A stretch of DNA of 58,054 nt, taken from assembly GCA_947589025.1 (NCBI GenBank), contig CANQAY010000008.1, positions 1 through 58,054 on the forward strand, in the 5' to 3' direction. Position 1 is the first letter of the stretch. Each line of letters starts with the position of its first letter. The DNA comes from an uncultured Clostridia bacterium (GTDB lineage Bacteria > Bacillota > Clostridia > Christensenellales > UBA1242). The position numbers were made by a program, and so were the translations under genes. Below, in pieces: positions 1 through 58,054 of this stretch. The notes below the pieces were generated by a model that worked only from the letters and a program-made list of their open reading frames with translations, was not told where the DNA came from and made no database searches.

Positions 1-27
1 AGTACAGCTTGTTCGACTCATTCGTTT

Positions 28-1530
28 ATGAAAACAGCAGTAATCTATGCGAGATACAGCAGCGACAACCAAACAGAGCAATCTATCGAAGGTCAACTTA
101 GAGTATGTGAGCAGTATGCCCAAAATAACGACATACTCATTTTGGACACCTACATTGATCGTGCTATGACAGGCACAAACGACAATCGACCAGATTTTCA
201 GCGAATGATTAAGGATAGCAATAAAAAAGAATTTGAATTTGTACTTGTTTACAAGATTGACAGATTTTCAAGGAACAAATACGAAACTGCAAAGTATAAA
301 AAGATTTTGAAAGACAATGGTGTAAAACTTTTATCCGCTATGGAAAATATTCCAGACACACCGGAAGGCATAATCTTGGAAAGTTTGCTTGAAGGCATGG
401 CGGAATATTACTCAGCAGAACTTGCACAGAAAGTAAAACGAGGCATGCACGAAACTCGACTAAAAGGTTACTTTCAAGGTGGCACTCTACCTTATGGATA
501 CAAACTTAACGGAAGAAAAATTGAAGTCGATGAAGATAAGAGAGAAATTGTAAAGTATATCTTTAACCAATACGCAACAGGAAAATATGTAAGCCAGATT
601 ATCAAAGAGTTGACAAGTCGAAATATATTTAATAATAAAGGCAAACCATTCTTAGCAAACGCAATTTATGGCATTCTTAACAATCAAAAATACACAGGCG
701 TTTATATTAAGGACAACGAAACATACACCAATATGTTCCCAAGAATAGTAACCGATGAAATTTACGAAAAAGTGCGTTCTAAACGGAAACAAAATGTTTA
801 TGGAAAACGCAGCATACAAACAACATATCTTTTAAGAAACAAACTTGTTTGTGGATATTGTGGCAAGCCAATAAGTGCTGAAACAGGAACATCAAGGCTT
901 GGCAAGAAAATAAATTATTACAAATGTATAGGAATTAAAAAATATCATAATGGTTGTATAAAAGAAACAATCAAGCAAGAAGTGTTAGAAGAATTTATAC
1001 TCGATGCAATAATAAAAGCTCTTAACACACCCAAGAACATAGACACAATAGTAAAAGGCATATTAGATGCACAAAACAATAAAAATAAATTACAATCATC
1101 TTTGAATGTTCTAATGAGAAACAAAAAACAACTTGAAACCACATTACAAAACATACTCAGTGCAATCGAGCAAGGCGTGGTAAACAAAACCACAAACTCA
1201 CGAATGCAAGAACTTGAAAAGCAAATAGATTTGATAGATAGACAAATCTTGATAGAAAAAAGCAAAATGAGTATTAAAATCACAGAAGAAGAGATAAGAA
1301 AATTCTATAATGAAGCATTACAAAAAGAACCATTAACTTTAATAAATTATCTTGTAAAAGAGATTAAACTATACAATGATAAAGTTGAAATAACATTTAA
1401 TAGTCCAACATTAAAAAGTCCTGACAATCAGGGCTTTTCTTTTTTATCTGAAACATTGAAAATGAAAAAACTTATACAAAACAAACCAATACCAGAAATG
1501 GTAAATATGCTTGTAAAATTTTACATATAA
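28..1530 (+). CDS. Large serine recombinase (resolvase/integrase family)
   Basis: A 500-residue site-specific recombinase that cuts and rejoins DNA through a serine-DNA covalent intermediate. The N-terminal resolvase domain (about 1-140) opens with the YARYSS motif, with the catalytic serine at 11 or 12, and has the conserved DRFSR stretch near 80. A recombinase domain follows. A zinc ribbon comes next (CGYC near 280, then a CIGI...NGC pair), and a coiled-coil segment lies around 350-420. Length fits phage, ICE or Tn4451-type integrases. No Shine-Dalgarno sequence precedes the ATG in the 27 bases visible. Codon choice (many AGA and ATA) looks unlike the genes downstream, which suggests horizontal transfer. 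It probably belongs to an integrated element extending left of the window; no cargo is visible here. Confidence 0.93.
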   Translation: MKTAVIYARYSSDNQTEQSIEGQLRVCEQYAQNNDILILDTYIDRAMTGTNDNRPDFQRMIKDSNKKEFEFVLVYKIDRFSRNKYETAKYKKILKDNGVKLLSAMENIPDTPEGIILESLLEGMAEYYSAELAQKVKRGMHETRLKGYFQGGTLPYGYKLNGRKIEVDEDKREIVKYIFNQYATGKYVSQIIKELTSRNIFNNKGKPFLANAIYGILNNQKYTGVYIKDNETYTNMFPRIVTDEIYEKVRSKRKQNVYGKRSIQTTYLLRNKLVCGYCGKPISAETGTSRLGKKINYYKCIGIKKYHNGCIKETIKQEVLEEFILDAIIKALNTPKNIDTIVKGILDAQNNKNKLQSSLNVLMRNKKQLETTLQNILSAIEQGVVNKTTNSRMQELEKQIDLIDRQILIEKSKMSIKITEEEIRKFYNEALQKEPLTLINYLVKEIKLYNDKVEITFNSPTLKSPDNQGFSFLSETLKMKKLIQNKPIPEMVNMLVKFYI

Positions 1531-1621
1531 AGCGTGGCTATTTATTCCACGGTGTTCTTGACACAGGGCTACGAATGATAAATACCACAATTAAGACAAA
1601 GAAACAAGCAATATGCTATGG

Positions 1622-1648
1622 AGCGAAAATATTTTCGCTTTTTTCTTT
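1622..1648 (+). terminator. Intrinsic terminator downstream of the recombinase
   Basis: The stem AGCGAAAAT/ATTTTCGCT is followed by a run of T. It lies about 90 bases after the recombinase stop and no other gene is nearby, so it probably ends that transcript. Confidence 0.7.
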
Positions 1649-1729
1649 TTGCCCTTGTCAATTATGTTACATTCTACGCCCTGAGTAAAGAACCTTTCGC
1701 GGCATAAACCGCCACTTTGTTAAAATAAA

Positions 1730-1766
1730 AAATCTAAATCAAACATTCTTGGTTCAATTTAGATTT
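1730..1766. repeat. 10-bp inverted repeat (hairpin)
   Basis: AAATCTAAAT is repeated in inverted orientation as ATTTAGATTT, 17 bases apart. There is no T-run directly after it. A palindrome TGGTGCACCA (1771-1780) follows. Function is unknown; it could be part of an attachment site or a hairpin of the repeat-rich gap. Confidence 0.5.
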
Positions 1767-1785
1767 GTTATGGTGCACCAAAAAA

Positions 1786-1855
1786 GAGCGTTAGCTCTTT
1801 TTTTGTTTCCCAGAAGAGTTATGGGCTAGCGCCCATCTGTGCGCTGCACAGCGAA
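1786..1855 (+). repeat. 70-base direct repeat, copy 1
   Basis: This is 70 bases long and matches 2110-2179 at all but two positions. It starts with a terminator-like hairpin (GAGC GTTA GCTC then T7) and continues with two short palindromes (GGGCTAGCGCCC and GTGCGCTGCACA). It lies in a 660-base stretch (1531-2191) in which I see no gene, only repeats and hairpins. Confidence 0.85.
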
Positions 1856-1950
1856 TCCCCATGGGGAGGCTCGGGACCCCGTCTTGCAAAGCAATCCACC
1901 CGAGGATTGACGGGCTAAAGCCCTTAATGCGAACTCCTCTGGGTGCACCA

Positions 1951-2040
1951 CGTCGTGCCACGCCACTTTGCTAAATTGCTCACAAGTTCGCAATTGTAAG
2001 CAAGTAACCTCATTGTAACATTCGTCTTATGGGGGCCCCA
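1951..2040 (+). repeat. Interspersed repeat module related to 45365-45471
   Basis: The segment with CCACGCC, TTTGCTAAA, TGCTCACAAGT and TTGTAAGC is recognisably the same as the one at 45365-45471. Both end in a G-rich GGGGCCC block. They are diverged copies of an intergenic repeat, and no protein is encoded. Confidence 0.6.
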
Positions 2041-2109
2041 ATTTTTGGCGGGCACTCCTCTTACTTTTAAAGGCACTGCGTTAACTCTTTAAAAGTTTTT
2101 TTATTTTGT

Positions 2110-2179
2110 GAGCGTTAGCTCTTTTTTTGCATCCCAGAAGAGTTATGGGCTAGCGCCCATCTGTGCGCTGCACAGCGAA
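2110..2179 (+). repeat. 70-base direct repeat, copy 2
   Basis: This is the second copy of the repeat at 1786-1855, differing by two bases after the T-run. It ends 12 bases before the 3' end of the minus-strand flippase gene. On the minus strand it could also provide 3'-end structure for that operon. Confidence 0.85.
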
Positions 2180-2191
2180 CCAATGCAAATT

Positions 2192-2533
2192 TTAAATTGC
2201 AAATAAAACAATGCCAAAAATTAAAACTATTAAGCCCAAAAATTTTATTTTGTTCATTTTTTCTTTAAAAATTGTTAGCCCAAAAATTGTTACAAAAACA
2301 TAACCTAAAGATTCTAAAATTGCGCCAGTGCCAAGAGATATGCCCTTGTAGGCAACCATTGTTAAAACAGTGCAAATTAGCAGGATGGAATAGCCTAAAA
2401 TTACCCGCCAATTAAAATATTCAAAAAATTTATTTTTGTGAGACATATTGCTGGATTTTTTTAAAAAAATTTGAGACACAGACGATAAAAACACACTTAA
2501 AATGAAAATAACAATGCACAAAATTTTATTCAT
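2192..2533 (-). CDS. Small EamA/SMR-type membrane protein (ArnF-like flippase subunit)
   Basis: A 113-residue protein with about four transmembrane helices, typical of the small multidrug resistance/DMT superfamily. It is the last gene of a minus-strand operon and overlaps its partner (2526-2903) by 8 bases. Paired four-helix proteins next to a polyprenyl-phosphate glycosyltransferase are characteristic of ArnE/ArnF, which move undecaprenyl-phosphate-sugar across the membrane. The likely role is therefore half of a heterodimeric flippase for the lipid-linked sugar made by the upstream glycosyltransferase. A drug exporter of EmrE type is possible, but the context favours the flippase. Confidence 0.75.
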   Translation of the reverse strand: MNKILCIVIFILSVFLSSVSQIFLKKSSNMSHKNKFFEYFNWRVILGYSILLICTVLTMVAYKGISLGTGAILESLGYVFVTIFGLTIFKEKMNKIKFLGLIVLIFGIVLFAI

Positions 2534-2903
2534 CTTTTTTCTCCTTGTGCGTTATTCCGTCCGATAAAACAACCAACAACACGCCAACAATAATAACAAC
2601 TGTGGCAATAATTTGTTTTACATTATAACTTTCGTTAAATGCCACAACGCCAAAAAGAATGCCCCACAAAATTGTTATTGCCTTGTTTGCATAGGCAGTT
2701 ATTAGTGGCAAATGTTTAATAACTTGTTGCCAAATAATAGCGTAAACGCCAATTGCCAAAAGCACGCAAGCGTAAAAAACAAAAAATTGCCAGCTTAAAA
2801 ACTGCTGTTTGCTTGCAAGTTTGCTAAAAAACGAGCTTAAAGCATAAACAAAAAGGCTAACATGCAAAATTAAAAGCCAAATAATTGTTTTTTTATTTTT
2901 CAT
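2526..2903 (-). CDS. Small EamA/SMR-type membrane protein (ArnE-like flippase subunit)
   Basis: A 125-residue protein with about four hydrophobic helices and a short charged C-terminal tail. I use the ATG at 2903; a GTG three codons earlier is possible. It overlaps the end of the glycosyltransferase by 11 bases and the next SMR-like gene by 8 bases, so the three are translationally coupled. Together with 2192-2533 it is predicted to form an antiparallel dimer flipping undecaprenyl-phosphate-linked sugar outward. The function is inferred from operon structure, not from specific residues. Confidence 0.75.
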   Translation of the reverse strand: MKNKKTIIWLLILHVSLFVYALSSFFSKLASKQQFLSWQFFVFYACVLLAIGVYAIIWQQVIKHLPLITAYANKAITILWGILFGVVAFNESYNVKQIIATVVIIVGVLLVVLSDGITHKEKKDE

Positions 2904-3843
2904 CTTTTGCACCAGCCTGATTGTCTTTATCTATAATTTCTCTAACAACATACTGTGGGGCGGCGTTGTTGCACATGTAAATTCTTCCAACATATTCACC
3001 AATTAGCCCAAGCACAATAAGAATTAATCCGCCCAAAATTAACATAACAATCATAATAGAGCTATAGCCAAGCGGTGCGGATTTATTTATAAAGTAATTT
3101 AAAATTATAAAAATTAAATATCCAAAGCCGCAAAAAGAAGATAAAATGCCTAAAAAGGTTGCAATTCTTAACGGCTTAACAGAAAACGAAGTGAAACCAT
3201 TAACCCACAACGATATTAGTTTGCCCAAAGTGTAACCCGATTTGCCCGATTGTCTTTCCCTATGATTAATTTCAACATTGCAAATGTTTTTTGTTGTTCT
3301 AAGCACAAGCCCAATAACATAAGGATAGCAATTTTCATATTTAATCATTTCAAGCATAACAAATTTTTTCATTGCAAAATAGCTAGTTACAGATAAATTT
3401 TTTGGTTTGTGTATCATAACTTCTGCCATTTTTGCGTTAATTTTGCTGCCAAAATTTCTAAAACCAGAATGCTTTTTGGATGGGTATTTTGCGTAAACCA
3501 CATCATAGCCCTCTTTTATTTTTGAAATTAAAGAATTAACTTCGTTGGCAGGGGTTTGCCCGTCATCGTCCATACAAACAACAATATCGCCCGTGGCAAA
3601 ATGAAAGCCTGCCATTAAAGCCGCGTGCTGACCAAAATTTTTTGCCAAATCTATGCCAATAACATTATCTTTTTTTGCCAAATTTTTTATGGTTTGCAAA
3701 GTGTCGTCAGGTGAGCTATCGTTTACTAAAATTATTTCATATTGATATGAAAGATTTTGCATGGTTAATTCAATTTCCGACACCACCCCACCAAGCGTTT
3801 TTGATGAATTGTAACAAGGTATTACAAAAGATATTTTTTCCAC
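2893..3843 (-). CDS. GT2 polyprenyl-phosphate glycosyltransferase (ArnC/GtrB/CsbB-like)
   Basis: It transfers a sugar from a nucleotide donor to undecaprenyl phosphate on the cytoplasmic face. The GT-A domain (about 1-220) has the VIPCYN start, NDSSPD, a MDDDGQ metal-binding motif near 93-98 and the SGKSGYT stretch. Two C-terminal transmembrane hairpins (about 225-295) are typical of the ArnC/GtrB/DPM1 group. I chose the GTG at 3843 because AGGAG lies six bases upstream; a TTG at 3849 would touch the SD. It is 9 bases downstream of the acetyltransferase and overlaps the flippase gene. The donor is probably the dTDP-Fuc4N(Ac) made by the divergent operon; this is inference. Confidence 0.88.
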   Translation of the reverse strand: MEKISFVIPCYNSSKTLGGVVSEIELTMQNLSYQYEIILVNDSSPDDTLQTIKNLAKKDNVIGIDLAKNFGQHAALMAGFHFATGDIVVCMDDDGQTPANEVNSLISKIKEGYDVVYAKYPSKKHSGFRNFGSKINAKMAEVMIHKPKNLSVTSYFAMKKFVMLEMIKYENCYPYVIGLVLRTTKNICNVEINHRERQSGKSGYTLGKLISLWVNGFTSFSVKPLRIATFLGILSSFCGFGYLIFIILNYFINKSAPLGYSSIMIVMLILGGLILIVLGLIGEYVGRIYMCNNAAPQYVVREIIDKDNQAGAKDEK

Positions 3844-3852
3844 AAACAACTC

Positions 3853-4383
3853 CTATTTTTTTAACACTGACATAAAAATTATGTCACAATATTTTCCATC
3901 TAAAAAAACCATATCTTTAAAAACGCCTTCTTTTTTAAACCCAGCCGCAGCATATGCTTTGTAGGCAACGTCGTTCCCTTTTAAAAGGCGCAAACTAATT
4001 CGATGCAAATTTAAATTGTTAAAACCAAAATTAACAAAAAGTTTGGTGGCCTCCCCGCCCAGGCCTTTGCCCCTAGCGGAATCTTCCCCAATAAATATGC
4101 CAAATTCGGCGCTATTATTAACTTTATCAACGTCTCTAAAATAAACCGAGCCAACCGGTGTGTTGGTGGATTTTTCTAAGATAATATACTGCACCACTTT
4201 GCCGGATTTAACTTGAGTGTTTATCCAATTATTGTGAATTTCGGCAGTAAAAGTTTCTCTAAAAATAAAATTTTTTTTAACACTGGGATTGTTGCGCCAT
4301 TTTACTATGTTGGATGTGTCCTTTAGCGTTATTGGCCTTAGCACAACTTTATTGCCTATAATTTTGTTCATAAAAATCTCCAT
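3853..4383 (-). CDS. GNAT N-acetyltransferase (RimJ/RimL or PseH type), likely amino-sugar acetylase
   Basis: A 176-residue acetyl-CoA-dependent acetyltransferase. The RimJ/RimL-like order is visible: LRPITLKD at the start, WRNNPSV, a VGSVYFRD strand, the GKGLGGEA acetyl-CoA loop near 105-112, and LHRISLR then AAGFKKEG. Among such proteins, PseH- and WecD-type enzymes N-acetylate nucleotide-linked 4-amino-4,6-dideoxy sugars. This gene is divergent from wecE, so acetylating dTDP-Fuc4N is the natural guess. A perfect TTGACA-17-TATAAT promoter ends five bases before the ATG at 4383, which implies an almost leaderless mRNA. An alternative ATG at 4371 has a GGAG seven bases upstream. Confidence 0.8.
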   Translation of the reverse strand: MEIFMNKIIGNKVVLRPITLKDTSNIVKWRNNPSVKKNFIFRETFTAEIHNNWINTQVKSGKVVQYIILEKSTNTPVGSVYFRDVDKVNNSAEFGIFIGEDSARGKGLGGEATKLFVNFGFNNLNLHRISLRLLKGNDVAYKAYAAAGFKKEGVFKDMVFLDGKYCDIIFMSVLKK

Positions 4384-4388
4384 AATCC

Positions 4389-4417
4389 ATTATAAATAAA
4401 CAAAATTTTGATGTCAA
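4389..4417 (-). promoter_or_regulatory. Sigma-A-type promoter for the acetyltransferase operon
   Basis: On the minus strand TTGACA (4412-4417), a 17-base spacer and TATAAT (4389-4394) match the consensus exactly. Only five bases separate the -10 box from the ATG at 4383. Confidence 0.8.
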
Positions 4418-4465
4418 GCATTAAATGAGAATTTTGAATTATTTTGTAAAATAGATTTAATTTAG

Positions 4466-4494
4466 TTGACTAAGATATGGGGCAATGTTATAAT
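4466..4494 (+). promoter_or_regulatory. Sigma-A-type promoter for wecE-rmlA-rmlB (leaderless geometry)
   Basis: TTGACT (4466-4471), a 17-base spacer and TATAAT (4489-4494) are followed by six bases and then ATG at 4501. Transcription should start at or next to the start codon, and no SD is present. It is divergent from the promoter at 4389-4417, so both halves of the sugar island start from one roughly 120-base region. Confidence 0.8.
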
Positions 4495-4500
4495 TTGATT

Positions 4501-5652
4501 ATGAAAAAATTTAGCATACCTTTTAACAAACCTAGCATAACAAATAAAGAAAAAAAATACGTTTTGCAAGCGCTTTACAGCAACAAATTATGTGGCGATG
4601 GCGCATTTACAAAAAAAGTTAATAATTTGTTTAAAGAAAAGTTTAATGTAAACAATTTTTTGTTAACCACATCTTGTAGTTCTGCGTTGGATATGTCCGC
4701 CATTCTTTTAGACTTAAAAAAGGGTGACGAAGTTATTTTGCCATCTTACACTTTTGTTTCAACGGCAAACGCCGTTGTTTTAAGGGGGGCAACGCCAGTT
4801 TTTTGCGATGTTGAAAAAGACACAATGAACATAAATGCCAATCTTATAGAGGGGCTTATAACAAGCAAAACCAAAGCAATTTATGTTGTGCATTATGCCG
4901 GCGTTGTTTGCGATATGGATAAAATAATGGCCATTGCTAAAAAACACAATATTTATGTGGTGGAAGATGCTGCGCAAGCGGTTGGATCTTATTATAAAGG
5001 CAAGGCGGCAGGCACAATTGGCGATATGGGTTGTTACAGCTTTCATGAAACAAAAAATTATGCCATGGGTGAAGGTGGCGCTTTAATAGTAAATAATCCT
5101 AAATTTTTAGAGCGTGCCGAAATTATACGTGAAAAGGGCACAAACCGAAGCCAATTTTTGCGTGGGCAAATTGATAAATATACCTGGCAAGATGCCGGCT
5201 CATCATTTTTGCCATCAGAAATTTTGGCTGCCCTGTTGCTTGCTCAACTTGAACGATTTGACGAAATTATGGCAAAGCGTTTAAACATTTGGCACACATA
5301 TCACACTCAATTAAAAAAGCTTGAAGATAAAGGCCTTATTGAATTAGAAAAAGAACCTGTTAACGGCTCAACGCTTAATGCCCACATGTTTTATGTTTTG
5401 GCAAAAGATATTGAAGAGAGAACGCAGCTTATTAGTTATTTAAAATCAAAAAATATTAGCACGGCTTTCCATTATGTTCCTTTGCACTCTGCCCCTTTTG
5501 CAAAACGCATTTTAAAAGAGATGCCAGATTTGCCAGTTACCGATAGTTATTCTGCCAGATTGTTGCGCTTGCCAATGTTTGCCGATTTAACAAATAAAGA
5601 AGTTGAATATGTTATAAACAGCATTTATGAATTTTATAAGGAGAACAGATGA
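4501..5652 (+). CDS. wecE: dTDP-4-amino-4,6-dideoxygalactose transaminase (WecE/RffA)
   Basis: A PLP-dependent sugar aminotransferase of the DegT/DnrJ/EryC1 family, converting dTDP-4-keto-6-deoxyglucose to dTDP-Fuc4N with glutamate as amino donor. It closely resembles Escherichia coli WecE as I remember it: the SGKLCGDG-like start, LPSYTFVSTANA, VHYAGV, VVEDAAQ, and FHETKNY with the PLP lysine at about 185. The IREKGTNRSQF block and HMFYV follow. Length (383 residues) is normal. I start at 4501 rather than an in-frame ATG at 4477, because 4477 lies inside the promoter. Its stop overlaps the rmlA start in ATGA. WecE normally belongs to enterobacterial common antigen synthesis, so a monoderm copy is notable. 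Confidence 0.92.
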   Translation: MKKFSIPFNKPSITNKEKKYVLQALYSNKLCGDGAFTKKVNNLFKEKFNVNNFLLTTSCSSALDMSAILLDLKKGDEVILPSYTFVSTANAVVLRGATPVFCDVEKDTMNINANLIEGLITSKTKAIYVVHYAGVVCDMDKIMAIAKKHNIYVVEDAAQAVGSYYKGKAAGTIGDMGCYSFHETKNYAMGEGGALIVNNPKFLERAEIIREKGTNRSQFLRGQIDKYTWQDAGSSFLPSEILAALLLAQLERFDEIMAKRLNIWHTYHTQLKKLEDKGLIELEKEPVNGSTLNAHMFYVLAKDIEERTQLISYLKSKNISTAFHYVPLHSAPFAKRILKEMPDLPVTDSYSARLLRLPMFADLTNKEVEYVINSIYEFYKENR

Positions 5653-6521
5653 AAGGAATAATTTTAGCCGGAGGCAAAGGCACGCGGCTTTATCCAATAA
5701 CAAAAGTTGTATCAAAACAGCTGCTTCAAATTTACGATAAGCCATTAATTTATTATCCACTTTCCACATTAATGTTGGCAGGAATTAAAGATATTTTAAT
5801 TATTTGCGCGCCTGAATCGATTGAACAATATAAATCCCTTTTAGGAGACGGCAAAGATATTGGCTTAAATTTGCAATATAAAGTGCAAGAAAAGCCAAAC
5901 GGGCTTGCTGAAGCATTTATTATTGGTGAAGATTTTATAAAAAAAGATAATGTTTGTTTAATTTTGGGAGATAACTTTTTTTACGGGCATGGTTTTTCAA
6001 AATATTTGCAAGAAGGTGCCAACTTAAAACATGGAGCCATGATTTTGGGTTGCAAGGTTAAAGACCCTACTCAATTTGGCGTTATTGAAGTGGATAACAA
6101 CAACAATGTTATTTCCATTGAAGAAAAACCCGCACAACCAAAATCTAATTTGGCGGTGCCGGGGTTATACTTTTTTGATAATAAAGTTATTGAAATTGCA
6201 AAGAAAATTAAACCTTCTAAACGTGGGGAATTAGAAATTGTTTCGGTTATTGAAGAATATATGAAACAAAAACAGCTAAAAGCAAACATTGTGGGCCGTG
6301 GCTTGGCTTGGCTGGATACGGGAACGCCGCAAGGGTTAAAAAATGCTTCGGATTTTGTTCAAATTATTCAAAATGCACAAGGGTTTTACATTGCCTGCCT
6401 TGAAGAAATTGCTTATAACATGAACTTTATAAATTATGAGCAACTTAAAAAATTGGGCGAACTATTGAAACAGTCGGATTACGGACAATATATTTTAAAA
6501 TTGGAGAAAGAAAATGATTAA
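5649..6521 (+). CDS. rmlA: Glucose-1-phosphate thymidylyltransferase
   Basis: It makes dTDP-glucose from dTTP and glucose-1-phosphate, the first step toward dTDP-deoxysugars. The N-terminus has the nucleotidyltransferase signature GGKGTRLYP and then SKQLLQIYDKP. LGDNFFYG holds the metal-binding aspartate, and VIEVD, EEKP and WLDTGTP follow in the usual order. At 290 residues it is the normal RmlA length. GGAG lies just upstream of the ATG, and the start overlaps the wecE stop by four bases, so translation is coupled. The symbol rfbA is a synonym. Confidence 0.97.
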   Translation: MKGIILAGGKGTRLYPITKVVSKQLLQIYDKPLIYYPLSTLMLAGIKDILIICAPESIEQYKSLLGDGKDIGLNLQYKVQEKPNGLAEAFIIGEDFIKKDNVCLILGDNFFYGHGFSKYLQEGANLKHGAMILGCKVKDPTQFGVIEVDNNNNVISIEEKPAQPKSNLAVPGLYFFDNKVIEIAKKIKPSKRGELEIVSVIEEYMKQKQLKANIVGRGLAWLDTGTPQGLKNASDFVQIIQNAQGFYIACLEEIAYNMNFINYEQLKKLGELLKQSDYGQYILKLEKEND

Positions 6522-7563
6522 AACATATTTAGTTACCGGTGGCGCCGGATTTATAGGTTCAAATTTTATACAATATATATTAAATAAATATAAGAACGAC
6601 ATTTTTGTTATTAATTTGGATAAACTTACCTATGCGGGCAACCTTAACAATTTGAAAAGTGTTGAAAAAAACAAAAATTATGTTTTTGTAAAAGGCGACA
6701 TTTGTGACAAAAAATTGGTTGCCAATTTGTTTAAAAAATATAATATAGATTATGTTGTAAATTTTGCAGCAGAAAGCCATGTGGATAGGTCAATAAATTC
6801 GGCTGAAGAATTTGTTACAACCAATGTTTATGGAACATTTAATTTGCTTGAAAACGCAAAAAAGGCTTGGCAAACAGGGGAAGATTGTTATAAGGCCGGT
6901 GTTAAATATTTGCAAGTTTCCACAGACGAAGTGTATGGCGCATTAACGGAAAAAGAAAGCAGCTTTACAGAAAAAACTCCAATTTGCCCGCACTCCCCCT
7001 ATTCCGCATCTAAGGCAGGGGCGGATATGTTGGTTAAATCTTTTTATGACACACACAAAATGCCTTTAAACATCACCAGATGTTCAAACAACTATGGGCC
7101 ATATCAGTTCCCAGAAAAGCTTATTCCTTTAATGTTTATTAAATGCAAAAACAAACAGCAACTGCCTGTTTATGGAACCGGCTTAAATGTTAGAGATTGG
7201 CTATATGTAACCGACCATTGCTCGGCAATTGATTTGGTTTTAAGAAAGGCAAAACCGGGCGAAATTTATAACATTGGCGGCAACAACGAAAAGAACAATT
7301 TGTATATTGTAAATTACATAATTAACTATTTAAGCAAACATTTTGATAAAACCATTTCGCCAGATTTAATTACATTTGTTAAAGATAGAAAAGGTCACGA
7401 TTTTAGATATTCAATAAATTCTTCAAAAATTCAAAAGGAGCTTGGGTGGAAGCCTGAAGTTAGTTTTGAAAAAGGCATTGAACTTACCATGAATTGGTAT
7501 TTAAAAAACGATAAATGGATAAAGGATGTTTTAGATGGAAGTTACAAAAATAAAACAACCTAA
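6514..7563 (+). CDS. rmlB: dTDP-glucose 4,6-dehydratase
   Basis: An NAD-dependent short-chain dehydrogenase-type enzyme that converts dTDP-glucose to dTDP-4-keto-6-deoxyglucose, the substrate of WecE. It shows the GGAGFIGSNF Rossmann loop at 9-18, FAAESHVDRS, the catalytic STDEVYG segment, and YSASKAG with the Tyr-Lys pair. RCSNNYGPYQFPEK and NVRDWLYV follow. Length (349 residues) is normal. It overlaps rmlA by 8 bases and the following membrane gene by 29 bases. No rmlC or rmlD is nearby, so the keto intermediate is more likely routed to Fuc4N than to rhamnose. Synonym rfbB. Confidence 0.97.
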   Translation: MIKTYLVTGGAGFIGSNFIQYILNKYKNDIFVINLDKLTYAGNLNNLKSVEKNKNYVFVKGDICDKKLVANLFKKYNIDYVVNFAAESHVDRSINSAEEFVTTNVYGTFNLLENAKKAWQTGEDCYKAGVKYLQVSTDEVYGALTEKESSFTEKTPICPHSPYSASKAGADMLVKSFYDTHKMPLNITRCSNNYGPYQFPEKLIPLMFIKCKNKQQLPVYGTGLNVRDWLYVTDHCSAIDLVLRKAKPGEIYNIGGNNEKNNLYIVNYIINYLSKHFDKTISPDLITFVKDRKGHDFRYSINSSKIQKELGWKPEVSFEKGIELTMNWYLKNDKWIKDVLDGSYKNKTT

Positions 7564-9196
7564 AAAACTTGGCACGTATGCCGTTTTAATTTCGTTTTTA
7601 ATAAATTTAGTTTTATTTTTGTTAATTGCCGTTTCTGGTAAATTTGTTTTTGTTATAAACGATGATAAAAATATGCTAGATGCAATATCTGGCAAATTTT
7701 TAAATCACTCCACCAGTTATGGTGTTTTTATTTCACAACTAATTTGTTATCCGCTAAAAGTGTTATATTCAATAAATTGCAACATTCCTTTTTATGGCAT
7801 TTTTATGTGCATGGTTTTGTTTGCAAGCTGTTGGATAATTTGCTATTATTTTATTAATTTTAAAAACAAAAAAAATTTTTTAATTTCAAGCCTGGCGTAT
7901 GTAATTACATTTTTTTGTTTGTTTTTTTATAATATAATGAATGTTCAATTTACTTTGGTTGCCGTGTTCCCTATGTTGGCGTGTTTGTTTATGGTTGGCA
8001 GCAAAGAAAATTTAAAACCCATAAACTTTGTTTTAATTGGGCTGCTTATTGTCACATCTTTTGCAATAAGGGATAGCATTTGCCTATTTGCGCTTCCGTT
8101 TTTGGTGGCTTGTTTAATTTTTAAATGTTGCAAAAACAAAAAACTGCTGTTAAAAAATTTGTTAATTGTTTTGGCAATAACATCAAGTGCAGTTGCAATC
8201 AACAAATTAGCCGACGCAATTGTTTATAACAACAATGTTGAATACGCCAACTATATTGAATATAACAAAGTTAGAAACGAATTGTTAGATTATTATGAAG
8301 TGCCAGATTATTTAGAGGCGAAATCTTTATATGATAGTTTAAATATTGATGAAGATAGCGTGTTGCTTTTAAAGAAACATTATATGTTGGACTTGGAAGA
8401 ATTTTCGTTACAAAATTTAAAGCAGATAAGAGATTATCAAAGCCAGCATATTGTGGTTGGGCAAAGGTTTTTGCTAAGGGCAAAATCTGTTGTTAAAGTA
8501 TATTTTAAACAACAGGGGCAAAGTTTGGTGTTTTTGTTGTTAACAAGCTTGCTTTTAATTGTGTTTGCAAAAGAAAAACTTAAAACTTTTGTGTTTGTTT
8601 TGCTTTTAATGTTAATAATGTTTATTTTAAGTTTTGCAATGGCGTTTATAATGAAATTTCCTTCACGCATTGCAAACGTTTTGCTGTTGTTAACAATAGC
8701 ATTGCTGTTAAATTATCAAAAAGATAAGCAATATGTTGTGCCAAATAAAAAATTGTTAATTTTGCCCGTGTTGTTTTATGCTTGCTTAATTCCTTTCCCT
8801 ATAAACAGCAGCTTTGGGCAAAACAATTATGTTAACAAATGCAATGCAGAAAAATTTGCAATTGAAAATTTAATTAAAGAGGACTATAGCCACATTTATT
8901 TTGTAGATAACAATTTAATAACAAGGCAAACGGCCGAGCTATTTAATCAATCATCAAAAATTGAAAACATGTATTATTGCACATGGTATTCACGCTCGCC
9001 CTATGCACAGGAACTGCTTGGCAATTTGGGATATCGTTCTTTAAACGATTTATTTAAAAATGCCCAAAATGTTAAAATTATTGCGGATAAAGAAAAAGGG
9101 GTGGACCCTTTAATAAATTATATTAACAAAAAATATGGCAGAAATTTAGTAAAGCAAGAAGAACAAAATTTTTATGTTATTTATGCTTTGATTTGA
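7535..9196 (+). CDS. Polytopic GT-C-like membrane glycosyltransferase (candidate)
   Basis: A 553-residue protein with about ten predicted transmembrane helices and a C-terminal soluble domain (about 430-553). An acidic pair (NDDKNM, near residue 41) sits just after the first helix, where GT-C enzymes carry their catalytic or metal-binding acid in the first extracytoplasmic loop. The start is inside rmlB (29-base overlap), so it is co-expressed with dTDP-sugar synthesis. The inferred role is transfer of the flipped polyprenyl-phosphate sugar to an extracytoplasmic acceptor. I recognise no specific family; a polymerase or transporter-like role cannot be excluded. Confidence 0.6.
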   Translation: MEVTKIKQPKKLGTYAVLISFLINLVLFLLIAVSGKFVFVINDDKNMLDAISGKFLNHSTSYGVFISQLICYPLKVLYSINCNIPFYGIFMCMVLFASCWIICYYFINFKNKKNFLISSLAYVITFFCLFFYNIMNVQFTLVAVFPMLACLFMVGSKENLKPINFVLIGLLIVTSFAIRDSICLFALPFLVACLIFKCCKNKKLLLKNLLIVLAITSSAVAINKLADAIVYNNNVEYANYIEYNKVRNELLDYYEVPDYLEAKSLYDSLNIDEDSVLLLKKHYMLDLEEFSLQNLKQIRDYQSQHIVVGQRFLLRAKSVVKVYFKQQGQSLVFLLLTSLLLIVFAKEKLKTFVFVLLLMLIMFILSFAMAFIMKFPSRIANVLLLLTIALLLNYQKDKQYVVPNKKLLILPVLFYACLIPFPINSSFGQNNYVNKCNAEKFAIENLIKEDYSHIYFVDNNLITRQTAELFNQSSKIENMYYCTWYSRSPYAQELLGNLGYRSLNDLFKNAQNVKIIADKEKGVDPLINYINKKYGRNLVKQEEQNFYVIYALI

Positions 9197-9225
9197 TTGA
9201 CATTAAAATTCAACAATGTTATATT
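9197..9225 (+). promoter_or_regulatory. Sigma-A-type promoter with leaderless geometry
   Basis: TTGACA (9197-9202), a 17-base spacer and TATATT (9220-9225) are followed by exactly six bases and the ATG at 9232. No SD lies before the start. It gives the second membrane gene its own promoter, immediately after the stop of the previous gene. Confidence 0.78.
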
Positions 9226-9231
9226 TAAAAT

Positions 9232-10371
9232 ATGACAAAAAGTACTAAAAGATTCTATATTTTTTCATCAATTTTTTTTGCTTGTTTTGTGGGGTATTTC
9301 TTTTTCCATATCCACGTTTATGGCTGGTTAAGTGATTTTACCGGGCATTTAAATTTTATTTATCAAAACAGCATTAACAATTACACGCTTTACAACATGC
9401 TTTTAGCTTGGCTTTATTTGTTAATTCAAAATAAAGTTATTATTGAAATTATTTATGTTTTGTTGTTGGCGTTAAGCAAAATTGCCATTGCGTTTATTGT
9501 TAGATGGTATTTATTAAACAAAAACAAAGAAAAACCTTTTTGCTCGGAAACCGTTATAAACATAATTTCGTTTGTTATTCTATTTATTGGGGGCGGATAT
9601 CTCCCTGTTTGGAACTGGGAATTTGGCAAAGAAATGTATATTTGGTGGGGCCAGCCTAACTTGTGGCACAACCCAACAATTTTGTTTATGGAGCCATTTG
9701 CCCTGCTTGCCATAATTTACTTGGAAAAGTTTATTGTTAAAAAGCAACAAAACTTTAAAACTTGGCTGCTGTTAACAGTGTTTATAACATTATCCACACT
9801 TTTAAAGCCATCATTTGTGTGCGGGGCTGTGCCAACATTAGCAATTATCTTTTTATATTTGTTAATTAAAAACAAATTTAAAAATTTTAAAGAAATTGCA
9901 ATATGTTGTTGTGCGTTTATTCCGTCTGGGCTGGCGCTAATTTATCAAGTTTTTGCGTTGTTTGGAAGCAGTTCATCCTCTATAGGCTTAACGGCAACTG
10001 GGCTGTTTAAATCTTGGACATATACATTTATTTTGCCTTTAGTTATTTTGGCACCAATTGTTGTGTATATTTATAATAGAAAGCGCTTAGAGTTTACGGA
10101 TGTGTTTTCAATAATATTCTACCTTGTTGCGTTTATGGAAGGCAATTTTATAACCGAAACTGGCGGAAGAGCTGGGCACGGAAACTTTGTTTGGACATAT
10201 ATGGCGTCTTTGCTGTTCCTGTTTATATTCTCGCTTATATGTTTTGCCAAAAACTACAAAAACACGCCTAAGAAAATGCGGATATTTATTATAGTGCTTT
10301 ATGCAATACATTTAATTTTGGGTTTAACTTATTTGCTAAGAATTTTAACCACTGGCGGATATTACATATAA
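9232..10371 (+). CDS. Polytopic membrane protein, possibly GT-C-like
   Basis: A 379-residue integral membrane protein with about nine or ten hydrophobic helices. After the first helix there is a short loop with an aspartate (LSDFTGHLNF, about 33-42), and a Trp-rich loop (WNWEFGKEMYIWWGQPN) lies between later helices. The general look is of GT-C or Wzy-like proteins, but no diagnostic motif is visible. It follows the 553-residue GT-C candidate and has its own leaderless-type promoter. An intrinsic terminator directly follows, so it ends the sugar island. Function is not assigned. Confidence 0.55.
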   Translation: MTKSTKRFYIFSSIFFACFVGYFFFHIHVYGWLSDFTGHLNFIYQNSINNYTLYNMLLAWLYLLIQNKVIIEIIYVLLLALSKIAIAFIVRWYLLNKNKEKPFCSETVINIISFVILFIGGGYLPVWNWEFGKEMYIWWGQPNLWHNPTILFMEPFALLAIIYLEKFIVKKQQNFKTWLLLTVFITLSTLLKPSFVCGAVPTLAIIFLYLLIKNKFKNFKEIAICCCAFIPSGLALIYQVFALFGSSSSSIGLTATGLFKSWTYTFILPLVILAPIVVYIYNRKRLEFTDVFSIIFYLVAFMEGNFITETGGRAGHGNFVWTYMASLLFLFIFSLICFAKNYKNTPKKMRIFIIVLYAIHLILGLTYLLRILTTGGYYI

Positions 10372-10377
10372 AAATAG

Positions 10378-10404
10378 AAGTTTTTGCATTGCAAAAACTT
10401 TTTT
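10378..10404 (+). terminator. Intrinsic terminator
   Basis: The arms AAGTTTTTGCA and TGCAAAAACTT are separated by a single base and followed by T residues. It ends the sugar island. Confidence 0.8.
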
Positions 10405-10412
10405 GTTTAATG

Positions 10413-10441
10413 TTGACAGGGTGGCGGGTTTGTGATATTAT
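10413..10441 (+). promoter_or_regulatory. Sigma-A-type promoter of the 962-residue protein
   Basis: TTGACA, a 17-base spacer and TATTAT (10436-10441). Unlike the leaderless group, a leader with TAGGAG lies before the ATG at 10461, so this gene starts in the usual SD-dependent way. Confidence 0.75.
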
Positions 10442-10460
10442 ATTATTTAGGAGTTAAACA

Positions 10461-13349
10461 ATGGAAATTATTAAAAAAGAAGAATTTGATCGCATTTTTA
10501 GATATCATCATTGGGGCGAAGTTGACGAATATGCCAAGATGGAGCTTTTTAATTATTTTGTTAGCCTTAAGCTTAGCGAAAGTGATGTGCGCAGCATTTT
10601 AAACGGTGCCAAAAAGATGGCAATTTCAATTGCAAAAACACAGCGCTATGTGGATTTTGACGAAATTAACGCCCTAATTAAAAGGGCCAACGGGTTAAAA
10701 GATTTGCGCCTATTTAACATGTTTGACACAATTGACCGCAAGTTTAAAGAGTTTTACACCGAGGCTGCTGAATTGGGCTACACCGATTTTAACACCAACA
10801 AAATTGATGTGTTAATAACCAACTGCTTTAACAAGGCCAAGGAAATAACCAAAATTGAAAACAAATCGATTGAGCAATTTTCAAAGGCAGTTATGGATAA
10901 TTTTTGGATGCTTGCCTGCATCTATTCTGCCCTATCACAGCACCTTCCGCTTGAAGATGGCGAAGTTAACAAAGAATATTACATTAGAATTGCCGATGGC
11001 ATTATGATGGAAATTTTGAACAAGCTTGACCCTACCCTTTTTGAAGATTTTAAAAACCGCATTGAAAATTTGGAGTATAGAATAACTGGCGCAAAAACCG
11101 AATTTAAATTTGGCAACAACGCCGCGTTTAGTCGTGTGGAAAAGTTGCTTTCTGCCTTAACGCAAACCGACATGTTTGGCAGAGGGTTTTCCGTTACCGA
11201 AACGCTATCGGAAAAAGAGTTGCAAAAGCTTATTGAACACACAAAAAGCATTTTGTTAACCTCCAGCCAAGAAAAAGTTTTTGGTGCCATACGCGTGCTA
11301 AGGAACCACATTCAAGAAGTTAACAAGCGCTTTGGCAACAAGTTTAAAGTTAACATTAAAGATGTGTTTTTGGGTGCGGGCTCAATTTTAAACATAAACC
11401 CACGCACCTTGCAGGATAGTTCCAAATTGCTTTTGGGCAAGCAGGTTAACGAGCTGCCGGGCGATAAACCTTCAATTAAATTTTTGCAATCACTTTTCCC
11501 ACAGATGCGCATTGTTGGCATTGAGGCGGAAGAAAAGCAGCATTTAATTTTGGAATCTAAGCGCACAATTTTTGTGGAGTTAACAACATCAAGCTTGGTT
11601 AGGGCAAGTTCGTCATTAGTTAAATGCCTGTTTGATGCCCTTGTTGAAGATAAAACTAATTTAGAGCGCTTGCCAGAAAAAATATTTAAACTTGAAGAGA
11701 TGGGCTTTAATTTTGAAACGATTTTTACAGCAGATAACATTTTTGATATAATTAGTTCGGCTTCGTTTAAATCGGGCAAGGCAAGCAGCAAAACGGGCGG
11801 CAAATTGCAAGAGAATTTTAAACAAAATGTGGCGTTAATTAACAAATTGGTTAATGTTGACGATTTGCAAGAAGTTATTAAACACAACGTAACATTGTTG
11901 TTTGAAGATACACTAACATTAAAAACTAAATTGGCAGAAATTTATGCCAAATTTGCAACCACGCGCAGCAAAGAGCAATATACAAGCGACATTGAAGAAT
12001 TTTTAAACATAAAAATTGGCAGCAAGCTAGGCTCGGACATTAAACCTGATGGCCAAGGCAAAGCCACCCGTGGGCGCGCGCCACACAACCACGAGCGCGT
12101 TGAAATTGACGAGGCATTTATTGATGCCGACCTATTAAAAGAGTTTGGCATTCACATAAAAGCCGCAAATTTAAACGGCCCTAAAAAACCAGCCGCGCCA
12201 GTGCACCCAAAACGTGGGGATTTAAACAAAATTAACAGCATAATTAACGATGTTGAAAACGGCAAAATTATAGACCAAGACGTTAGCGAATATGACTTTT
12301 ATTCCGACTTTTCTATTTTAAGTGAAGAGATACGCGGACTTTTCAGTTATTATGACGAAATTACCGATGGCAAAGCAGACATTTTTAGCAAAAACAAAAA
12401 TTTGGCCGGCGGGTTGGATGGCACTATTATTAAAGAAATTGCACTTATTGGGCAGGATAAAATGGTGCTTAGATCTAGCAAAATTAAAAACACAGTTAAA
12501 AAAATAAACAAACTTTTTGCCGACATTGATTTAGACGAACTTGGCACACAAGACGATGCTAAAATGACAGTTGAATCTTTAAAAACCGCGGTTAAAAAGG
12601 TTGATGAAATTATTGAACTTTATTTAAAAGAAAAGCAAGAAATTTTGGCTAAAGAGCAAGCCCAAATTTTAACCGTTAAAGAAAACAAGGCAAACGGCAA
12701 AATTGAAAATTCGTCTAAATACATTCAGCGCATGATTGACGAGCACGTTAGCAGCATTGCTAAAGACCTTGCCCGCCGCAACAAAAAACAAGAGGCAGCA
12801 CAGCTTTTGCAAGACTTTGAATTTGAACGCGATTTTGCGCTTGTTAGGGAAAACGAAATTAGAGAATTTAGGCGCACACACCGTGCCCAAGACGCTGATG
12901 CAAACATAACAAGCGGCGCTGTGGCAGACGATATTCTTTCAAGGTCGGCAGCAGTTTCTGCCCAATTGAACGCGCTAAATTTGTTTAAACAAAACTTGCA
13001 AGGCAAAATTGAAGAACTTTCTAGCAAGCTTGCAACAATAGAAAAGAAACAGCGCAAAGAAAGGCAGCAAATTATAACCTCTTTGCAAGAAAAACAAGAG
13101 AGTTTGTTGCAAGAAATTAAAGAGTTGCAAAGCAACATCTCCAGCCTTTCAGCCAACTTGGATAACGACAAAGTTTTCTATAGCAAAACTTACAAAACGC
13201 GAGATGCAAAACGCAGTTCGCACGCGGTTAAGGTTGCTTCAAGGATGGAAACCAAACAAGCTGCGTTGGACGAACTAAACAAGCAACTTAATTTAAAATT
13301 GCAAGAAATTGAATATATTAAAGCGCAAATTGATGAAATTAATGTGTAA
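10461..13349 (+). CDS. Orphan 962-residue cytosolic protein with C-terminal coiled coil
   Basis: I do not recognise this protein. It has no signal peptide or membrane helix and is rich in Lys, Glu, Asp and Asn. The first roughly 530 residues look helical. A Gly/Pro/Lys-rich linker (about 530-600) separates them from a second helical part. The last roughly 120 residues are strongly heptad-like with many Gln, Glu, Lys and Leu, as in long coiled coils. A good promoter and SD precede it and a terminator directly follows, so it is a single-gene transcript. Codon use resembles the housekeeping genes here. A structural, cytoskeletal or scaffold role is possible, but nothing in the sequence proves one. 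Confidence 0.85.
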   Translation: MEIIKKEEFDRIFRYHHWGEVDEYAKMELFNYFVSLKLSESDVRSILNGAKKMAISIAKTQRYVDFDEINALIKRANGLKDLRLFNMFDTIDRKFKEFYTEAAELGYTDFNTNKIDVLITNCFNKAKEITKIENKSIEQFSKAVMDNFWMLACIYSALSQHLPLEDGEVNKEYYIRIADGIMMEILNKLDPTLFEDFKNRIENLEYRITGAKTEFKFGNNAAFSRVEKLLSALTQTDMFGRGFSVTETLSEKELQKLIEHTKSILLTSSQEKVFGAIRVLRNHIQEVNKRFGNKFKVNIKDVFLGAGSILNINPRTLQDSSKLLLGKQVNELPGDKPSIKFLQSLFPQMRIVGIEAEEKQHLILESKRTIFVELTTSSLVRASSSLVKCLFDALVEDKTNLERLPEKIFKLEEMGFNFETIFTADNIFDIISSASFKSGKASSKTGGKLQENFKQNVALINKLVNVDDLQEVIKHNVTLLFEDTLTLKTKLAEIYAKFATTRSKEQYTSDIEEFLNIKIGSKLGSDIKPDGQGKATRGRAPHNHERVEIDEAFIDADLLKEFGIHIKAANLNGPKKPAAPVHPKRGDLNKINSIINDVENGKIIDQDVSEYDFYSDFSILSEEIRGLFSYYDEITDGKADIFSKNKNLAGGLDGTIIKEIALIGQDKMVLRSSKIKNTVKKINKLFADIDLDELGTQDDAKMTVESLKTAVKKVDEIIELYLKEKQEILAKEQAQILTVKENKANGKIENSSKYIQRMIDEHVSSIAKDLARRNKKQEAAQLLQDFEFERDFALVRENEIREFRRTHRAQDADANITSGAVADDILSRSAAVSAQLNALNLFKQNLQGKIEELSSKLATIEKKQRKERQQIITSLQEKQESLLQEIKELQSNISSLSANLDNDKVFYSKTYKTRDAKRSSHAVKVASRMETKQAALDELNKQLNLKLQEIEYIKAQIDEINV

Positions 13350-13353
13350 AAAG

Positions 13354-13374
13354 CCAACTTTTGTTGGTTTTTTT
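13354..13374. terminator. Bidirectional intrinsic terminator
   Basis: The CCAAC TTTT GTTGG hairpin has T-runs on both strands. It serves the 962-residue gene on the plus strand and the ZIP transporter on the minus strand. Confidence 0.85.
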
Positions 13375-14122
13375 ATAAAAACATTTCAAGCAGCAACATT
13401 AAAATAAACCCCAGCACGCACCAAAATGTGCCAAAATGGCCGCTCTCGCAATGGGCATCTGGCAGCACCTCTTCCAATGTAACTAGCAGCATTGCGCCCG
13501 CGCTCATTGCCAAAATGTGCGGCATAAGAATTGTTAACTTGCTTGCCAAAATTAGGCCAACAACGGCAAAAATTGGTTCCACCACGCCGCTAAGCACGCC
13601 AAAAATAAAGGCTTTTAATTTGCCCCTTTGCTGCTTTATTGGAAGGGTTACCGCCAAGCTTTCGGGCACATTTTGAAGCGCAATGCCAATTGCCAAACTT
13701 AGCGCGCTAAAATAGGCGGAAAGTTGATTCACGCTTATTGCAAAACCAAAAGCCAAGCCAACCGACAGCCCTTCTGGAATGTTGTGCAAGGTGATTGCAA
13801 TAAACAATTTAAAAGTTTTTTTGTTGCCGTTATTAAAACGTTTTACAAGTTTATCCAACGCAATAAGTAGCATTGCGCCGGCTAAAATTGAAAACAGAGT
13901 TATGCAACTTTTAAAATTGCCCAACTGTTTTGCCTGCTCTATTGCCGGCACAAGCAGCCCAAAAACCGAGGCGGACAACATTACGCCCGCGGTTATGCCC
14001 ATTAAAAAAATGTTAAATTTTGTTTTTGTTTGCTTTTTTAACAAAAAAACCAATGCACTGCCCAAACAGGTGGCAATAAAAATTAAAGAAATTCCTAAAA
14101 CTGTTAACCAAATTTTTTGCAT
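13373..14122 (-). CDS. ZIP-family metal transporter (ZupT-like)
   Basis: A 249-residue inner-membrane transporter of divalent metals (zinc, possibly iron or manganese) with about eight transmembrane helices. The diagnostic metal-binding helices are present: HNIPEGLSVG (helix IV) and QNVPES (helix V). A histidine-containing tail segment (DAHCESGHFG) lies between the last helices. Length matches bacterial ZupT/GufA proteins. It stands alone between an orphan gene and the GtrA cluster, with terminators on both sides. Substrate cannot be read from the sequence. Confidence 0.92.
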   Translation of the reverse strand: MQKIWLTVLGISLIFIATCLGSALVFLLKKQTKTKFNIFLMGITAGVMLSASVFGLLVPAIEQAKQLGNFKSCITLFSILAGAMLLIALDKLVKRFNNGNKKTFKLFIAITLHNIPEGLSVGLAFGFAISVNQLSAYFSALSLAIGIALQNVPESLAVTLPIKQQRGKLKAFIFGVLSGVVEPIFAVVGLILASKLTILMPHILAMSAGAMLLVTLEEVLPDAHCESGHFGTFWCVLGFILMLLLEMFL

Positions 14123-14158
14123 TCATTTCATACTATGAAAATGTTGTGCGCGGTGTGT

Positions 14159-14186
14159 AAAAAAAAATAGCGCAAACGCGTTATTT
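14159..14186 (-). terminator. Intrinsic terminator of the gtrB-COG2426-gtrA operon
   Basis: On the minus strand a CGC/GCG stem flanked by AATA and TATT is followed by a long T-run. It overlaps the stop codon of the GtrA-like gene. Confidence 0.7.
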
Positions 14187-14660
14187 TTTGTTTTTAAACA
14201 GAATTAGGCGCTTAGAAACATAATTATAGATAAGCACAACAATTGTTACAATAATTTTAGAAACCCACTGATTTATGTGCATTAAATCGAAGCAGAGATA
14301 CATGCCCAACATGTTCAGCCCCAGCCCAATTACGCTTAGCACGGTGAAGATTATAAACCCTTGTGTAGATTTGCTTTTGCCCTTTTCGTTAAACACAAAT
14401 AAAATAGACAAAACGTAGTTAACAATAAGCCCACAAATAAAGCCAATTGCCGTGCCCATAATTGTTGCAAAAGTGGATGGCGTTGGCGTGTTAATAAACA
14501 CATTTATAAACGATGGATAAATTTCGCGCTGAATGAAATACATGGCCACGCCCATCATAAACATATCCACCAATGTGGCAATTGTGCCCACAATTAAAAA
14601 TCTAAAAATTTCCGCAAAAGTTTTGTGTGTTTCAAAAAATTGTTTAATTTTATTAATCAT
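14181..14660 (-). CDS. GtrA-like membrane protein (lipid-linked sugar flippase candidate)
   Basis: A 159-residue protein with four transmembrane helices of the GtrA/GtcA family. Family-typical features include the RFLIVGTIATLVD stretch in helix 1, GFICGLIVNYVLS and the C-terminal NYVSKRLILFK. GtrA proteins are proposed to flip undecaprenyl-phosphate-glucose or a similar lipid-linked sugar. TAGGAG precedes the ATG. It is the last gene of a three-gene operon whose first gene is the matching GtrB-like glycosyltransferase, so it likely serves a second lipid-sugar system distinct from the one at 2.2-4.4 kb. Confidence 0.88.
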   Translation of the reverse strand: MINKIKQFFETHKTFAEIFRFLIVGTIATLVDMFMMGVAMYFIQREIYPSFINVFINTPTPSTFATIMGTAIGFICGLIVNYVLSILFVFNEKGKSKSTQGFIIFTVLSVIGLGLNMLGMYLCFDLMHINQWVSKIIVTIVVLIYNYVSKRLILFKNKK

Positions 14661-14668
14661 TTTTTCTC

Positions 14669-15325
14669 CTAGGTGTTGTTATCTTCATTTTTTGCCTTGT
14701 GTTTTTTAACAAAGTGCTTAATAATTTCGTAAATTAAAATAACAAAAATTAAGGCAATAAATATGTAAAATAAATAGTCGTTAAGGGCAGGAATAAATTG
14801 CAAAATTAACGTTATTAACAGCCCGGCCACTATGTTGCCCAAAATTACGCTAACGCAAGTGGTTAAATAATCTAGCCCCACAAACACGGCAACGCATGTG
14901 CCCGTCCACACTCCGGTAAATGGCAGCGGCACGGCCACAAAAATGAACACGGCAAGCACCTTTTTCCACCACGCGGGGGTAAAACGGCTGCTTTTTTGGT
15001 CTGCGCCCTCAATATTTGCCGTTTTGCTTTTAACTCGGTTTTCAATTGCCAGCGCCAAATTTTTAAAAATTTTAATGCGCTTTAATAGATTTATTATTGG
15101 CACAAAAATAAGCGCAATTATTGGCACAATAAGCGAACTGCCCAACAAACTCCAGCCATAGGCCTGCCAGTTTGTCATGGCAATGCCACTCCAAAAGCCG
15201 GGGTTGGTTGCAAAAGGAATGGCGCCCCTAAGCTCTATTATGGGCACCATAGAAATTAAAATTGTGGCCAAAATTATGTTGTTGCCAAATATGTTAGAAA
15301 ATAAATTATTTAAAAATTCTGTCAT
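14669..15325 (-). CDS. COG2426 'small multidrug export' membrane protein
   Basis: A 218-residue integral membrane protein with about five or six helices. The PIIELRGAIPFA motif at about 27-38 is the family hallmark (Sm_multidrug_ex). These proteins have the shape of small DedA-like transporters; despite the name, the substrate is not established. It sits between GtrB- and GtrA-like genes with short gaps, so co-transcription suggests a link with lipid-linked sugar or polyprenyl-phosphate handling. That link is inference. Confidence 0.82.
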   Translation of the reverse strand: MTEFLNNLFSNIFGNNIILATILISMVPIIELRGAIPFATNPGFWSGIAMTNWQAYGWSLLGSSLIVPIIALIFVPIINLLKRIKIFKNLALAIENRVKSKTANIEGADQKSSRFTPAWWKKVLAVFIFVAVPLPFTGVWTGTCVAVFVGLDYLTTCVSVILGNIVAGLLITLILQFIPALNDYLFYIFIALIFVILIYEIIKHFVKKHKAKNEDNNT

Positions 15326-15336
15326 AAATCATCCAA

Positions 15337-16266
15337 TTAATCATCAAAATTTCCGCTTTCGCTAACAATGCTGCGTGGTCGGTTTTGCACTTCTTCATAA
15401 GTTTTTCTTAAATAAACATTGGTTAGGCCGTTTAAAACGAACGATATTGAAAACAACATTGTTATTGTTGGGAACAGCCACGCCGCCAGCGGCAAGAAAA
15501 TTTTGCAGCAGCTTAGCACAATAAATGTTATAAAACATGCCAAGCTTAAAAATCCGCCCAACAGCCCCAATTTTGCTGAAATTGTAAGCGGCCATGTGGA
15601 AAGGGTTACCACGCTGCCAGTTGCCAATTTAACCAACTTTTTTAACGAATATTTGGTTGTGCCAGCCACGCGCTCGTTACGCACAAACTCAACTTCGGTT
15701 TGCTTAAACCCCACCCAAGAGGTTAGCCCGCGCAAATATCTGCCATGTTCGGGCATATTTATTAAAGTGTTAACCACTTTTCTATCCAAAAGCTTAAATT
15801 CGCCCACATTTTGCGGAATTTTTAGCCCAGAAATGCCCTGAATGAATTTTAAATATAATTTAGAGGTAAATTTTTTAAAAAATGTTTCACCTTTACGCTT
15901 TTTGCGCTTGCCATGCACAACTTCGTAGCCCTCTTTCCATTTTTTAATCATTTCTGGTATAACTTCAACAGGGTCTTGCAAATCCACATCAATAGTAATC
16001 ACCGCCTCGCCGGAAGAGTGCTCATATCCGCAAAAAATTGCCGCCTGTTGCCCAAAATTGCGAGAAAAACTTAAATATTTTACATTTTTATCGCTTAAAG
16101 CAAGCTCTTTTAATATATTTAGCGTGTTATCCATGCTGCCGTCGTTTACAAAAATAACTTCATAAGGCTCGTTTAAATTTTTCATAACGGGCGTTATTGC
16201 ATCATAAAAGATTTTAATTGTGTCTTGTTCGTTGTAAACTGGCACAATTATTGAATATTTAACCAT
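15337..16266 (-). CDS. GT2 undecaprenyl-phosphate glycosyltransferase (GtrB/CsbB-like)
   Basis: A 309-residue enzyme that loads a sugar onto undecaprenyl phosphate. The GT-A fold begins with SIIVPVYNEQ, then FVNDGSMD, RNFGQQAA, and the DVDLQDP metal-binding motif near 94-100. Two C-terminal transmembrane helices (about 230-290) place it in the GtrB/CsbB group. I start at the ATG at 16266 because GGAGG precedes it by a few bases; an upstream Cys-rich extension would be unusual. It heads the operon with COG2426 and gtrA. On the minus strand a TTGACT-18-TATAAT promoter lies upstream (about 16283-16326). Confidence 0.9.
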   Translation of the reverse strand: MVKYSIIVPVYNEQDTIKIFYDAITPVMKNLNEPYEVIFVNDGSMDNTLNILKELALSDKNVKYLSFSRNFGQQAAIFCGYEHSSGEAVITIDVDLQDPVEVIPEMIKKWKEGYEVVHGKRKKRKGETFFKKFTSKLYLKFIQGISGLKIPQNVGEFKLLDRKVVNTLINMPEHGRYLRGLTSWVGFKQTEVEFVRNERVAGTTKYSLKKLVKLATGSVVTLSTWPLTISAKLGLLGGFLSLACFITFIVLSCCKIFLPLAAWLFPTITMLFSISFVLNGLTNVYLRKTYEEVQNRPRSIVSESGNFDD

Positions 16267-16473
16267 ATTTCCTCCACACATTGAACAATTTGTATAATTA
16301 TAAGTAAAAGGGCAATAAAAAGTCAAATGTTTTGGCTTAAAACATGCCTAAAAAGGCAAAACACGGCACAAAAATGCAAAAAAAATTTAAAATTTTAATA
16401 TAAAAAGCAATTTTTTATTATTTTATTTGCAATTTTTTTAAAAAAATATTAATATTATGGCAAGGAGTTGAAA

Positions 16474-17235
16474 ATGACCAAAGTAATTTCAGTGGCAAAT
16501 CAAAAGGGCGGCGTTGGCAAAACCACAACTTGTGTTAACTTGGCCAGCTATTTGGCAAATTGCGGCAAAAAGGTGCTTTTAATTGATATGGACCCACAAG
16601 GAAACGCATGCGCCAGCCTTGGTGTAGAGATAGATAAGAATAAAGAATCGGTTTACGAAGTGTTGCTGGGTGAGGCAAATTTAAGTGAGGCAATTTACCC
16701 TTCTGTGCAAGAAAATTTATTTGTTGTGCCTTCTACTGTGGACTTGGCTGGAGCGGAAGTAGATTTGGTTTATATGGATAGGCGCGAATATGTTATGAAA
16801 GAGGCGCTGGCAAATTATAAAAAGGATTATGACTATATTTTTATAGACTGTCCGCCTTCATTGGGCCTATTAACCGTTAATGCCTTAACGGCAACCGACA
16901 CAGTGTTAATTCCTATTCAATGTGAATATTTTGCCTTGGTTGGTTTAGGACAACTTATGAACACGGTTAGGTTAATTAAAAAACATTTAAACCCAAATGT
17001 TGAAATAGAAGGTGTGTTGTTAACAATGAAAGATAATCGCAGCAATTTGGTTGCTCAGGTGTCGGAGGAAATAAAAAAATATTTTGGTGCAAAGGTTTAT
17101 GATACATATATTCCACGAAATATCCGTTTGGCAGAGAGCCCAAGCCACGGCAAACCTATTTTGATGTACGATAGTAAAAGCAAAGGGGCTTTGGCTTATA
17201 AATCGTTATGTGATGAGTTTTTAAAGAAACAATAA
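16474..17235 (+). CDS. parA: Chromosome partitioning ATPase ParA/Soj
   Basis: A MinD/ParA-family ATPase of about 253 residues that drives segregation of the origin together with ParB. The deviant Walker A KGGVGKTT lies at about 10-17, DMDPQGNA follows, and the FIDCPPSLGLL Walker B/switch segment is near 122. An IPRNIRLAESPSHG stretch near the C-terminus is typical of chromosomal Soj proteins. I prefer the ATG at 16474 (AAGGAG six bases upstream) over the TTG at 16468. parB follows after 133 bases that contain two parS-like palindromes. Confidence 0.96.
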   Translation: MTKVISVANQKGGVGKTTTCVNLASYLANCGKKVLLIDMDPQGNACASLGVEIDKNKESVYEVLLGEANLSEAIYPSVQENLFVVPSTVDLAGAEVDLVYMDRREYVMKEALANYKKDYDYIFIDCPPSLGLLTVNALTATDTVLIPIQCEYFALVGLGQLMNTVRLIKKHLNPNVEIEGVLLTMKDNRSNLVAQVSEEIKKYFGAKVYDTYIPRNIRLAESPSHGKPILMYDSKSKGALAYKSLCDEFLKKQ

Positions 17236-17236
17236 G

Positions 17237-17252
17237 TGTTCCACATGGAACA
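17237..17252. promoter_or_regulatory. parS-like palindrome, doubling as a terminator hairpin
   Basis: TGTTCCACATGGAACA resembles the bacterial parS consensus TGTTTCACGTGAAACA, with changed inner bases. It lies one base after the parA stop. The surrounding arms extend to AAGTGTTCCA/TGGAACACTT, followed by T7, so the same site can act as an intrinsic terminator in RNA. Confidence 0.75.
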
Positions 17253-17341
17253 CTTTTTTATTAAATATTTAAATTTGCTGTTTTTTGTTTGACCCAAAAA
17301 TTTTAAATTATTATAATATTATTAGTTGAGCAAATTGCTTA

Positions 17342-17357
17342 TGTTCCACATGGAACA
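17342..17357. promoter_or_regulatory. Second parS-like palindrome in front of parB
   Basis: An identical 16-base TGTTCCACATGGAACA. It lies immediately upstream of the AAAGGAGG ribosome-binding site of parB, so ParB binding here could repress its own gene. Confidence 0.8.
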
Positions 17358-17368
17358 AAGGAGGAATT

Positions 17369-18247
17369 ATGAAACCCGGATTGGGCAGAGGGCTAGATAG
17401 CCTATTAAAATCGTATGATGAGGAGATAGAACCTAAAACAAAAACAAGAGAGGCAAAACCTGCTTCGGATAATGAAATTACGGCAATTCCGTTATCTAAA
17501 ATTTACACAAACCCAAATCAGCCAAGAAAGTCGTTTGACCAAGCTGCATTAAACGAGTTGGCGGAAAGTATTAAGTTGCATGGTTTAATTCAGCCAATTA
17601 TTGTTAACGAAACGGCCGACGGCTACATGATTATTGCCGGCGAAAGGCGATATAGGGCCTGCAAACTTGCTGGGCTTAAAGAAGTTAATGCTGTGGTTAA
17701 AAAATACAGCAATAAACAGGTGGCAGAAATTGCCTTAATTGAAAACTTGCAACGTGAAGATTTAAACCCTATAGAAATGTCTAAGGGAATTAAAAGATTG
17801 ATGGACGAATATGGCTTAACACAAGAAAAGGTGGCAGAACGTTTGGGTAAATCTAGGTCCGCCGTTGCCAATAGCCTAAGAATTTTAAGCTTGTATCCTG
17901 AGGTTATAGATTTAATAGAAAAAGGCAAAGTTTCGTTCGGGCATGCCAAGGTGCTGGTTGCAGTAACCGACTACGCAACACAAGTTTTGCTTGCAAAAAA
18001 GATTGCTAAAGACAAACTTACCGTAAGAGATTTAGAGCGGGAAGTTGAACAAATTTTAGGCAACAAGAAAAAGAAAAAAGCCAAAGCTGCCCCTTCAGCA
18101 GAGTTAAAAGATTTTGTAAATCAACTTCAAAAAAAGCTTAAAACAAAAGTTAATGTAATTGGCAATGAAAAGAAAGGAAGAATTTACATAGACTATTACA
18201 ATCAAGACGATTTGGATAGAATTTATGAAATTATTTTAAAAAAATAA
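17369..18247 (+). CDS. parB: Chromosome partitioning protein ParB/Spo0J
   Basis: A 292-residue DNA-binding CTPase that loads at parS and spreads. The short N-terminal box PGLGRGLDSLL is the ParA-interacting motif. The ParB/Srx domain (about 35-125) has NPNQPRKSF, ELAESI and the GERRYRA CTP-binding motif near 90. ENLQREDLNP and a helix-turn-helix (about 130-180, LTQEKVAERLGKSR) follow. The C-terminal part dimerises. AAAGGAGG precedes the ATG, and two parS-like sites lie between parA and parB. A terminator follows. Confidence 0.97.
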   Translation: MKPGLGRGLDSLLKSYDEEIEPKTKTREAKPASDNEITAIPLSKIYTNPNQPRKSFDQAALNELAESIKLHGLIQPIIVNETADGYMIIAGERRYRACKLAGLKEVNAVVKKYSNKQVAEIALIENLQREDLNPIEMSKGIKRLMDEYGLTQEKVAERLGKSRSAVANSLRILSLYPEVIDLIEKGKVSFGHAKVLVAVTDYATQVLLAKKIAKDKLTVRDLEREVEQILGNKKKKKAKAAPSAELKDFVNQLQKKLKTKVNVIGNEKKGRIYIDYYNQDDLDRIYEIILKK

Positions 18248-18250
18248 AAT

Positions 18251-18276
18251 AAAAACGGGCAAAACCCGTTTTTTAT
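18251..18276. terminator. Bidirectional terminator after parB and nrnA
   Basis: AAAAACGGG CAAAA CCCGTTTTTT is an intrinsic terminator in both directions between the convergent parB and DHH phosphoesterase genes. Confidence 0.85.
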
Positions 18277-19232
18277 TTGCCCGCTTTTAAAATTAATTTA
18301 AATTGTTTGAAAACTTCAGCTTCAATTTCTGTTAAAGTTTTATTTGCTAAATAGGCGGCTGCCCCGGCATGTCCGCCTCCGCCCATGCTTTTGGCAAAAG
18401 CGGATACGTCAAACCCCTTTTTTGCCCGCATGCTAACATAAAATTGGCCGTTTTGTGGGCGAATAAAACACATCAGTTTGTTGTTTTGTATGGCAGCCAT
18501 TCGGTTAGAGACCCCAATGTAATCCATTTCACTAACGTTAAGTTTTTTAGCTTCTGCCTTAGTTATATGGGTAATTAAAATTTGATTATTTTCGCTGGCC
18601 TTTATGTTGTTAATTGCCGCAGCCAAGACCATCATGTTGCTTAACGAATGAGTGTTGAAATATTGGTTATATGTATCTTCAATGTCAACACAATCGATGC
18701 AGTCACCCGCAACATTATATGTTCTTTTGTTAACCGCCCCAACCGAAAAGTTGTTTGTATCGGTAATTATGCCGGAATAAATTTTAACTTTACTTTCGGC
18801 TGTTGGGGTATAGTTAAAGGCCTTCATAATAGAATATATAATTTCACAACACGAGCTAACAATCTCCACAATATTAATGTTGGCTTTTATTTGATTGGTG
18901 TTGTGATGGTCTATAACACAGGTCAGTTTTGCCTTATCAAACAGCGGCTTAAATTTGCCAAGGCGCTCTAAATTTGGGCAATCTAAAACTATTGCGCCAT
19001 CATATTTTTTAGGCACGACGTTAATTTTTAATTTACCTAAAAGAGATAAATAATTGCTGGGCAGAGTTTCATATTCTGCAAATAAATCTATATGCTTTAC
19101 ATTAAAATGGTTTGTTAAAAACTCTTGCATAACATAAAGGCTGCACAATGCATCCACATCTGGATTAACATGGGCAATTAGGCAAACCGAATTTAAATTT
19201 TTAAACTTTTCTAACTTTTTATAACTTTTCAT
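18273..19232 (-). CDS. nrnA: DHH/DHHA1 phosphoesterase (NrnA-like oligoribonuclease/pAp phosphatase)
   Basis: A 319-residue Mn-dependent phosphoesterase likely to degrade nanoRNA and/or pAp. The DHH motifs occur in order: HVNPDVDA near 20, VLDCPN, the signature DHHNTN near 110 and TDTNNF near 155. The C-terminal DHHA1 domain ends with GGGGHAGAA, the substrate-binding loop. A perfect TATAAT (19239-19244 on the minus strand) lies exactly six bases before the ATG and there is no SD, so the mRNA is probably leaderless. The gene points away from the DnaA-box cluster. Confidence 0.9.
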   Translation of the reverse strand: MKSYKKLEKFKNLNSVCLIAHVNPDVDALCSLYVMQEFLTNHFNVKHIDLFAEYETLPSNYLSLLGKLKINVVPKKYDGAIVLDCPNLERLGKFKPLFDKAKLTCVIDHHNTNQIKANINIVEIVSSCCEIIYSIMKAFNYTPTAESKVKIYSGIITDTNNFSVGAVNKRTYNVAGDCIDCVDIEDTYNQYFNTHSLSNMMVLAAAINNIKASENNQILITHITKAEAKKLNVSEMDYIGVSNRMAAIQNNKLMCFIRPQNGQFYVSMRAKKGFDVSAFAKSMGGGGHAGAAAYLANKTLTEIEAEVFKQFKLILKAGK

Positions 19233-19249
19233 ACAAGCATTATAGCATA

Positions 19250-19492
19250 AAAATTTTCCAACTTATCCACTTTTGAACAATTTTTGAGCGGTTTTTTTCA
19301 AAAAATTGGCAAGTTATCCACAATTTGTGGAAAAATATGTGGATAACTTGTGGAAATCGTGTGGAAAAGACGGCATTTTTGTGGATAAACCATAATTTGA
19401 CACATTTGTGTGAAACAAACGCACATAAAATAAGGTTTAACAAAAGTTTTAATAAAAAATCATATATAAAAAATAATTATCATAATTTAAAT
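19250..19492. other. Candidate chromosomal replication origin (DnaA-box cluster plus AT-rich element)
   Basis: Three perfect TTATCCACA boxes occur at 19314-19322 (+), 19338-19346 (-) and 19380-19388 (-). One-mismatch boxes lie at 19263-19271, 19326-19334 and 19360-19368, and a weaker one at 19349-19357. The first two perfect boxes form a 13-base inverted repeat, CAAGTTATCCACA/TGTGGATAACTTG. A very AT-rich stretch (about 19430-19490), suitable for unwinding, follows. The region lies between divergent genes and within 3 kb of parA-parB and parS-like sites. dnaA itself is not in the window. Confidence 0.72.
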
Positions 19493-20182
19493 ATGCTAAA
19501 AAAACTAAAAAAATATAAACTATTAGCAATATTTTTTGTTGTGTTGCTGCTTTTAAGCGTGGCTTTTAACGGAATTGTTGTTGCCTCGGCAAATAAATAT
19601 AACGGGGTGACAATTGTTTTGGATGCCGGGCACGGCGGGCGAGATGGCGGAAGTGTTGGTGCGAATGGAACAATTGAAAAGGAATTGAACTTAAGTTACA
19701 CACTTATGTTAAAAGAAAAACTTGTTAAGGCGGGATATCGGGTTGAGCTTACAAGGAAAAATGATGATGGGCTATATTCTAACCTTGCAAAAAACAAAAA
19801 AATTAGCGATATGAATGCCCGATTTGAAATAATTAAAAAAACCAACCCAAATTTGGTTATTAGCATACACATGAATAGTTTTGCGGATAAAACTGCCTAT
19901 GGGGCCAACACATATTATAGGGTTAACGACGAGGCAAGCAAAAATGTGGCAAACATAATTCAAGCATCACTAAACAATTTTTGCGGGGCAAAAACAAAAT
20001 TTGCCTTAGTTGGCGATTATTACATTTTAAATTGCAGCTATTACACATCGGTTTTAATTGAATGCGGCTTTATATCTAACCCGGAGGAAGAACAAAAATT
20101 AAATTCGCAAAACTATAAACAAAATTTTACAGATGCAATAGCCAAGGCAATTTTTATTTATTTTGGCAAAAGAACAGTATAA
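19493..20182 (+). CDS. N-acetylmuramoyl-L-alanine amidase (Amidase_3, CwlD-like)
   Basis: A secreted or membrane-tethered zinc amidase of 229 residues that cleaves the bond between MurNAc and the stem peptide. A signal anchor covers about 8-30. The Amidase_3 domain begins with VLDAGHGGRDGG (first zinc histidine). It continues with the glutamate in TIEKELNL, the second histidine in ISIHMNS, and the catalytic glutamate in LIECGFISN. I start at the ATG at 19493: upstream codons would run through the DnaA-box region, and a -10-like CATAAT lies six bases before this ATG. It could act in wall remodelling or daughter-cell separation. Confidence 0.9.
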   Translation: MLKKLKKYKLLAIFFVVLLLLSVAFNGIVVASANKYNGVTIVLDAGHGGRDGGSVGANGTIEKELNLSYTLMLKEKLVKAGYRVELTRKNDDGLYSNLAKNKKISDMNARFEIIKKTNPNLVISIHMNSFADKTAYGANTYYRVNDEASKNVANIIQASLNNFCGAKTKFALVGDYYILNCSYYTSVLIECGFISNPEEEQKLNSQNYKQNFTDAIAKAIFIYFGKRTV

Positions 20183-20196
20183 TTTTGGCATTAATA

Positions 20197-20225
20197 TTGA
20201 CAAAAATTTAAAAAAATGCTAAAAC
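20197..20225 (+). promoter_or_regulatory. Promoter with leaderless geometry (TTGACA-17-TAAAAC)
   Basis: TTGACA (20197-20202) and TAAAAC (20220-20225) are separated by 17 bases, then six bases lead to the ATG at 20232. No SD is visible. Confidence 0.65.
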
Positions 20226-20231
20226 ATTTAT

Positions 20232-21113
20232 ATGAAAAACAAAAAAAAGAGGCGTAAACGTTCGTTAATTGCAAAACTTTCAATTGGCCTTGCCTGTGGC
20301 AGTGCGGGGGTGGTTTCGGCCGGATTGATTGGCTTTTTAATTTACAATTACGCGCTATCTAACAAATATAAACACATTTTGCCTCCCGGCAGCCCACACG
20401 GAAACACGGAAGATGTTTTTGACCCCAACGGCAACAATTTTGACATTGACGCGGGCGGGTCGATTGTGACCGACACGATGACAGATGAAGAGATTGAAGC
20501 TTTAAAAACCTCGCTAACAAATTTGCTGTTAACCGACGCCGCAAAATTTACAAACGAAGTTAAAAATTTAACAATTATTGACTTTGCGCTTATGCCATGC
20601 AATTTGAACGAGGCGCAAAACGAATATGATAAATTTATGTTTTCGGTGCTGTTTGCAAACGAAAAAAATGAAACTTTTGCACTAAATTATGTTGCGGGCA
20701 AAAATTTTGAAACAGATGCGGAAATTTCTAAAGATTATTTTGCCGATTTTATAAATTATGTTGAATTTGAATGCGGGCTGGATAACTGCGTTAAAATGAG
20801 TGCGGCCGGGCAAAAAGTTAAGGCAATTTTAAAAGATGCCGCCTTTGTGGGCAACGCGTTTTTGGGCTTTAACGAAATGGGGGAAGAATGCTATTTTATT
20901 CCGGTGTTTTATGGCAACGGGCAGGGCAGTGTTTATAGCTGCCTGTGTTCGGTGATGGACGCATATTATAAAAATCCGCTTGAAGAGTTGGCAAATTGGC
21001 TAACTTCAAGTGGCGATGGTGAAATTAATTTTTCGGTTTTAAATTTTAATGAAAGTGATAGCATTAAAGAAGCCATGCAAATTTTGTTAAGCAAATTAAC
21101 TTTAACATTTTAA
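20232..21113 (+). CDS. Membrane-anchored protein of unknown function
   Basis: A 293-residue protein that starts with a highly basic stretch (KNKKKRRKR) and one transmembrane helix at about 18-42. A Pro/Gly/Asp-rich linker and a soluble, mostly acidic domain (about 80-293) follow. This N-in anchor suggests an extracytoplasmic domain. Several cysteines (near 120, 178, 184 and 240) could pair outside the cell. I recognise no family. It follows the amidase after about 50 bases but has its own promoter, and a bidirectional terminator closes it. A wall-related role is only suggested by the neighbour. Confidence 0.8.
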   Translation: MKNKKKRRKRSLIAKLSIGLACGSAGVVSAGLIGFLIYNYALSNKYKHILPPGSPHGNTEDVFDPNGNNFDIDAGGSIVTDTMTDEEIEALKTSLTNLLLTDAAKFTNEVKNLTIIDFALMPCNLNEAQNEYDKFMFSVLFANEKNETFALNYVAGKNFETDAEISKDYFADFINYVEFECGLDNCVKMSAAGQKVKAILKDAAFVGNAFLGFNEMGEECYFIPVFYGNGQGSVYSCLCSVMDAYYKNPLEELANWLTSSGDGEINFSVLNFNESDSIKEAMQILLSKLTLTF

Positions 21114-21140
21114 AAAACTCTTCATAACGAAGAGTTTTAT
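21113..21140. terminator. Bidirectional terminator
   Basis: The hairpin AAAACTCTTC/GAAGAGTTTT with loop ATAAC separates convergent genes and overlaps the 3' end of the giant MBG protein gene. Confidence 0.85.
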
Positions 21141-24100
21141 TTTTGCTTTTGCTTTTTGTGCTTTATTATAATTTTTAACCCGCACAGCACAACGGCCGCA
21201 CCAATTACGTAAAGCGAAATTGTAGATAAAAAGTTTATCCAACTTTCGTCTTCAACGGTAACGTAAAATTCGCCCAAATTGGATGCTGTTACATAAAGTT
21301 GCCCGTTTTGTTTTTTGCTATCCAACAGCGTTAGCGAGCCATCCGCCGCGCGCTGATAAACATAGATGTTGCTTTTTTTATAAACATTTTCTGGCAGGTT
21401 TAGTTTAATTGTGTAAGTGCTAATTGCGTTTACAAATTCGTTATCATTTTTTAGCCAAATGTTATATTTAAGCACCAAATTGTGGTTTTTAATTTTAACA
21501 TTTTCTCTAACATTTTCTTGCGTAACATTAAGCAAATAATTGCCTTTAATAACAGGGTCTAACGCCGAAACCGAAACTGAATTATCTGCAATTTCGGCAA
21601 GCGTTATGTTGGCGTAAAGGGTTTTTGGCAAAATTAAATTGTAATTGTGTGCATTGTTGCCAACAATTGAAATGTTGTAAATGTTAACAGGAATGTTTTG
21701 CCCAACCGCAGCAGATTCAAACTGCGCACAATTGTTTTTATCATATTGCAAATAAACGTCGTCTATAACGCCAGAAATGTAAGGATTTTTTAAATATGCC
21801 CGGGTGGTGCCGTCGTAAATTTTATCGTAAATTGATGTTATCATGTTAACATCTTTTTGCAAAATTTGCAGTGTTGCCGGCAGCAGCGTTATGTTGTAAT
21901 TTGAATTGTAAACGCCTTCAATTAATTTGTAACTGCCAACATTTTCGCCCGGCTCTCGCTTAACGGCGCCATATAAAATGTCGTTATTAATAAGCTTGCC
22001 GCTTGTTATTGTGTAGTTAAACGATGGGTCATCTTGCCCGTAAATTTTGGTGTAACTTGAGCTGGTGGTTTTTATTGTTAAGTTAAGCGGTAAAATGGTT
22101 ACCGTTCCGGCAATAAATTTAATGTTATAATTTCTGCCCAAATTAAGCGTGCTAATAATTTCATATTCGCCAACCGTGTTGCCTTTGCGCTTATATAGCC
22201 CGCCCTCTAGCGTGTGGCCGCTTAATATTGAGCCGGACACAATAACATATTCTAGCTCGGGGTCGGCCTCGCCGTAATTGATTGTGTAACTTTGCGCTTT
22301 AATAACAATTTCTCGTGGCAAAATTGTAAAATACCATTCGTTAAAAATTATGTTGTAATTTTTGTTTGCCAAGGTGCAATAAATTTTATATTTGCCCGTC
22401 TCTTCAATTGGGTGGGTGTCCCTTTCTCTAAACAAATTTCCGCTTAAAACATCGCCATTAACAAGTGTGCCGTTAAGCGTGTAGGCAATGTTGGTTTCCG
22501 CCTCGCCATAAAATTTGGATAGTGTGGTTGGAATAACTTCAATTTGCCTTTTTAAAATTTTAAAAGTGTTGCTTTCAAATTGAACAATATAGTTATCGTT
22601 AATTTTTATGCTGCCAATTAAAATTTCATAATCGTTGGCATCTTCGCCCGGCTGCCGTGCCAGGCTGCCCGTTATTTGGTCGTTAAAAGCAAGGCCGTTT
22701 AAACTAATTTCATAATTTAATTCGGGGTCAGCTTCGCCATAAAACTTTTGCATGCCTTGGGCGGAAATTGTTATGTTGCGTTTAATAATTTCAAACGTGC
22801 CGGCGCTAAAAGTTATGTTATAATTTTTGCCAAGGTTAAAGCTGCCAATGTTAATAATGTAGCTGTCAACATTTTCGCCCTCTTGCCTTAAAAGTGTGCC
22901 CGAAGCAATGTTTTCTAAATGGTCATTATTTTTTAAAAAGCCTGAGGTTATGCTTACGCTGTAAGAAGGGTCGGCATCGCCATAAATTTTAATTTTGTCA
23001 TCTGCCCGCAGCGAGATGTTGCACGGCGTTATTGTTAAATATGCCTCAACAAATTCAATTGAATAGCGCTCGTCAAAAGTTGTTTCGCAAATAAGTTTAT
23101 AGCTGCCAACATCCTCGCCAAACTCACGCATTATGTTAACGCTAAGGCGCTGGCCGGCAATGTCGTTAACAACGGAATAGTTAAACACGGGGTCGTCATC
23201 ACCATAAACTTTTGTGGTGGCAAAACTTGTTACCACAACCGGGCGTTTTAAAATTAAAAAGTTGGAATTTTGTGTGTTAACAAATGTGTAATTTATGTTG
23301 GTTGAAAGGGTGGTTAAATTGTAAGCATAAACGCCAACATCCTCGCCAATTTCACGCGTTATTTCGCCATCAATAACATTAGTGGTGGTGTCGTTAAAGC
23401 AAAACGCATCTTCAATTTCGTAAGCTATAGCGGGGTTATCATCCCCAAAAAATTTAGATTGCGTTTTAACAAAAACATTTATAGGGCGCGGCAAAATTTC
23501 AAAATAATTTTCGGCAAGCACAAGGCTATAATTTGGGTTGCCGTTAATTATGTTTAAATTATATGCATATTGCCCAACAACCTCACCCGCATTGCGCTGC
23601 AATTCAATGTTTATAACATCATCTAGCACAAGGTTGTTAATAGAATAATCAATTTCGGGCTCACTGTCGCCATAAAATTTTTGGGTGTTGGCTATAAACA
23701 CGGTGGCAATGCGCTTTTCTATTTTTATTTGATTATTTATTACATTAAATTCAAAATAATAGTTCAACGGATTGCTGCAAATAATTTGCTTGGTTAAAAT
23801 TGTTACATTTGCATTGCCTACATTTGCGCTGCTTAACATGGGTTTTAAGAGCAGTTCAAAATTTTCATTTTTAATGTTGTTTTTAAAGTTGGCGTTAAAG
23901 TTAACATCGGTTGTTCCGTCATAAGTTTTGTTTAAAAATTCTATTTCAACATCAATTTTGCGCTGCTTAATTTCAAGCACACTTGCGTTAAATTCAATTA
24001 TGTAATTTTCGTTATAAAGGCTGCCTTTATTTAATTTGTAACTGCCAATATCTTCACCCTCTTCACGCATTATTTTGCCAGATAAGGTGTCGTTATTAAC

Positions 24101-26296
24101 AAGGTTAAGTGTGGCATAAGAAAATAGCGGATCGGCATCGCCATAAAATTTGGTTTTCTTAAACGCGGTTACATACGCCGTGCGCGGCAAAATGGTGCAG
24201 CCGGCGGATATAAAGTTTGTTATTGCATAGTTAGGGTTTGCCAAATTGCCAAGCTGAATTTTGTGCGTGCCCACATTTGTGTTGCCAATTGTTAGGCTGC
24301 CAAAAAGTTTATCGTCATTAACAAGGTTGGCGGAATATTTAATGTCAATTTCCTCGCCATAAACAAAGCTGCATTCAAGCGCGGTAACGGTAATTTCTTT
24401 TGGCTTAATTGTGCCGCGCAAAGTTTGGGTGTAAGCTTTTAAAATGTAGTTATCTTTGTTTTCGCCCAAAAGGGTGGTGCTTAAAATAACAACTTCTTTA
24501 TTTGTGCCGGCGGTGTTGCTAACAAATTGGCCAGTTAGTTCAACATAAACATCTTCGTTGTTAAAAATGTTTGTTAAATTGGCTGTTATTGTGGCAGAAG
24601 TGTTGCCGTCATAAACCTTATCTAACACCGCCACATTTGTTAGTGACAATGTGCGCTGCTTAATTTCAAAATATGCATCGCCGCAAGTTAATGTAAAGTT
24701 ATAATTTGTGTTGTTTTCTATAAGGGTGCCAAGGGTTATGTTATATTTGCCAAGTTGCTCGCCCAAAGGTGTGCCCGCGCCCTCACGGCCTAAATTGCCA
24801 AGCAAACTTTCGTTAGCCAAAACGCCTTGCGCGGTGTATTTAATAATTGGGTCTCCATTGCCATATTCTTTTTGCGTTTGGCTTGGCACAATTTCAACAT
24901 CTCGCTTTTTAATTTCCCCAACAATTGATGGCAAAATTTGAGATTTTAAATTGTAAATTTTTGCATGCGCGCCAGTTAAAGTTAATGTTTCAAAACTTGT
25001 TAACACCGTTTTGTTGCTGCCGGCTTTGGCGTTGGCAAAATTATATGTTATTCCGCCCAAGCCAAGCTCGTGCCCCGGCTCTATGCCGTCAAACGCAACC
25101 GAAACGGTGCCGGCGTCTATTATAGTGGTGCCGTCGTAAATTTTGGTTGGTTTGCTAAAACTTTTAACCGTAACATCTTTAATTAGTTCGGCATAAATTT
25201 CCTGCCCAACGGCGGCGTTGCCAACCAATCGGCGCGAGGTGGTTTGGCGTTTGCCATCCACCCACCAAGCCACAAATTTAAAGCCCGCATTTGGCGTTAT
25301 GGTTAACGAATATCGCTCGCCAATATTGTAAACGCCCTCGCCAACAATTGTGGCAGGGGAAGCAAAATCGGTGGTTACAGTTAGGTTAATTTTGTTGGCA
25401 GAATTTATTGTTATTGTTGCATAGTTGGAAGAATAAATTTTGTTTGAAGAATAAGAATTTTTATTTGCAAACGCCCTAAATTTAATAACCCCATCGGGCG
25501 CATCTTTGGCAATGCTTATGTTGGTGCCAACAACGGTAACATATTTTTGGGCATAGGCAACAGAAGAAGAGTCAAATTCAAAATTTATTTCGTGGTTAAT
25601 TTTAGAAAAACTCATAAAGTTGCCCGAATCTCCAGTTAGCTTTGTAACCGTGTTGTAGGCATTTATTTTAACCATTTGCCCGGGGGTTGCCTGAATGTTT
25701 TTGTCTTCCAAAGTAAGCGAATCTATTTCGGTGTAAAGGTGAATTGTGGGCTCATCCATAACAAAGCCGTTGGCAGAAGAAGTTGTTGCGTTAAAGCTAA
25801 ATTTTACGTTGCCCAAATTTTCTATTTTAACAAGTGGGGTAAAAATTTCGACATTTTCATCCGTGCTTGAAACCGACTCGCTAGCCTGCTCGGTTGCAAT
25901 GGTTAGGCTTACAACCGCGCCATTGTTTGTGCTTACCTTTGCCGAAGCGGAGGCGTAAAGTATGCCCGCTTCAATAAATGGGTGCATATCCGAAGTTGGG
26001 GTAAACTCACAATAGCCCGAGCTAACGCCTTTGACTTTTGGCACAATGGAATAATATTTGCCGCCGCAATCTTTGGTGGTGGCGTTAACAAGGGTGGAGC
26101 TGTTGTTGCCCGCATCGTAAAAGAAGTGCGTGGTGCTGGTGCCGGTTAGCCCGGTTAAAATAATTTTGTTGCCCGAAACACTTAAATTAGAAGCCGCACT
26201 TATAATTAAACTGTTAGAAAATTGGTGCGGCAAAAATATGCAAGCGCAAACTAGCACAAACAAAATAATTAAAATTTTTGGGTAGCGTTTTTGCAT
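21137..26296 (-). CDS. Giant MBG/YDG-repeat surface protein (1,719 residues)
   Basis: A secreted, membrane-anchored fibrous protein. A signal peptide covers about 1-36. Residues about 40-370 are beta-rich and end with an InlB-type B repeat (AGFKFVAWWVDGK). From about 385 to 1500 there are some eleven MBG domains, each opening with a KxYGDxDP-like motif and spaced roughly 75-90 residues. About four YDG domains (KIYDGTT, KVYDGNT) are mixed in. A C-terminal helix (about 1690-1710) followed by KHKKQKQK forms a stop-transfer anchor; there is no LPXTG. AAAGGA precedes the ATG, and the gene follows the 2,059-residue protein by 14 bases. Likely roles are adhesin or surface stalk. Confidence 0.9.
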   Translation of the reverse strand: MQKRYPKILIILFVLVCACIFLPHQFSNSLIISAASNLSVSGNKIILTGLTGTSTTHFFYDAGNNSSTLVNATTKDCGGKYYSIVPKVKGVSSGYCEFTPTSDMHPFIEAGILYASASAKVSTNNGAVVSLTIATEQASESVSSTDENVEIFTPLVKIENLGNVKFSFNATTSSANGFVMDEPTIHLYTEIDSLTLEDKNIQATPGQMVKINAYNTVTKLTGDSGNFMSFSKINHEINFEFDSSSVAYAQKYVTVVGTNISIAKDAPDGVIKFRAFANKNSYSSNKIYSSNYATITINSANKINLTVTTDFASPATIVGEGVYNIGERYSLTITPNAGFKFVAWWVDGKRQTTSRRLVGNAAVGQEIYAELIKDVTVKSFSKPTKIYDGTTIIDAGTVSVAFDGIEPGHELGLGGITYNFANAKAGSNKTVLTSFETLTLTGAHAKIYNLKSQILPSIVGEIKKRDVEIVPSQTQKEYGNGDPIIKYTAQGVLANESLLGNLGREGAGTPLGEQLGKYNITLGTLIENNTNYNFTLTCGDAYFEIKQRTLSLTNVAVLDKVYDGNTSATITANLTNIFNNEDVYVELTGQFVSNTAGTNKEVVILSTTLLGENKDNYILKAYTQTLRGTIKPKEITVTALECSFVYGEEIDIKYSANLVNDDKLFGSLTIGNTNVGTHKIQLGNLANPNYAITNFISAGCTILPRTAYVTAFKKTKFYGDADPLFSYATLNLVNNDTLSGKIMREEGEDIGSYKLNKGSLYNENYIIEFNASVLEIKQRKIDVEIEFLNKTYDGTTDVNFNANFKNNIKNENFELLLKPMLSSANVGNANVTILTKQIICSNPLNYYFEFNVINNQIKIEKRIATVFIANTQKFYGDSEPEIDYSINNLVLDDVINIELQRNAGEVVGQYAYNLNIINGNPNYSLVLAENYFEILPRPINVFVKTQSKFFGDDNPAIAYEIEDAFCFNDTTTNVIDGEITREIGEDVGVYAYNLTTLSTNINYTFVNTQNSNFLILKRPVVVTSFATTKVYGDDDPVFNYSVVNDIAGQRLSVNIMREFGEDVGSYKLICETTFDERYSIEFVEAYLTITPCNISLRADDKIKIYGDADPSYSVSITSGFLKNNDHLENIASGTLLRQEGENVDSYIINIGSFNLGKNYNITFSAGTFEIIKRNITISAQGMQKFYGEADPELNYEISLNGLAFNDQITGSLARQPGEDANDYEILIGSIKINDNYIVQFESNTFKILKRQIEVIPTTLSKFYGEAETNIAYTLNGTLVNGDVLSGNLFRERDTHPIEETGKYKIYCTLANKNYNIIFNEWYFTILPREIVIKAQSYTINYGEADPELEYVIVSGSILSGHTLEGGLYKRKGNTVGEYEIISTLNLGRNYNIKFIAGTVTILPLNLTIKTTSSSYTKIYGQDDPSFNYTITSGKLINNDILYGAVKREPGENVGSYKLIEGVYNSNYNITLLPATLQILQKDVNMITSIYDKIYDGTTRAYLKNPYISGVIDDVYLQYDKNNCAQFESAAVGQNIPVNIYNISIVGNNAHNYNLILPKTLYANITLAEIADNSVSVSALDPVIKGNYLLNVTQENVRENVKIKNHNLVLKYNIWLKNDNEFVNAISTYTIKLNLPENVYKKSNIYVYQRAADGSLTLLDSKKQNGQLYVTASNLGEFYVTVEDESWINFLSTISLYVIGAAVVLCGLKIIIKHKKQKQK

Positions 26297-26310
26297 ATTT
26301 TTCCTTTAAA

Positions 26311-29300
26311 TTAAATTCGGCATGGTTTTTTAATTTTTGCAAGCAGTTGGGTGTTATCGGTGTAATTATCGTTAGGGTGAATAAACATTTGGCTGTTAGG
26401 TATGGTTAAAATAGATAATTTTATTGGCACGGCAACACCCAAGAAAAGTGAATCTTCAATTGTAACATATTGATACCTTGTGCAATTACCTGTAAGCCCA
26501 GAAATATCCAGCTTGCCGGCGCCGTTAATTGTCATTATGTTTGGCAGCTCGGCAAACAGATTAACCACGCCAAAGTTGTAATAAATTTCGTTGGTGGCAC
26601 TATCTTTATAAGCATAATTTGTGCCTTTATTAAGCGCAATTTTTTCTAATTGCTCAAAAATTTGGTTGCTGGCAAAGGCAAGCCCGTGCTCTCTTAACAG
26701 GCGCTCAAGGTCTAGCCCGCGCTCCAACTGTTTGGTGGTGGACCAGTTGTAAAACCAAACATCGCCGTTTAATTTTAGCACATTGTCTGGCCCCGGCTGT
26801 GCAACATTTGGCCAAAATAAAATGCCAATAAAGCTGCCAGCGAAAATGCTATCGGTTACCGTAACGGTGCAGTTTAAATTGTTGTATCGTGCAATTTTAA
26901 TGCCGGCAACCAAGTTGTTTTGCAAAATGCAGCCTTCAATTTGGGCGGTTGCGCAAACAATTTGTATGCCCGTTTCGGCGTATTCTATAATGCAGTTATA
27001 AACCAGCACATTGCTGCAATAATTTATAGAAAGCACAATGCCGCTGTTTTGCAACTCTAATTTATCTTTAATGTTTTTGCCACGCAAAACAACGTTATCT
27101 AACACCACATTGTTTTTGTTAACATAATAATGATATCCGGTTGTGCTAACGCTAGAGTGATCTAAAATAAACGCGTTGCCATAAAGGTTATAGGCAAAAT
27201 TGACGGTTGGCATATCGCTGCCTATTGAAATGCTGTTCTGCAACACCATGGCGGCGTAGTTGTCAGTTCTATTTGCATTGGTGTTTGTTAGACTTAAAGC
27301 TGCCAGTTTAAATTGCGCATAATTTTCAACGTTAATGCCTTCAACCACATTAAATTGATAGCTTGCTGAAGCACCAACCAAACCGTCTGGCACATCTTGT
27401 TTAACCGTTATTGTAACTTTGCCCGGCTTTAAAAAGGTTACAATGCCCAATTTTTTATCCACCGTGGCAACATCTTCGTTGTTGGAATACCACACAAGCA
27501 AATCTTTAGGCGAATTAGCAGGCGTTAGCGTAACACCCATTGTGTAGCTGTTTATTAATTGGTTTGCGCTGTTGTAAAAGCTGTTGCCAAACAGCCTATA
27601 TTGACCCTGCCCGCCTTTTTCTTTTTGCTTGTTAAGGTCTAGCGCAATTTCAGAAATGCGCGTGTAAATGTTTATTGTTTTTGTTGCGGTTATGCTAACA
27701 TCTTTGCCCGGAAGAATAGCGGTGGCGGTTATTGTTAACTGCCCAGCCGATTTTGCAATTAGGTGATAAAATTGCCCTTTATTTTCAATTGTTGCCAAAG
27801 CTTTGTTGTCAATGTCTAGCGTATATTCAAATTCTGCTGCGTCTAGCGGAACTGGGGTTATGGTTAAATCTATTGCGTCACCCACAAACAGGCTATCCCT
27901 CGTTTCGTTAAACACAATTTGTTTAAGCTCTTTGGTGTAGGTTATGCTAACAATCTTTTTAACTTCGGGTTTTTCTACAACATAAATTGTAATGTCACAA
28001 CTGCCAAGGCGGCTAAATTCAACATCCCCATTTTGGCTAACCGTGGCAACGCTTGTGTTGTTAGATTTAAAGCCCAGCAGGGTTTGGCTGGCATCAGTTT
28101 CCATAACATGTGCCAAAATTGTGTAATATGGCTCGGAAATATACACTTCGTCCGGGCCGGAAAGCTCAATTCGGTCGGCATCACGCGTAACAATTAAACA
28201 CAAGTTATCTTCAAGTTTATATCCATTTGCCCAAAGCGAAAATGTGTAACTTCCGCCATTTAAAGCGTAAAGCACGCCGCCAGCAAAATTTGCAACTTGT
28301 TTGTTGGCATCGTTGCGCGTTTCGTTAGCGTCCGAAATAGTGAATGTTATGTTGTTATTATCGCTTGGCAAATAACTTTTTAGGCTAAACGCCATGTTTT
28401 GCCCCGCCTTTAAATTAATTATGTTGTTTTCAAAATTAGTTTTATCCAGTTCGGCTTCAAACAGGCTGTTGCCAACAAAATAGAAAGTGTAACTGTTGGT
28501 TTTTTGCATGTTGCCATAAAAACAGGTAAAGCTAATAGAAACCTCGCTGCCTTCCTTTAAAAAGCTAATTTTGTTGCCATCAATTTGGGCAAGGCTTGGG
28601 TTGGAAATAAGGTAACTATAGCTAGAAACTTCGGCATCAATTGGCTCATAAACCAAATTAAATATAAGTTCGTTTTTGCTGGTTATAAATGTGTTTTTGT
28701 TTTGATAATTATCTATTTTTGTTTCAAAATTTATGCTAAATGCGGCAAGCGGGCTAAACACTTTTATGTTGCAATCGGTATAAATCTCTTGCCCGTAATA
28801 ATCATATGCATAAACCCTAACAACCGCCGTGCCTGCGCACAAAGCCACAATTTGGCCATCGCTTTTTAGCGTTATTGGGCTAGATTGCCCGTCATACGAC
28901 TGCTGGCTTATTATTTTAAAATTAATTTCGTTGTGAGTTGCCTCTTGCGGATATTTATCCACATAAAGCCAAACCGTTTCACCTTTGTTTATGGTTAAAT
29001 TGTTGTTGGTTAAAACAAGCTTTGACAAATAACCCATTGTGCTTGTTACATTAACTTGTTTTTCTATGTTGCTGCCGTCGGTTGTTCTTACAAACACTTT
29101 AACGCTGCCCGCCTTTAAAAAGGTTATAACATTGTTGTTAATTGTGGCAATGTCGGTTTTTTCTAGCACATATTCAAGCACTTTGTTTGTTGCCTCGTTT
29201 GGCACAACCTCGGCATTTAGTGTGAAGCTGCTGCTGGCGGTTAAAATGTCGGCATCAATTTTAACATCTTTAACACGGTTGATGCACAAAATTTCAACCT

Positions 29301-32300
29301 CTTTAATTATGTTGTTAGAAAGCAGCATAACAAGTTTAGCCTCGCCGCTATCCACCGCGGTTATGGTTCGGGTGTTGGCGTTAACTTCAATAACTTTTTT
29401 GCCCGAAACATTAACAACTTCTTTAATTAAAATGCGGGAGTCAACCACATCGTGCGGCAACCAGCTTGAAACACCAATTGAAACGCTATCGCCAATATCC
29501 ATAACAATCATGTTGCCAACATTAAGTTGTGCGTCAAGCGCAACGCCGCCGGTGTATCTTAAATGGAAAACGGAAGTAAAGTTGCCGTCGTTAGATTTAA
29601 CTTCTAGCGCCACCACGCCCGCTTTAATAAAGCTAATTTTTTGGTTTACAATTGATGCAATTTTTTCTGTTTGGCCGTTGCTTGCAACCGATTGAATTAT
29701 TGAAACAGAAATTTCTTTATTTGTGGCATAGCGTGGGTAAATTTCAAAGTTTAAATCAACTGTATCCGCCCCAACAACATATTCGCCCGCGTAATAATCT
29801 ATGTTGCCGGCAGGGGTTATGTTTTCAACAAGCTGATTAACTGTTACATCTAGCGTGTAGCTTGTGTTTTGTGCCGTTATTGTAACTTGTGCCGTGCCGG
29901 AAGATATTGCACGGATGTAACGGTCATTTTCTATTTTAATAACTGCGCCGTTGGCAATTGATGGGTTAACATTGTTTATGTTTAGTTCAATTTGGCCGGA
30001 ATAATCAAACACCAATAAATCTCCAACATTTAGGCTAACCGAAGTTTGATTTAATGCGGCGTGAATTGTATCTTTTTCTATTTTTTCAATATAAAACGTT
30101 AGTTTAACATTTTCGTTGCCATCCGCCACCGCGGTTATGTTAACCATGCCGTTGGTTTTAAATGTTAGGGTAGAACCCTCTATGCTGGCAATGTCCGTTT
30201 CCTTAACAATATAATAAATGTTTTTGTTTGTTGTGTCGTATGGCAGCACTTCGCCAATTAAATTAACAACATTTGCACTAACTTGCGTGTTGGCTTGCAT
30301 AACGGTTATTTCTTCTGGCAGCCTAACCACGGTTATTGTAAAGTTTAACCTAACAAAGCTAGAAACATAAACCACAAGCGTTGCCGTTCCGCCCGCAACA
30401 CCGGTTACGCTGTTGCCGTTTACCTTAAGCACCTGCTTAGATGGGTTTGACGTTTTTTGATTTATTATTTGCATTGAAAGTTGTGACAAGTTTAAATATT
30501 GCGGAATTATTTTAGAAATTTGCACATTAAAACTTTCACCCACCATAATTTGCTCGGGCACGGCGCCAAGCGTGTTGTTATATTCGGCAGAAAGTTCGGC
30601 GTAAATTGCATTTGTGCCAACATAATATATTTCAACCTCGCTAGAAATTTTGCCAACCGTGGCAATAAGTTTTACATAGCCAACTTGGTTAAAAATTAAT
30701 TTGTTGTTATTAATAAATGCAATGTTGCTATCGTTAACCGACCATGTTATTTGCTTATCCGTGGCATCTAAAGGCAACACTAAGGCAGAAAATTCCACTT
30801 GCTTTTCAGGTGAAATGTATTGATTTTTGTAAAAATCTAAATTTAAATTTATGTTAATTTGCTCGGGCGCGCGGTTAACGGTAACAAGGCAATAATCTTT
30901 AACCACGCTGTTGTTAAATAGGGTAAAGCTAACTTCAACTTTTGCCTGCCCGCCAGCAATTGCGTGAATTCTGCCATCGGGCAAAACTTCTAGCACATTG
31001 TTGTTTTCAATGTTTAATGTTAGTGGGCGGATGGTGGCATTTGCCGGGGTTATGTTATAGCTTAGCGAGGCGGTGTCACCATAATTTAGCGTTAGCTGTT
31101 TATCTGCTAATTCAAATGAAGATGCCATGCCGGCGGTGTATAAAATTTGCACATCTTTAGTTACTGTGCCGTAATCTTCATTGGCGTAAATGGTAACGGT
31201 AACCGTGCAAGGCGTTTGCTCATTAAAGTTAACCAAGCCCGTTTCAGTTACTGTTGCGTTGCCCTGCTTTATGTGATAATAATAATTGTTGTTTGTAGAG
31301 CCCTCTGGCAAAGAGGTTGGCACAAGCTGAAAGCTGTTTTCCGCCGTTACGGCATCGTCAATTTCAATTGCGGTTGCCGGGCTCATAACATAAACATAAA
31401 CCTGTTTTTCAATTTCTTCATTTTTATAAGTTGTGGCGCGCAGCCTTATTATTGTGTTGCCACCCTTAACAGCGTGCAAATAGTTGGAACTATCCACATA
31501 TGCAACGTTTTCGTTATCCGAAACAACACTAACCATGCCGTATAAATTTTCGGGCAGGGTTTTAAATTCAAAATAAATTGGGGCAGAGTTAATTTGCATG
31601 GTTATGCGCGGGTTTTCTAAAACAATATCGTTAACATGCCCGTTGGTGTAAACACAATTAATTGTCTTTTTAAATTCGCCATCGTCGGTTATTAGCGTTA
31701 TGTTTGCCTCGCCGGGCTTGTTAAAGGTAATTTCGCCCCTATCGTCAATTTGGGCAATTTCTGGGTGGTCTATTTCAAAAAACACATTTGTAATTGTGGC
31801 ATCTGCCGGCTCAATAACATATTCAATGCGCGCTGTTTTGTTGGCAGTTACAATTTCAGTTTTTTCAATATTAAGCGAGGTTACTGGGTTAATAACGGAA
31901 AGGTCAATTGTTTCGGTTATGCCGTTATCCAGCGCCGTTGCTGTTATTGTAACATTGCCCACCTTTAAGCCGCGCACCAACCCGTTGCTATCCACCGTGG
32001 CAATTTGGTTGTTGCTTGAACTGTAGGTTACCTCTTTATTTACTGCCTCGTTTGGCACAACGGTGGTGGTTAGTTGTAAAGTTTTGTTAACATGCACTCG
32101 ATTCTTTTGTGGGGCAGAAATTTGCAAGCGGTGCACAACACTATCTCCAACATAAAAATAACAATGAGATTGATGGTTGCCCTCTTTGGTGGCGGCTGTT
32201 ATGTAGCCCGAGCCGATGCCAACAAATTCAACATGTCCGTTGGCGTCCACCACAGCGGTTTGCTCGGCGTTGCTGGACCAAATAACCTCTTTGTTGGTGG

Positions 32301-32490
32301 CAATTTCCGGGTAAATAATATAACTTAAATCTACACTATCGCCAACGCGGGCATCTATGTAAGTTTTGTTTAGCGTAATAGAGTCTACCGAAATAAAAAT
32401 ATCTCCAACCGTTACGGTGGCGGTTAGTTTAACAATAAATATGGCGAATATGGGAATGGCAAACACTAAAAAGAAGAAAAACTTTTTCAT
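26311..32490 (-). CDS. Giant Big_2-repeat surface protein with beta-helix tip (2,059 residues)
   Basis: A secreted protein with an N-terminal signal sequence (about 1-30). A long array of bacterial Ig-like Big_2 domains follows (roughly 30-1720, about seventeen, each with motifs such as PxxATNKEV and VSxxGxV). Residues about 1730-2000 form a right-handed parallel beta-helix (repeated short turns such as NNVVLDNVVLRG and YNCIIEYAETGIQI), of the kind that binds or cleaves polysaccharide. No C-terminal anchor or sorting signal is visible. Its start lies one base after the permease stop, and GAGGTG within the permease end serves as SD. It is therefore translationally coupled to the exporter. Confidence 0.9.
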   Translation of the reverse strand: MKKFFFFLVFAIPIFAIFIVKLTATVTVGDIFISVDSITLNKTYIDARVGDSVDLSYIIYPEIATNKEVIWSSNAEQTAVVDANGHVEFVGIGSGYITAATKEGNHQSHCYFYVGDSVVHRLQISAPQKNRVHVNKTLQLTTTVVPNEAVNKEVTYSSSNNQIATVDSNGLVRGLKVGNVTITATALDNGITETIDLSVINPVTSLNIEKTEIVTANKTARIEYVIEPADATITNVFFEIDHPEIAQIDDRGEITFNKPGEANITLITDDGEFKKTINCVYTNGHVNDIVLENPRITMQINSAPIYFEFKTLPENLYGMVSVVSDNENVAYVDSSNYLHAVKGGNTIIRLRATTYKNEEIEKQVYVYVMSPATAIEIDDAVTAENSFQLVPTSLPEGSTNNNYYYHIKQGNATVTETGLVNFNEQTPCTVTVTIYANEDYGTVTKDVQILYTAGMASSFELADKQLTLNYGDTASLSYNITPANATIRPLTLNIENNNVLEVLPDGRIHAIAGGQAKVEVSFTLFNNSVVKDYCLVTVNRAPEQININLNLDFYKNQYISPEKQVEFSALVLPLDATDKQITWSVNDSNIAFINNNKLIFNQVGYVKLIATVGKISSEVEIYYVGTNAIYAELSAEYNNTLGAVPEQIMVGESFNVQISKIIPQYLNLSQLSMQIINQKTSNPSKQVLKVNGNSVTGVAGGTATLVVYVSSFVRLNFTITVVRLPEEITVMQANTQVSANVVNLIGEVLPYDTTNKNIYYIVKETDIASIEGSTLTFKTNGMVNITAVADGNENVKLTFYIEKIEKDTIHAALNQTSVSLNVGDLLVFDYSGQIELNINNVNPSIANGAVIKIENDRYIRAISSGTAQVTITAQNTSYTLDVTVNQLVENITPAGNIDYYAGEYVVGADTVDLNFEIYPRYATNKEISVSIIQSVASNGQTEKIASIVNQKISFIKAGVVALEVKSNDGNFTSVFHLRYTGGVALDAQLNVGNMIVMDIGDSVSIGVSSWLPHDVVDSRILIKEVVNVSGKKVIEVNANTRTITAVDSGEAKLVMLLSNNIIKEVEILCINRVKDVKIDADILTASSSFTLNAEVVPNEATNKVLEYVLEKTDIATINNNVITFLKAGSVKVFVRTTDGSNIEKQVNVTSTMGYLSKLVLTNNNLTINKGETVWLYVDKYPQEATHNEINFKIISQQSYDGQSSPITLKSDGQIVALCAGTAVVRVYAYDYYGQEIYTDCNIKVFSPLAAFSINFETKIDNYQNKNTFITSKNELIFNLVYEPIDAEVSSYSYLISNPSLAQIDGNKISFLKEGSEVSISFTCFYGNMQKTNSYTFYFVGNSLFEAELDKTNFENNIINLKAGQNMAFSLKSYLPSDNNNITFTISDANETRNDANKQVANFAGGVLYALNGGSYTFSLWANGYKLEDNLCLIVTRDADRIELSGPDEVYISEPYYTILAHVMETDASQTLLGFKSNNTSVATVSQNGDVEFSRLGSCDITIYVVEKPEVKKIVSITYTKELKQIVFNETRDSLFVGDAIDLTITPVPLDAAEFEYTLDIDNKALATIENKGQFYHLIAKSAGQLTITATAILPGKDVSITATKTINIYTRISEIALDLNKQKEKGGQGQYRLFGNSFYNSANQLINSYTMGVTLTPANSPKDLLVWYSNNEDVATVDKKLGIVTFLKPGKVTITVKQDVPDGLVGASASYQFNVVEGINVENYAQFKLAALSLTNTNANRTDNYAAMVLQNSISIGSDMPTVNFAYNLYGNAFILDHSSVSTTGYHYYVNKNNVVLDNVVLRGKNIKDKLELQNSGIVLSINYCSNVLVYNCIIEYAETGIQIVCATAQIEGCILQNNLVAGIKIARYNNLNCTVTVTDSIFAGSFIGILFWPNVAQPGPDNVLKLNGDVWFYNWSTTKQLERGLDLERLLREHGLAFASNQIFEQLEKIALNKGTNYAYKDSATNEIYYNFGVVNLFAELPNIMTINGAGKLDISGLTGNCTRYQYVTIEDSLFLGVAVPIKLSILTIPNSQMFIHPNDNYTDNTQLLAKIKKPCRI

Positions 32491-32491
32491 A

Positions 32492-34096
32492 TTACACCTC
32501 TATATTATTATAGCGTTTTTCCAGCCTAAAAAACAACCGAAATGACTCTATAATTGCATAAGGCACGCCAAAGCCGAACAGCACTAAATACATTGATGGC
32601 AAATTTACAAATAACGAAATTATAATTCCGCCAATGCCCATAATAAAAGATATAATAAAACCTATGCTAATTGAAGCGGAAATGTTTTTGTTGTTGGAAG
32701 AAACTTCGCCATTTTCAAGCGAGGCAAATTGCGGGCGCTTAATGTCCATAACAATTGAGTGGCAGATGTTGCCCACCACAACAAACGAAAGTGAAATTGC
32801 AATTAAAACTGCGGCAACATAATTTATAAACCCGGCAAGGGCAAGCGCCAAGCACGAAATGAAAATTGCCGGAACTGAAATTATTATGTAAATTAAAAAT
32901 TTAACAAAAATTTGTTTTTTTATGCTAACCGGAATTATTTTTGTTAAAAAGAAATTGCCGCCCTCACGCGTTATTGAAGTTGCCGAAAACGACGTGCCAA
33001 TGCTTAAATACATTATTAAAATTAAAACAACAATGCCGGGCAAAACATTTGTGCCAAGCAGGTGCGCACCCACGCTGGAAACAATTTCGCTTGAAAAGTA
33101 AACCAACAGCGGTGTGGTGAACACAATGGTTAAATATTGAAAGGCGTAGTTAGTTGAACGAAAAATGTTTTTAATGTCCTTTTTAAAAAGGGCAATTTCT
33201 GGGCGGGTTGGCACAACTTTTGTGCGCTTATAAAAAACTTTTTGATTTTTGCTTGAAATAAGCAAATTATAATACGCATTTTTGGCAAAAACATAAATTA
33301 TGGCACACAAAATTAAAGTTAATGCCAAATTTATTGCCAAACTTTTCCAAAAATTGTAAAAAATTAAAATGTTTTTAAACAGCATTGGCAAATATAGGTA
33401 CGAAGTAAATTGCCTTATTGAATAAATTGTGGAACTATCAAACACATTTGCAAAATTGCCACTTTCCAGCACTTTTAAAATGAATTTTAATGCAAAAATG
33501 TAAAGCAAAAAGCCGGCAACAAGCGTTAATGTGTAAAACAAAAGCAAAACAATAAATTTGTTTTTAAATATGTTAATAACCCACATTACGGGCACGGAAA
33601 GCAGCACGGCTGCAAGCAGCGGAACTATTGGTAAAAACAAAATGCTTGGCAGCAAGTTTAAAAAATAAATTGTGCTTTGGGCAGTTTTTATGCCAAAAAT
33701 AATTAGCGTTGGCAAAACTAAAATTAGGCATAATTCAAGCATTTTAACAAACAAATAAATTAGCTTTGCCAAAAAAACTTCACCGCCATTAACGGGCAGT
33801 TTAATTATGGATAAATCCACCTTTGTAAACAGCACTTTTGTTGCCATTGTTACGCCCACCGCAACAATTAAAACCATAATTAAAAACGAAAATATTGTTA
33901 AAAATTCATTTTGCATGCCGGCAGAAATAAAAACTTTTAATAATGCGTTTACGCCATAAACATAAATTAGCAAAAATGCCGCCACGCCAACAAACAACAT
34001 TGTTAAATTTTTTAAACGGGAGAAAGCCCCGCCAACTTTATAATTTGGCGAGTTATTCATAAATTCAAATTTTAAAAGCGCTTTGAATTTTCCCAT
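32492..34096 (-). CDS. ABC-2-type transporter permease
   Basis: A 534-residue membrane protein with about twelve hydrophobic helices in two halves separated by a hydrophilic loop (about 285-330), as in large ABC-2 permeases. The helices are Leu/Ile/Val-rich with few charges. No catalytic motif is expected. It follows its ATPase by 10 bases and precedes the giant surface protein by one base, so all four genes form one operon. It probably exports a lipid, peptide or polysaccharide-like substrate. Whether it moves the surface proteins themselves is unlikely, because they have Sec-type signal peptides. Confidence 0.85.
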   Translation of the reverse strand: MGKFKALLKFEFMNNSPNYKVGGAFSRLKNLTMLFVGVAAFLLIYVYGVNALLKVFISAGMQNEFLTIFSFLIMVLIVAVGVTMATKVLFTKVDLSIIKLPVNGGEVFLAKLIYLFVKMLELCLILVLPTLIIFGIKTAQSTIYFLNLLPSILFLPIVPLLAAVLLSVPVMWVINIFKNKFIVLLLFYTLTLVAGFLLYIFALKFILKVLESGNFANVFDSSTIYSIRQFTSYLYLPMLFKNILIFYNFWKSLAINLALTLILCAIIYVFAKNAYYNLLISSKNQKVFYKRTKVVPTRPEIALFKKDIKNIFRSTNYAFQYLTIVFTTPLLVYFSSEIVSSVGAHLLGTNVLPGIVVLILIMYLSIGTSFSATSITREGGNFFLTKIIPVSIKKQIFVKFLIYIIISVPAIFISCLALALAGFINYVAAVLIAISLSFVVVGNICHSIVMDIKRPQFASLENGEVSSNNKNISASISIGFIISFIMGIGGIIISLFVNLPSMYLVLFGFGVPYAIIESFRLFFRLEKRYNNIEV

Positions 34097-34106
34097 CTTT
34101 TTCCTT

Positions 34107-34823
34107 TTAGTTTTTTGTTAGTTTTAAAAAATATTTTTCTAACGAAACGCCCGCTTTAACAAGTTTTTTAACATCCACAATTTCTAAAAGGCGGCCGTTG
34201 TGCAAAATTGCGGCGCGGTCACACAACTTTTCCACCATATCTATGTTGTGGGAAGAGAATAGCACGGTGTTGCCGTGTTTTTTATGCTCTAACATATATG
34301 CTTTAATTTCGTCAATGCTTTGTGGGTCCAACCCCATAAGTGGCTCATCCAATACCCAAAGTGGCGGGTTGTGAATTAGCGCGGCAATAATGCAAATTTT
34401 TTGCTTCATGCCGTGAGAGTAAGATTTTATTTGCTTATCTAAATAATTTGCCATTGAAAACAAATGGGCAAACAAATTTATTCTCTTTTCAAGCACGGCC
34501 TTTTCCACCTCATAAACATTGCCCATAAAGGTTACATATTCGCGGCCGGTTAAATTGTCGTAAACGGCGTGATCGTCCGGCACATAACCAATATTTTTTT
34601 TGGCGGCAATGGGGTTGGTTTTAATATCGTGTCCGCAAATTAAAATTTGCCCTTTTTCAAACGGAATGATGCCCGTTAAACATTTTATGGCAGTGCTTTT
34701 GCCCGCTCCGTTTTTGCCCAAAAAACCAAAAATTTCCCCGCTTTTAACAACAAGGTTTAAATTCTCTATTGAATAGCGGCCGCTGTTTTTATATTTTTTG
34801 CTTAAATTTTTAATAACTAACAT
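34107..34823 (-). CDS. ABC transporter ATP-binding protein
   Basis: A 238-residue ATPase for the ABC-2 permease downstream. Walker A is GKNGAGKST (about 37-45). The Q-loop is in the NIGYVPDD region, the signature is YSHGMKQK (in place of LSGGQ), and Walker B is LWVLDEPLMGLDP. An H-loop histidine follows in SSHNIDM. I start at the ATG at 34823; the frame is open further upstream but only with a TTG start that lies inside the promoter region. An AGGA lies about 15 bases upstream, a weak SD. It is the first gene of a four-gene operon ending with the MBG protein. Confidence 0.93.
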   Translation of the reverse strand: MLVIKNLSKKYKNSGRYSIENLNLVVKSGEIFGFLGKNGAGKSTAIKCLTGIIPFEKGQILICGHDIKTNPIAAKKNIGYVPDDHAVYDNLTGREYVTFMGNVYEVEKAVLEKRINLFAHLFSMANYLDKQIKSYSHGMKQKICIIAALIHNPPLWVLDEPLMGLDPQSIDEIKAYMLEHKKHGNTVLFSSHNIDMVEKLCDRAAILHNGRLLEIVDVKKLVKAGVSLEKYFLKLTKN

Positions 34824-34850
34824 AAATAATAGGGTTAATTTCCTTAAAAT

Positions 34851-34879
34851 AATATAACAAAAAAACGCCAAAAAGTCAA
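34851..34879 (-). promoter_or_regulatory. Promoter of the ABC exporter-giant surface protein operon
   Basis: On the minus strand TTGACT (34874-34879), a 17-base spacer and TATATT (34851-34856). A leader of about 20 bases precedes the ATPase ATG. It is the only strong promoter I see for the four genes down to 21137. Confidence 0.75.
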
Positions 34880-34945
34880 TATATATTTACTAAATATTAT
34901 AATAGTTGTAAATATAATATATGCTTTGGCGCTTTTTAAAATTAT

Positions 34946-36532
34946 TTAGCTGTAAATGTTGTTAACTAAAAGCCTAAAATCTTCCCATTGCCCTAAAAGT
35001 GAATAATTAGATTCAAGGTAATGATTGTAAACTTCAGGGTGAACTATTTCATTAACAATAACATATTTAGCTGGCACTTTGGCGTAATCGTTATCCGGAT
35101 ACCACGAACTATTTTCTTGCCCAACATCAATTAAATTTATGCTTATGCCCGCAGGCAAACCAATTAAAAACAAACTATCTATATCAAAGTAACAAAGGGT
35201 GTTTTCCCAACGAGATTTGTTTTTGTCGGGCTTTATTTTAGATAACATTTCTGTTTTAATGGTTTCAATTCTCAAATGAGTTTGTTCAACATTAAAGTAA
35301 GTGTAAGATAGTGAAAATGTATCATTTTTATAATAGTTATAATAACATTTATATGATACACTTGCGCATAAACAAACAGCGGCAAACACAGTTAACACTT
35401 TGTTGGCAACATTTTTAGAAATTGTAAAATTTTTGTTTGACAAAAGCATAAACACGGCAAATATTTCAGCACAATAAAACAGCCTACATAAAGTTGGATA
35501 AGTTGCATAATTATATAACAAACATAATCCAAAAATAAAGCCCACAAGAATGAATGCCGCGTTTATAAGAATAAGCTGCTGGCTAAGTTTGATTTTGTTT
35601 ATTTTGTTGCAAATAAACGCAACAACAATAAAAGCCATTAACAAATATAAATCTAAATATGTTGTTATAATTTGAGCGGTTTTAACATTAATAGGTATTA
35701 AATTTGTTTTTAAATTTTTAAAAACAATGCCAATAGTTTTAAATAGCCCTTCGGTTTTTATTATGCTGAATAAAGATTCGTCTAACACATATTTAGAACA
35801 GAACAATGAAAAATATAAATAATAAGCGCCCATGCATGCTAATGTGAAAACAATGCTTAACAAAATTTTATATCTCATTTTAAGATTTCTTAAGGTTATA
35901 AAAGTTAGCGGAACTACAAAAATGGCAAAACAAATTCTGCACAGTGTAATGTAAACCACAAATATCCAACTAAGCACCAAAATGGTTTTGTAAAGTTTTG
36001 CATCCTTGTTGTTAATTAAATAGTAAATCAGGCCCGCGCAGGTTATCATAAACGAAAAATTTAGCGTCTCCGACATAGCAATCATGGAATAATAACCAAT
36101 CATTGGGGAAGTTATTATAAACAAACTTAAAATGCAGGTTGCAAGCTTGTTGGGTTTAACAAGCAGCACAAATATTAACAAAGAAACAACAAGCAAAACC
36201 AAATTTGTTATTTGAATTATGTTGTAAGAAAAGCCAAAAATTTTACCTGCAATAATATAAAAAATTAAATTAAACACAGTGTGGGCAGAACCCCCGCCAA
36301 ACTTGGCATGCTGACCTAAAAACCCAAAATAGCCCAAGTTGCCACCTTCAGCTAAATTTTTTGCCTCTAAATAATACCAATTTTCGTCGTTTAAGGCAGG
36401 GTGTAAGTTTGCAAACGATACACCGGCTTTGCCGCAAGCAATTAGCATTGCAAAAATAGGTGTAATAATTAAAAGCGCATATAATATTACATTTAAAGTT
36501 TTATCTATTTTAGGGTTTTTTATTATTGTCAT
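34946..36532 (-). CDS. Polytopic GT-C-like membrane protein
   Basis: A 528-residue integral membrane protein with about eleven helices and a C-terminal soluble part (about 400-528). After the first helix a loop carries NDENWYYLEAKNLAEGG (near 50), similar in place and acidic character to the catalytic loop of GT-C enzymes such as ArnT/PMT-like proteins. The start is the ATG at 36532, because a longer frame would begin inside the promoter. The TAATAT box lies exactly six bases upstream, so the mRNA is probably leaderless. It is just upstream of the exporter operon and could glycosylate surface proteins; that is a guess. Confidence 0.65.
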   Translation of the reverse strand: MTIIKNPKIDKTLNVILYALLIITPIFAMLIACGKAGVSFANLHPALNDENWYYLEAKNLAEGGNLGYFGFLGQHAKFGGGSAHTVFNLIFYIIAGKIFGFSYNIIQITNLVLLVVSLLIFVLLVKPNKLATCILSLFIITSPMIGYYSMIAMSETLNFSFMITCAGLIYYLINNKDAKLYKTILVLSWIFVVYITLCRICFAIFVVPLTFITLRNLKMRYKILLSIVFTLACMGAYYLYFSLFCSKYVLDESLFSIIKTEGLFKTIGIVFKNLKTNLIPINVKTAQIITTYLDLYLLMAFIVVAFICNKINKIKLSQQLILINAAFILVGFIFGLCLLYNYATYPTLCRLFYCAEIFAVFMLLSNKNFTISKNVANKVLTVFAAVCLCASVSYKCYYNYYKNDTFSLSYTYFNVEQTHLRIETIKTEMLSKIKPDKNKSRWENTLCYFDIDSLFLIGLPAGISINLIDVGQENSSWYPDNDYAKVPAKYVIVNEIVHPEVYNHYLESNYSLLGQWEDFRLLVNNIYS

Positions 36533-36538
36533 ACTTAT

Positions 36539-36567
36539 ATTATTATAATATTTATGTTTTTTTGTCA
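36539..36567 (-). promoter_or_regulatory. Promoter with leaderless geometry (TTGACA-17-TAATAT)
   Basis: TTGACA (36562-36567) and TAATAT (36539-36544) on the minus strand, then six bases to the ATG at 36532. There is no SD. Confidence 0.78.
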
Positions 36568-36643
36568 ACTAAAATGCCAATAGCCATTTTCTATTGTTAT
36601 TATAATAAAATTTGCAAAAAAATAAAAATAAATTTGCGTGGTT

Positions 36644-36946
36644 TTAAAAAGTTTGCAGGGCGGTTTTCATTAGGGTTAACATTTGCGGAAGGCTTATAAG
36701 CTTGTTTTGATAGTGATAAATTAAGTGTTCAATTGCCTTAATTTTTTGTTTGTTGCCCTTAACATCCAACTCGTTTGCGTTTTCGTTGTTTAAAAACAGC
36801 AAATATCCACCATTAACTGCCACAATTGTGCCAAAATCGGAAACATAATTTAAATAGTTAAAATCCAATTTTTGGCGCCACAATTTATCATACTTTTTGA
36901 ATACGGATTTTTTTGTTTTTAAGCGTTTTCTTTTAAAAATTTTCAT
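36644..36946 (-). CDS. Small basic protein of unknown function
   Basis: About 100 residues. A very basic N-terminus (KIFKRKRLKTKKS) is followed by a short beta-rich part (TIVAVNGGYLLFLNNEN) and a C-terminal helix. I use the ATG at 36946, with GGGGG seven bases upstream acting as a poor SD; a longer frame upstream has no ribosome-binding site. It is divergent from mnmG. No family is recognised. It could bind nucleic acid because of its charge, but this is speculative. Confidence 0.55.
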   Translation of the reverse strand: MKIFKRKRLKTKKSVFKKYDKLWRQKLDFNYLNYVSDFGTIVAVNGGYLLFLNNENANELDVKGNKQKIKAIEHLIYHYQNKLISLPQMLTLMKTALQTF

Positions 36947-37072
36947 TTTTTGCCCCCAAATGCAGTTTTTTTTTAAATAATAACAGCAAAATGCAAAAAA
37001 AATTCCCAAACATGTCAGTTAAAAATGCATTGCAAAAAATTTTTTTTGTGATATAATAGCCATAGGTAATGT

Positions 37073-38935
37073 ATGAACAATGTTGTAGAGCATTTTGATG
37101 CAATAGTTATTGGCAGTGGGCACGCGGGCAGTGAGGCGTGCCTTGCTCTTGCGCGGCTAAATAAAAAAACGCTTTTAACCACGCTTAATTTGGATAGCAT
37201 TGCTTTTTTGGCGTGCAACCCTTCCATTGGCGGCACGGCAAAGGGGCAACTTGCCGGCGAGGTGGATGCCCTTGGTGGGGAAATGGGCGTTAATGCGGAT
37301 AAATCTCTTTTGCAGTTGCGCATGCTAAATTCGGGCAAAGGGCCGGCGGTGCAATCATTGCGCGCGCAGGTGGATAAGGTGGTTTATCATAACGAGATGA
37401 AGCACACACTTGAAAGGCAAAAAAATTTGGATATTTTGCAGTGTGAGGTGGCAGAAATTTTGGTGGAAGATGGCCATGTGGTTGGTGTTAAAACCAGCAT
37501 GGGGGAGGTGTTTAGTTGCTCTGCCGTGGTGGTGGCAACGGGCGTTTATTTAAACAGTAAAATTATAATTGGCAATTTTAGCAAAAAAACCGGACCCAAC
37601 GGCTATGAGCCAAGCACAAAATTAACAAAATCGCTTATTAACCTTGGGTTTGAAATACGCCGCTTTAAAACGGGCACGCCCGCGCGGGTGGATGGCAAAA
37701 GCATAGATTATTCTAAGTTTGAAATTCAGCCGGGGGATGCACTTAATTTTAGTTTTAGCGCGCTTAACAAAAACGCAAAAAATGTGCTGCCGTGCTACCT
37801 TGGTTACACAAGTGAGGCAATGCATAATTTAATACGCCAAAACATAAACAAAGCGCCGCTTTATTCGGGCAAAATTCACGGCATTGGGCCAAGGTATTGC
37901 CCCAGCATTGAAGATAAGGTTATGCGCTTTGCGGATAAAGAGCGCCACCAGCTGTTTTTAGAGCCAGAAAGTGCAGGCACGGACGAAGTTTACGTGCAGG
38001 GTATTTCTAGCAGCATGCCAACGCAAATTCAACGCAAAATGTATCGGCTTATTCCGGGGTTTGAGCAGGTTAAAATTATGCGCTTTGCATATGCAATTGA
38101 ATACGATTGCATTAACGCAACCGAACTTAAACCTAGCCTAGAAAGTAAGCGGATAAATGGGCTTTTCTTTGCCGGGCAAATTAACGGCACCAGCGGTTAT
38201 GAAGAGGCCGCTGCGCAGGGCATTATGGCGGGCATTAATGCGGCAAGATATTTATCTAACAAGCCTGCCGTTGTGTTAAAGCGAGACGAAGCTTACATTG
38301 GCGTTTTAATTGACGATTTAACCACCAAGGATATTGTAGAGCCTTATAGGATGATGACCAGCCGGGCGGAATATCGCCTAACGCTAAGGCAGGATAATTG
38401 TGACATCCGTCTTACCGAACTTGGGCATAAAATTGGGCTTGTTAGCGCAAAGCGATACAAAATTTTTAAGAAAAAGTTGGCAGATATTCAATCGGTTTAT
38501 GACCAATTAAAAACCATGAAAAACCCAAAACAACTTGAAAAATTGTTTAAAGAAAAGAACGAAAATTTAACAAAAAACGGCCTTACGCTTAAAGATGTTA
38601 TTAAGCGCAACAACATAACAATTTATGATGTTAAAACCGCGTTTAATTTGTTTAATGGCATTGCCAACAATGTGCTAGATTATGTTAACACCGAAATTAA
38701 ATATGAGGGATATATTAGTAAAGAAAACGAGCAGATTAAAAAGAACCAATCGATGGACGACATTATTCTTCCCGAACTTGATTATTCCACCCTTGCCGGG
38801 CTTAGGTTGGAGGCAAGGCAAAAACTTAACAAATTTAAGCCAGCCACCCTTGGCCAAGCCAAGCGGATTGATGGAGTTAGCCCAAGTGATATTAGTGTAT
38901 TGCTTGTCTATTTAAAAGTTAAAGGGTTAATTTAA
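37073..38935 (+). CDS. mnmG: tRNA uridine-5-carboxymethylaminomethyl modification enzyme MnmG (GidA)
   Basis: An FAD-dependent enzyme that works with MnmE to modify the wobble uridine (position 34) of certain tRNAs. The dinucleotide-binding motif is IGSGHAGSEA (about 13-22). NPSIGGTAKGQ and the conserved GPAVQSLRAQ follow, and GQINGTSGYEEAAAQG and SRAEYRLTLRQDN lie near 370 and 440. Length (620 residues) is normal. TATAAT (about 37048) and a weak AGG precede the ATG. In many bacteria mnmG is close to oriC with parAB; here it is about 18 kb from the DnaA-box cluster. No mnmE is visible in the window. Confidence 0.97.
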   Translation: MNNVVEHFDAIVIGSGHAGSEACLALARLNKKTLLTTLNLDSIAFLACNPSIGGTAKGQLAGEVDALGGEMGVNADKSLLQLRMLNSGKGPAVQSLRAQVDKVVYHNEMKHTLERQKNLDILQCEVAEILVEDGHVVGVKTSMGEVFSCSAVVVATGVYLNSKIIIGNFSKKTGPNGYEPSTKLTKSLINLGFEIRRFKTGTPARVDGKSIDYSKFEIQPGDALNFSFSALNKNAKNVLPCYLGYTSEAMHNLIRQNINKAPLYSGKIHGIGPRYCPSIEDKVMRFADKERHQLFLEPESAGTDEVYVQGISSSMPTQIQRKMYRLIPGFEQVKIMRFAYAIEYDCINATELKPSLESKRINGLFFAGQINGTSGYEEAAAQGIMAGINAARYLSNKPAVVLKRDEAYIGVLIDDLTTKDIVEPYRMMTSRAEYRLTLRQDNCDIRLTELGHKIGLVSAKRYKIFKKKLADIQSVYDQLKTMKNPKQLEKLFKEKNENLTKNGLTLKDVIKRNNITIYDVKTAFNLFNGIANNVLDYVNTEIKYEGYISKENEQIKKNQSMDDIILPELDYSTLAGLRLEARQKLNKFKPATLGQAKRIDGVSPSDISVLLVYLKVKGLI

Positions 38936-38940
38936 AATAA

Positions 38941-38967
38941 AAAATCACTTTTTGCAAGTGATTTTTT
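38941..38967. terminator. Bidirectional terminator after mnmG
   Basis: AAAATCACTT/AAGTGATTTT with loop TTTGC, with T-runs on both strands. It separates mnmG from the convergent membrane protein gene. Confidence 0.85.
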
Positions 38968-38976
38968 AAATTAATG

Positions 38977-40524
38977 TTAAAAGTTTGCAGATATATCGTC
39001 CCTCACCTTTAACGAGCCGGTGTCGGTGTTTATTTCAATTTCGTTGTTATATGTGTCAGGGTAATCTTCTTTAGTTGAATGAACATAATATAGGTGATAT
39101 CCATTGTCAGTATCTCCGCCGGCTTGTGGATTGCCAGATAGGTTTATGCTAACGTTTTGCCCAGAAGATTTTGTTTTAAGTTGATAGTGTGCGTGTCCGG
39201 TTGGGGCAAGCTCTTCGCTTAACTCTTTAAATTGAACATAAACTTCACCATCTTTGCCGTGGATGTAGTTATCATTGCCAAACACATTATCCATATAAAT
39301 GTGCGCCCTGCCCCTGCCAGTAATATCTAGTTTAATGTGTTGCACGCCACGTGCGGTTATAAGGCCGTTAACGGTTTTGGCAACCAAATTGCGCGCCTTA
39401 AAGGTTTGCCCGTCAGATTCATCATAATTTTTACCATCAGCAAAACTAACAGAAATATCGCCATAAACTGAGGTTACATCCACTGTGGAACTTGAATTTT
39501 CTATATTAATGCTGCCGCTATCTTTACTTTCAGCAAAAACGTGGCCGGTTGCCTTTTTAACTGAAATTGAACCATAACAACTTTCTAACGAAACGTTGGT
39601 TGTAACCTCGCCAATTTCAATGCTGCCCGATTTTGTTAGCCTAATTGTGCCTGTATCTAGTTCGTTAATGTAAATGTTAGTGTCCGCCCCAACAAAGTCC
39701 GCCAAAGCAACTGTGCCAAGTTCAACACTGCCGCCCGCCTCTGTGTTTTTAGAGTTAAACTTTTGGCAGCTTTTGGCAATAATCACGCCGTTGTTGTTGC
39801 TTTCCACCACAATTTCGTTAAAGCCATAATCGGCCGCCCTAAATTTGCCCGAGGTCATATTTAAATAAACGTTATTTGTAACATTGCTGTTAACATCGTC
39901 CGTTTTTAAATAAACATTGTTGCCAAGGCTGCAAACGGCAGAGCCTAAATTTAAATATAAATTGCCCGCTAAGTTGCAGTTGGAAATGTTAAAATTGCCA
40001 TTATTGGTTGTGTATTTAACATCATTTAAGCTAAGTAGCGGCAATTTTTCATCCTTACTGCCGGAAGAAGAAATTGAAGTGTTGGCGTTATCGTTTGCCA
40101 AAGTTAAATTAAAGTTGCTGTTTGCTGGCACAAAAATTGAAATTTTAGATTGATTTTTTAGCGCCATGCCATAAGGCTCGGAAATATTAAAAATTAAAGA
40201 ATTGTTAACAATTTGGCTGGTTATTGAAACCGCCTTGTTTTGCGTTAGCACAAAGCCAAACGAATTGGCATAAACTTGCACCGAAACCGAATTGGAACTT
40301 TCAACCGGAACAAGCTGAACATCGTAAGAGCGGCTGTTAACTTCAATTGTGGTAAAGTTAAGCTCGGTGCTAAAGGCTTGAGAGGAGTATGTTTTATCTA
40401 AACTAATGTAGGTTATGTTAAACAGGCTAGAGCCCGGCACAAAGAAAAGATAAAGAACACCAATGCAACACAAACCCAAAAGCAACAAAATTATTATTAA
40501 AAGATATTTCCAAAACTTCTTCAT
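38977..40524 (-). CDS. Membrane-anchored DUF4097-like beta-rich protein
   Basis: A 515-residue protein with one N-terminal transmembrane helix (about 7-28). A long extracytoplasmic domain follows, made of short repeating beta strands rich in Ser, Asn, Val, Ile and Gly (for example SGSIEIGEVTTNVSLESCYG). This resembles DUF4097/putative-adhesin proteins, which form a beta-solenoid and often belong to cell-envelope stress operons. No catalytic residues are evident. A TTGACA-17-TAAAAT promoter (40532-40560 on the minus strand) ends seven bases before the ATG, consistent with a leaderless mRNA. It is a single-gene unit. Confidence 0.75.
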   Translation of the reverse strand: MKKFWKYLLIIILLLLGLCCIGVLYLFFVPGSSLFNITYISLDKTYSSQAFSTELNFTTIEVNSRSYDVQLVPVESSNSVSVQVYANSFGFVLTQNKAVSITSQIVNNSLIFNISEPYGMALKNQSKISIFVPANSNFNLTLANDNANTSISSSGSKDEKLPLLSLNDVKYTTNNGNFNISNCNLAGNLYLNLGSAVCSLGNNVYLKTDDVNSNVTNNVYLNMTSGKFRAADYGFNEIVVESNNNGVIIAKSCQKFNSKNTEAGGSVELGTVALADFVGADTNIYINELDTGTIRLTKSGSIEIGEVTTNVSLESCYGSISVKKATGHVFAESKDSGSINIENSSSTVDVTSVYGDISVSFADGKNYDESDGQTFKARNLVAKTVNGLITARGVQHIKLDITGRGRAHIYMDNVFGNDNYIHGKDGEVYVQFKELSEELAPTGHAHYQLKTKSSGQNVSINLSGNPQAGGDTDNGYHLYYVHSTKEDYPDTYNNEIEINTDTGSLKVRDDISANF

Positions 40525-40531
40525 AACACAT

Positions 40532-40560
40532 ATTTTACAAATTTATTTGCCTATTGTCAA
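40532..40560 (-). promoter_or_regulatory. Promoter with leaderless geometry (TTGACA-17-TAAAAT)
   Basis: TTGACA (40555-40560) and TAAAAT (40532-40537) on the minus strand; seven bases separate the -10 box from the ATG at 40524. There is no SD. Confidence 0.72.
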
Positions 40561-40647
40561 TCTATTTTAAGCAAAATTTTGGCGGTTGTTTTGCTTAATT
40601 ATTTGCCTATAAACATCATAATTGATATAATAATTGCAGAGGTGAAT

Positions 40648-41301
40648 ATGAAAATTATAAATATAGAGGGCACGGACGGCTCGGGCAAAGCCACCCAAAC
40701 CAAATTGTTGTGTGAATATTTAGCTAACAAAGGGTTTAAGGTTGCAACATTAAGCTTCCCTAACTATCAAAGCCGCGGCTGTGAGCCGGTTAAAATGTAT
40801 TTGGCGGGCGAGTTTAACGGCATTGATAAGCTGGACCCTTATCAGGTTAACGCGCTTTTTGCGGTGGATAGGCTAACCACCATTGCCAAGCAAGATTTTT
40901 CTAACCTAGATTATTTGTTGTTGGATAGATACACCCAAAGCAGCATGATTCATCAATCGGCATTAACAACAAACGAGGCCGAACTAAATAAGTTTTTGGA
41001 TTGGGTTAATTATTTTGAATTTACAGTGCTTAAACTACCAAAACCGGACCATATTATTTTTTTGGATGTGCCAGTTGAAATTAGCAGCAGTTTGGCAAAG
41101 GCGCGGGCAGAACTTAAAGATAAATCTAGCACAAAGCAAGATATTTACGAAAGCAATTTTAACCATTTAAAAACCGCTTACGAGCGCGCAAAATTTATTG
41201 CCAAAAAATTTAATTGGCAAAGAATTAATTGCGTAAAAGCGGGCAAATTAAAAAGCATTGAAGAAATTCATGCCGAAATTAAAAAACTTTTAAAAATATA
41301 G
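40648..41301 (+). CDS. tmk: Thymidylate kinase
   Basis: It phosphorylates dTMP to dTDP for DNA synthesis, which also feeds dTDP-sugar formation. The P-loop is GTDGSGKAT near residue 7, followed by the LLDRYTQS dTMP-binding DR(Y) motif and ELKDKSSTKQDIYE in the lid region. The GKAT variant of the P-loop is familiar from clostridial thymidylate kinases. Length (217 residues) is normal. I start at the ATG at 40648, with GAGGTG just upstream; an in-frame start further left has no ribosome-binding site. It precedes alaS by about 60 bases. Confidence 0.92.
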   Translation: MKIINIEGTDGSGKATQTKLLCEYLANKGFKVATLSFPNYQSRGCEPVKMYLAGEFNGIDKLDPYQVNALFAVDRLTTIAKQDFSNLDYLLLDRYTQSSMIHQSALTTNEAELNKFLDWVNYFEFTVLKLPKPDHIIFLDVPVEISSSLAKARAELKDKSSTKQDIYESNFNHLKTAYERAKFIAKKFNWQRINCVKAGKLKSIEEIHAEIKKLLKI

Positions 41302-41360
41302 GCGTATAATTGACAAATTTTTAAATTTGTGCTTAAATTGTTGTGTTTAAAAGGAAAATT

Positions 41361-43181
41361 ATGATTACAAGTAAAGAACTAAGAAAAAAGTGGCTTAATT
41401 TTTATGAACAGCGCGGCCATGTGGATATTGGCGCCGTGTCGCTTATTGGCGATGGCGAAACGGGCGTTATGTTTAACGTTGCAGGCATGCAACCGCTTAT
41501 GCCATATCTTTTGGGCAAGGCGCACCCTAAGGGCAGGCGACTAACCAATGTGCAAGGCTGCATGCGCACGGTGGATATTGACGAGGTGGGGGACCCCACC
41601 CATTTTACCTTTTTTGAAATGATGGGCAACTGGAGTTTGGGGGACTATTTTAAAAAAGAAAAAACGGCGTGGACGTTTGAACTTTTAACCAAAGTTTTTG
41701 GGCTGGATAAAAACAAAATTTGCTCCACCGTTTTTGCCGGCAACGAGCGTGCACCTCGTGATGAAGAAACTGCAAAACTGCTTTTAAATTTTGGCATTAA
41801 AAAGGAAAATATTTTTTATTTAAAAGATAACTGGTGGGAGCTTGACGGCACAGTTAACACCCCTTGCGGGCCGGATAATGAGTGGTTTTACCCCCGTTGG
41901 GATGTGCCAACCCACCCCGGCGTGTGCGATATTAACTGCAAGTGCGGCAGATACGTTGAAATTGGCAACGATGTGTATATGCAATATAAAAAACTTGCTG
42001 GCAACAGCTATGCACCACTAGAAAATAAAAATGTGGATACCGGCTTTGGCTTTGAGCGTATGCTTATGTTTTTAAATGGCGTTACCGATGGCTATAAAAC
42101 CGACCTTTTTACCGGCGTTATTGCGCATATGGAAAAGGTGATAAATATTAAATATGGGCACGATGAGGAGCAGACCAAGTCTATGCGCATAATTGCCGAC
42201 CACATGCGCACATCTGTTATGCTTATTGGCGATGTTAACGGCATTTTGCCATCTAACATCGGCGCGGGCTACATTTTGCGCCGCATTATGCGCCGGGCAA
42301 TTAGGCACGCAAAAAAAATAAATCTGCCAACCGACGAATTGCTTAACATTGCAAAAATTTACATTAACGAAGTGTATAACGAGGCTTATCCGCAACTGGT
42401 GAAAAAGCAAGATTATATTATTTCTAGCATTAAGGCAGAAATTGATAAATTTAACAAAACACTTGAACTTGGCAACAAGGAGTTTGAAAAAGTTGTTGCC
42501 GGCATAGAGCGTAAAAACGCATTCATGCGCACCAACCCAAATTTTGTTGCCGAAAATGTTATTAACGGCAAAAGCGCGTTTAGATTGTATGACACGTTTG
42601 GCTTCCCAATTGAACTTACTTGCGAAATGGCAACCGAGCGCGGCTTTACTGTGGACATTGACGGATTTAACGAGGCGTTTAAGCAACACCAAGAACTGGC
42701 ACGCACCACCAACGCGGGCGTGTTTAAGGGCGGCCTTGCCGATAACGGGGAGGAAACAACCCGCTTGCACACCGCTTGCCACCTGCTTTTGGCTGGGCTA
42801 AGGCACATGTTTGGCACGGGCATTGAGCAAAAGGGCAGCAACATCACCAGCGAGCGCCTGCGCTTTGATTTTAATTTTGACCGCAAACTAACCGACGACG
42901 AAGTTAAACAGCTTGAAGCCTTTGTAAACAACGCCATTGCACGCAAAATTGCGGTGGAAAGGGTGGAACTTCCACTAAAAGAGGCACGCGCACAAGGGGC
43001 TTATGGCATTCACAAAGCGGAAGAAGACGAAATTGTTTCAATTTACCGCATTGGGGATGTAGATTTTCAAATTTGTGGCGGACCGCACGTTAAAAACACA
43101 AGCGAACTTGGGCAATTTAAAATTGCAAAACAAGAGGCCGTTTCCGCCGGGGTTAGGCGCATTAAAGCCACACTAAACTAA
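41361..43181 (+). CDS. alaS: Alanyl-tRNA synthetase, short form lacking the DHHA1/C-Ala domain
   Basis: A class II synthetase that charges tRNA-Ala. The aminoacylation domain shows MFNVAGMQPL, the TNVQGCMRTVDIDEVG motif and FFEMMGNWSLGDYF (motif 1/2 region), and later the GFGFERM stretch. The editing (SAD) domain is present with both metal-binding pairs, HxxxH at 470/474 and CxxxH at 572/576. The protein ends at about 606 residues, just after the editing domain. The usual 850-900-residue enzyme continues into a DHHA1/C-Ala dimerisation part, which is absent. AAGGA precedes the ATG at 41361. Similar short AlaRSs are known in some lineages. Confidence 0.92.
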   Translation: MITSKELRKKWLNFYEQRGHVDIGAVSLIGDGETGVMFNVAGMQPLMPYLLGKAHPKGRRLTNVQGCMRTVDIDEVGDPTHFTFFEMMGNWSLGDYFKKEKTAWTFELLTKVFGLDKNKICSTVFAGNERAPRDEETAKLLLNFGIKKENIFYLKDNWWELDGTVNTPCGPDNEWFYPRWDVPTHPGVCDINCKCGRYVEIGNDVYMQYKKLAGNSYAPLENKNVDTGFGFERMLMFLNGVTDGYKTDLFTGVIAHMEKVINIKYGHDEEQTKSMRIIADHMRTSVMLIGDVNGILPSNIGAGYILRRIMRRAIRHAKKINLPTDELLNIAKIYINEVYNEAYPQLVKKQDYIISSIKAEIDKFNKTLELGNKEFEKVVAGIERKNAFMRTNPNFVAENVINGKSAFRLYDTFGFPIELTCEMATERGFTVDIDGFNEAFKQHQELARTTNAGVFKGGLADNGEETTRLHTACHLLLAGLRHMFGTGIEQKGSNITSERLRFDFNFDRKLTDDEVKQLEAFVNNAIARKIAVERVELPLKEARAQGAYGIHKAEEDEIVSIYRIGDVDFQICGGPHVKNTSELGQFKIAKQEAVSAGVRRIKATLN

Positions 43182-43242
43182 AAAACACACATGGCCTTTT
43201 ACACAATGGCATAAGGGATTGCCACACTATGTTCGCAATGAC

Positions 43243-43356
43243 TGCTCGCCCTAGCAAGTATTAATATTTAGCATGGGCAAAAGTGTTTGCCCATGCTAAA
43301 CTCAACTTGTGGGCTGCGCATCCCCATTAAGAAGCAAGTTCTTAACGGGGCCCGAG
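43243..43356 (+). repeat. Interspersed repeat with a conserved hairpin (copy H1)
   Basis: A repeat of about 114 bases, homologous to the minus strand of 51657-51764 (both start TGCTCGCCCTAGCAAGT and share GCAAAAGTGTTTGCCC and GGGCTGCGC). It ends in a hairpin at 43322-43350: CCCC and GGGG with inner arms TTAAGAA/TTCTTAA. The gap between alaS and the next gene (43182-43472) holds this and several GATTGCC...GCAATGAC palindromes, but no gene. Confidence 0.75.
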
Positions 43357-43391
43357 AGATTGCCGCGTCGCTAACGCTCCTCGCAATGACA

Positions 43392-43428
43392 TAAGGAAGA
43401 GATTCCTCGACTAGGCTCGGAATGACAT
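43392..43428 (+). repeat. 37-base direct repeat, left copy of the XRE cassette
   Basis: Identical to 44285-44321. It contains GATTCC and GGAATGACA halves of a short interspersed palindrome, related to other intergenic repeats here. Together the two copies bracket the Cys-rich gene and the XRE gene. Confidence 0.85.
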
Positions 43429-43438
43429 ACAATGTTCG

Positions 43439-43470
43439 CAATGACATAATGAAAAAAGCGAGGGAACTCG
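43439..43470 (+). repeat. Inverted repeat, left arm (includes a terminator hairpin)
   Basis: Thirty-two bases that match the reverse complement of 44225-44257 with a single-base indel. The GCGAG GGAA CTCGC hairpin and its T-run terminate the minus-strand gene at 43473-43757. Confidence 0.82.
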
Positions 43471-43472
43471 CT

Positions 43473-43757
43473 CTATTTTTTTAAATTTTCAATTTTTGTT
43501 ATTAACAATTTTAAATTTTTAAGTTGGTCTTTTAGTTTTAGCAAAATTTCAACCGCATTTAATTGTCGTAAATCAATTTCATTTTCATTTTTAACATGCT
43601 TGTAACAACCCTTTTGGTCGTTCTCTTCAATGCTTAACCCCAAGGCACAAAACGCACTAAAAGTTTCTTTAATTGTGCCATTTTCCAAATAAAACAATTT
43701 TCTATAATGCACACACTCTTTGCATTTATAATGTTTTAAAAATTTATCTTCATCCAT
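43473..43757 (-). CDS. Small Cys-rich protein, probable zinc binder
   Basis: A 94-residue protein with CKEC near 12-15, followed by FCALG and GCYKH. These could form one zinc site. The C-terminal half is a Leu/Lys/Ile-rich helix, probably a coiled coil. GAGGAAAT precedes the ATG. It is divergent from the XRE regulator. Similar Cys-rich small proteins are common next to XRE genes on mobile elements, but I cannot assign a function. The two genes sit between inverted and direct repeats (see findings). Confidence 0.7.
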   Translation of the reverse strand: MDEDKFLKHYKCKECVHYRKLFYLENGTIKETFSAFCALGLSIEENDQKGCYKHVKNENEIDLRQLNAVEILLKLKDQLKNLKLLITKIENLKK

Positions 43758-43789
43758 AATAATTTCCTCAACTTTTAAGGTTGTTTTTC

Positions 43790-43880
43790 TAAAAAAAAAT
43801 AGCCATAAAGGTTATTTTTATATAATTTAATCTTATTTCGGCTATTTGTCAAACAAAAAATGGCCAAATATGGTTTTATT
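43790..43880. promoter_or_regulatory. Operator-like inverted repeats between divergent genes
   Basis: AAAATAGCC and GGTTATTTT form an imperfect inverted repeat near 43798-43818, and a TAGCC/GGCTA pair extends it. The segment lies between the Cys-rich gene and the XRE gene and is a plausible XRE binding site. Confidence 0.45.
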
Positions 43881-43905
43881 TTAAAATTTTTATAATAATA
43901 TTTTT

Positions 43906-44220
43906 ATGAAAATAAAAGAATTAAGAAAAAAGTTGGGCATAAAACAAAAGGAATTAGCGCAAAAACTAAACATTTTGCCAACAACTTTATATAAATATGA
44001 AAAGGGCATTAATTCCCCTAGTGTGGAAATGTTAATTTCAATTGCAGATTTTTTTGGCGTTAGCATTGATAGTTTGGTTGGTCGTGAATCTGATAATTTA
44101 GATTTAAAATTTTTAAGTGATAAAAAGCAAAACATTATTAAACGCATTTTAACTTTAACCCCAGAAGAGGATATTGCGGTTAAAGGCTATTTAGATAAAC
44201 TTTTTGAAGATAGAAAATAA
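43906..44220 (+). CDS. XRE/Cro-family transcriptional regulator
   Basis: A 104-residue regulator. An N-terminal helix-turn-helix (about 3-60) has the classic pattern: LRKKLGIKQKELAQKL, then LPTTLYKYEKG, NSPSVEMLISIADFFGVSIDSLVGR. A short C-terminal helical part (about 65-104) probably mediates dimerisation. A TATAAT lies nine bases upstream (43891-43896) and no SD is visible. It probably represses the divergent Cys-rich gene and itself. The terminator that follows is the inverted twin of that of the neighbouring gene. Confidence 0.92.
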   Translation: MKIKELRKKLGIKQKELAQKLNILPTTLYKYEKGINSPSVEMLISIADFFGVSIDSLVGRESDNLDLKFLSDKKQNIIKRILTLTPEEDIAVKGYLDKLFEDRK

Positions 44221-44224
44221 AAAA

Positions 44225-44257
44225 CGAGTTCCCTCGCTTTTTTTCATTATGTCATTG
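44225..44257 (-). repeat. Inverted repeat, right arm (includes XRE terminator)
   Basis: The reverse complement of 43439-43470, except one extra base in the A/T run. It holds a CGAG TTCC CTCG hairpin followed by T7 that ends the XRE gene. Confidence 0.82.
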
Positions 44258-44284
44258 TGAAGCAACATAGTTGCCGTGGCAATC

Positions 44285-44321
44285 TAAGGAAGAGATTCCT
44301 CGACTAGGCTCGGAATGACAT
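44285..44321 (+). repeat. 37-base direct repeat, right copy of the XRE cassette
   Basis: Identical in sequence and orientation to 43392-43428. It is followed directly by the stop region of the next minus-strand gene. Confidence 0.85.
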
Positions 44322-44331
44322 GGGCGCTTTT

Positions 44332-45249
44332 TTAGTTTAATTTTGCGCCGCATTGCGGGCATTTTTTGGTGCTTTTTTTAATACGGGCACCGCAATATTG
44401 GCAATAGCTAACTTCGTCATCGTAGCTATCTGTTTTTTTATCGGGTGCGTCAGTTTTCTTGCCCTTGGCGGGCTCTGGGTTGGCGGACTCTTCCTTAACT
44501 TCGGTTAACTTGCTGGTGGCTTTGTTAAGCACAATGGCAAGCAAAACCAGCACTGCCATGCCAACTCCTGCGCCAATCATCATGTTGCGGCCGTTGGTTG
44601 TTAAAGACAGTGCATTTGCATATTGGCCGTCTTTTTCTGGGGCAATGTTTTTATAATCCATTGGGATTGAATCGGTGTTAAAAGTAATTGTTGAAGAGCT
44701 AACGGCAACGTCAATATAACTATCCACAGCAAGGGCGGGAGACATAATTTCGTTATCGTCATAAATGGCGTAAGATTCTCCCTCTAAATAGCCCAGCATG
44801 CCGGTTAAAGGAATTTGATATTCAATATACCATTTTTTTGCTTCGGGGTTAAATTTTTGGGCGGTTATTTGCGCCTTAGCTTTGTAAGGATATTCCCCCG
44901 CCTCGTTAGCAATTTCCGCACGGGCAATCATGTTTTGATAATATCTATAATCTTGCATAATATATTCCGTTTGATTGTTGCCGTTTGAAAACATAACAAT
45001 GCCAAACATAAGCACCATAAACGCAATAACGCAAAAAAACATTATAAAGAAAGTGGAAATTGTGCCACCCTTAGAGCGCGTGCGATTATATCTGCGCCCA
45101 TTTATTACAACCACGCTTGGGCCCCACAACATTGAGCGCCCAAAATGAATGTGCCCGCTGTTTGATGAACTGTGTGTTCCGCTTGACGAACTATTGTTAA
45201 AATGCGACCCGCCACTGCCATGGCTGCCGCTGTTTTTGCCACTTGGCAT
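44332..45249 (-). CDS. Two-helix membrane protein with C-terminal zinc ribbon
   Basis: A 305-residue protein. The first roughly 45 residues are Ser/Gly/His-rich and low complexity. A transmembrane helix covers about 67-90, an extracytoplasmic domain about 90-215, and a second helix about 225-245. The cytoplasmic tail is acidic and Lys-rich and ends with a zinc ribbon: CQYCGARI then CPQCGAKL. That ribbon is of the kind seen in many small bacterial membrane proteins (zinc_ribbon_2-like). The ATG at 45249 has GGAGGT five bases upstream. Function is unknown; sensing or scaffolding at the membrane is possible. Confidence 0.8.
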   Translation of the reverse strand: MPSGKNSGSHGSGGSHFNNSSSSGTHSSSNSGHIHFGRSMLWGPSVVVINGRRYNRTRSKGGTISTFFIMFFCVIAFMVLMFGIVMFSNGNNQTEYIMQDYRYYQNMIARAEIANEAGEYPYKAKAQITAQKFNPEAKKWYIEYQIPLTGMLGYLEGESYAIYDDNEIMSPALAVDSYIDVAVSSSTITFNTDSIPMDYKNIAPEKDGQYANALSLTTNGRNMMIGAGVGMAVLVLLAIVLNKATSKLTEVKEESANPEPAKGKKTDAPDKKTDSYDDEVSYCQYCGARIKKSTKKCPQCGAKLN

Positions 45250-45350
45250 AAATACCTCCAATTATTTTTATTATATTAGTTTTAATTGGGCTTGTCAAAC
45301 AAATTATTTTAAAAAACTTTACTTACTAAATCATTTGTGTTAATATAAAA

Positions 45351-45665
45351 AGTAGAGATTGCCACGTCGCACCACGCCTTTTTGCTAAAATGCTCACAAG
45401 TGCGCATTTGTAAGCCTAAAAGCGGGTGCTCCTTAACCCCATTTCGAAACAGTTTTCTCATGGGGCCCGAGAGATTGCCACGGGCGGAGCCCTCGCAATG
45501 ACATGTGAGAGTGTATGTTATGTCATTCCGAGCACAGTCGAGGAATCTCAGAGATTGCCACACTTCGTTCGCAATGACATGTGAGGATGGGATTGCCGCG
45601 ACAATATCGAGCCGCGCAATGATACCTTTTATGTCATTTCGAGCGATAGCCGAGAAATCTCTACT
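45351..45665. repeat. Repeat-filled gap bracketed by AGTAGAGATT inverted ends
   Basis: AGTAGAGATT (45351-45360) recurs inverted as AATCTCTACT (45656-45665). Between the ends lie several GATTGCC...GCAATGAC and GTCATTCCGAG...GAATCT palindromic repeats. A copy of the CCCC/GGGG hairpin (H3, 45437-45465, inner arms GAAAC/GTTTTC) is also present. The 455-base gap before metG holds no gene. A -10-like TATAAT for metG lies near 45695. Confidence 0.65.
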
Positions 45666-45725
45666 TTTAAAACGTGCAACAAAATTTTTTGTGCTATAAT
45701 ATTTTAATTTAAAAGGATGTTATTT

Positions 45726-47714
45726 ATGGAATTTGTTAAACCTAGGCCAAACTTCCCTAAGCGGGCGGTGGTTACATCTGGCATGCCATATGGCAACAAG
45801 CTGCTTCATTATGGACATGTGGGCATGACGGTGCGTGCCGATGTTTTTGCACGCTTTTTGCGAGATAGAATTGGCAAAGAAAATGTTATTTTTGTTTCTG
45901 GCACGGATTGTTATGGCACAACCGCAATGGAAGGCTTTAGGCAGGTTAAAAACAAATTTAATTCTATTGCCGACTATGTTAAATATAACCACGAACAGCA
46001 AAAGCAAATTTTTTTAGATTATGAAATTGGCTTTAACTTTTTTGGTGCTTCCGCACTTGGCCGCGCGGGGGAAATTCATAAAGAGACAAGCGAATATTTT
46101 ATTAACACATTAAACAAAAACGGCATGGTGTCCACGCACGGGTCGTATCAGTTTTATGATAAAAAACTTAACCTTATTTTAAACGGCAGGCAGGTTATGG
46201 GCAAATGCCCAATAGAGGGCTGCGTTAGTGAGCACGCCTATGCGGACGAGTGTAGCCTTGGCCACCAGTTTATGCCGGAAGATTTAATTGACCCAATTAG
46301 TACCCTTACTGGGGATAAGCCCGAATTAATTAAGGTGGAAAACCACTATTTTAATTTGGAAGATTGCGTGCCAAAGTTAACCGATTGGCTTAACAGCATT
46401 GAAAAGGATAGTGACACAGCACCCTTTATGATTAAAGAGCTTAAAGAGTTTTTAAAGAAGCCAGAAATTTACATTAAGCGTGAATTTTTAACCAAATTTA
46501 ATGAAATTAAAGAGAACTTGCCCGCCTTTACCGACATAACTAAAAATGAAAAAATGCCAAGCGTGACCATACAATTTGAAAAATTAACCGACCGCGAGCG
46601 TGCATGTGAAATTTTAAATAAGCATGAAATACGTTACCGCACGGGCAAAACCCTAACTCCGTTTAGGCTTACCGCCAATATTGAGTGGGGCATTCCGTGT
46701 AAGGACATTAACGGGCTTAAAAACCAAACATTTTACGTTTGGCCGGAAAGTTTGTGGGCGCCAATTTCGTTTACCAAAACCTATTTGGAAAGCATTAACA
46801 AGTCAGCGGACGAATGGAAAAAATATTGGTGCAGCCCGGATGCACAAGTGTATCAGTTTATTGGGGAAGATAACCTATATTTTTACGGCCCAGCACAGCA
46901 GGCAATGTTTATGTATATGAATGGCAAAAACCCAAGCATACAGGCTAAACCGGGGGAGTTGCGCCTAACTAAAATTTGCCCAATAAAATCCATTCTTTAC
47001 ATGAACCAAAAGGCAAGTTCATCCGGCAGCATTAAGCCACCAATGGCCAGCGAATTTTTAAAATACTATACGCCGGAGCAGTTTAGAATACACTTTTTGG
47101 CAATGAATTTGGCAAACAACAATGTTAGCCTTAGCCCTAAGGCCTTTAACCCGGACGCCAAGCTGGAGGATGCCGACCCTATGGTGCTTGAAGGCAACCT
47201 TTTAACTAACGTGTTTAACCGCATTTTGCGCACAATTTTCTATTCAACACAAAACAATTTTAATGGGGTTATTCCAGTGGCGGAAATTGACGAGCAAACT
47301 ATGCAGGCTTGCAAAAAGGCAATTTTGGATGTTGAGCGCTTTATGTACGATAAAAAGTTCCACCAAGTTTACAACGCCATTGACGTGTTTGTGCGCAACA
47401 TAAATAAATATTGGGTGAAAGAGGTGGCGGATGCGGACCAAGAAAAACTTAAAAAGATAACCGCAAACACCTTGCAAATGATTGTTACTGCAAACACACT
47501 TTTGCACCCAATTGCACCAAGCGGAACGGAAAATGTGGCACTATATTTGGGGTTGGATTTTAACAAATGCTTTAGTTGGGATTATATTTTTGAAAATTTT
47601 TATACCCTTCTTAACAAAGATAACCACAACAAATTAAAAACGCTTAAAGAAAAGGAAGACTTTTTTAAAAAGACGGATTATCAGCTTAACGAAATGCTAA
47701 AACAAAAAAAATAA
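45726..47714 (+). CDS. metG: Methionyl-tRNA synthetase, variant class I form
   Basis: A 662-residue class I synthetase. The HIGH-type motif is HYGH at 28-31, after VVTSGMPYGNKLL. VSGTDCYG follows, and a zinc-binding-type Cys cluster (CPIEGC...CSLG) lies near 160. The KMSKS position reads KASSS (429-433) in MNQKASSSGSI, a substitution I recall in the alternative 'class I tRNA ligase' MetRSs of clostridia. A helical anticodon-binding domain follows. AAGGA lies upstream of the ATG at 45726. Another MetRS elsewhere in the genome is possible. Confidence 0.85.
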   Translation: MEFVKPRPNFPKRAVVTSGMPYGNKLLHYGHVGMTVRADVFARFLRDRIGKENVIFVSGTDCYGTTAMEGFRQVKNKFNSIADYVKYNHEQQKQIFLDYEIGFNFFGASALGRAGEIHKETSEYFINTLNKNGMVSTHGSYQFYDKKLNLILNGRQVMGKCPIEGCVSEHAYADECSLGHQFMPEDLIDPISTLTGDKPELIKVENHYFNLEDCVPKLTDWLNSIEKDSDTAPFMIKELKEFLKKPEIYIKREFLTKFNEIKENLPAFTDITKNEKMPSVTIQFEKLTDRERACEILNKHEIRYRTGKTLTPFRLTANIEWGIPCKDINGLKNQTFYVWPESLWAPISFTKTYLESINKSADEWKKYWCSPDAQVYQFIGEDNLYFYGPAQQAMFMYMNGKNPSIQAKPGELRLTKICPIKSILYMNQKASSSGSIKPPMASEFLKYYTPEQFRIHFLAMNLANNNVSLSPKAFNPDAKLEDADPMVLEGNLLTNVFNRILRTIFYSTQNNFNGVIPVAEIDEQTMQACKKAILDVERFMYDKKFHQVYNAIDVFVRNINKYWVKEVADADQEKLKKITANTLQMIVTANTLLHPIAPSGTENVALYLGLDFNKCFSWDYIFENFYTLLNKDNHNKLKTLKEKEDFFKKTDYQLNEMLKQKK

Positions 47715-47735
47715 AACGCTTTACGCGTTTTTTTA
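47713..47735. terminator. Intrinsic terminator after metG
   Basis: An AAACGC/GCGTTT hairpin and a T-run, shared with the convergent LRR protein gene. Confidence 0.8.
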
Positions 47736-48254
47736 AACATTATCATCAAATGCCATGTGGTTAAGCTTGTAAAGTTTTCTAAACTTGCTATCTACTGAAA
47801 GGTTTGCAATTACGGCATTTCTAAATGCGTTATATTTCATTGAAACGCTGTTTGTTAAAACCAAATGATTAATTTTGGCACTTTCAAAGCAGCCCTCTGG
47901 CACATATTTTACGTTTGGCAAGTTTATGCAATCGTCACTTTCCGCGCCAGCAAAAGCGTAAGGCTTTAAAAATTGAACATTTTCAAAACAATCTTCCGCA
48001 TGAATGTTTTTTGCGTTTTCAAAGCAAGAATAACCAATATTTTCCAAATTTTCTGCCGTGGCAAAATCAACGCAATCCACATTCAAACCCTTAAAGCATT
48101 CGTCTTCAAAACTTTTAACAGCATCGGTAAACTGCATGCTTTGCACGGTTTCGTTTTTAAGTATATAATCGATAAGTGCGCGGGTAACATGCTCGGCAAA
48201 CACAACGGCAATAAAGCCATCATCCATATAATATTGCTCACTAAAATTTTTCAT
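47733..48254 (-). CDS. Leucine-rich-repeat (BspA/LRR_5-type) small protein
   Basis: A 173-residue protein without signal peptide. After a short N-terminal part (about 1-45) it has about five BspA-like repeats, seen in phrases such as FEDECFKGL, IGYSCFENA, IHAEDCFENV and VPEGCFESA, spaced about 22 residues. These match LRR_5/TpLRR repeats, which usually mediate protein binding. AGGAGG precedes the ATG at 48254. The absence of export signals suggests an intracellular role, unusual for this repeat type. Partner unknown. Confidence 0.8.
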   Translation of the reverse strand: MKNFSEQYYMDDGFIAVVFAEHVTRALIDYILKNETVQSMQFTDAVKSFEDECFKGLNVDCVDFATAENLENIGYSCFENAKNIHAEDCFENVQFLKPYAFAGAESDDCINLPNVKYVPEGCFESAKINHLVLTNSVSMKYNAFRNAVIANLSVDSKFRKLYKLNHMAFDDNV

Positions 48255-48379
48255 TTGTCCTCCTAAAAACCTTCGACATTTTAGCACCAATTTATTAATT
48301 TGTCAATTGATGTTAAAAATTTTTTTTAAAATAACAAAAATAATTTTATTTATTTTTAATATGTGATATAATTTAATGA

Positions 48380-49081
48380 ATGGGGTACAGATTTAGGCGC
48401 AAACTTTTAAATGTTTTAATAAGCATTCTTGTTATTTATACTATTGTGCTTGCGTTTTTTTCTATTGTCTGCCTAAGTTTTAATTACACGCACATTAAAA
48501 GCGTGGTTAAAAAGTTTTCAATGTATCCAACCTTAAATGCCTCTATTTTGGACGAAAACGAGCCCGGGGATACCGTTTATATTAACAAATTTGCGCCACT
48601 AAATAGGGGGGATATTGTTGTGGCAAATGTTCCGTGGTGGCCCGAAGTGATTATTAAACGCATGGTTGCCCTGCCGGGGGATAGCTTGCGCGTTAACGAT
48701 GCGGGCGAAGTTTATGAGCTTATTGTTAACGAGCAGCTGCTTAGAACTTATGATAAATATATAACATCCCCAATTGGCGGCAAGCTTGTTAGCAAAGATA
48801 CGGTTGAGCATTTTAACGGCATTAACGAAATTATTGAGCAAAACAAGGGCACCAGCCGTGTTAAACAAAACGCCAACGGGCAAGATATGCTTATTTTGCA
48901 GCCGGATGAATACTTTTTGTTGGGGGATAACTGGGCAAACAGCACCGATTGTTCAAATATAAAATATCGCCCCGCAAAGAAAAGCGAAATTATTGGCAGC
49001 GTGGATGTAATTATAAAGAAAAATGAAAATAAATATAACGCCATGATTGTGGCACTTTTTAAAATGATTTTTACTTTTTAG
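48380..49081 (+). CDS. lepB: Signal peptidase I
   Basis: A membrane serine protease that removes signal peptides from exported proteins. One N-terminal helix (about 10-33) is followed by the catalytic region: serine in FSMYPTL (S47), the Lys/Arg-Met box IIKRMVALPGD (K93 as general base), and GDNWANSTDC. Length (233 residues) is normal for Gram-positive type. TATAAT (48367-48372) lies seven bases before the ATG and no SD is present, another leaderless-type start. Substrates here could include the two giant secreted proteins. Confidence 0.95.
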   Translation: MGYRFRRKLLNVLISILVIYTIVLAFFSIVCLSFNYTHIKSVVKKFSMYPTLNASILDENEPGDTVYINKFAPLNRGDIVVANVPWWPEVIIKRMVALPGDSLRVNDAGEVYELIVNEQLLRTYDKYITSPIGGKLVSKDTVEHFNGINEIIEQNKGTSRVKQNANGQDMLILQPDEYFLLGDNWANSTDCSNIKYRPAKKSEIIGSVDVIIKKNENKYNAMIVALFKMIFTF

Positions 49082-49142
49082 TTTAAATCATTTTTTTACA
49101 TAAAATTAAAACTTATGCAAACAATATGCATAAGGAGTTTTT

Positions 49143-50291
49143 ATGAAAAAGAAATTATCAATTATTACCGCCATTGCGTTGATGTTTGTTACATTGTGTT
49201 TGGCATTTGTTAACACTTATAGCGTTAATGTTTTTGCAGCAGAGCCTGGCTGCAAGGCCAATGTGCTTATTGAGCGCAGCTCGGGTAAGGTGCTAAGCGA
49301 AAACAACAGCCACGCACATTTGCCAATTGCAAGCGTAACCAAGCTTATGACCGTGCTTTTAACCCTAGAAAAAATTGACGCGGGGGAACTTAATTTGGCG
49401 GATAAAATTACTGTTTCGTCCAACGCTAGCGGCATGGGCGGAAGCCAAATATTTTTGGACGCGAACAACGATTATAGCATTGAAAGTTTGCTAAAAAGCG
49501 TTGTTGTTGCCAGCGCAAACGATAGCAGCGTGGCACTTGCCGAGCACATTGCGGGCAGCGAAAACAATTTTGTGCGCCTTATGAACGAGCGCGCAGCCGA
49601 ACTTAACATGACAGACACAAACTATGTTAACTGCACCGGGCTGCCTCAGGCGGAAGGATATTCTTGCGCATACGACCAAGCAATTTTGTTAAACAAAGTG
49701 CTTGGCTATGAGCTTTACCACAAATATTCGTCAATTTGGCTGGAAGATTTTGTGCACCCATCGGGCAGAATAACCCAAATGACAAACACCAATAAATTAT
49801 CCCGCTTTTATGAGGGTTGCATTGGCGGCAAAACGGGCAGCACTAACGAGGCAAAATATTGTTTGGCAGTTGGCGCAAAACGAAATGACATGGAATTAAT
49901 TTCGGTTGTTTTGGGGGCGGATAGCAGCCAAAATAGGTTTAAAATTGCAAGCGATTTGTTAAATTATGGCTTTGACAATTTTGAAACAAAAACCATATTT
50001 TCTAATGCCGATTTAGTTAACAAAACAATAAAAATTAAGGGCATGGATAGGCAAACCCATTTAAAGGCGGAGCGCAACTTTAATTTGGTTACAAACAAAA
50101 ATGCCGAGGTGGATTTTAGCCTTAACTTTAACCTGCCAAATATGTTAAATAAGGTTAGCGAAAACGAAATTGTTGGCAATGTGGAAATTGTGATTGACGG
50201 CGTGGTGGCGGATACAATTAACATACTTTCCAGCGAAACACACAACGAAGCCAACTTGTTAGATTATATTAAAGAAATTGTTAACAATTAA
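49143..50291 (+). CDS. dacA: D-alanyl-D-alanine carboxypeptidase (DacA-type PBP)
   Basis: A secreted penicillin-binding protein that trims the terminal D-Ala of peptidoglycan stem peptides. A signal peptide covers about 1-32. The catalytic triad motifs are SVTK (S64-K67), SAN (124-126) and KTG (230-232), at normal spacing for class C low-mass PBPs. A C-terminal beta domain (about 275-350) follows, but no clear amphipathic anchor helix is obvious. AAGGAG precedes the ATG at 49143. It is codirectional with lepB (61-base gap). Confidence 0.95.
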   Translation: MKKKLSIITAIALMFVTLCLAFVNTYSVNVFAAEPGCKANVLIERSSGKVLSENNSHAHLPIASVTKLMTVLLTLEKIDAGELNLADKITVSSNASGMGGSQIFLDANNDYSIESLLKSVVVASANDSSVALAEHIAGSENNFVRLMNERAAELNMTDTNYVNCTGLPQAEGYSCAYDQAILLNKVLGYELYHKYSSIWLEDFVHPSGRITQMTNTNKLSRFYEGCIGGKTGSTNEAKYCLAVGAKRNDMELISVVLGADSSQNRFKIASDLLNYGFDNFETKTIFSNADLVNKTIKIKGMDRQTHLKAERNFNLVTNKNAEVDFSLNFNLPNMLNKVSENEIVGNVEIVIDGVVADTINILSSETHNEANLLDYIKEIVNN

Positions 50292-50298
50292 AACAAAA

Positions 50299-50330
50299 AC
50301 GAATTCCTATTAAAAAATAGGAATTTTTTG
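50299..50330 (+). terminator. Intrinsic terminator after dacA
   Basis: AATTCCTAT/ATAGGAATT with an A-rich loop, followed by T5 and G. It separates dacA from the rpsF operon. Confidence 0.85.
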
Positions 50331-50376
50331 TTAACCCCTTGCTTTTTGATTTTGTTTATGCTATTATAATTGTGCT

Positions 50377-50482
50377 TTTGTTGGGTGTTAAGCCAAAAAA
50401 AACAAAAGCGGGCGTGTAATAAGTCGAAATAAAATCACGCTTCCTTACCTAGTTTTAGGTCATTAGTCCATAAGGAGGTTTT
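50377..50482 (+). promoter_or_regulatory. Structured 5' leader of rpsF-ssb-rpsR (S6:S18-type candidate)
   Basis: A leader of about 106 bases follows a TATAAT box (50365-50370). It can form a GCGTG/CACGC hairpin (50412-50416 with 50436-50440). A second structure has inner stem ACCTA/TAGGT (50447-50451 with 50456-50460) and outer stem CCTT/AAGG (50443-50446 with 50472-50475). The outer stem pairs part of the AAGGAGG ribosome-binding site. S6:S18 is known to regulate this operon through a leader in other bacteria; family identity here is not proven. Confidence 0.5.
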
Positions 50483-50764
50483 ATGAATAGTTACGAGTTA
50501 ATGTACATCATCCCTAGCCAATCTACTGACGAAGAAAAAGAAAGCTTAATTGCTTTGGTTAACGGCATGATTGAAAAAGATGGTGGCACAATTGAATCTG
50601 TTGAGCGCGTGGGCAACAAAAAACTTGCTTACGAAATTCAAAAAAAGCGCGAAGGTTACTATGTTTTGGTTAACTTTAAGGCCAAAGAAACTGTGCCCAA
50701 CAAACTTGGCAAATTGCTTGCCATAACCAACAACATTATGCGCTATATTATTGTTGCAAAATAA
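50483..50764 (+). CDS. rpsF: 30S ribosomal protein S6
   Basis: A 93-residue ribosomal protein that forms a heterodimer with S18 on the platform of the small subunit. The S6 start NSYELMYIIPSQ, the GNKKLAYEIQKKREGYYVLVNF centre and the NIMRYIIVAK end are all family-typical. AAGGAGG precedes the ATG. It is the first gene of the conserved rpsF-ssb-rpsR operon, which has a structured leader here. Confidence 0.98.
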   Translation: MNSYELMYIIPSQSTDEEKESLIALVNGMIEKDGGTIESVERVGNKKLAYEIQKKREGYYVLVNFKAKETVPNKLGKLLAITNNIMRYIIVAK

Positions 50765-50782
50765 GTTTAAAAAGAGGAATGT

Positions 50783-51220
50783 ATGAATAAAGTATTTTTA
50801 ACAGGTAATTTAACAAGAGATCCGGAACTTAGTTCCACCAACAGCGGCGTTTCTGTTTGCAGGTTTGCAATTGCCGTTTCTAGAAGATATTCCAGTGCGG
50901 ACGGCACTAGAGAAACTGATTTCTTTAATGTAACCGCTTGGAGAGGCACGGCAGATAATTGCGCCAAATTTTTAAAGAAAGGCAGCAAAGTTGCCATTGC
51001 AGGTTCAATTCAAACCCGAAATTTTGAACGTCAAGACGGCAGCAAGGGTTTTGCTGTTGATATTGTGGCTGACGAAGTTGAATTTTTGTCTAGCCGAAAC
51101 GATGGCAATGGAGAGCCTAACACCGAAGGCGCACCAGCAGGTGGCGTAAGCGTGGGCGGAAGCAATAATGCTGCACCAGTTGCCGATTTACAACCAGTGG
51201 ATGACAATTTGCCATTTTAG
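50783..51220 (+). CDS. ssb: Single-stranded DNA-binding protein
   Basis: A 145-residue tetrameric OB-fold protein that coats single-stranded DNA in replication and repair. MNKVFLTGNLTRDPE, the FNVTAWRGTADNCAKFLKKG core and SIQTRNFERQDG are typical. A Gly/Asn/Ala-rich linker (about 112-138) leads to the acidic DDNLPF tip, which binds partner proteins. It sits between rpsF (18-base gap) and rpsR, the standard Bacillota order. Confidence 0.98.
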   Translation: MNKVFLTGNLTRDPELSSTNSGVSVCRFAIAVSRRYSSADGTRETDFFNVTAWRGTADNCAKFLKKGSKVAIAGSIQTRNFERQDGSKGFAVDIVADEVEFLSSRNDGNGEPNTEGAPAGGVSVGGSNNAAPVADLQPVDDNLPF

Positions 51221-51265
51221 GCAGTTTTAATTTAAAATTGTGATTTGCACTTAAAAGGAGATTTT

Positions 51266-51562
51266 ATGGAAGAAGTTAAAGAAGCAAAAACTGAAGTTAA
51301 AGCAGAAGAAACTAAACCAGTGGAAAAGAAAAAGTTTGTTAAACATAAACAACAAAATAAGAAAAAGGTTTGCATTTTCTGCCAAGACAAAAACGCAGTT
51401 ATTGATTATAAAGATGCCAACAGATTGAGAAAGTTTATTGCAGAGGGCGGCAAAATTTTGCCATCTCGTCAAACTGGCACTTGCGCAAGACATCAACGCG
51501 AACTAACCGTTGCAATAAAAAGAGCAAGAAATATGGCATTGTTACCGTTTATGGGCGAATAG
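51266..51562 (+). CDS. rpsR: 30S ribosomal protein S18
   Basis: A 98-residue ribosomal protein. An unusually Lys/Glu-rich N-terminal extension (about 1-28) is followed by the S18 core with [25 protein letters not shown] and [21 protein letters not shown]. The Cys residues make it the zinc-binding (C+) form. I start at the ATG at 51266, with AAAAGGAG upstream. It ends the rpsF operon and overlaps its terminator. Confidence 0.97.
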
Positions 51563-51613
51563 GCGAGCAAATCGCCTTTTTTTATCAAAACCGCAGGTGT
51601 GCGGTTTTTTCTT
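51561..51613 (+). terminator. Tandem terminators after rpsR
   Basis: An AGGCGA/TCGCCT hairpin with T7 (51561-51583) is followed by an AACCGCA/TGCGGTT hairpin with a T-run (51588-51613). Two strong intrinsic terminators in a row fit a highly expressed operon. Confidence 0.85.
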
Positions 51614-51656
51614 TTTTAGGCGTTTGCTCGCCTTATATGAAGGGGGCACCAATTTC

Positions 51657-51764
51657 GGGGCCCCACAAGAACATGTTTCGCAGTGGGGAGCGCAGCCCGC
51701 AAGTGCCAATTGAGCAAGGGCAAACACTTTTGCACGGCGAAATATTAACTTGCTAGGGCGAGCA
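51657..51764 (-). repeat. Interspersed repeat with conserved hairpin (copy H2)
   Basis: On the minus strand this aligns with 43243-43356 along most of its length. The hairpin at 51661-51688 has outer arms CCCCAC/GTGGGG and an inner GAA/TTC pair. The rest of the gap before the next gene (51614-51953) holds no gene; a TTTGCGAAAT/ATTTCGCAAA terminator-like hairpin lies at 51825-51857. Confidence 0.75.
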
Positions 51765-51953
51765 TCTCCCTCATTACTCCCCCTCCAAATTGGTAAGGAT
51801 AATTTGATTATGCGCGTTTTAATCATTTGCGAAATAGGAATTTCGCAAATTTTTTTATGCTTGTAATGATTTGCTTGTTAAATTGGCAGGTTGGGGATGA
51901 ATTTTAAAATTCTTCTATTATAATCCTTTTAAAAATAAAGGAGATGTGATATA

Positions 51954-52574
51954 ATGAATAATGACGAACTATTTAGAAATAATTTGGCAAATTTAACGGC
52001 ATGGTTCAAAGTGGTGGATTTTAACAATCCGTTTACATTAGAAGATTTTTCTTATGAAAGTGGAGTGCCTGAAAGTGGTGTAGGTGGCCATTGTTGGAAA
52101 TGCATTACAGTTAATCAATGTTACTTTAAAAATGAGCCAAATAAAAAACCCGAAGAATTTGATTATTCAACAATGTTTATCCCAAAATTTGCACAGGGAA
52201 TATATCATCCAAATTGTGAATGCAAAAAATTGGGGTATGCCGCACCCCTTCCAGAAGAAATCAAAATAATCATGGGTAAAAAATTTACTGATTTATATAA
52301 CAGAAAAATAGGTTTATTTTATGGCTGGGGATATAATGATAATGACAAAACTCAATTTGAGAAAACATATTTAGATTTAGTAAAAAAAGAATATTGTAAC
52401 TCTAATTACTATGTCCGTGAACACACCAATATCGGTTGTAATATTAACATTGTTATAAATTTCCCGGGTAAAAATGAAAAATTGGGCAAATTCTATAAAA
52501 TAAAGACTGGTTTCATCGTTTTCCCAAATAAAAAAATAAGATGTATAACATTTTTTGGAGGTAGAGCAAAATGA
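51954..52574 (+). CDS. Candidate nuclease toxin (BECR-like), first gene of a toxin-immunity islet
   Basis: A 206-residue protein without a signal peptide. A Cys-rich N-terminal half has CWKC near 47 and HPNCECK near 85, a pattern like phage MuF-type head proteins (HPNCRC). The C-terminal part (about 130-206) ends in FYKIKTGFIVFPNKKIRCITFFGGR, which resembles C-termini of BECR-fold RNase toxins. GGAG lies 10 bases upstream of the ATG. The stop overlaps the next start as ATGA, and three paralogous immunity-like genes follow. A secretion domain is absent, so it may be an intracellular toxin-antitoxin-like unit or an orphan toxin cassette. This family call is from pattern memory and is moderate only. 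Confidence 0.45.
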   Translation: MNNDELFRNNLANLTAWFKVVDFNNPFTLEDFSYESGVPESGVGGHCWKCITVNQCYFKNEPNKKPEEFDYSTMFIPKFAQGIYHPNCECKKLGYAAPLPEEIKIIMGKKFTDLYNRKIGLFYGWGYNDNDKTQFEKTYLDLVKKEYCNSNYYVREHTNIGCNINIVINFPGKNEKLGKFYKIKTGFIVFPNKKIRCITFFGGRAK

Positions 52575-52909
52575 AATATTATGATAGAGTTAAAGTTTTG
52601 AGAAACAAAAAAGAATATAATGACCACAACATTTTTGCGGGAGAAATTGGATGGATTAACTTCCCCGAAATTAGAGATAATTGTTTTTATATTTTGATTG
52701 ATGTAGACGATGAATACAATCCTTATAAAGACTGCTTAATTAAGGTTGAAGATTTGGAATTTGTTGAAGATGGCGGTATGACGGATAAAGACATTTTGGA
52801 AGATTTGCCGTCACCAGATCCGCGTTGGTGGTGCAAGGTAGAAAACGGATACATTTTAAACCTGCTTGGTGAAAAGAAAAATAAAATTCCATATGATTAC
52901 AACTCTTAA
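52571..52909 (+). CDS. Immunity-like SH3-type protein, paralogue 1
   Basis: A 112-residue protein. The N-terminal part (about 1-68) has the look of a small SH3-like barrel (RVKVLRNKKEY, AGEIGWI, ending LEFVEDGG), similar to DUF4926-type immunity proteins. The C-terminal part (about 69-112) is a conserved module with DPRWWCKVENGYILNLLGEKK. It overlaps the toxin candidate by four bases, so it is translationally coupled. Copies 2 and 3 lie directly behind. Its likely role is neutralising the upstream toxin by binding it. Confidence 0.6.
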   Translation: MKYYDRVKVLRNKKEYNDHNIFAGEIGWINFPEIRDNCFYILIDVDDEYNPYKDCLIKVEDLEFVEDGGMTDKDILEDLPSPDPRWWCKVENGYILNLLGEKKNKIPYDYNS

Positions 52910-52945
52910 TTTAAAACTAAAATGTTACATAACGAAGGATAAATA

Positions 52946-53284
52946 ATGAAATATTTTGATAGGGTTAAAGTATTAAGAAACAAAAAAGAATATAATGACC
53001 ACAATATTTTTGCGGGTGAAATTGGTTGGATTAACGAGCCTGAAATTCGTGCTAATTGTTTTGATGTTTATTTTGACAATAATAATGATGACGACTGGTA
53101 TAAAGACTGCTTAATTAAGGTTGAGGATTTGGAATTTGTGGAAGATGGTGGCATGACAGATAAACAAATTCTAAACGACTTGCCAAAAAAAGACCCGCGT
53201 TGGTGGTGCAAGGTAGAAAACGGATACATATTAAACCTGCTTGGTGAAAAGAAAAACAAAATTCCGTATGACTATAATAGTTAA
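52946..53284 (+). CDS. Immunity-like SH3-type protein, paralogue 2
   Basis: A 112-residue paralogue of the preceding gene. The first 30 residues differ from copy 1 at only one position, and the middle (about 45-60) is diverged and Asp/Asn-rich. The C-terminal module carries NDLPKKDPRWW instead of the EDLPSPDPRWW shared by copies 1 and 3. AAGGA precedes the ATG. It is probably co-transcribed with copy 1 (36-base gap). Confidence 0.6.
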   Translation: MKYFDRVKVLRNKKEYNDHNIFAGEIGWINEPEIRANCFDVYFDNNNDDDWYKDCLIKVEDLEFVEDGGMTDKQILNDLPKKDPRWWCKVENGYILNLLGEKKNKIPYDYNS

Positions 53285-53308
53285 TTTATGTTTTTAGGTG
53301 GGCAATTA

Positions 53309-53647
53309 ATGAAAATTTATGATAAAGTTAAAGTAATAAACAACAAAGACGTTTATAATTTAAACAACATCTATAAAGGTGACGTTGGAACAATTTGGTT
53401 TGCGGAAATTAGATCCGGCGCTTTTGCTGTTTATTTTGAAAAACCAACCGCGAAAGTGGATTTTACGCTTTGTAATATAGACATTGCCGATTTGAAATTG
53501 GTTGAAGATGGCGGCATGACGGATAAAGACATTTTAGAAGATTTGCCGTCACCAGATCCGCGTTGGTGGTGCAAAGTGGAAAACGGATATATATTAAACT
53601 TGCTTGGGGAAAAGAAAAATAAAATTCCGTATGATTATAACTCTTAA
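53309..53647 (+). CDS. Immunity-like SH3-type protein, paralogue 3
   Basis: A 112-residue paralogue. Its N-terminal part is clearly diverged from copies 1 and 2 (DKVKVINNKDVYNLN, KGDVGTIWF), while the last 44 residues are identical to copy 1. I start at the ATG at 53309, with AGGTGG just upstream; a start at 53288 would add seven residues without an SD. The KGDVGTI motif is closest to DUF4926-like barrels. Function is inferred from position after the toxin candidate. Confidence 0.6.
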   Translation: MKIYDKVKVINNKDVYNLNNIYKGDVGTIWFAEIRSGAFAVYFEKPTAKVDFTLCNIDIADLKLVEDGGMTDKDILEDLPSPDPRWWCKVENGYILNLLGEKKNKIPYDYNS

Positions 53648-53800
53648 AATTCTGAGCGGAGTGCCCGTGAGATTGAGATACACTCTAATCGCGTTGTTCG
53701 CTCGGTATGACAGCACTGGCACGTAATCGAAGGATCTTGCCGCCATGCAGTTTAGAAGATAAGAGGTTTTTCACTTTGTTCAGCATGGCAACATCTTAAA
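53648..53800. repeat. Degenerate intergenic repeat remnants
   Basis: Fragments like GCTCGGTATGACA, CGAAGGATCTTGCC and AGCATGGCAACATC recall the GATTGCC/GTCATTGC-type palindromes elsewhere in the window, but are decayed. I see no gene between 53648 and 53913. Confidence 0.45.
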
Positions 53801-53913
53801 CGCAATATTTATTCATTTGCAAATTTTGTTTGTTTTGTTTAAATTTTTTATTAAATTTGAATAAAATTTTTTTAACAATTTGTTTTTTATTGGAATTATG
53901 TTATTATTTTAAT

Positions 53914-54465
53914 ATGAAAAGATGTGCGTGGTTAAATTTAAAAAATGATGTTTATGTTAAATATCATGATAACGAGTGGGGCATGCCCACGCATGATGAC
54001 AAACTGCTTTATGAAATGTTAATTTTGGAAACATTTCAGGCTGGGCTAAGTTGGGAGTGCGTGCTTAACAAGCGCCAAGCCTTCCGCCTTGCGTTTGATA
54101 ATTTTGACATTGACAAAATTGCAACTTATAACGAAAACAAAATTGATAAACTTTTAAACAACAAAAACATTATTCGCAACAAATTAAAAATTAAAGCCGC
54201 CATTTTAAACAGCAAAATTTTTAAACAAATTCAAGCGGAATTTGGCAGTTTTAACAATTACATTTGGGGGTTTAGCAACAATAAAATAATTTATGAGCCA
54301 TATAATATGCGCACAACTTCGCCATTATCTGATAAAATTTCTGCCGACCTAATTAGGCGCGGCATGAAGTTTGTTGGCTCTACAATAATTTATGCTTATT
54401 TGCAATCTATTGGCGTAATTAACGCGCACGGAAAAGAGTGCTATTTATTTAAAAAACCGAACTAG
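53914..54465 (+). CDS. tag: DNA-3-methyladenine glycosylase I
   Basis: It excises 3-methyladenine from alkylated DNA. The zinc-snap residues are C4, H18, H172 and C176 (RCAW, YHDNEWG, and INAHGKEC). The ETFQAGLSWECVLNKR stretch holds the catalytic glutamate, and the HhH-type core follows. Length (183 residues) matches E. coli Tag. A TATTAT box lies exactly six bases before the ATG with TTGTTT 16 bases further upstream and no SD, so it is probably leaderless. It follows the toxin-immunity islet but is a separate transcript. Confidence 0.94.
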   Translation: MKRCAWLNLKNDVYVKYHDNEWGMPTHDDKLLYEMLILETFQAGLSWECVLNKRQAFRLAFDNFDIDKIATYNENKIDKLLNNKNIIRNKLKIKAAILNSKIFKQIQAEFGSFNNYIWGFSNNKIIYEPYNMRTTSPLSDKISADLIRRGMKFVGSTIIYAYLQSIGVINAHGKECYLFKKPN

Positions 54466-54503
54466 CGGCTGTTAATATAAAATTTTAAATGGTAAAAAAC
54501 ATT

Positions 54504-54531
54504 TTGAATTTTGTTTTTAGTTTGATATAAT
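54504..54531 (+). promoter_or_regulatory. prfB promoter with leaderless geometry
   Basis: TTGAAT (54504-54509), 16 bases, TATAAT (54526-54531), then six bases to the ATG at 54538. No SD. Confidence 0.7.
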
Positions 54532-54537
54532 TATTTT

Positions 54538-55641
54538 ATGAACATTGAAAACATTGGGGAAGAGTTAGAATCTCTTGTTGAAAAGTTTGAGTTGACAAAA
54601 TCTTGTTTGCACCTAGAAGCGGAGCAAGAAAAGTTGAATTCGCTTTTAAAAGAGCGTGAGAGCCTAACATTTTGGAATAATTTAGATTACGCCATGCAAA
54701 CGAATAAAGAAATTAAAAGTTTGCAAGAGCTTTTTAACGAAGTTCAAACCTTGCAAAATCAGTTAAGCGGGCTTATTGAAACGGTTAAAAGTTTGGAGCA
54801 AAACACGGATATTGAACTTTTAAACTTGGCGTTTAACGAACTTATTGAATTGAAAGATAAAATTGACGAACTTAATGTGCGCACGCTTTTGGACGAAAAG
54901 TACGATAATAACGACGCCATTTTAACCATTCACTCGGGCGCGGGCGGAACAGAGGCACAAGATTGGGTGGTTATGCTTGCACGCATGTATAAAATGTATT
55001 GCGCAAAAAACGGCTTTGAATTTAGCGTGGTGGATAAGCTTGAGGGCAACGATGCCGGGCTTAAAACAGTGGTTATTTGGATTAAGGGCGAATACGCCTA
55101 CGGCAAACTTAAAGGCGAAATGGGCGTGCACAGGTTGGTGCGCATAAGCCCGTTTGATAGCAACAAGCGTAGGCACACCAGCTTTGCTTCGGTTGAAGTG
55201 GTGCCGCAAATTAGTGGCGGCAGCACGGTTAAAATTGCTAACGAAGATTTGCGCATTGACACATATAGAAGCAGCGGCGCGGGCGGGCAAAATGTTAACA
55301 AGGTGGAAACAGCTGTGCGCATAACCCACATTCCAACTGGCATTGTTGTAACCTGCCAGAACGAGCGCAGCCAACTGCAAAACCGTGAAAATGCAATGAA
55401 AATTTTAACCAGCAAACTTGTGGCACTGGAAGAGGAAAAAAATAGGCAAAATTTAAACGACATAAAAGGCGAGCTAAAGCGCATTGAATGGGGCAGCCAA
55501 ATAAGAAGTTACGTTTTTCAGCCCTACACCATGGTTAAGGACCACCGCACGGAGTACGAAACCAGCGATGTTAACGCAGTTATGGATGGCGAGTTAAATC
55601 CGTTTATAAACGAATATTTAAAAAAATCCCACAGCAAATAG
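54538..55641 (+). CDS. prfB: Peptide chain release factor 2
   Basis: It terminates translation at UAA and UGA. The tripeptide stop-recognition motif is SPF (204-206, in [12 protein letters not shown]), which marks RF2 rather than RF1. The GGQ motif is at 249-251. A coiled helical N-terminal domain (about 1-100) precedes it. The frame is continuous from the ATG: the programmed +1 frameshift with an in-frame UGA around codon 25, used by many bacteria, is absent. The TATAAT box lies six bases before the ATG and no SD is seen. A terminator hairpin follows. Confidence 0.95.
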
Positions 55642-55662
55642 CCGTGGGGTTTGTTTTTTTGC
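55628..55662 (+). terminator. Intrinsic terminator after prfB
   Basis: A CCCAC/GTGGG stem overlapping the prfB stop codon, followed by a T-rich run. Confidence 0.75.
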
Positions 55663-55665
55663 GCG

Positions 55666-56190
55666 TTAAAATTTTAATTCAAAAATTTGCCCATCGGCAT
55701 GCTTTTTTATTGGCTTAAAACCCATGTGCTTTGCCAATTTTAAGCCGTCCAACGAAACGCAATCTGCCACAATTCTTTTAACTTTAATGTTTTGCCTATT
55801 TAACTTTTTAATTAAATTATCAAAAGCGGACATAAGCAATATAATTACCTCGCCATCTCTAAAATTTTTGTCCACCACAATGTCACAAAATAGGCAATTC
55901 AATTCACTGTTGGGCAGATATGGCAAAACCTGCCTAGAACTAAGCTGGCACTCGTTAACTTCGGCGTTTAAAAATGATGCGTAAAATTTTTCAGTTACGG
56001 GAATAAAACTAAAAAAGCCTACAACATTTCCGCCATGTTTAACCGCAGTAACAATGCGGTCATTCTTTTTTAGCCAGGCGTTGCATCGCCTAAAACTAAC
56101 GCATCTATCGGGCGTGTAAGATTGTTTGTCGTAATTTAAAATTTGGCGCAAATCTTTTTCATCTATTTTGTTGGTTACACTAAACTTCAT
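55666..56190 (-). CDS. GNAT-like acetyltransferase, function unknown
   Basis: A 174-residue protein with the order of a GNAT fold: an N-terminal strand-helix (about 1-50), the VVGFFSFIPV strand, CDIVVDKNFRDGEVIILLMSAF in the acetyl-CoA-binding region, and a C-terminal LAKHMGFKPIKK segment typical of GNAT proteins. The usual Q/RxxGxG/A loop is atypical (FRDGEV), so catalytic activity is uncertain. A TAAAAT box lies six bases before the ATG at 56190 on the minus strand with no SD. It is divergent from tsaD. Confidence 0.65.
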   Translation of the reverse strand: MKFSVTNKIDEKDLRQILNYDKQSYTPDRCVSFRRCNAWLKKNDRIVTAVKHGGNVVGFFSFIPVTEKFYASFLNAEVNECQLSSRQVLPYLPNSELNCLFCDIVVDKNFRDGEVIILLMSAFDNLIKKLNRQNIKVKRIVADCVSLDGLKLAKHMGFKPIKKHADGQIFELKF

Positions 56191-56241
56191 AATTTCATTT
56201 TACATTTTAATTGGGCAAAAAGCAAATAAATAAGTTTTTTC

Positions 56242-56270
56242 TTGCAAAAAAAATGGGTTTGGTGTATAAT
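56242..56270 (+). promoter_or_regulatory. tsaD promoter with leaderless geometry
   Basis: TTGCAA (56242-56247), 17 bases, TATAAT (56265-56270), then TAAAGC and the ATG at 56277. The start codon lies at the expected transcription start. Confidence 0.72.
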
Positions 56271-56276
56271 TAAAGC

Positions 56277-57272
56277 ATGAAAATTTTGGCTATTGAAAGC
56301 AGTTGTGATGAAACCAGTTGTGCCGTGGTGGAGAACGGCAGGATTTGTCATTCCAACATCGTTAGCAGCCAAATTGACATTCACACGCGGTTTGGTGGCG
56401 TGGTGCCTGAGGTGGCAAGCAGAAATCACGTTATGGCCATTGACAATGTGGTTAATTTGGCGCTTAACACGGCGGGCGTTACGCTTAAAGATATTGATGC
56501 AATTGCGGTAACTTACGGCGCAGGGCTTATTGGCTCGCTTTTGGTGGGCGTTAGTTATGCCAAGGGGCTTAGTTATGTTACAAACAAGCCGCTTATTGCC
56601 GTTAATCACATTTACGGGCACATTGCAAGCAATTATTTAACTTATGCTGAACTTACTCCGCCTTTTATTTGCCTGCTTGTTAGCGGCGGGCACACGGCAA
56701 TAATTAAGGTCACCGATTATAACCACCACGAGATTATTGGCAACACGCTGGACGATGCGGTGGGCGAGTGCTTTGATAAAGTTGCGCGCGTGCTTGGGCT
56801 GGGCTATCCGGGCGGGCCAAAGGTGGATAATTGCGCAAAAGCGGGCAGGGCTAACATTGTGTTTACCAAGCCGGATAATTTGGGATATAATTTTAGTTTT
56901 AGTGGCAAAAAAACGGCGGTTATAAATTACATCCACAACTTGCAGCAACGCGGGCAAAACCTGCCAGTTAACGACATTTGCGCCAGTTTTGAAAAGTGTG
57001 TGGTGGACGAACTTACTGAAAAGACAATTAAAGCGTGCAAAAATTATAAAATTAACAAAATTGTTGTGGCGGGCGGCGTAAGCGCAAACAGGCAGTTGCG
57101 CGCCCAACTAACCAACGCGGCAGCGCAAAACGGAATAACCTGCTATGTGCCAGATATGCAATATTGCACGGACAACGCGGCAATGATTGGTAGTGCGGCG
57201 TATTATCAATATATTGCCGGCATAGGCATTGCAGATTTAACCCTTGCCCCCAACCCAAGTTTAAGTTTATAA
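56277..57272 (+). CDS. tsaD: tRNA N6-adenosine threonylcarbamoyltransferase TsaD
   Basis: It transfers threonylcarbamoyl onto A37 of ANN-decoding tRNAs, with TsaB and TsaE. The ASKHA start ILAIESSCDETS, the metal-binding HIYGH (H111, H115), CLLVSGGHT and the late GGVSANRQLR are all characteristic. Length (331 residues) is normal. Transcription is probably leaderless (TATAAT six bases upstream). The partner genes tsaB and tsaE are not in the window. Confidence 0.97.
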   Translation: MKILAIESSCDETSCAVVENGRICHSNIVSSQIDIHTRFGGVVPEVASRNHVMAIDNVVNLALNTAGVTLKDIDAIAVTYGAGLIGSLLVGVSYAKGLSYVTNKPLIAVNHIYGHIASNYLTYAELTPPFICLLVSGGHTAIIKVTDYNHHEIIGNTLDDAVGECFDKVARVLGLGYPGGPKVDNCAKAGRANIVFTKPDNLGYNFSFSGKKTAVINYIHNLQQRGQNLPVNDICASFEKCVVDELTEKTIKACKNYKINKIVVAGGVSANRQLRAQLTNAAAQNGITCYVPDMQYCTDNAAMIGSAAYYQYIAGIGIADLTLAPNPSLSL

Positions 57273-57306
57273 AAAAATTTAAAAAATTTTAAAATTAAAG
57301 GTGAAA

Positions 57307-57831
57307 ATGGCAAATTTACAGCAAAAAAATGTTAAAAAAGCAAAAAATTATGTTGACGAACACAAAAAATGTGTTAAAATAGCATATGGCAAATTGTTGC
57401 CATATTTGGTGCGAGAATTTAATTTAACAGATGAGCAAATTCAAGAGTTGACTGTGCAAATTGACAATCATGACAATTCCAAATATGAGCCGGACGAACT
57501 TGTGCCATATGCAAATTATTTTTTTGGCAACAAAACGGATGAGGTGGTTAGCGCATTTAAATTGGCGGCTGCAAAACACAAAACAAAAAATGCACATCAC
57601 CCAGAATTTTGGGAGGGTGCGGATATGCCACTAAATTTTGTTATTGAAATGGTGTGTGATTGGTGGGCGTTTAGCATTGCCCAAAACAATTTAGCAAAAA
57701 CGCTAATGTGGTATGAGGCCAACAAACAAAAATTAAATTTATCACAGCAAACAACCGCTCAAGTGGAAAAAATTTTGGCAATAATAAAACAAATTTCGTA
57801 CATTTGCCAAAACGGGCAACAGCAAAAATAA
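57307..57831 (+). CDS. DUF5662-like protein
   Basis: A 174-residue soluble protein. The conserved pattern HDNSKYEPDE near 55, AAAKHKTKNAHHPEFW near 95 and MPLNFVIEMVCDWWAF near 110 fits DUF5662, a family often found in phage and mobile elements and presumed metal-binding through its His/Asp residues. I start at the ATG at 57307; an earlier GTG would overlap the AAAGGTG ribosome-binding site. It follows tsaD by 34 bases. Enzymatic function is unknown. Confidence 0.75.
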   Translation: MANLQQKNVKKAKNYVDEHKKCVKIAYGKLLPYLVREFNLTDEQIQELTVQIDNHDNSKYEPDELVPYANYFFGNKTDEVVSAFKLAAAKHKTKNAHHPEFWEGADMPLNFVIEMVCDWWAFSIAQNNLAKTLMWYEANKQKLNLSQQTTAQVEKILAIIKQISYICQNGQQQK

Positions 57832-57898
57832 TATAACTAAAACTTTTAAAGAGATTTAAAATTTGACCTTATGAAAAAAGAAAAGGAGTAATGAGGAA

Positions 57899-57950
57899 AC
57901 CCCTAGGGTCCCCACTGCGGTGTTCACCTTGTGTGGCCCCAGTTGCTCAA
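57899..57950 (+). repeat. Hairpin repeat (copy H4) next to the tRNA
   Basis: A copy of the CCCC/GGGG-type hairpin: CCCCAC (57910-57915) pairs with GTGG (57933-57936), and the inner arms are GGTG/CACC. It lies about 30 bases upstream of tRNA-Arg. Confidence 0.55.
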
Positions 57951-57978
57951 TTCCTAAAAAAAATTTAATAAAAAATGT

Positions 57979-58053
57979 GCTCCCATAGTGTAGTGGATAA
58001 CACAATGGTCTTCGGAACCATTGAGGAGGGTTCGAGTCCTTCTGGGAGCACCA
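57979..58053 (+). tRNA. tRNA-Arg(UCG)
   Basis: A 75-nucleotide cloverleaf. The acceptor stem is GCTCCCA (57979-57985) with TGGGAGC (58043-58049), discriminator A and encoded CCA (58051-58053). The anticodon stem is ATGGT/ACCAT with loop CTTCGGA, giving anticodon TCG at 58012-58014 (reads CGA and related Arg codons). The T loop TTCGAGT is present. Confidence 0.95.
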
Positions 58054-58054
58054 A

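Follow-up and report, generated by a model that had tools for sequence, protein, structure and literature searches.

The intergenic region between a DHH phosphoesterase gene and a divergent amidase gene carries an array of DnaA boxes that, with a probability of roughly one half, represents one of the two halves of a Firmicute bipartite origin, oriC1, which has parted from oriC2 and been retained near the origin as a DnaA-binding site that would set the timing of initiation. The window analyzed, 58,054 nucleotides in length, covers contig C8 of a 19-contig draft assembly from end to end. Six DnaA boxes lie within 126 bases of it, three perfect and three with a single mismatch (Table 1); the sequence-only reading had drawn attention to such a grouping, and the 13-base inverted repeat that it described between two of the boxes proved to be exact. 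In the core of the array, a single forward box precedes four reverse ones. A parA-parB pair with two parS-like sites was located close by, as had been noted, and mnmG, rpsF, and ssb are indeed present elsewhere in the window. In relatives, TGTTCCACGTGGAACA parS sites are found in the same parA-parB gap, usually two to five of them, and are concentrated there. The amidase is CwlD-like, yet scores under the cut-off of the CwlD model. Further along the window (21137-32490, minus strand), two giant proteins of 1719 and 2059 amino acids with MBG/YDG and Big_2 repeats are encoded; these are probably surface proteins, and no match to them was found in the contigs of 12 relatives.

Table 1. Positions of the array and of neighboring features in the window
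Feature	Position	Strand	Remark
parA	16468..17235	+	
parS-like site TGTTCCACATGGAACA	17237..17252		
Second parS-like site TGTTCCACATGGAACA	17342..17357		
parB	17369..18247	+	
DHH/DHHA1 phosphoesterase, NrnA-like	18273..19232	-	Divergent neighbor
One-mismatch box TTATCCACT	19263-19271	+	Outlier, outside the core common to relatives
Array core	19310..19388	+	Conserved in the genus
13-base inverted repeat, CAAGTTATCCACA / TGTGGATAACTTG	19310-19322 / 19338-19350		Exact
Perfect box TTATCCACA	19314-19322	+	
One-mismatch box TTTTCCACA	19326-19334	-	
Perfect box TTATCCACA	19338-19346	-	
One-mismatch box TTTTCCACA	19360-19368	-	
Perfect box TTATCCACA	19380-19388	-	
N-acetylmuramoyl-L-alanine amidase (Amidase_3)	19493..20182	+	Divergent neighbor

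A scan of the whole 962-kb draft genome identified the array as its strongest and densest DnaA-box cluster, a feature expected of a chromosomal origin. Chance clustering was ruled out with Markov genomes and random-placement trials: each of 20 Markov genomes held 4-14 perfect boxes, with two within 100 bases in none, and when the 52 perfect boxes observed were placed at random, three of them came to lie within 75 bases in 0.015% of trials. The box TTATCCACA is itself several-fold over-represented across the whole genome, beyond the array (52 occurrences vs. 8 for the reversed pattern).

The genus carrying the array, which is probably Candidatus Onthoplasma (Christensenellales), consists of tiny gut bacteria. 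The array is found directly upstream of the DHH gene in 26 of 30 genus loci; with the remaining four, it is close by in G033 and G032 and on another contig in G008 and G026. Box starts in the 26 loci are typically 12, 12, 11, 11, and 21 bases apart, and the aligned core reads GTTATCCACA-N3-TGTGGATAACTnTGTGGATAACTTGTGGA. Each of the 20 genomes having the strict tandem motif has it in one place only, while the present genome has a variant with one-mismatch boxes. The sequence, order, and spacing of the boxes have been kept although the DHH proteins of the relatives are only 33-53% identical to the one encoded here; a tree of these proteins placed G024 as the sister genome with modest support (92/86). 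An intact core is found in G008 next to a thymidylate kinase-like gene (tmk; named from sequence) on a 3.5-kb contig that contains neither the DHH nor the amidase gene, and at locus L255 the array likewise persists apart from its usual neighbors. Depending on the relative, the array is approximately 70 to 300 bases from the DHH start, and anywhere between tens of bases and more than 2 kb from the amidase gene. This survival away from the usual neighbors, coupled with the variable distances, suggests that the DNA itself is kept rather than the promoter of one gene. The AT-rich stretch following the boxes, earlier counted as an origin feature, fared less well: no conserved counterpart was found beside the array in relatives, and its candidacy as an unwinding element was rejected since its resemblance to the dnaA-dnaN element is absent from them.

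The identity of the motif emerged from a scan of the whole genome collection, which returned at least 118 stretches. The DHH/amidase type accounts for eighteen of the matches listed, and most if not all of these come from genus members; with the other 100 listed, dnaA lies within 2.5 kb in 71, and dnaN or rnpA in five more. Among the matches listed, dnaA was placed by direct search in 66 loci outside the genus; the array lies on its upstream side in 65 of these and shares its orientation in all 66, and hence the motif typically constitutes the rpmH-dnaA half (oriC1) of a bipartite origin. The array of the genus has the box motif, order, and orientation of oriC1, and in 11 of the 12 relatives' contigs it is found, as oriC1 is, to the dnaA/recF side of dnaN; it does not adjoin dnaA on the upstream side, the two being 9-38 kb apart in the 12 relatives. 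The other genera of the family have boxes in the gap between dnaA and dnaN, their DHH genes lack an array, and no match to the strict motif was found in those searched. No intermediate between an oriC1 beside dnaA and a detached array was seen in the family genera examined, and for this reason the motif could have arisen anew instead of descending from oriC1. Seven Elusimicrobia loci among the matches listed (L194, L198, L230, L247, L248, L249, and L253) have the same array motif with dnaA out of reach; they perhaps represent a further lineage whose array is detached, or one whose origin lies away from dnaA.

The sequence-only reading had also remarked that dnaA is not within 19 kb of the array. 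As the window is the entire contig C8, however, this means only that dnaA is not on this contig. No dnaA, dnaN, recF, rnpA, yidC, jag, or gidB was found anywhere in the assembly, and PF00308 matches on contigs C15 and C2 were rejected as DnaA, since they score only 28-31 bits and lack the C-terminal domain of DnaA. Of 33 other genus members, 30 have the DnaA C-terminal family, and in two relatives, G033 and G006, dnaN, recF, rnpA, yidC, jag, and gidB lie in the vicinity of dnaA. Given that the neighbors of dnaA are missing together with it, the simplest reading is that dnaA and dnaN have fallen into an assembly gap and were not lost. At the right end of contig C5 (104756-106683), lysS ends the contig; the order in G033 is lysS, jag, yidC, rnpA, dnaN, dnaA, and the missing origin region thus probably continues from there. 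An organism devoid of dnaA was ruled out with the joint absence of these seven origin-region genes and the position of lysS. The side of the array expected from synteny to face dnaA differs between relatives. The consensus of the Spo0A box, TGTCGAA, is found repeatedly in relatives' dnaA-dnaN gaps, and GTCGAA is present in many arrays; Spo0A is encoded in the genus, and here its gene is on contig C5 (101170-101478), approximately 5 kb from the assembly gap.

Replication in the relatives appears to start at dnaA-dnaN. With 12 relatives' contigs holding both sites, drawn from drafts and read in joined 20-kb stretches, third-codon GC skew was fitted together with gene orientation and a switch point. 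The summed log-likelihood deficit was 20 at dnaA-dnaN vs. 143 at the array. The dnaA-dnaN site was preferred in eight of the 12 contigs, by 4.5-30 log units; the array was preferred marginally in G002 and G031 (approximately 1.5 log units), and G014 and G021 gave little preference either way. The skew of the present genome is weak, and the placement of its origin is carried over from the relatives. A conserved block occupies the dnaA-dnaN gap of relatives, comprising boxes, TT[AG]TCCAC-wTTCCAC, a short spacer, and TAATAAAAAAATCACTATCAAAAA. This resembles the published layout for basal unwinding of a box, a spacer, and DnaA-trios, with three trios as the minimum (PMC8287927). A scan for a box, a spacer of up to 16 bases, and at least three trios with a middle A, a trio rule that is permissive in AT-rich DNA, detected this unwinding module in 14 of 21 dnaA-dnaN gaps, with 2.3 expected, and in none of 29 array regions. 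The minimum had been relaxed from four trios to three after an initial scan for at least four gave no match at any region, and a shuffle control was therefore added. DnaA-dependent opening at dnaA-dnaN has been demonstrated with C. difficile (PMC7561715).

With strand switch and module both residing at dnaA-dnaN in the relatives, the array is probably not the site of initiation. The proposal of a candidate oriC consequently stands as regards a genuine origin-type DnaA-box array, and is not supported as regards a working oriC; a skew switch lying elsewhere had been named beforehand as a finding that would refute it and was observed in relatives, while the other such finding, a larger box cluster beside dnaA, was not encountered, the dnaA-dnaN cluster of relatives having fewer perfect boxes than the array. 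Variation around dnaA-dnaN was also observed. At L039 (G022) and L041 (G027), the conserved element is absent and a strong box cluster lies beside dnaN instead. The dnaA and dnaN genes are divergent in most genus members and codirectional in G002 and G029, which points to an apparent inversion of dnaA inside the origin region. In several relatives, two perfect boxes form an inverted pair immediately beyond the dnaN 3' end (G006, C1:63047-63078; G033, C7:117422-117452; G029, C3:21648-21679); this pair may be a terminator or an additional DnaA site.

As a detached oriC1, the array is proposed to act apart from strand opening, which would occur at oriC2, the dnaA-dnaN intergenic region lying inside the assembly gap of this genome. 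The head-to-tail boxes are about one helical turn apart, and from this spacing the array would be expected to bind several DnaA molecules cooperatively. Since it is one strong site close to the origin, the array would be copied soon after initiation, and could then soak up or remodel DnaA and thereby help to set initiation timing. Control of DnaA of the Soj type could come in addition from the parAB-parS close by, but such a link would not be required given that parAB of G019 is approximately 16 kb from the array. With B. subtilis, removal of six box clusters outside the origin leads to early initiation, which is in keeping with a timing role for the array; single clusters matter little, which counts against it (PMC5295017). 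The usual position of the array between the DHH and amidase genes counts against it as well, since a promoter role would account for this too.

That latter role would make the array a DnaA-controlled divergent promoter region regulating both genes and linking cell-wall cutting or nucleotide turnover to replication. Its place between the two genes in most relatives is in keeping with this, but the distances to both vary, the array of G008 sits beside tmk with neither gene present, and the form is that of oriC1, all of which make control of the two genes a rather improbable explanation. The oriC1-type form and orientation would also suit an origin that has been split and still functions as such, as would the location of the array, which in 11 of the 12 contigs is to the dnaA side of oriC2. 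In this case the array would serve as oriC1, would be bridged by DnaA to oriC2 through a loop of 9-38 kb, and would be needed for efficient unwinding there. In C. difficile, unwinding in vitro requires both halves of the origin, which are presumed to be brought together by looping (PMC7561715). Known bipartite origins, however, are separated by about one gene, the distance and side of the array vary among relatives, and oriC2 has a complete module of its own; such a loop is hence considered unlikely. It is similarly doubtful that the halves, 9-38 kb apart throughout the genus, still cooperate more generally, either with the array bridged to dnaA-dnaN or by coupling through a ParAB-parS centromere.

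That the array is itself the working oriC of this organism must be judged very unlikely. It is the densest box cluster of the genome and has the oriC1-type motif, the switch falls marginally at the array in G002 and G031, and the weak skew of the present genome does not speak against it; the advantage of dnaA-dnaN in eight relatives' contigs, the conserved unwinding module there and none at the array, and the lack of a conserved AT-rich element beside the array nevertheless weigh heavily in the other direction. Finally, an array having the form but not the place of oriC1 might be a relic of it with no present function, but the retention of box sequence, order, and spacing across species with such diverged DHH proteins renders this the least credible of the explanations.

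A detached oriC1 bears on the question of why two clusters of DnaA boxes are maintained around dnaA in many bacteria. In a practical sense, origin finders that choose the densest DnaA-box cluster would go wrong in these genomes. Among known systems, datA and DARS1/DARS2 of E. coli are, like the array, single non-coding DnaA-box loci outside oriC, and they tune initiation; the likeness is one of kind and not a claim of homology, datA and DARS2 needing IHF and DARS2 also Fis (PMC5295017, PMC4585315). The clusters outside oriC of B. subtilis share with the array the presence of multiple DnaA boxes away from the unwinding site and without an unwinding module, but B. subtilis has six, weak singly, whereas the genus has one dense array of oriC1 form near the origin, known from sequence. 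Also close is oriC1 itself, the rpmH-dnaA intergenic region of C. difficile and B. subtilis, which matches the array in box motif, order, and orientation to the downstream gene, in being present as a single copy, and in having divergent genes on both sides. That oriC1 adjoins dnaA. The array of the genus, by contrast, is 9-38 kb from it in relatives and has the DHH and amidase genes for neighbors; with the two clusters naturally so far apart, the unwinding half and the box-array half can be tested singly.
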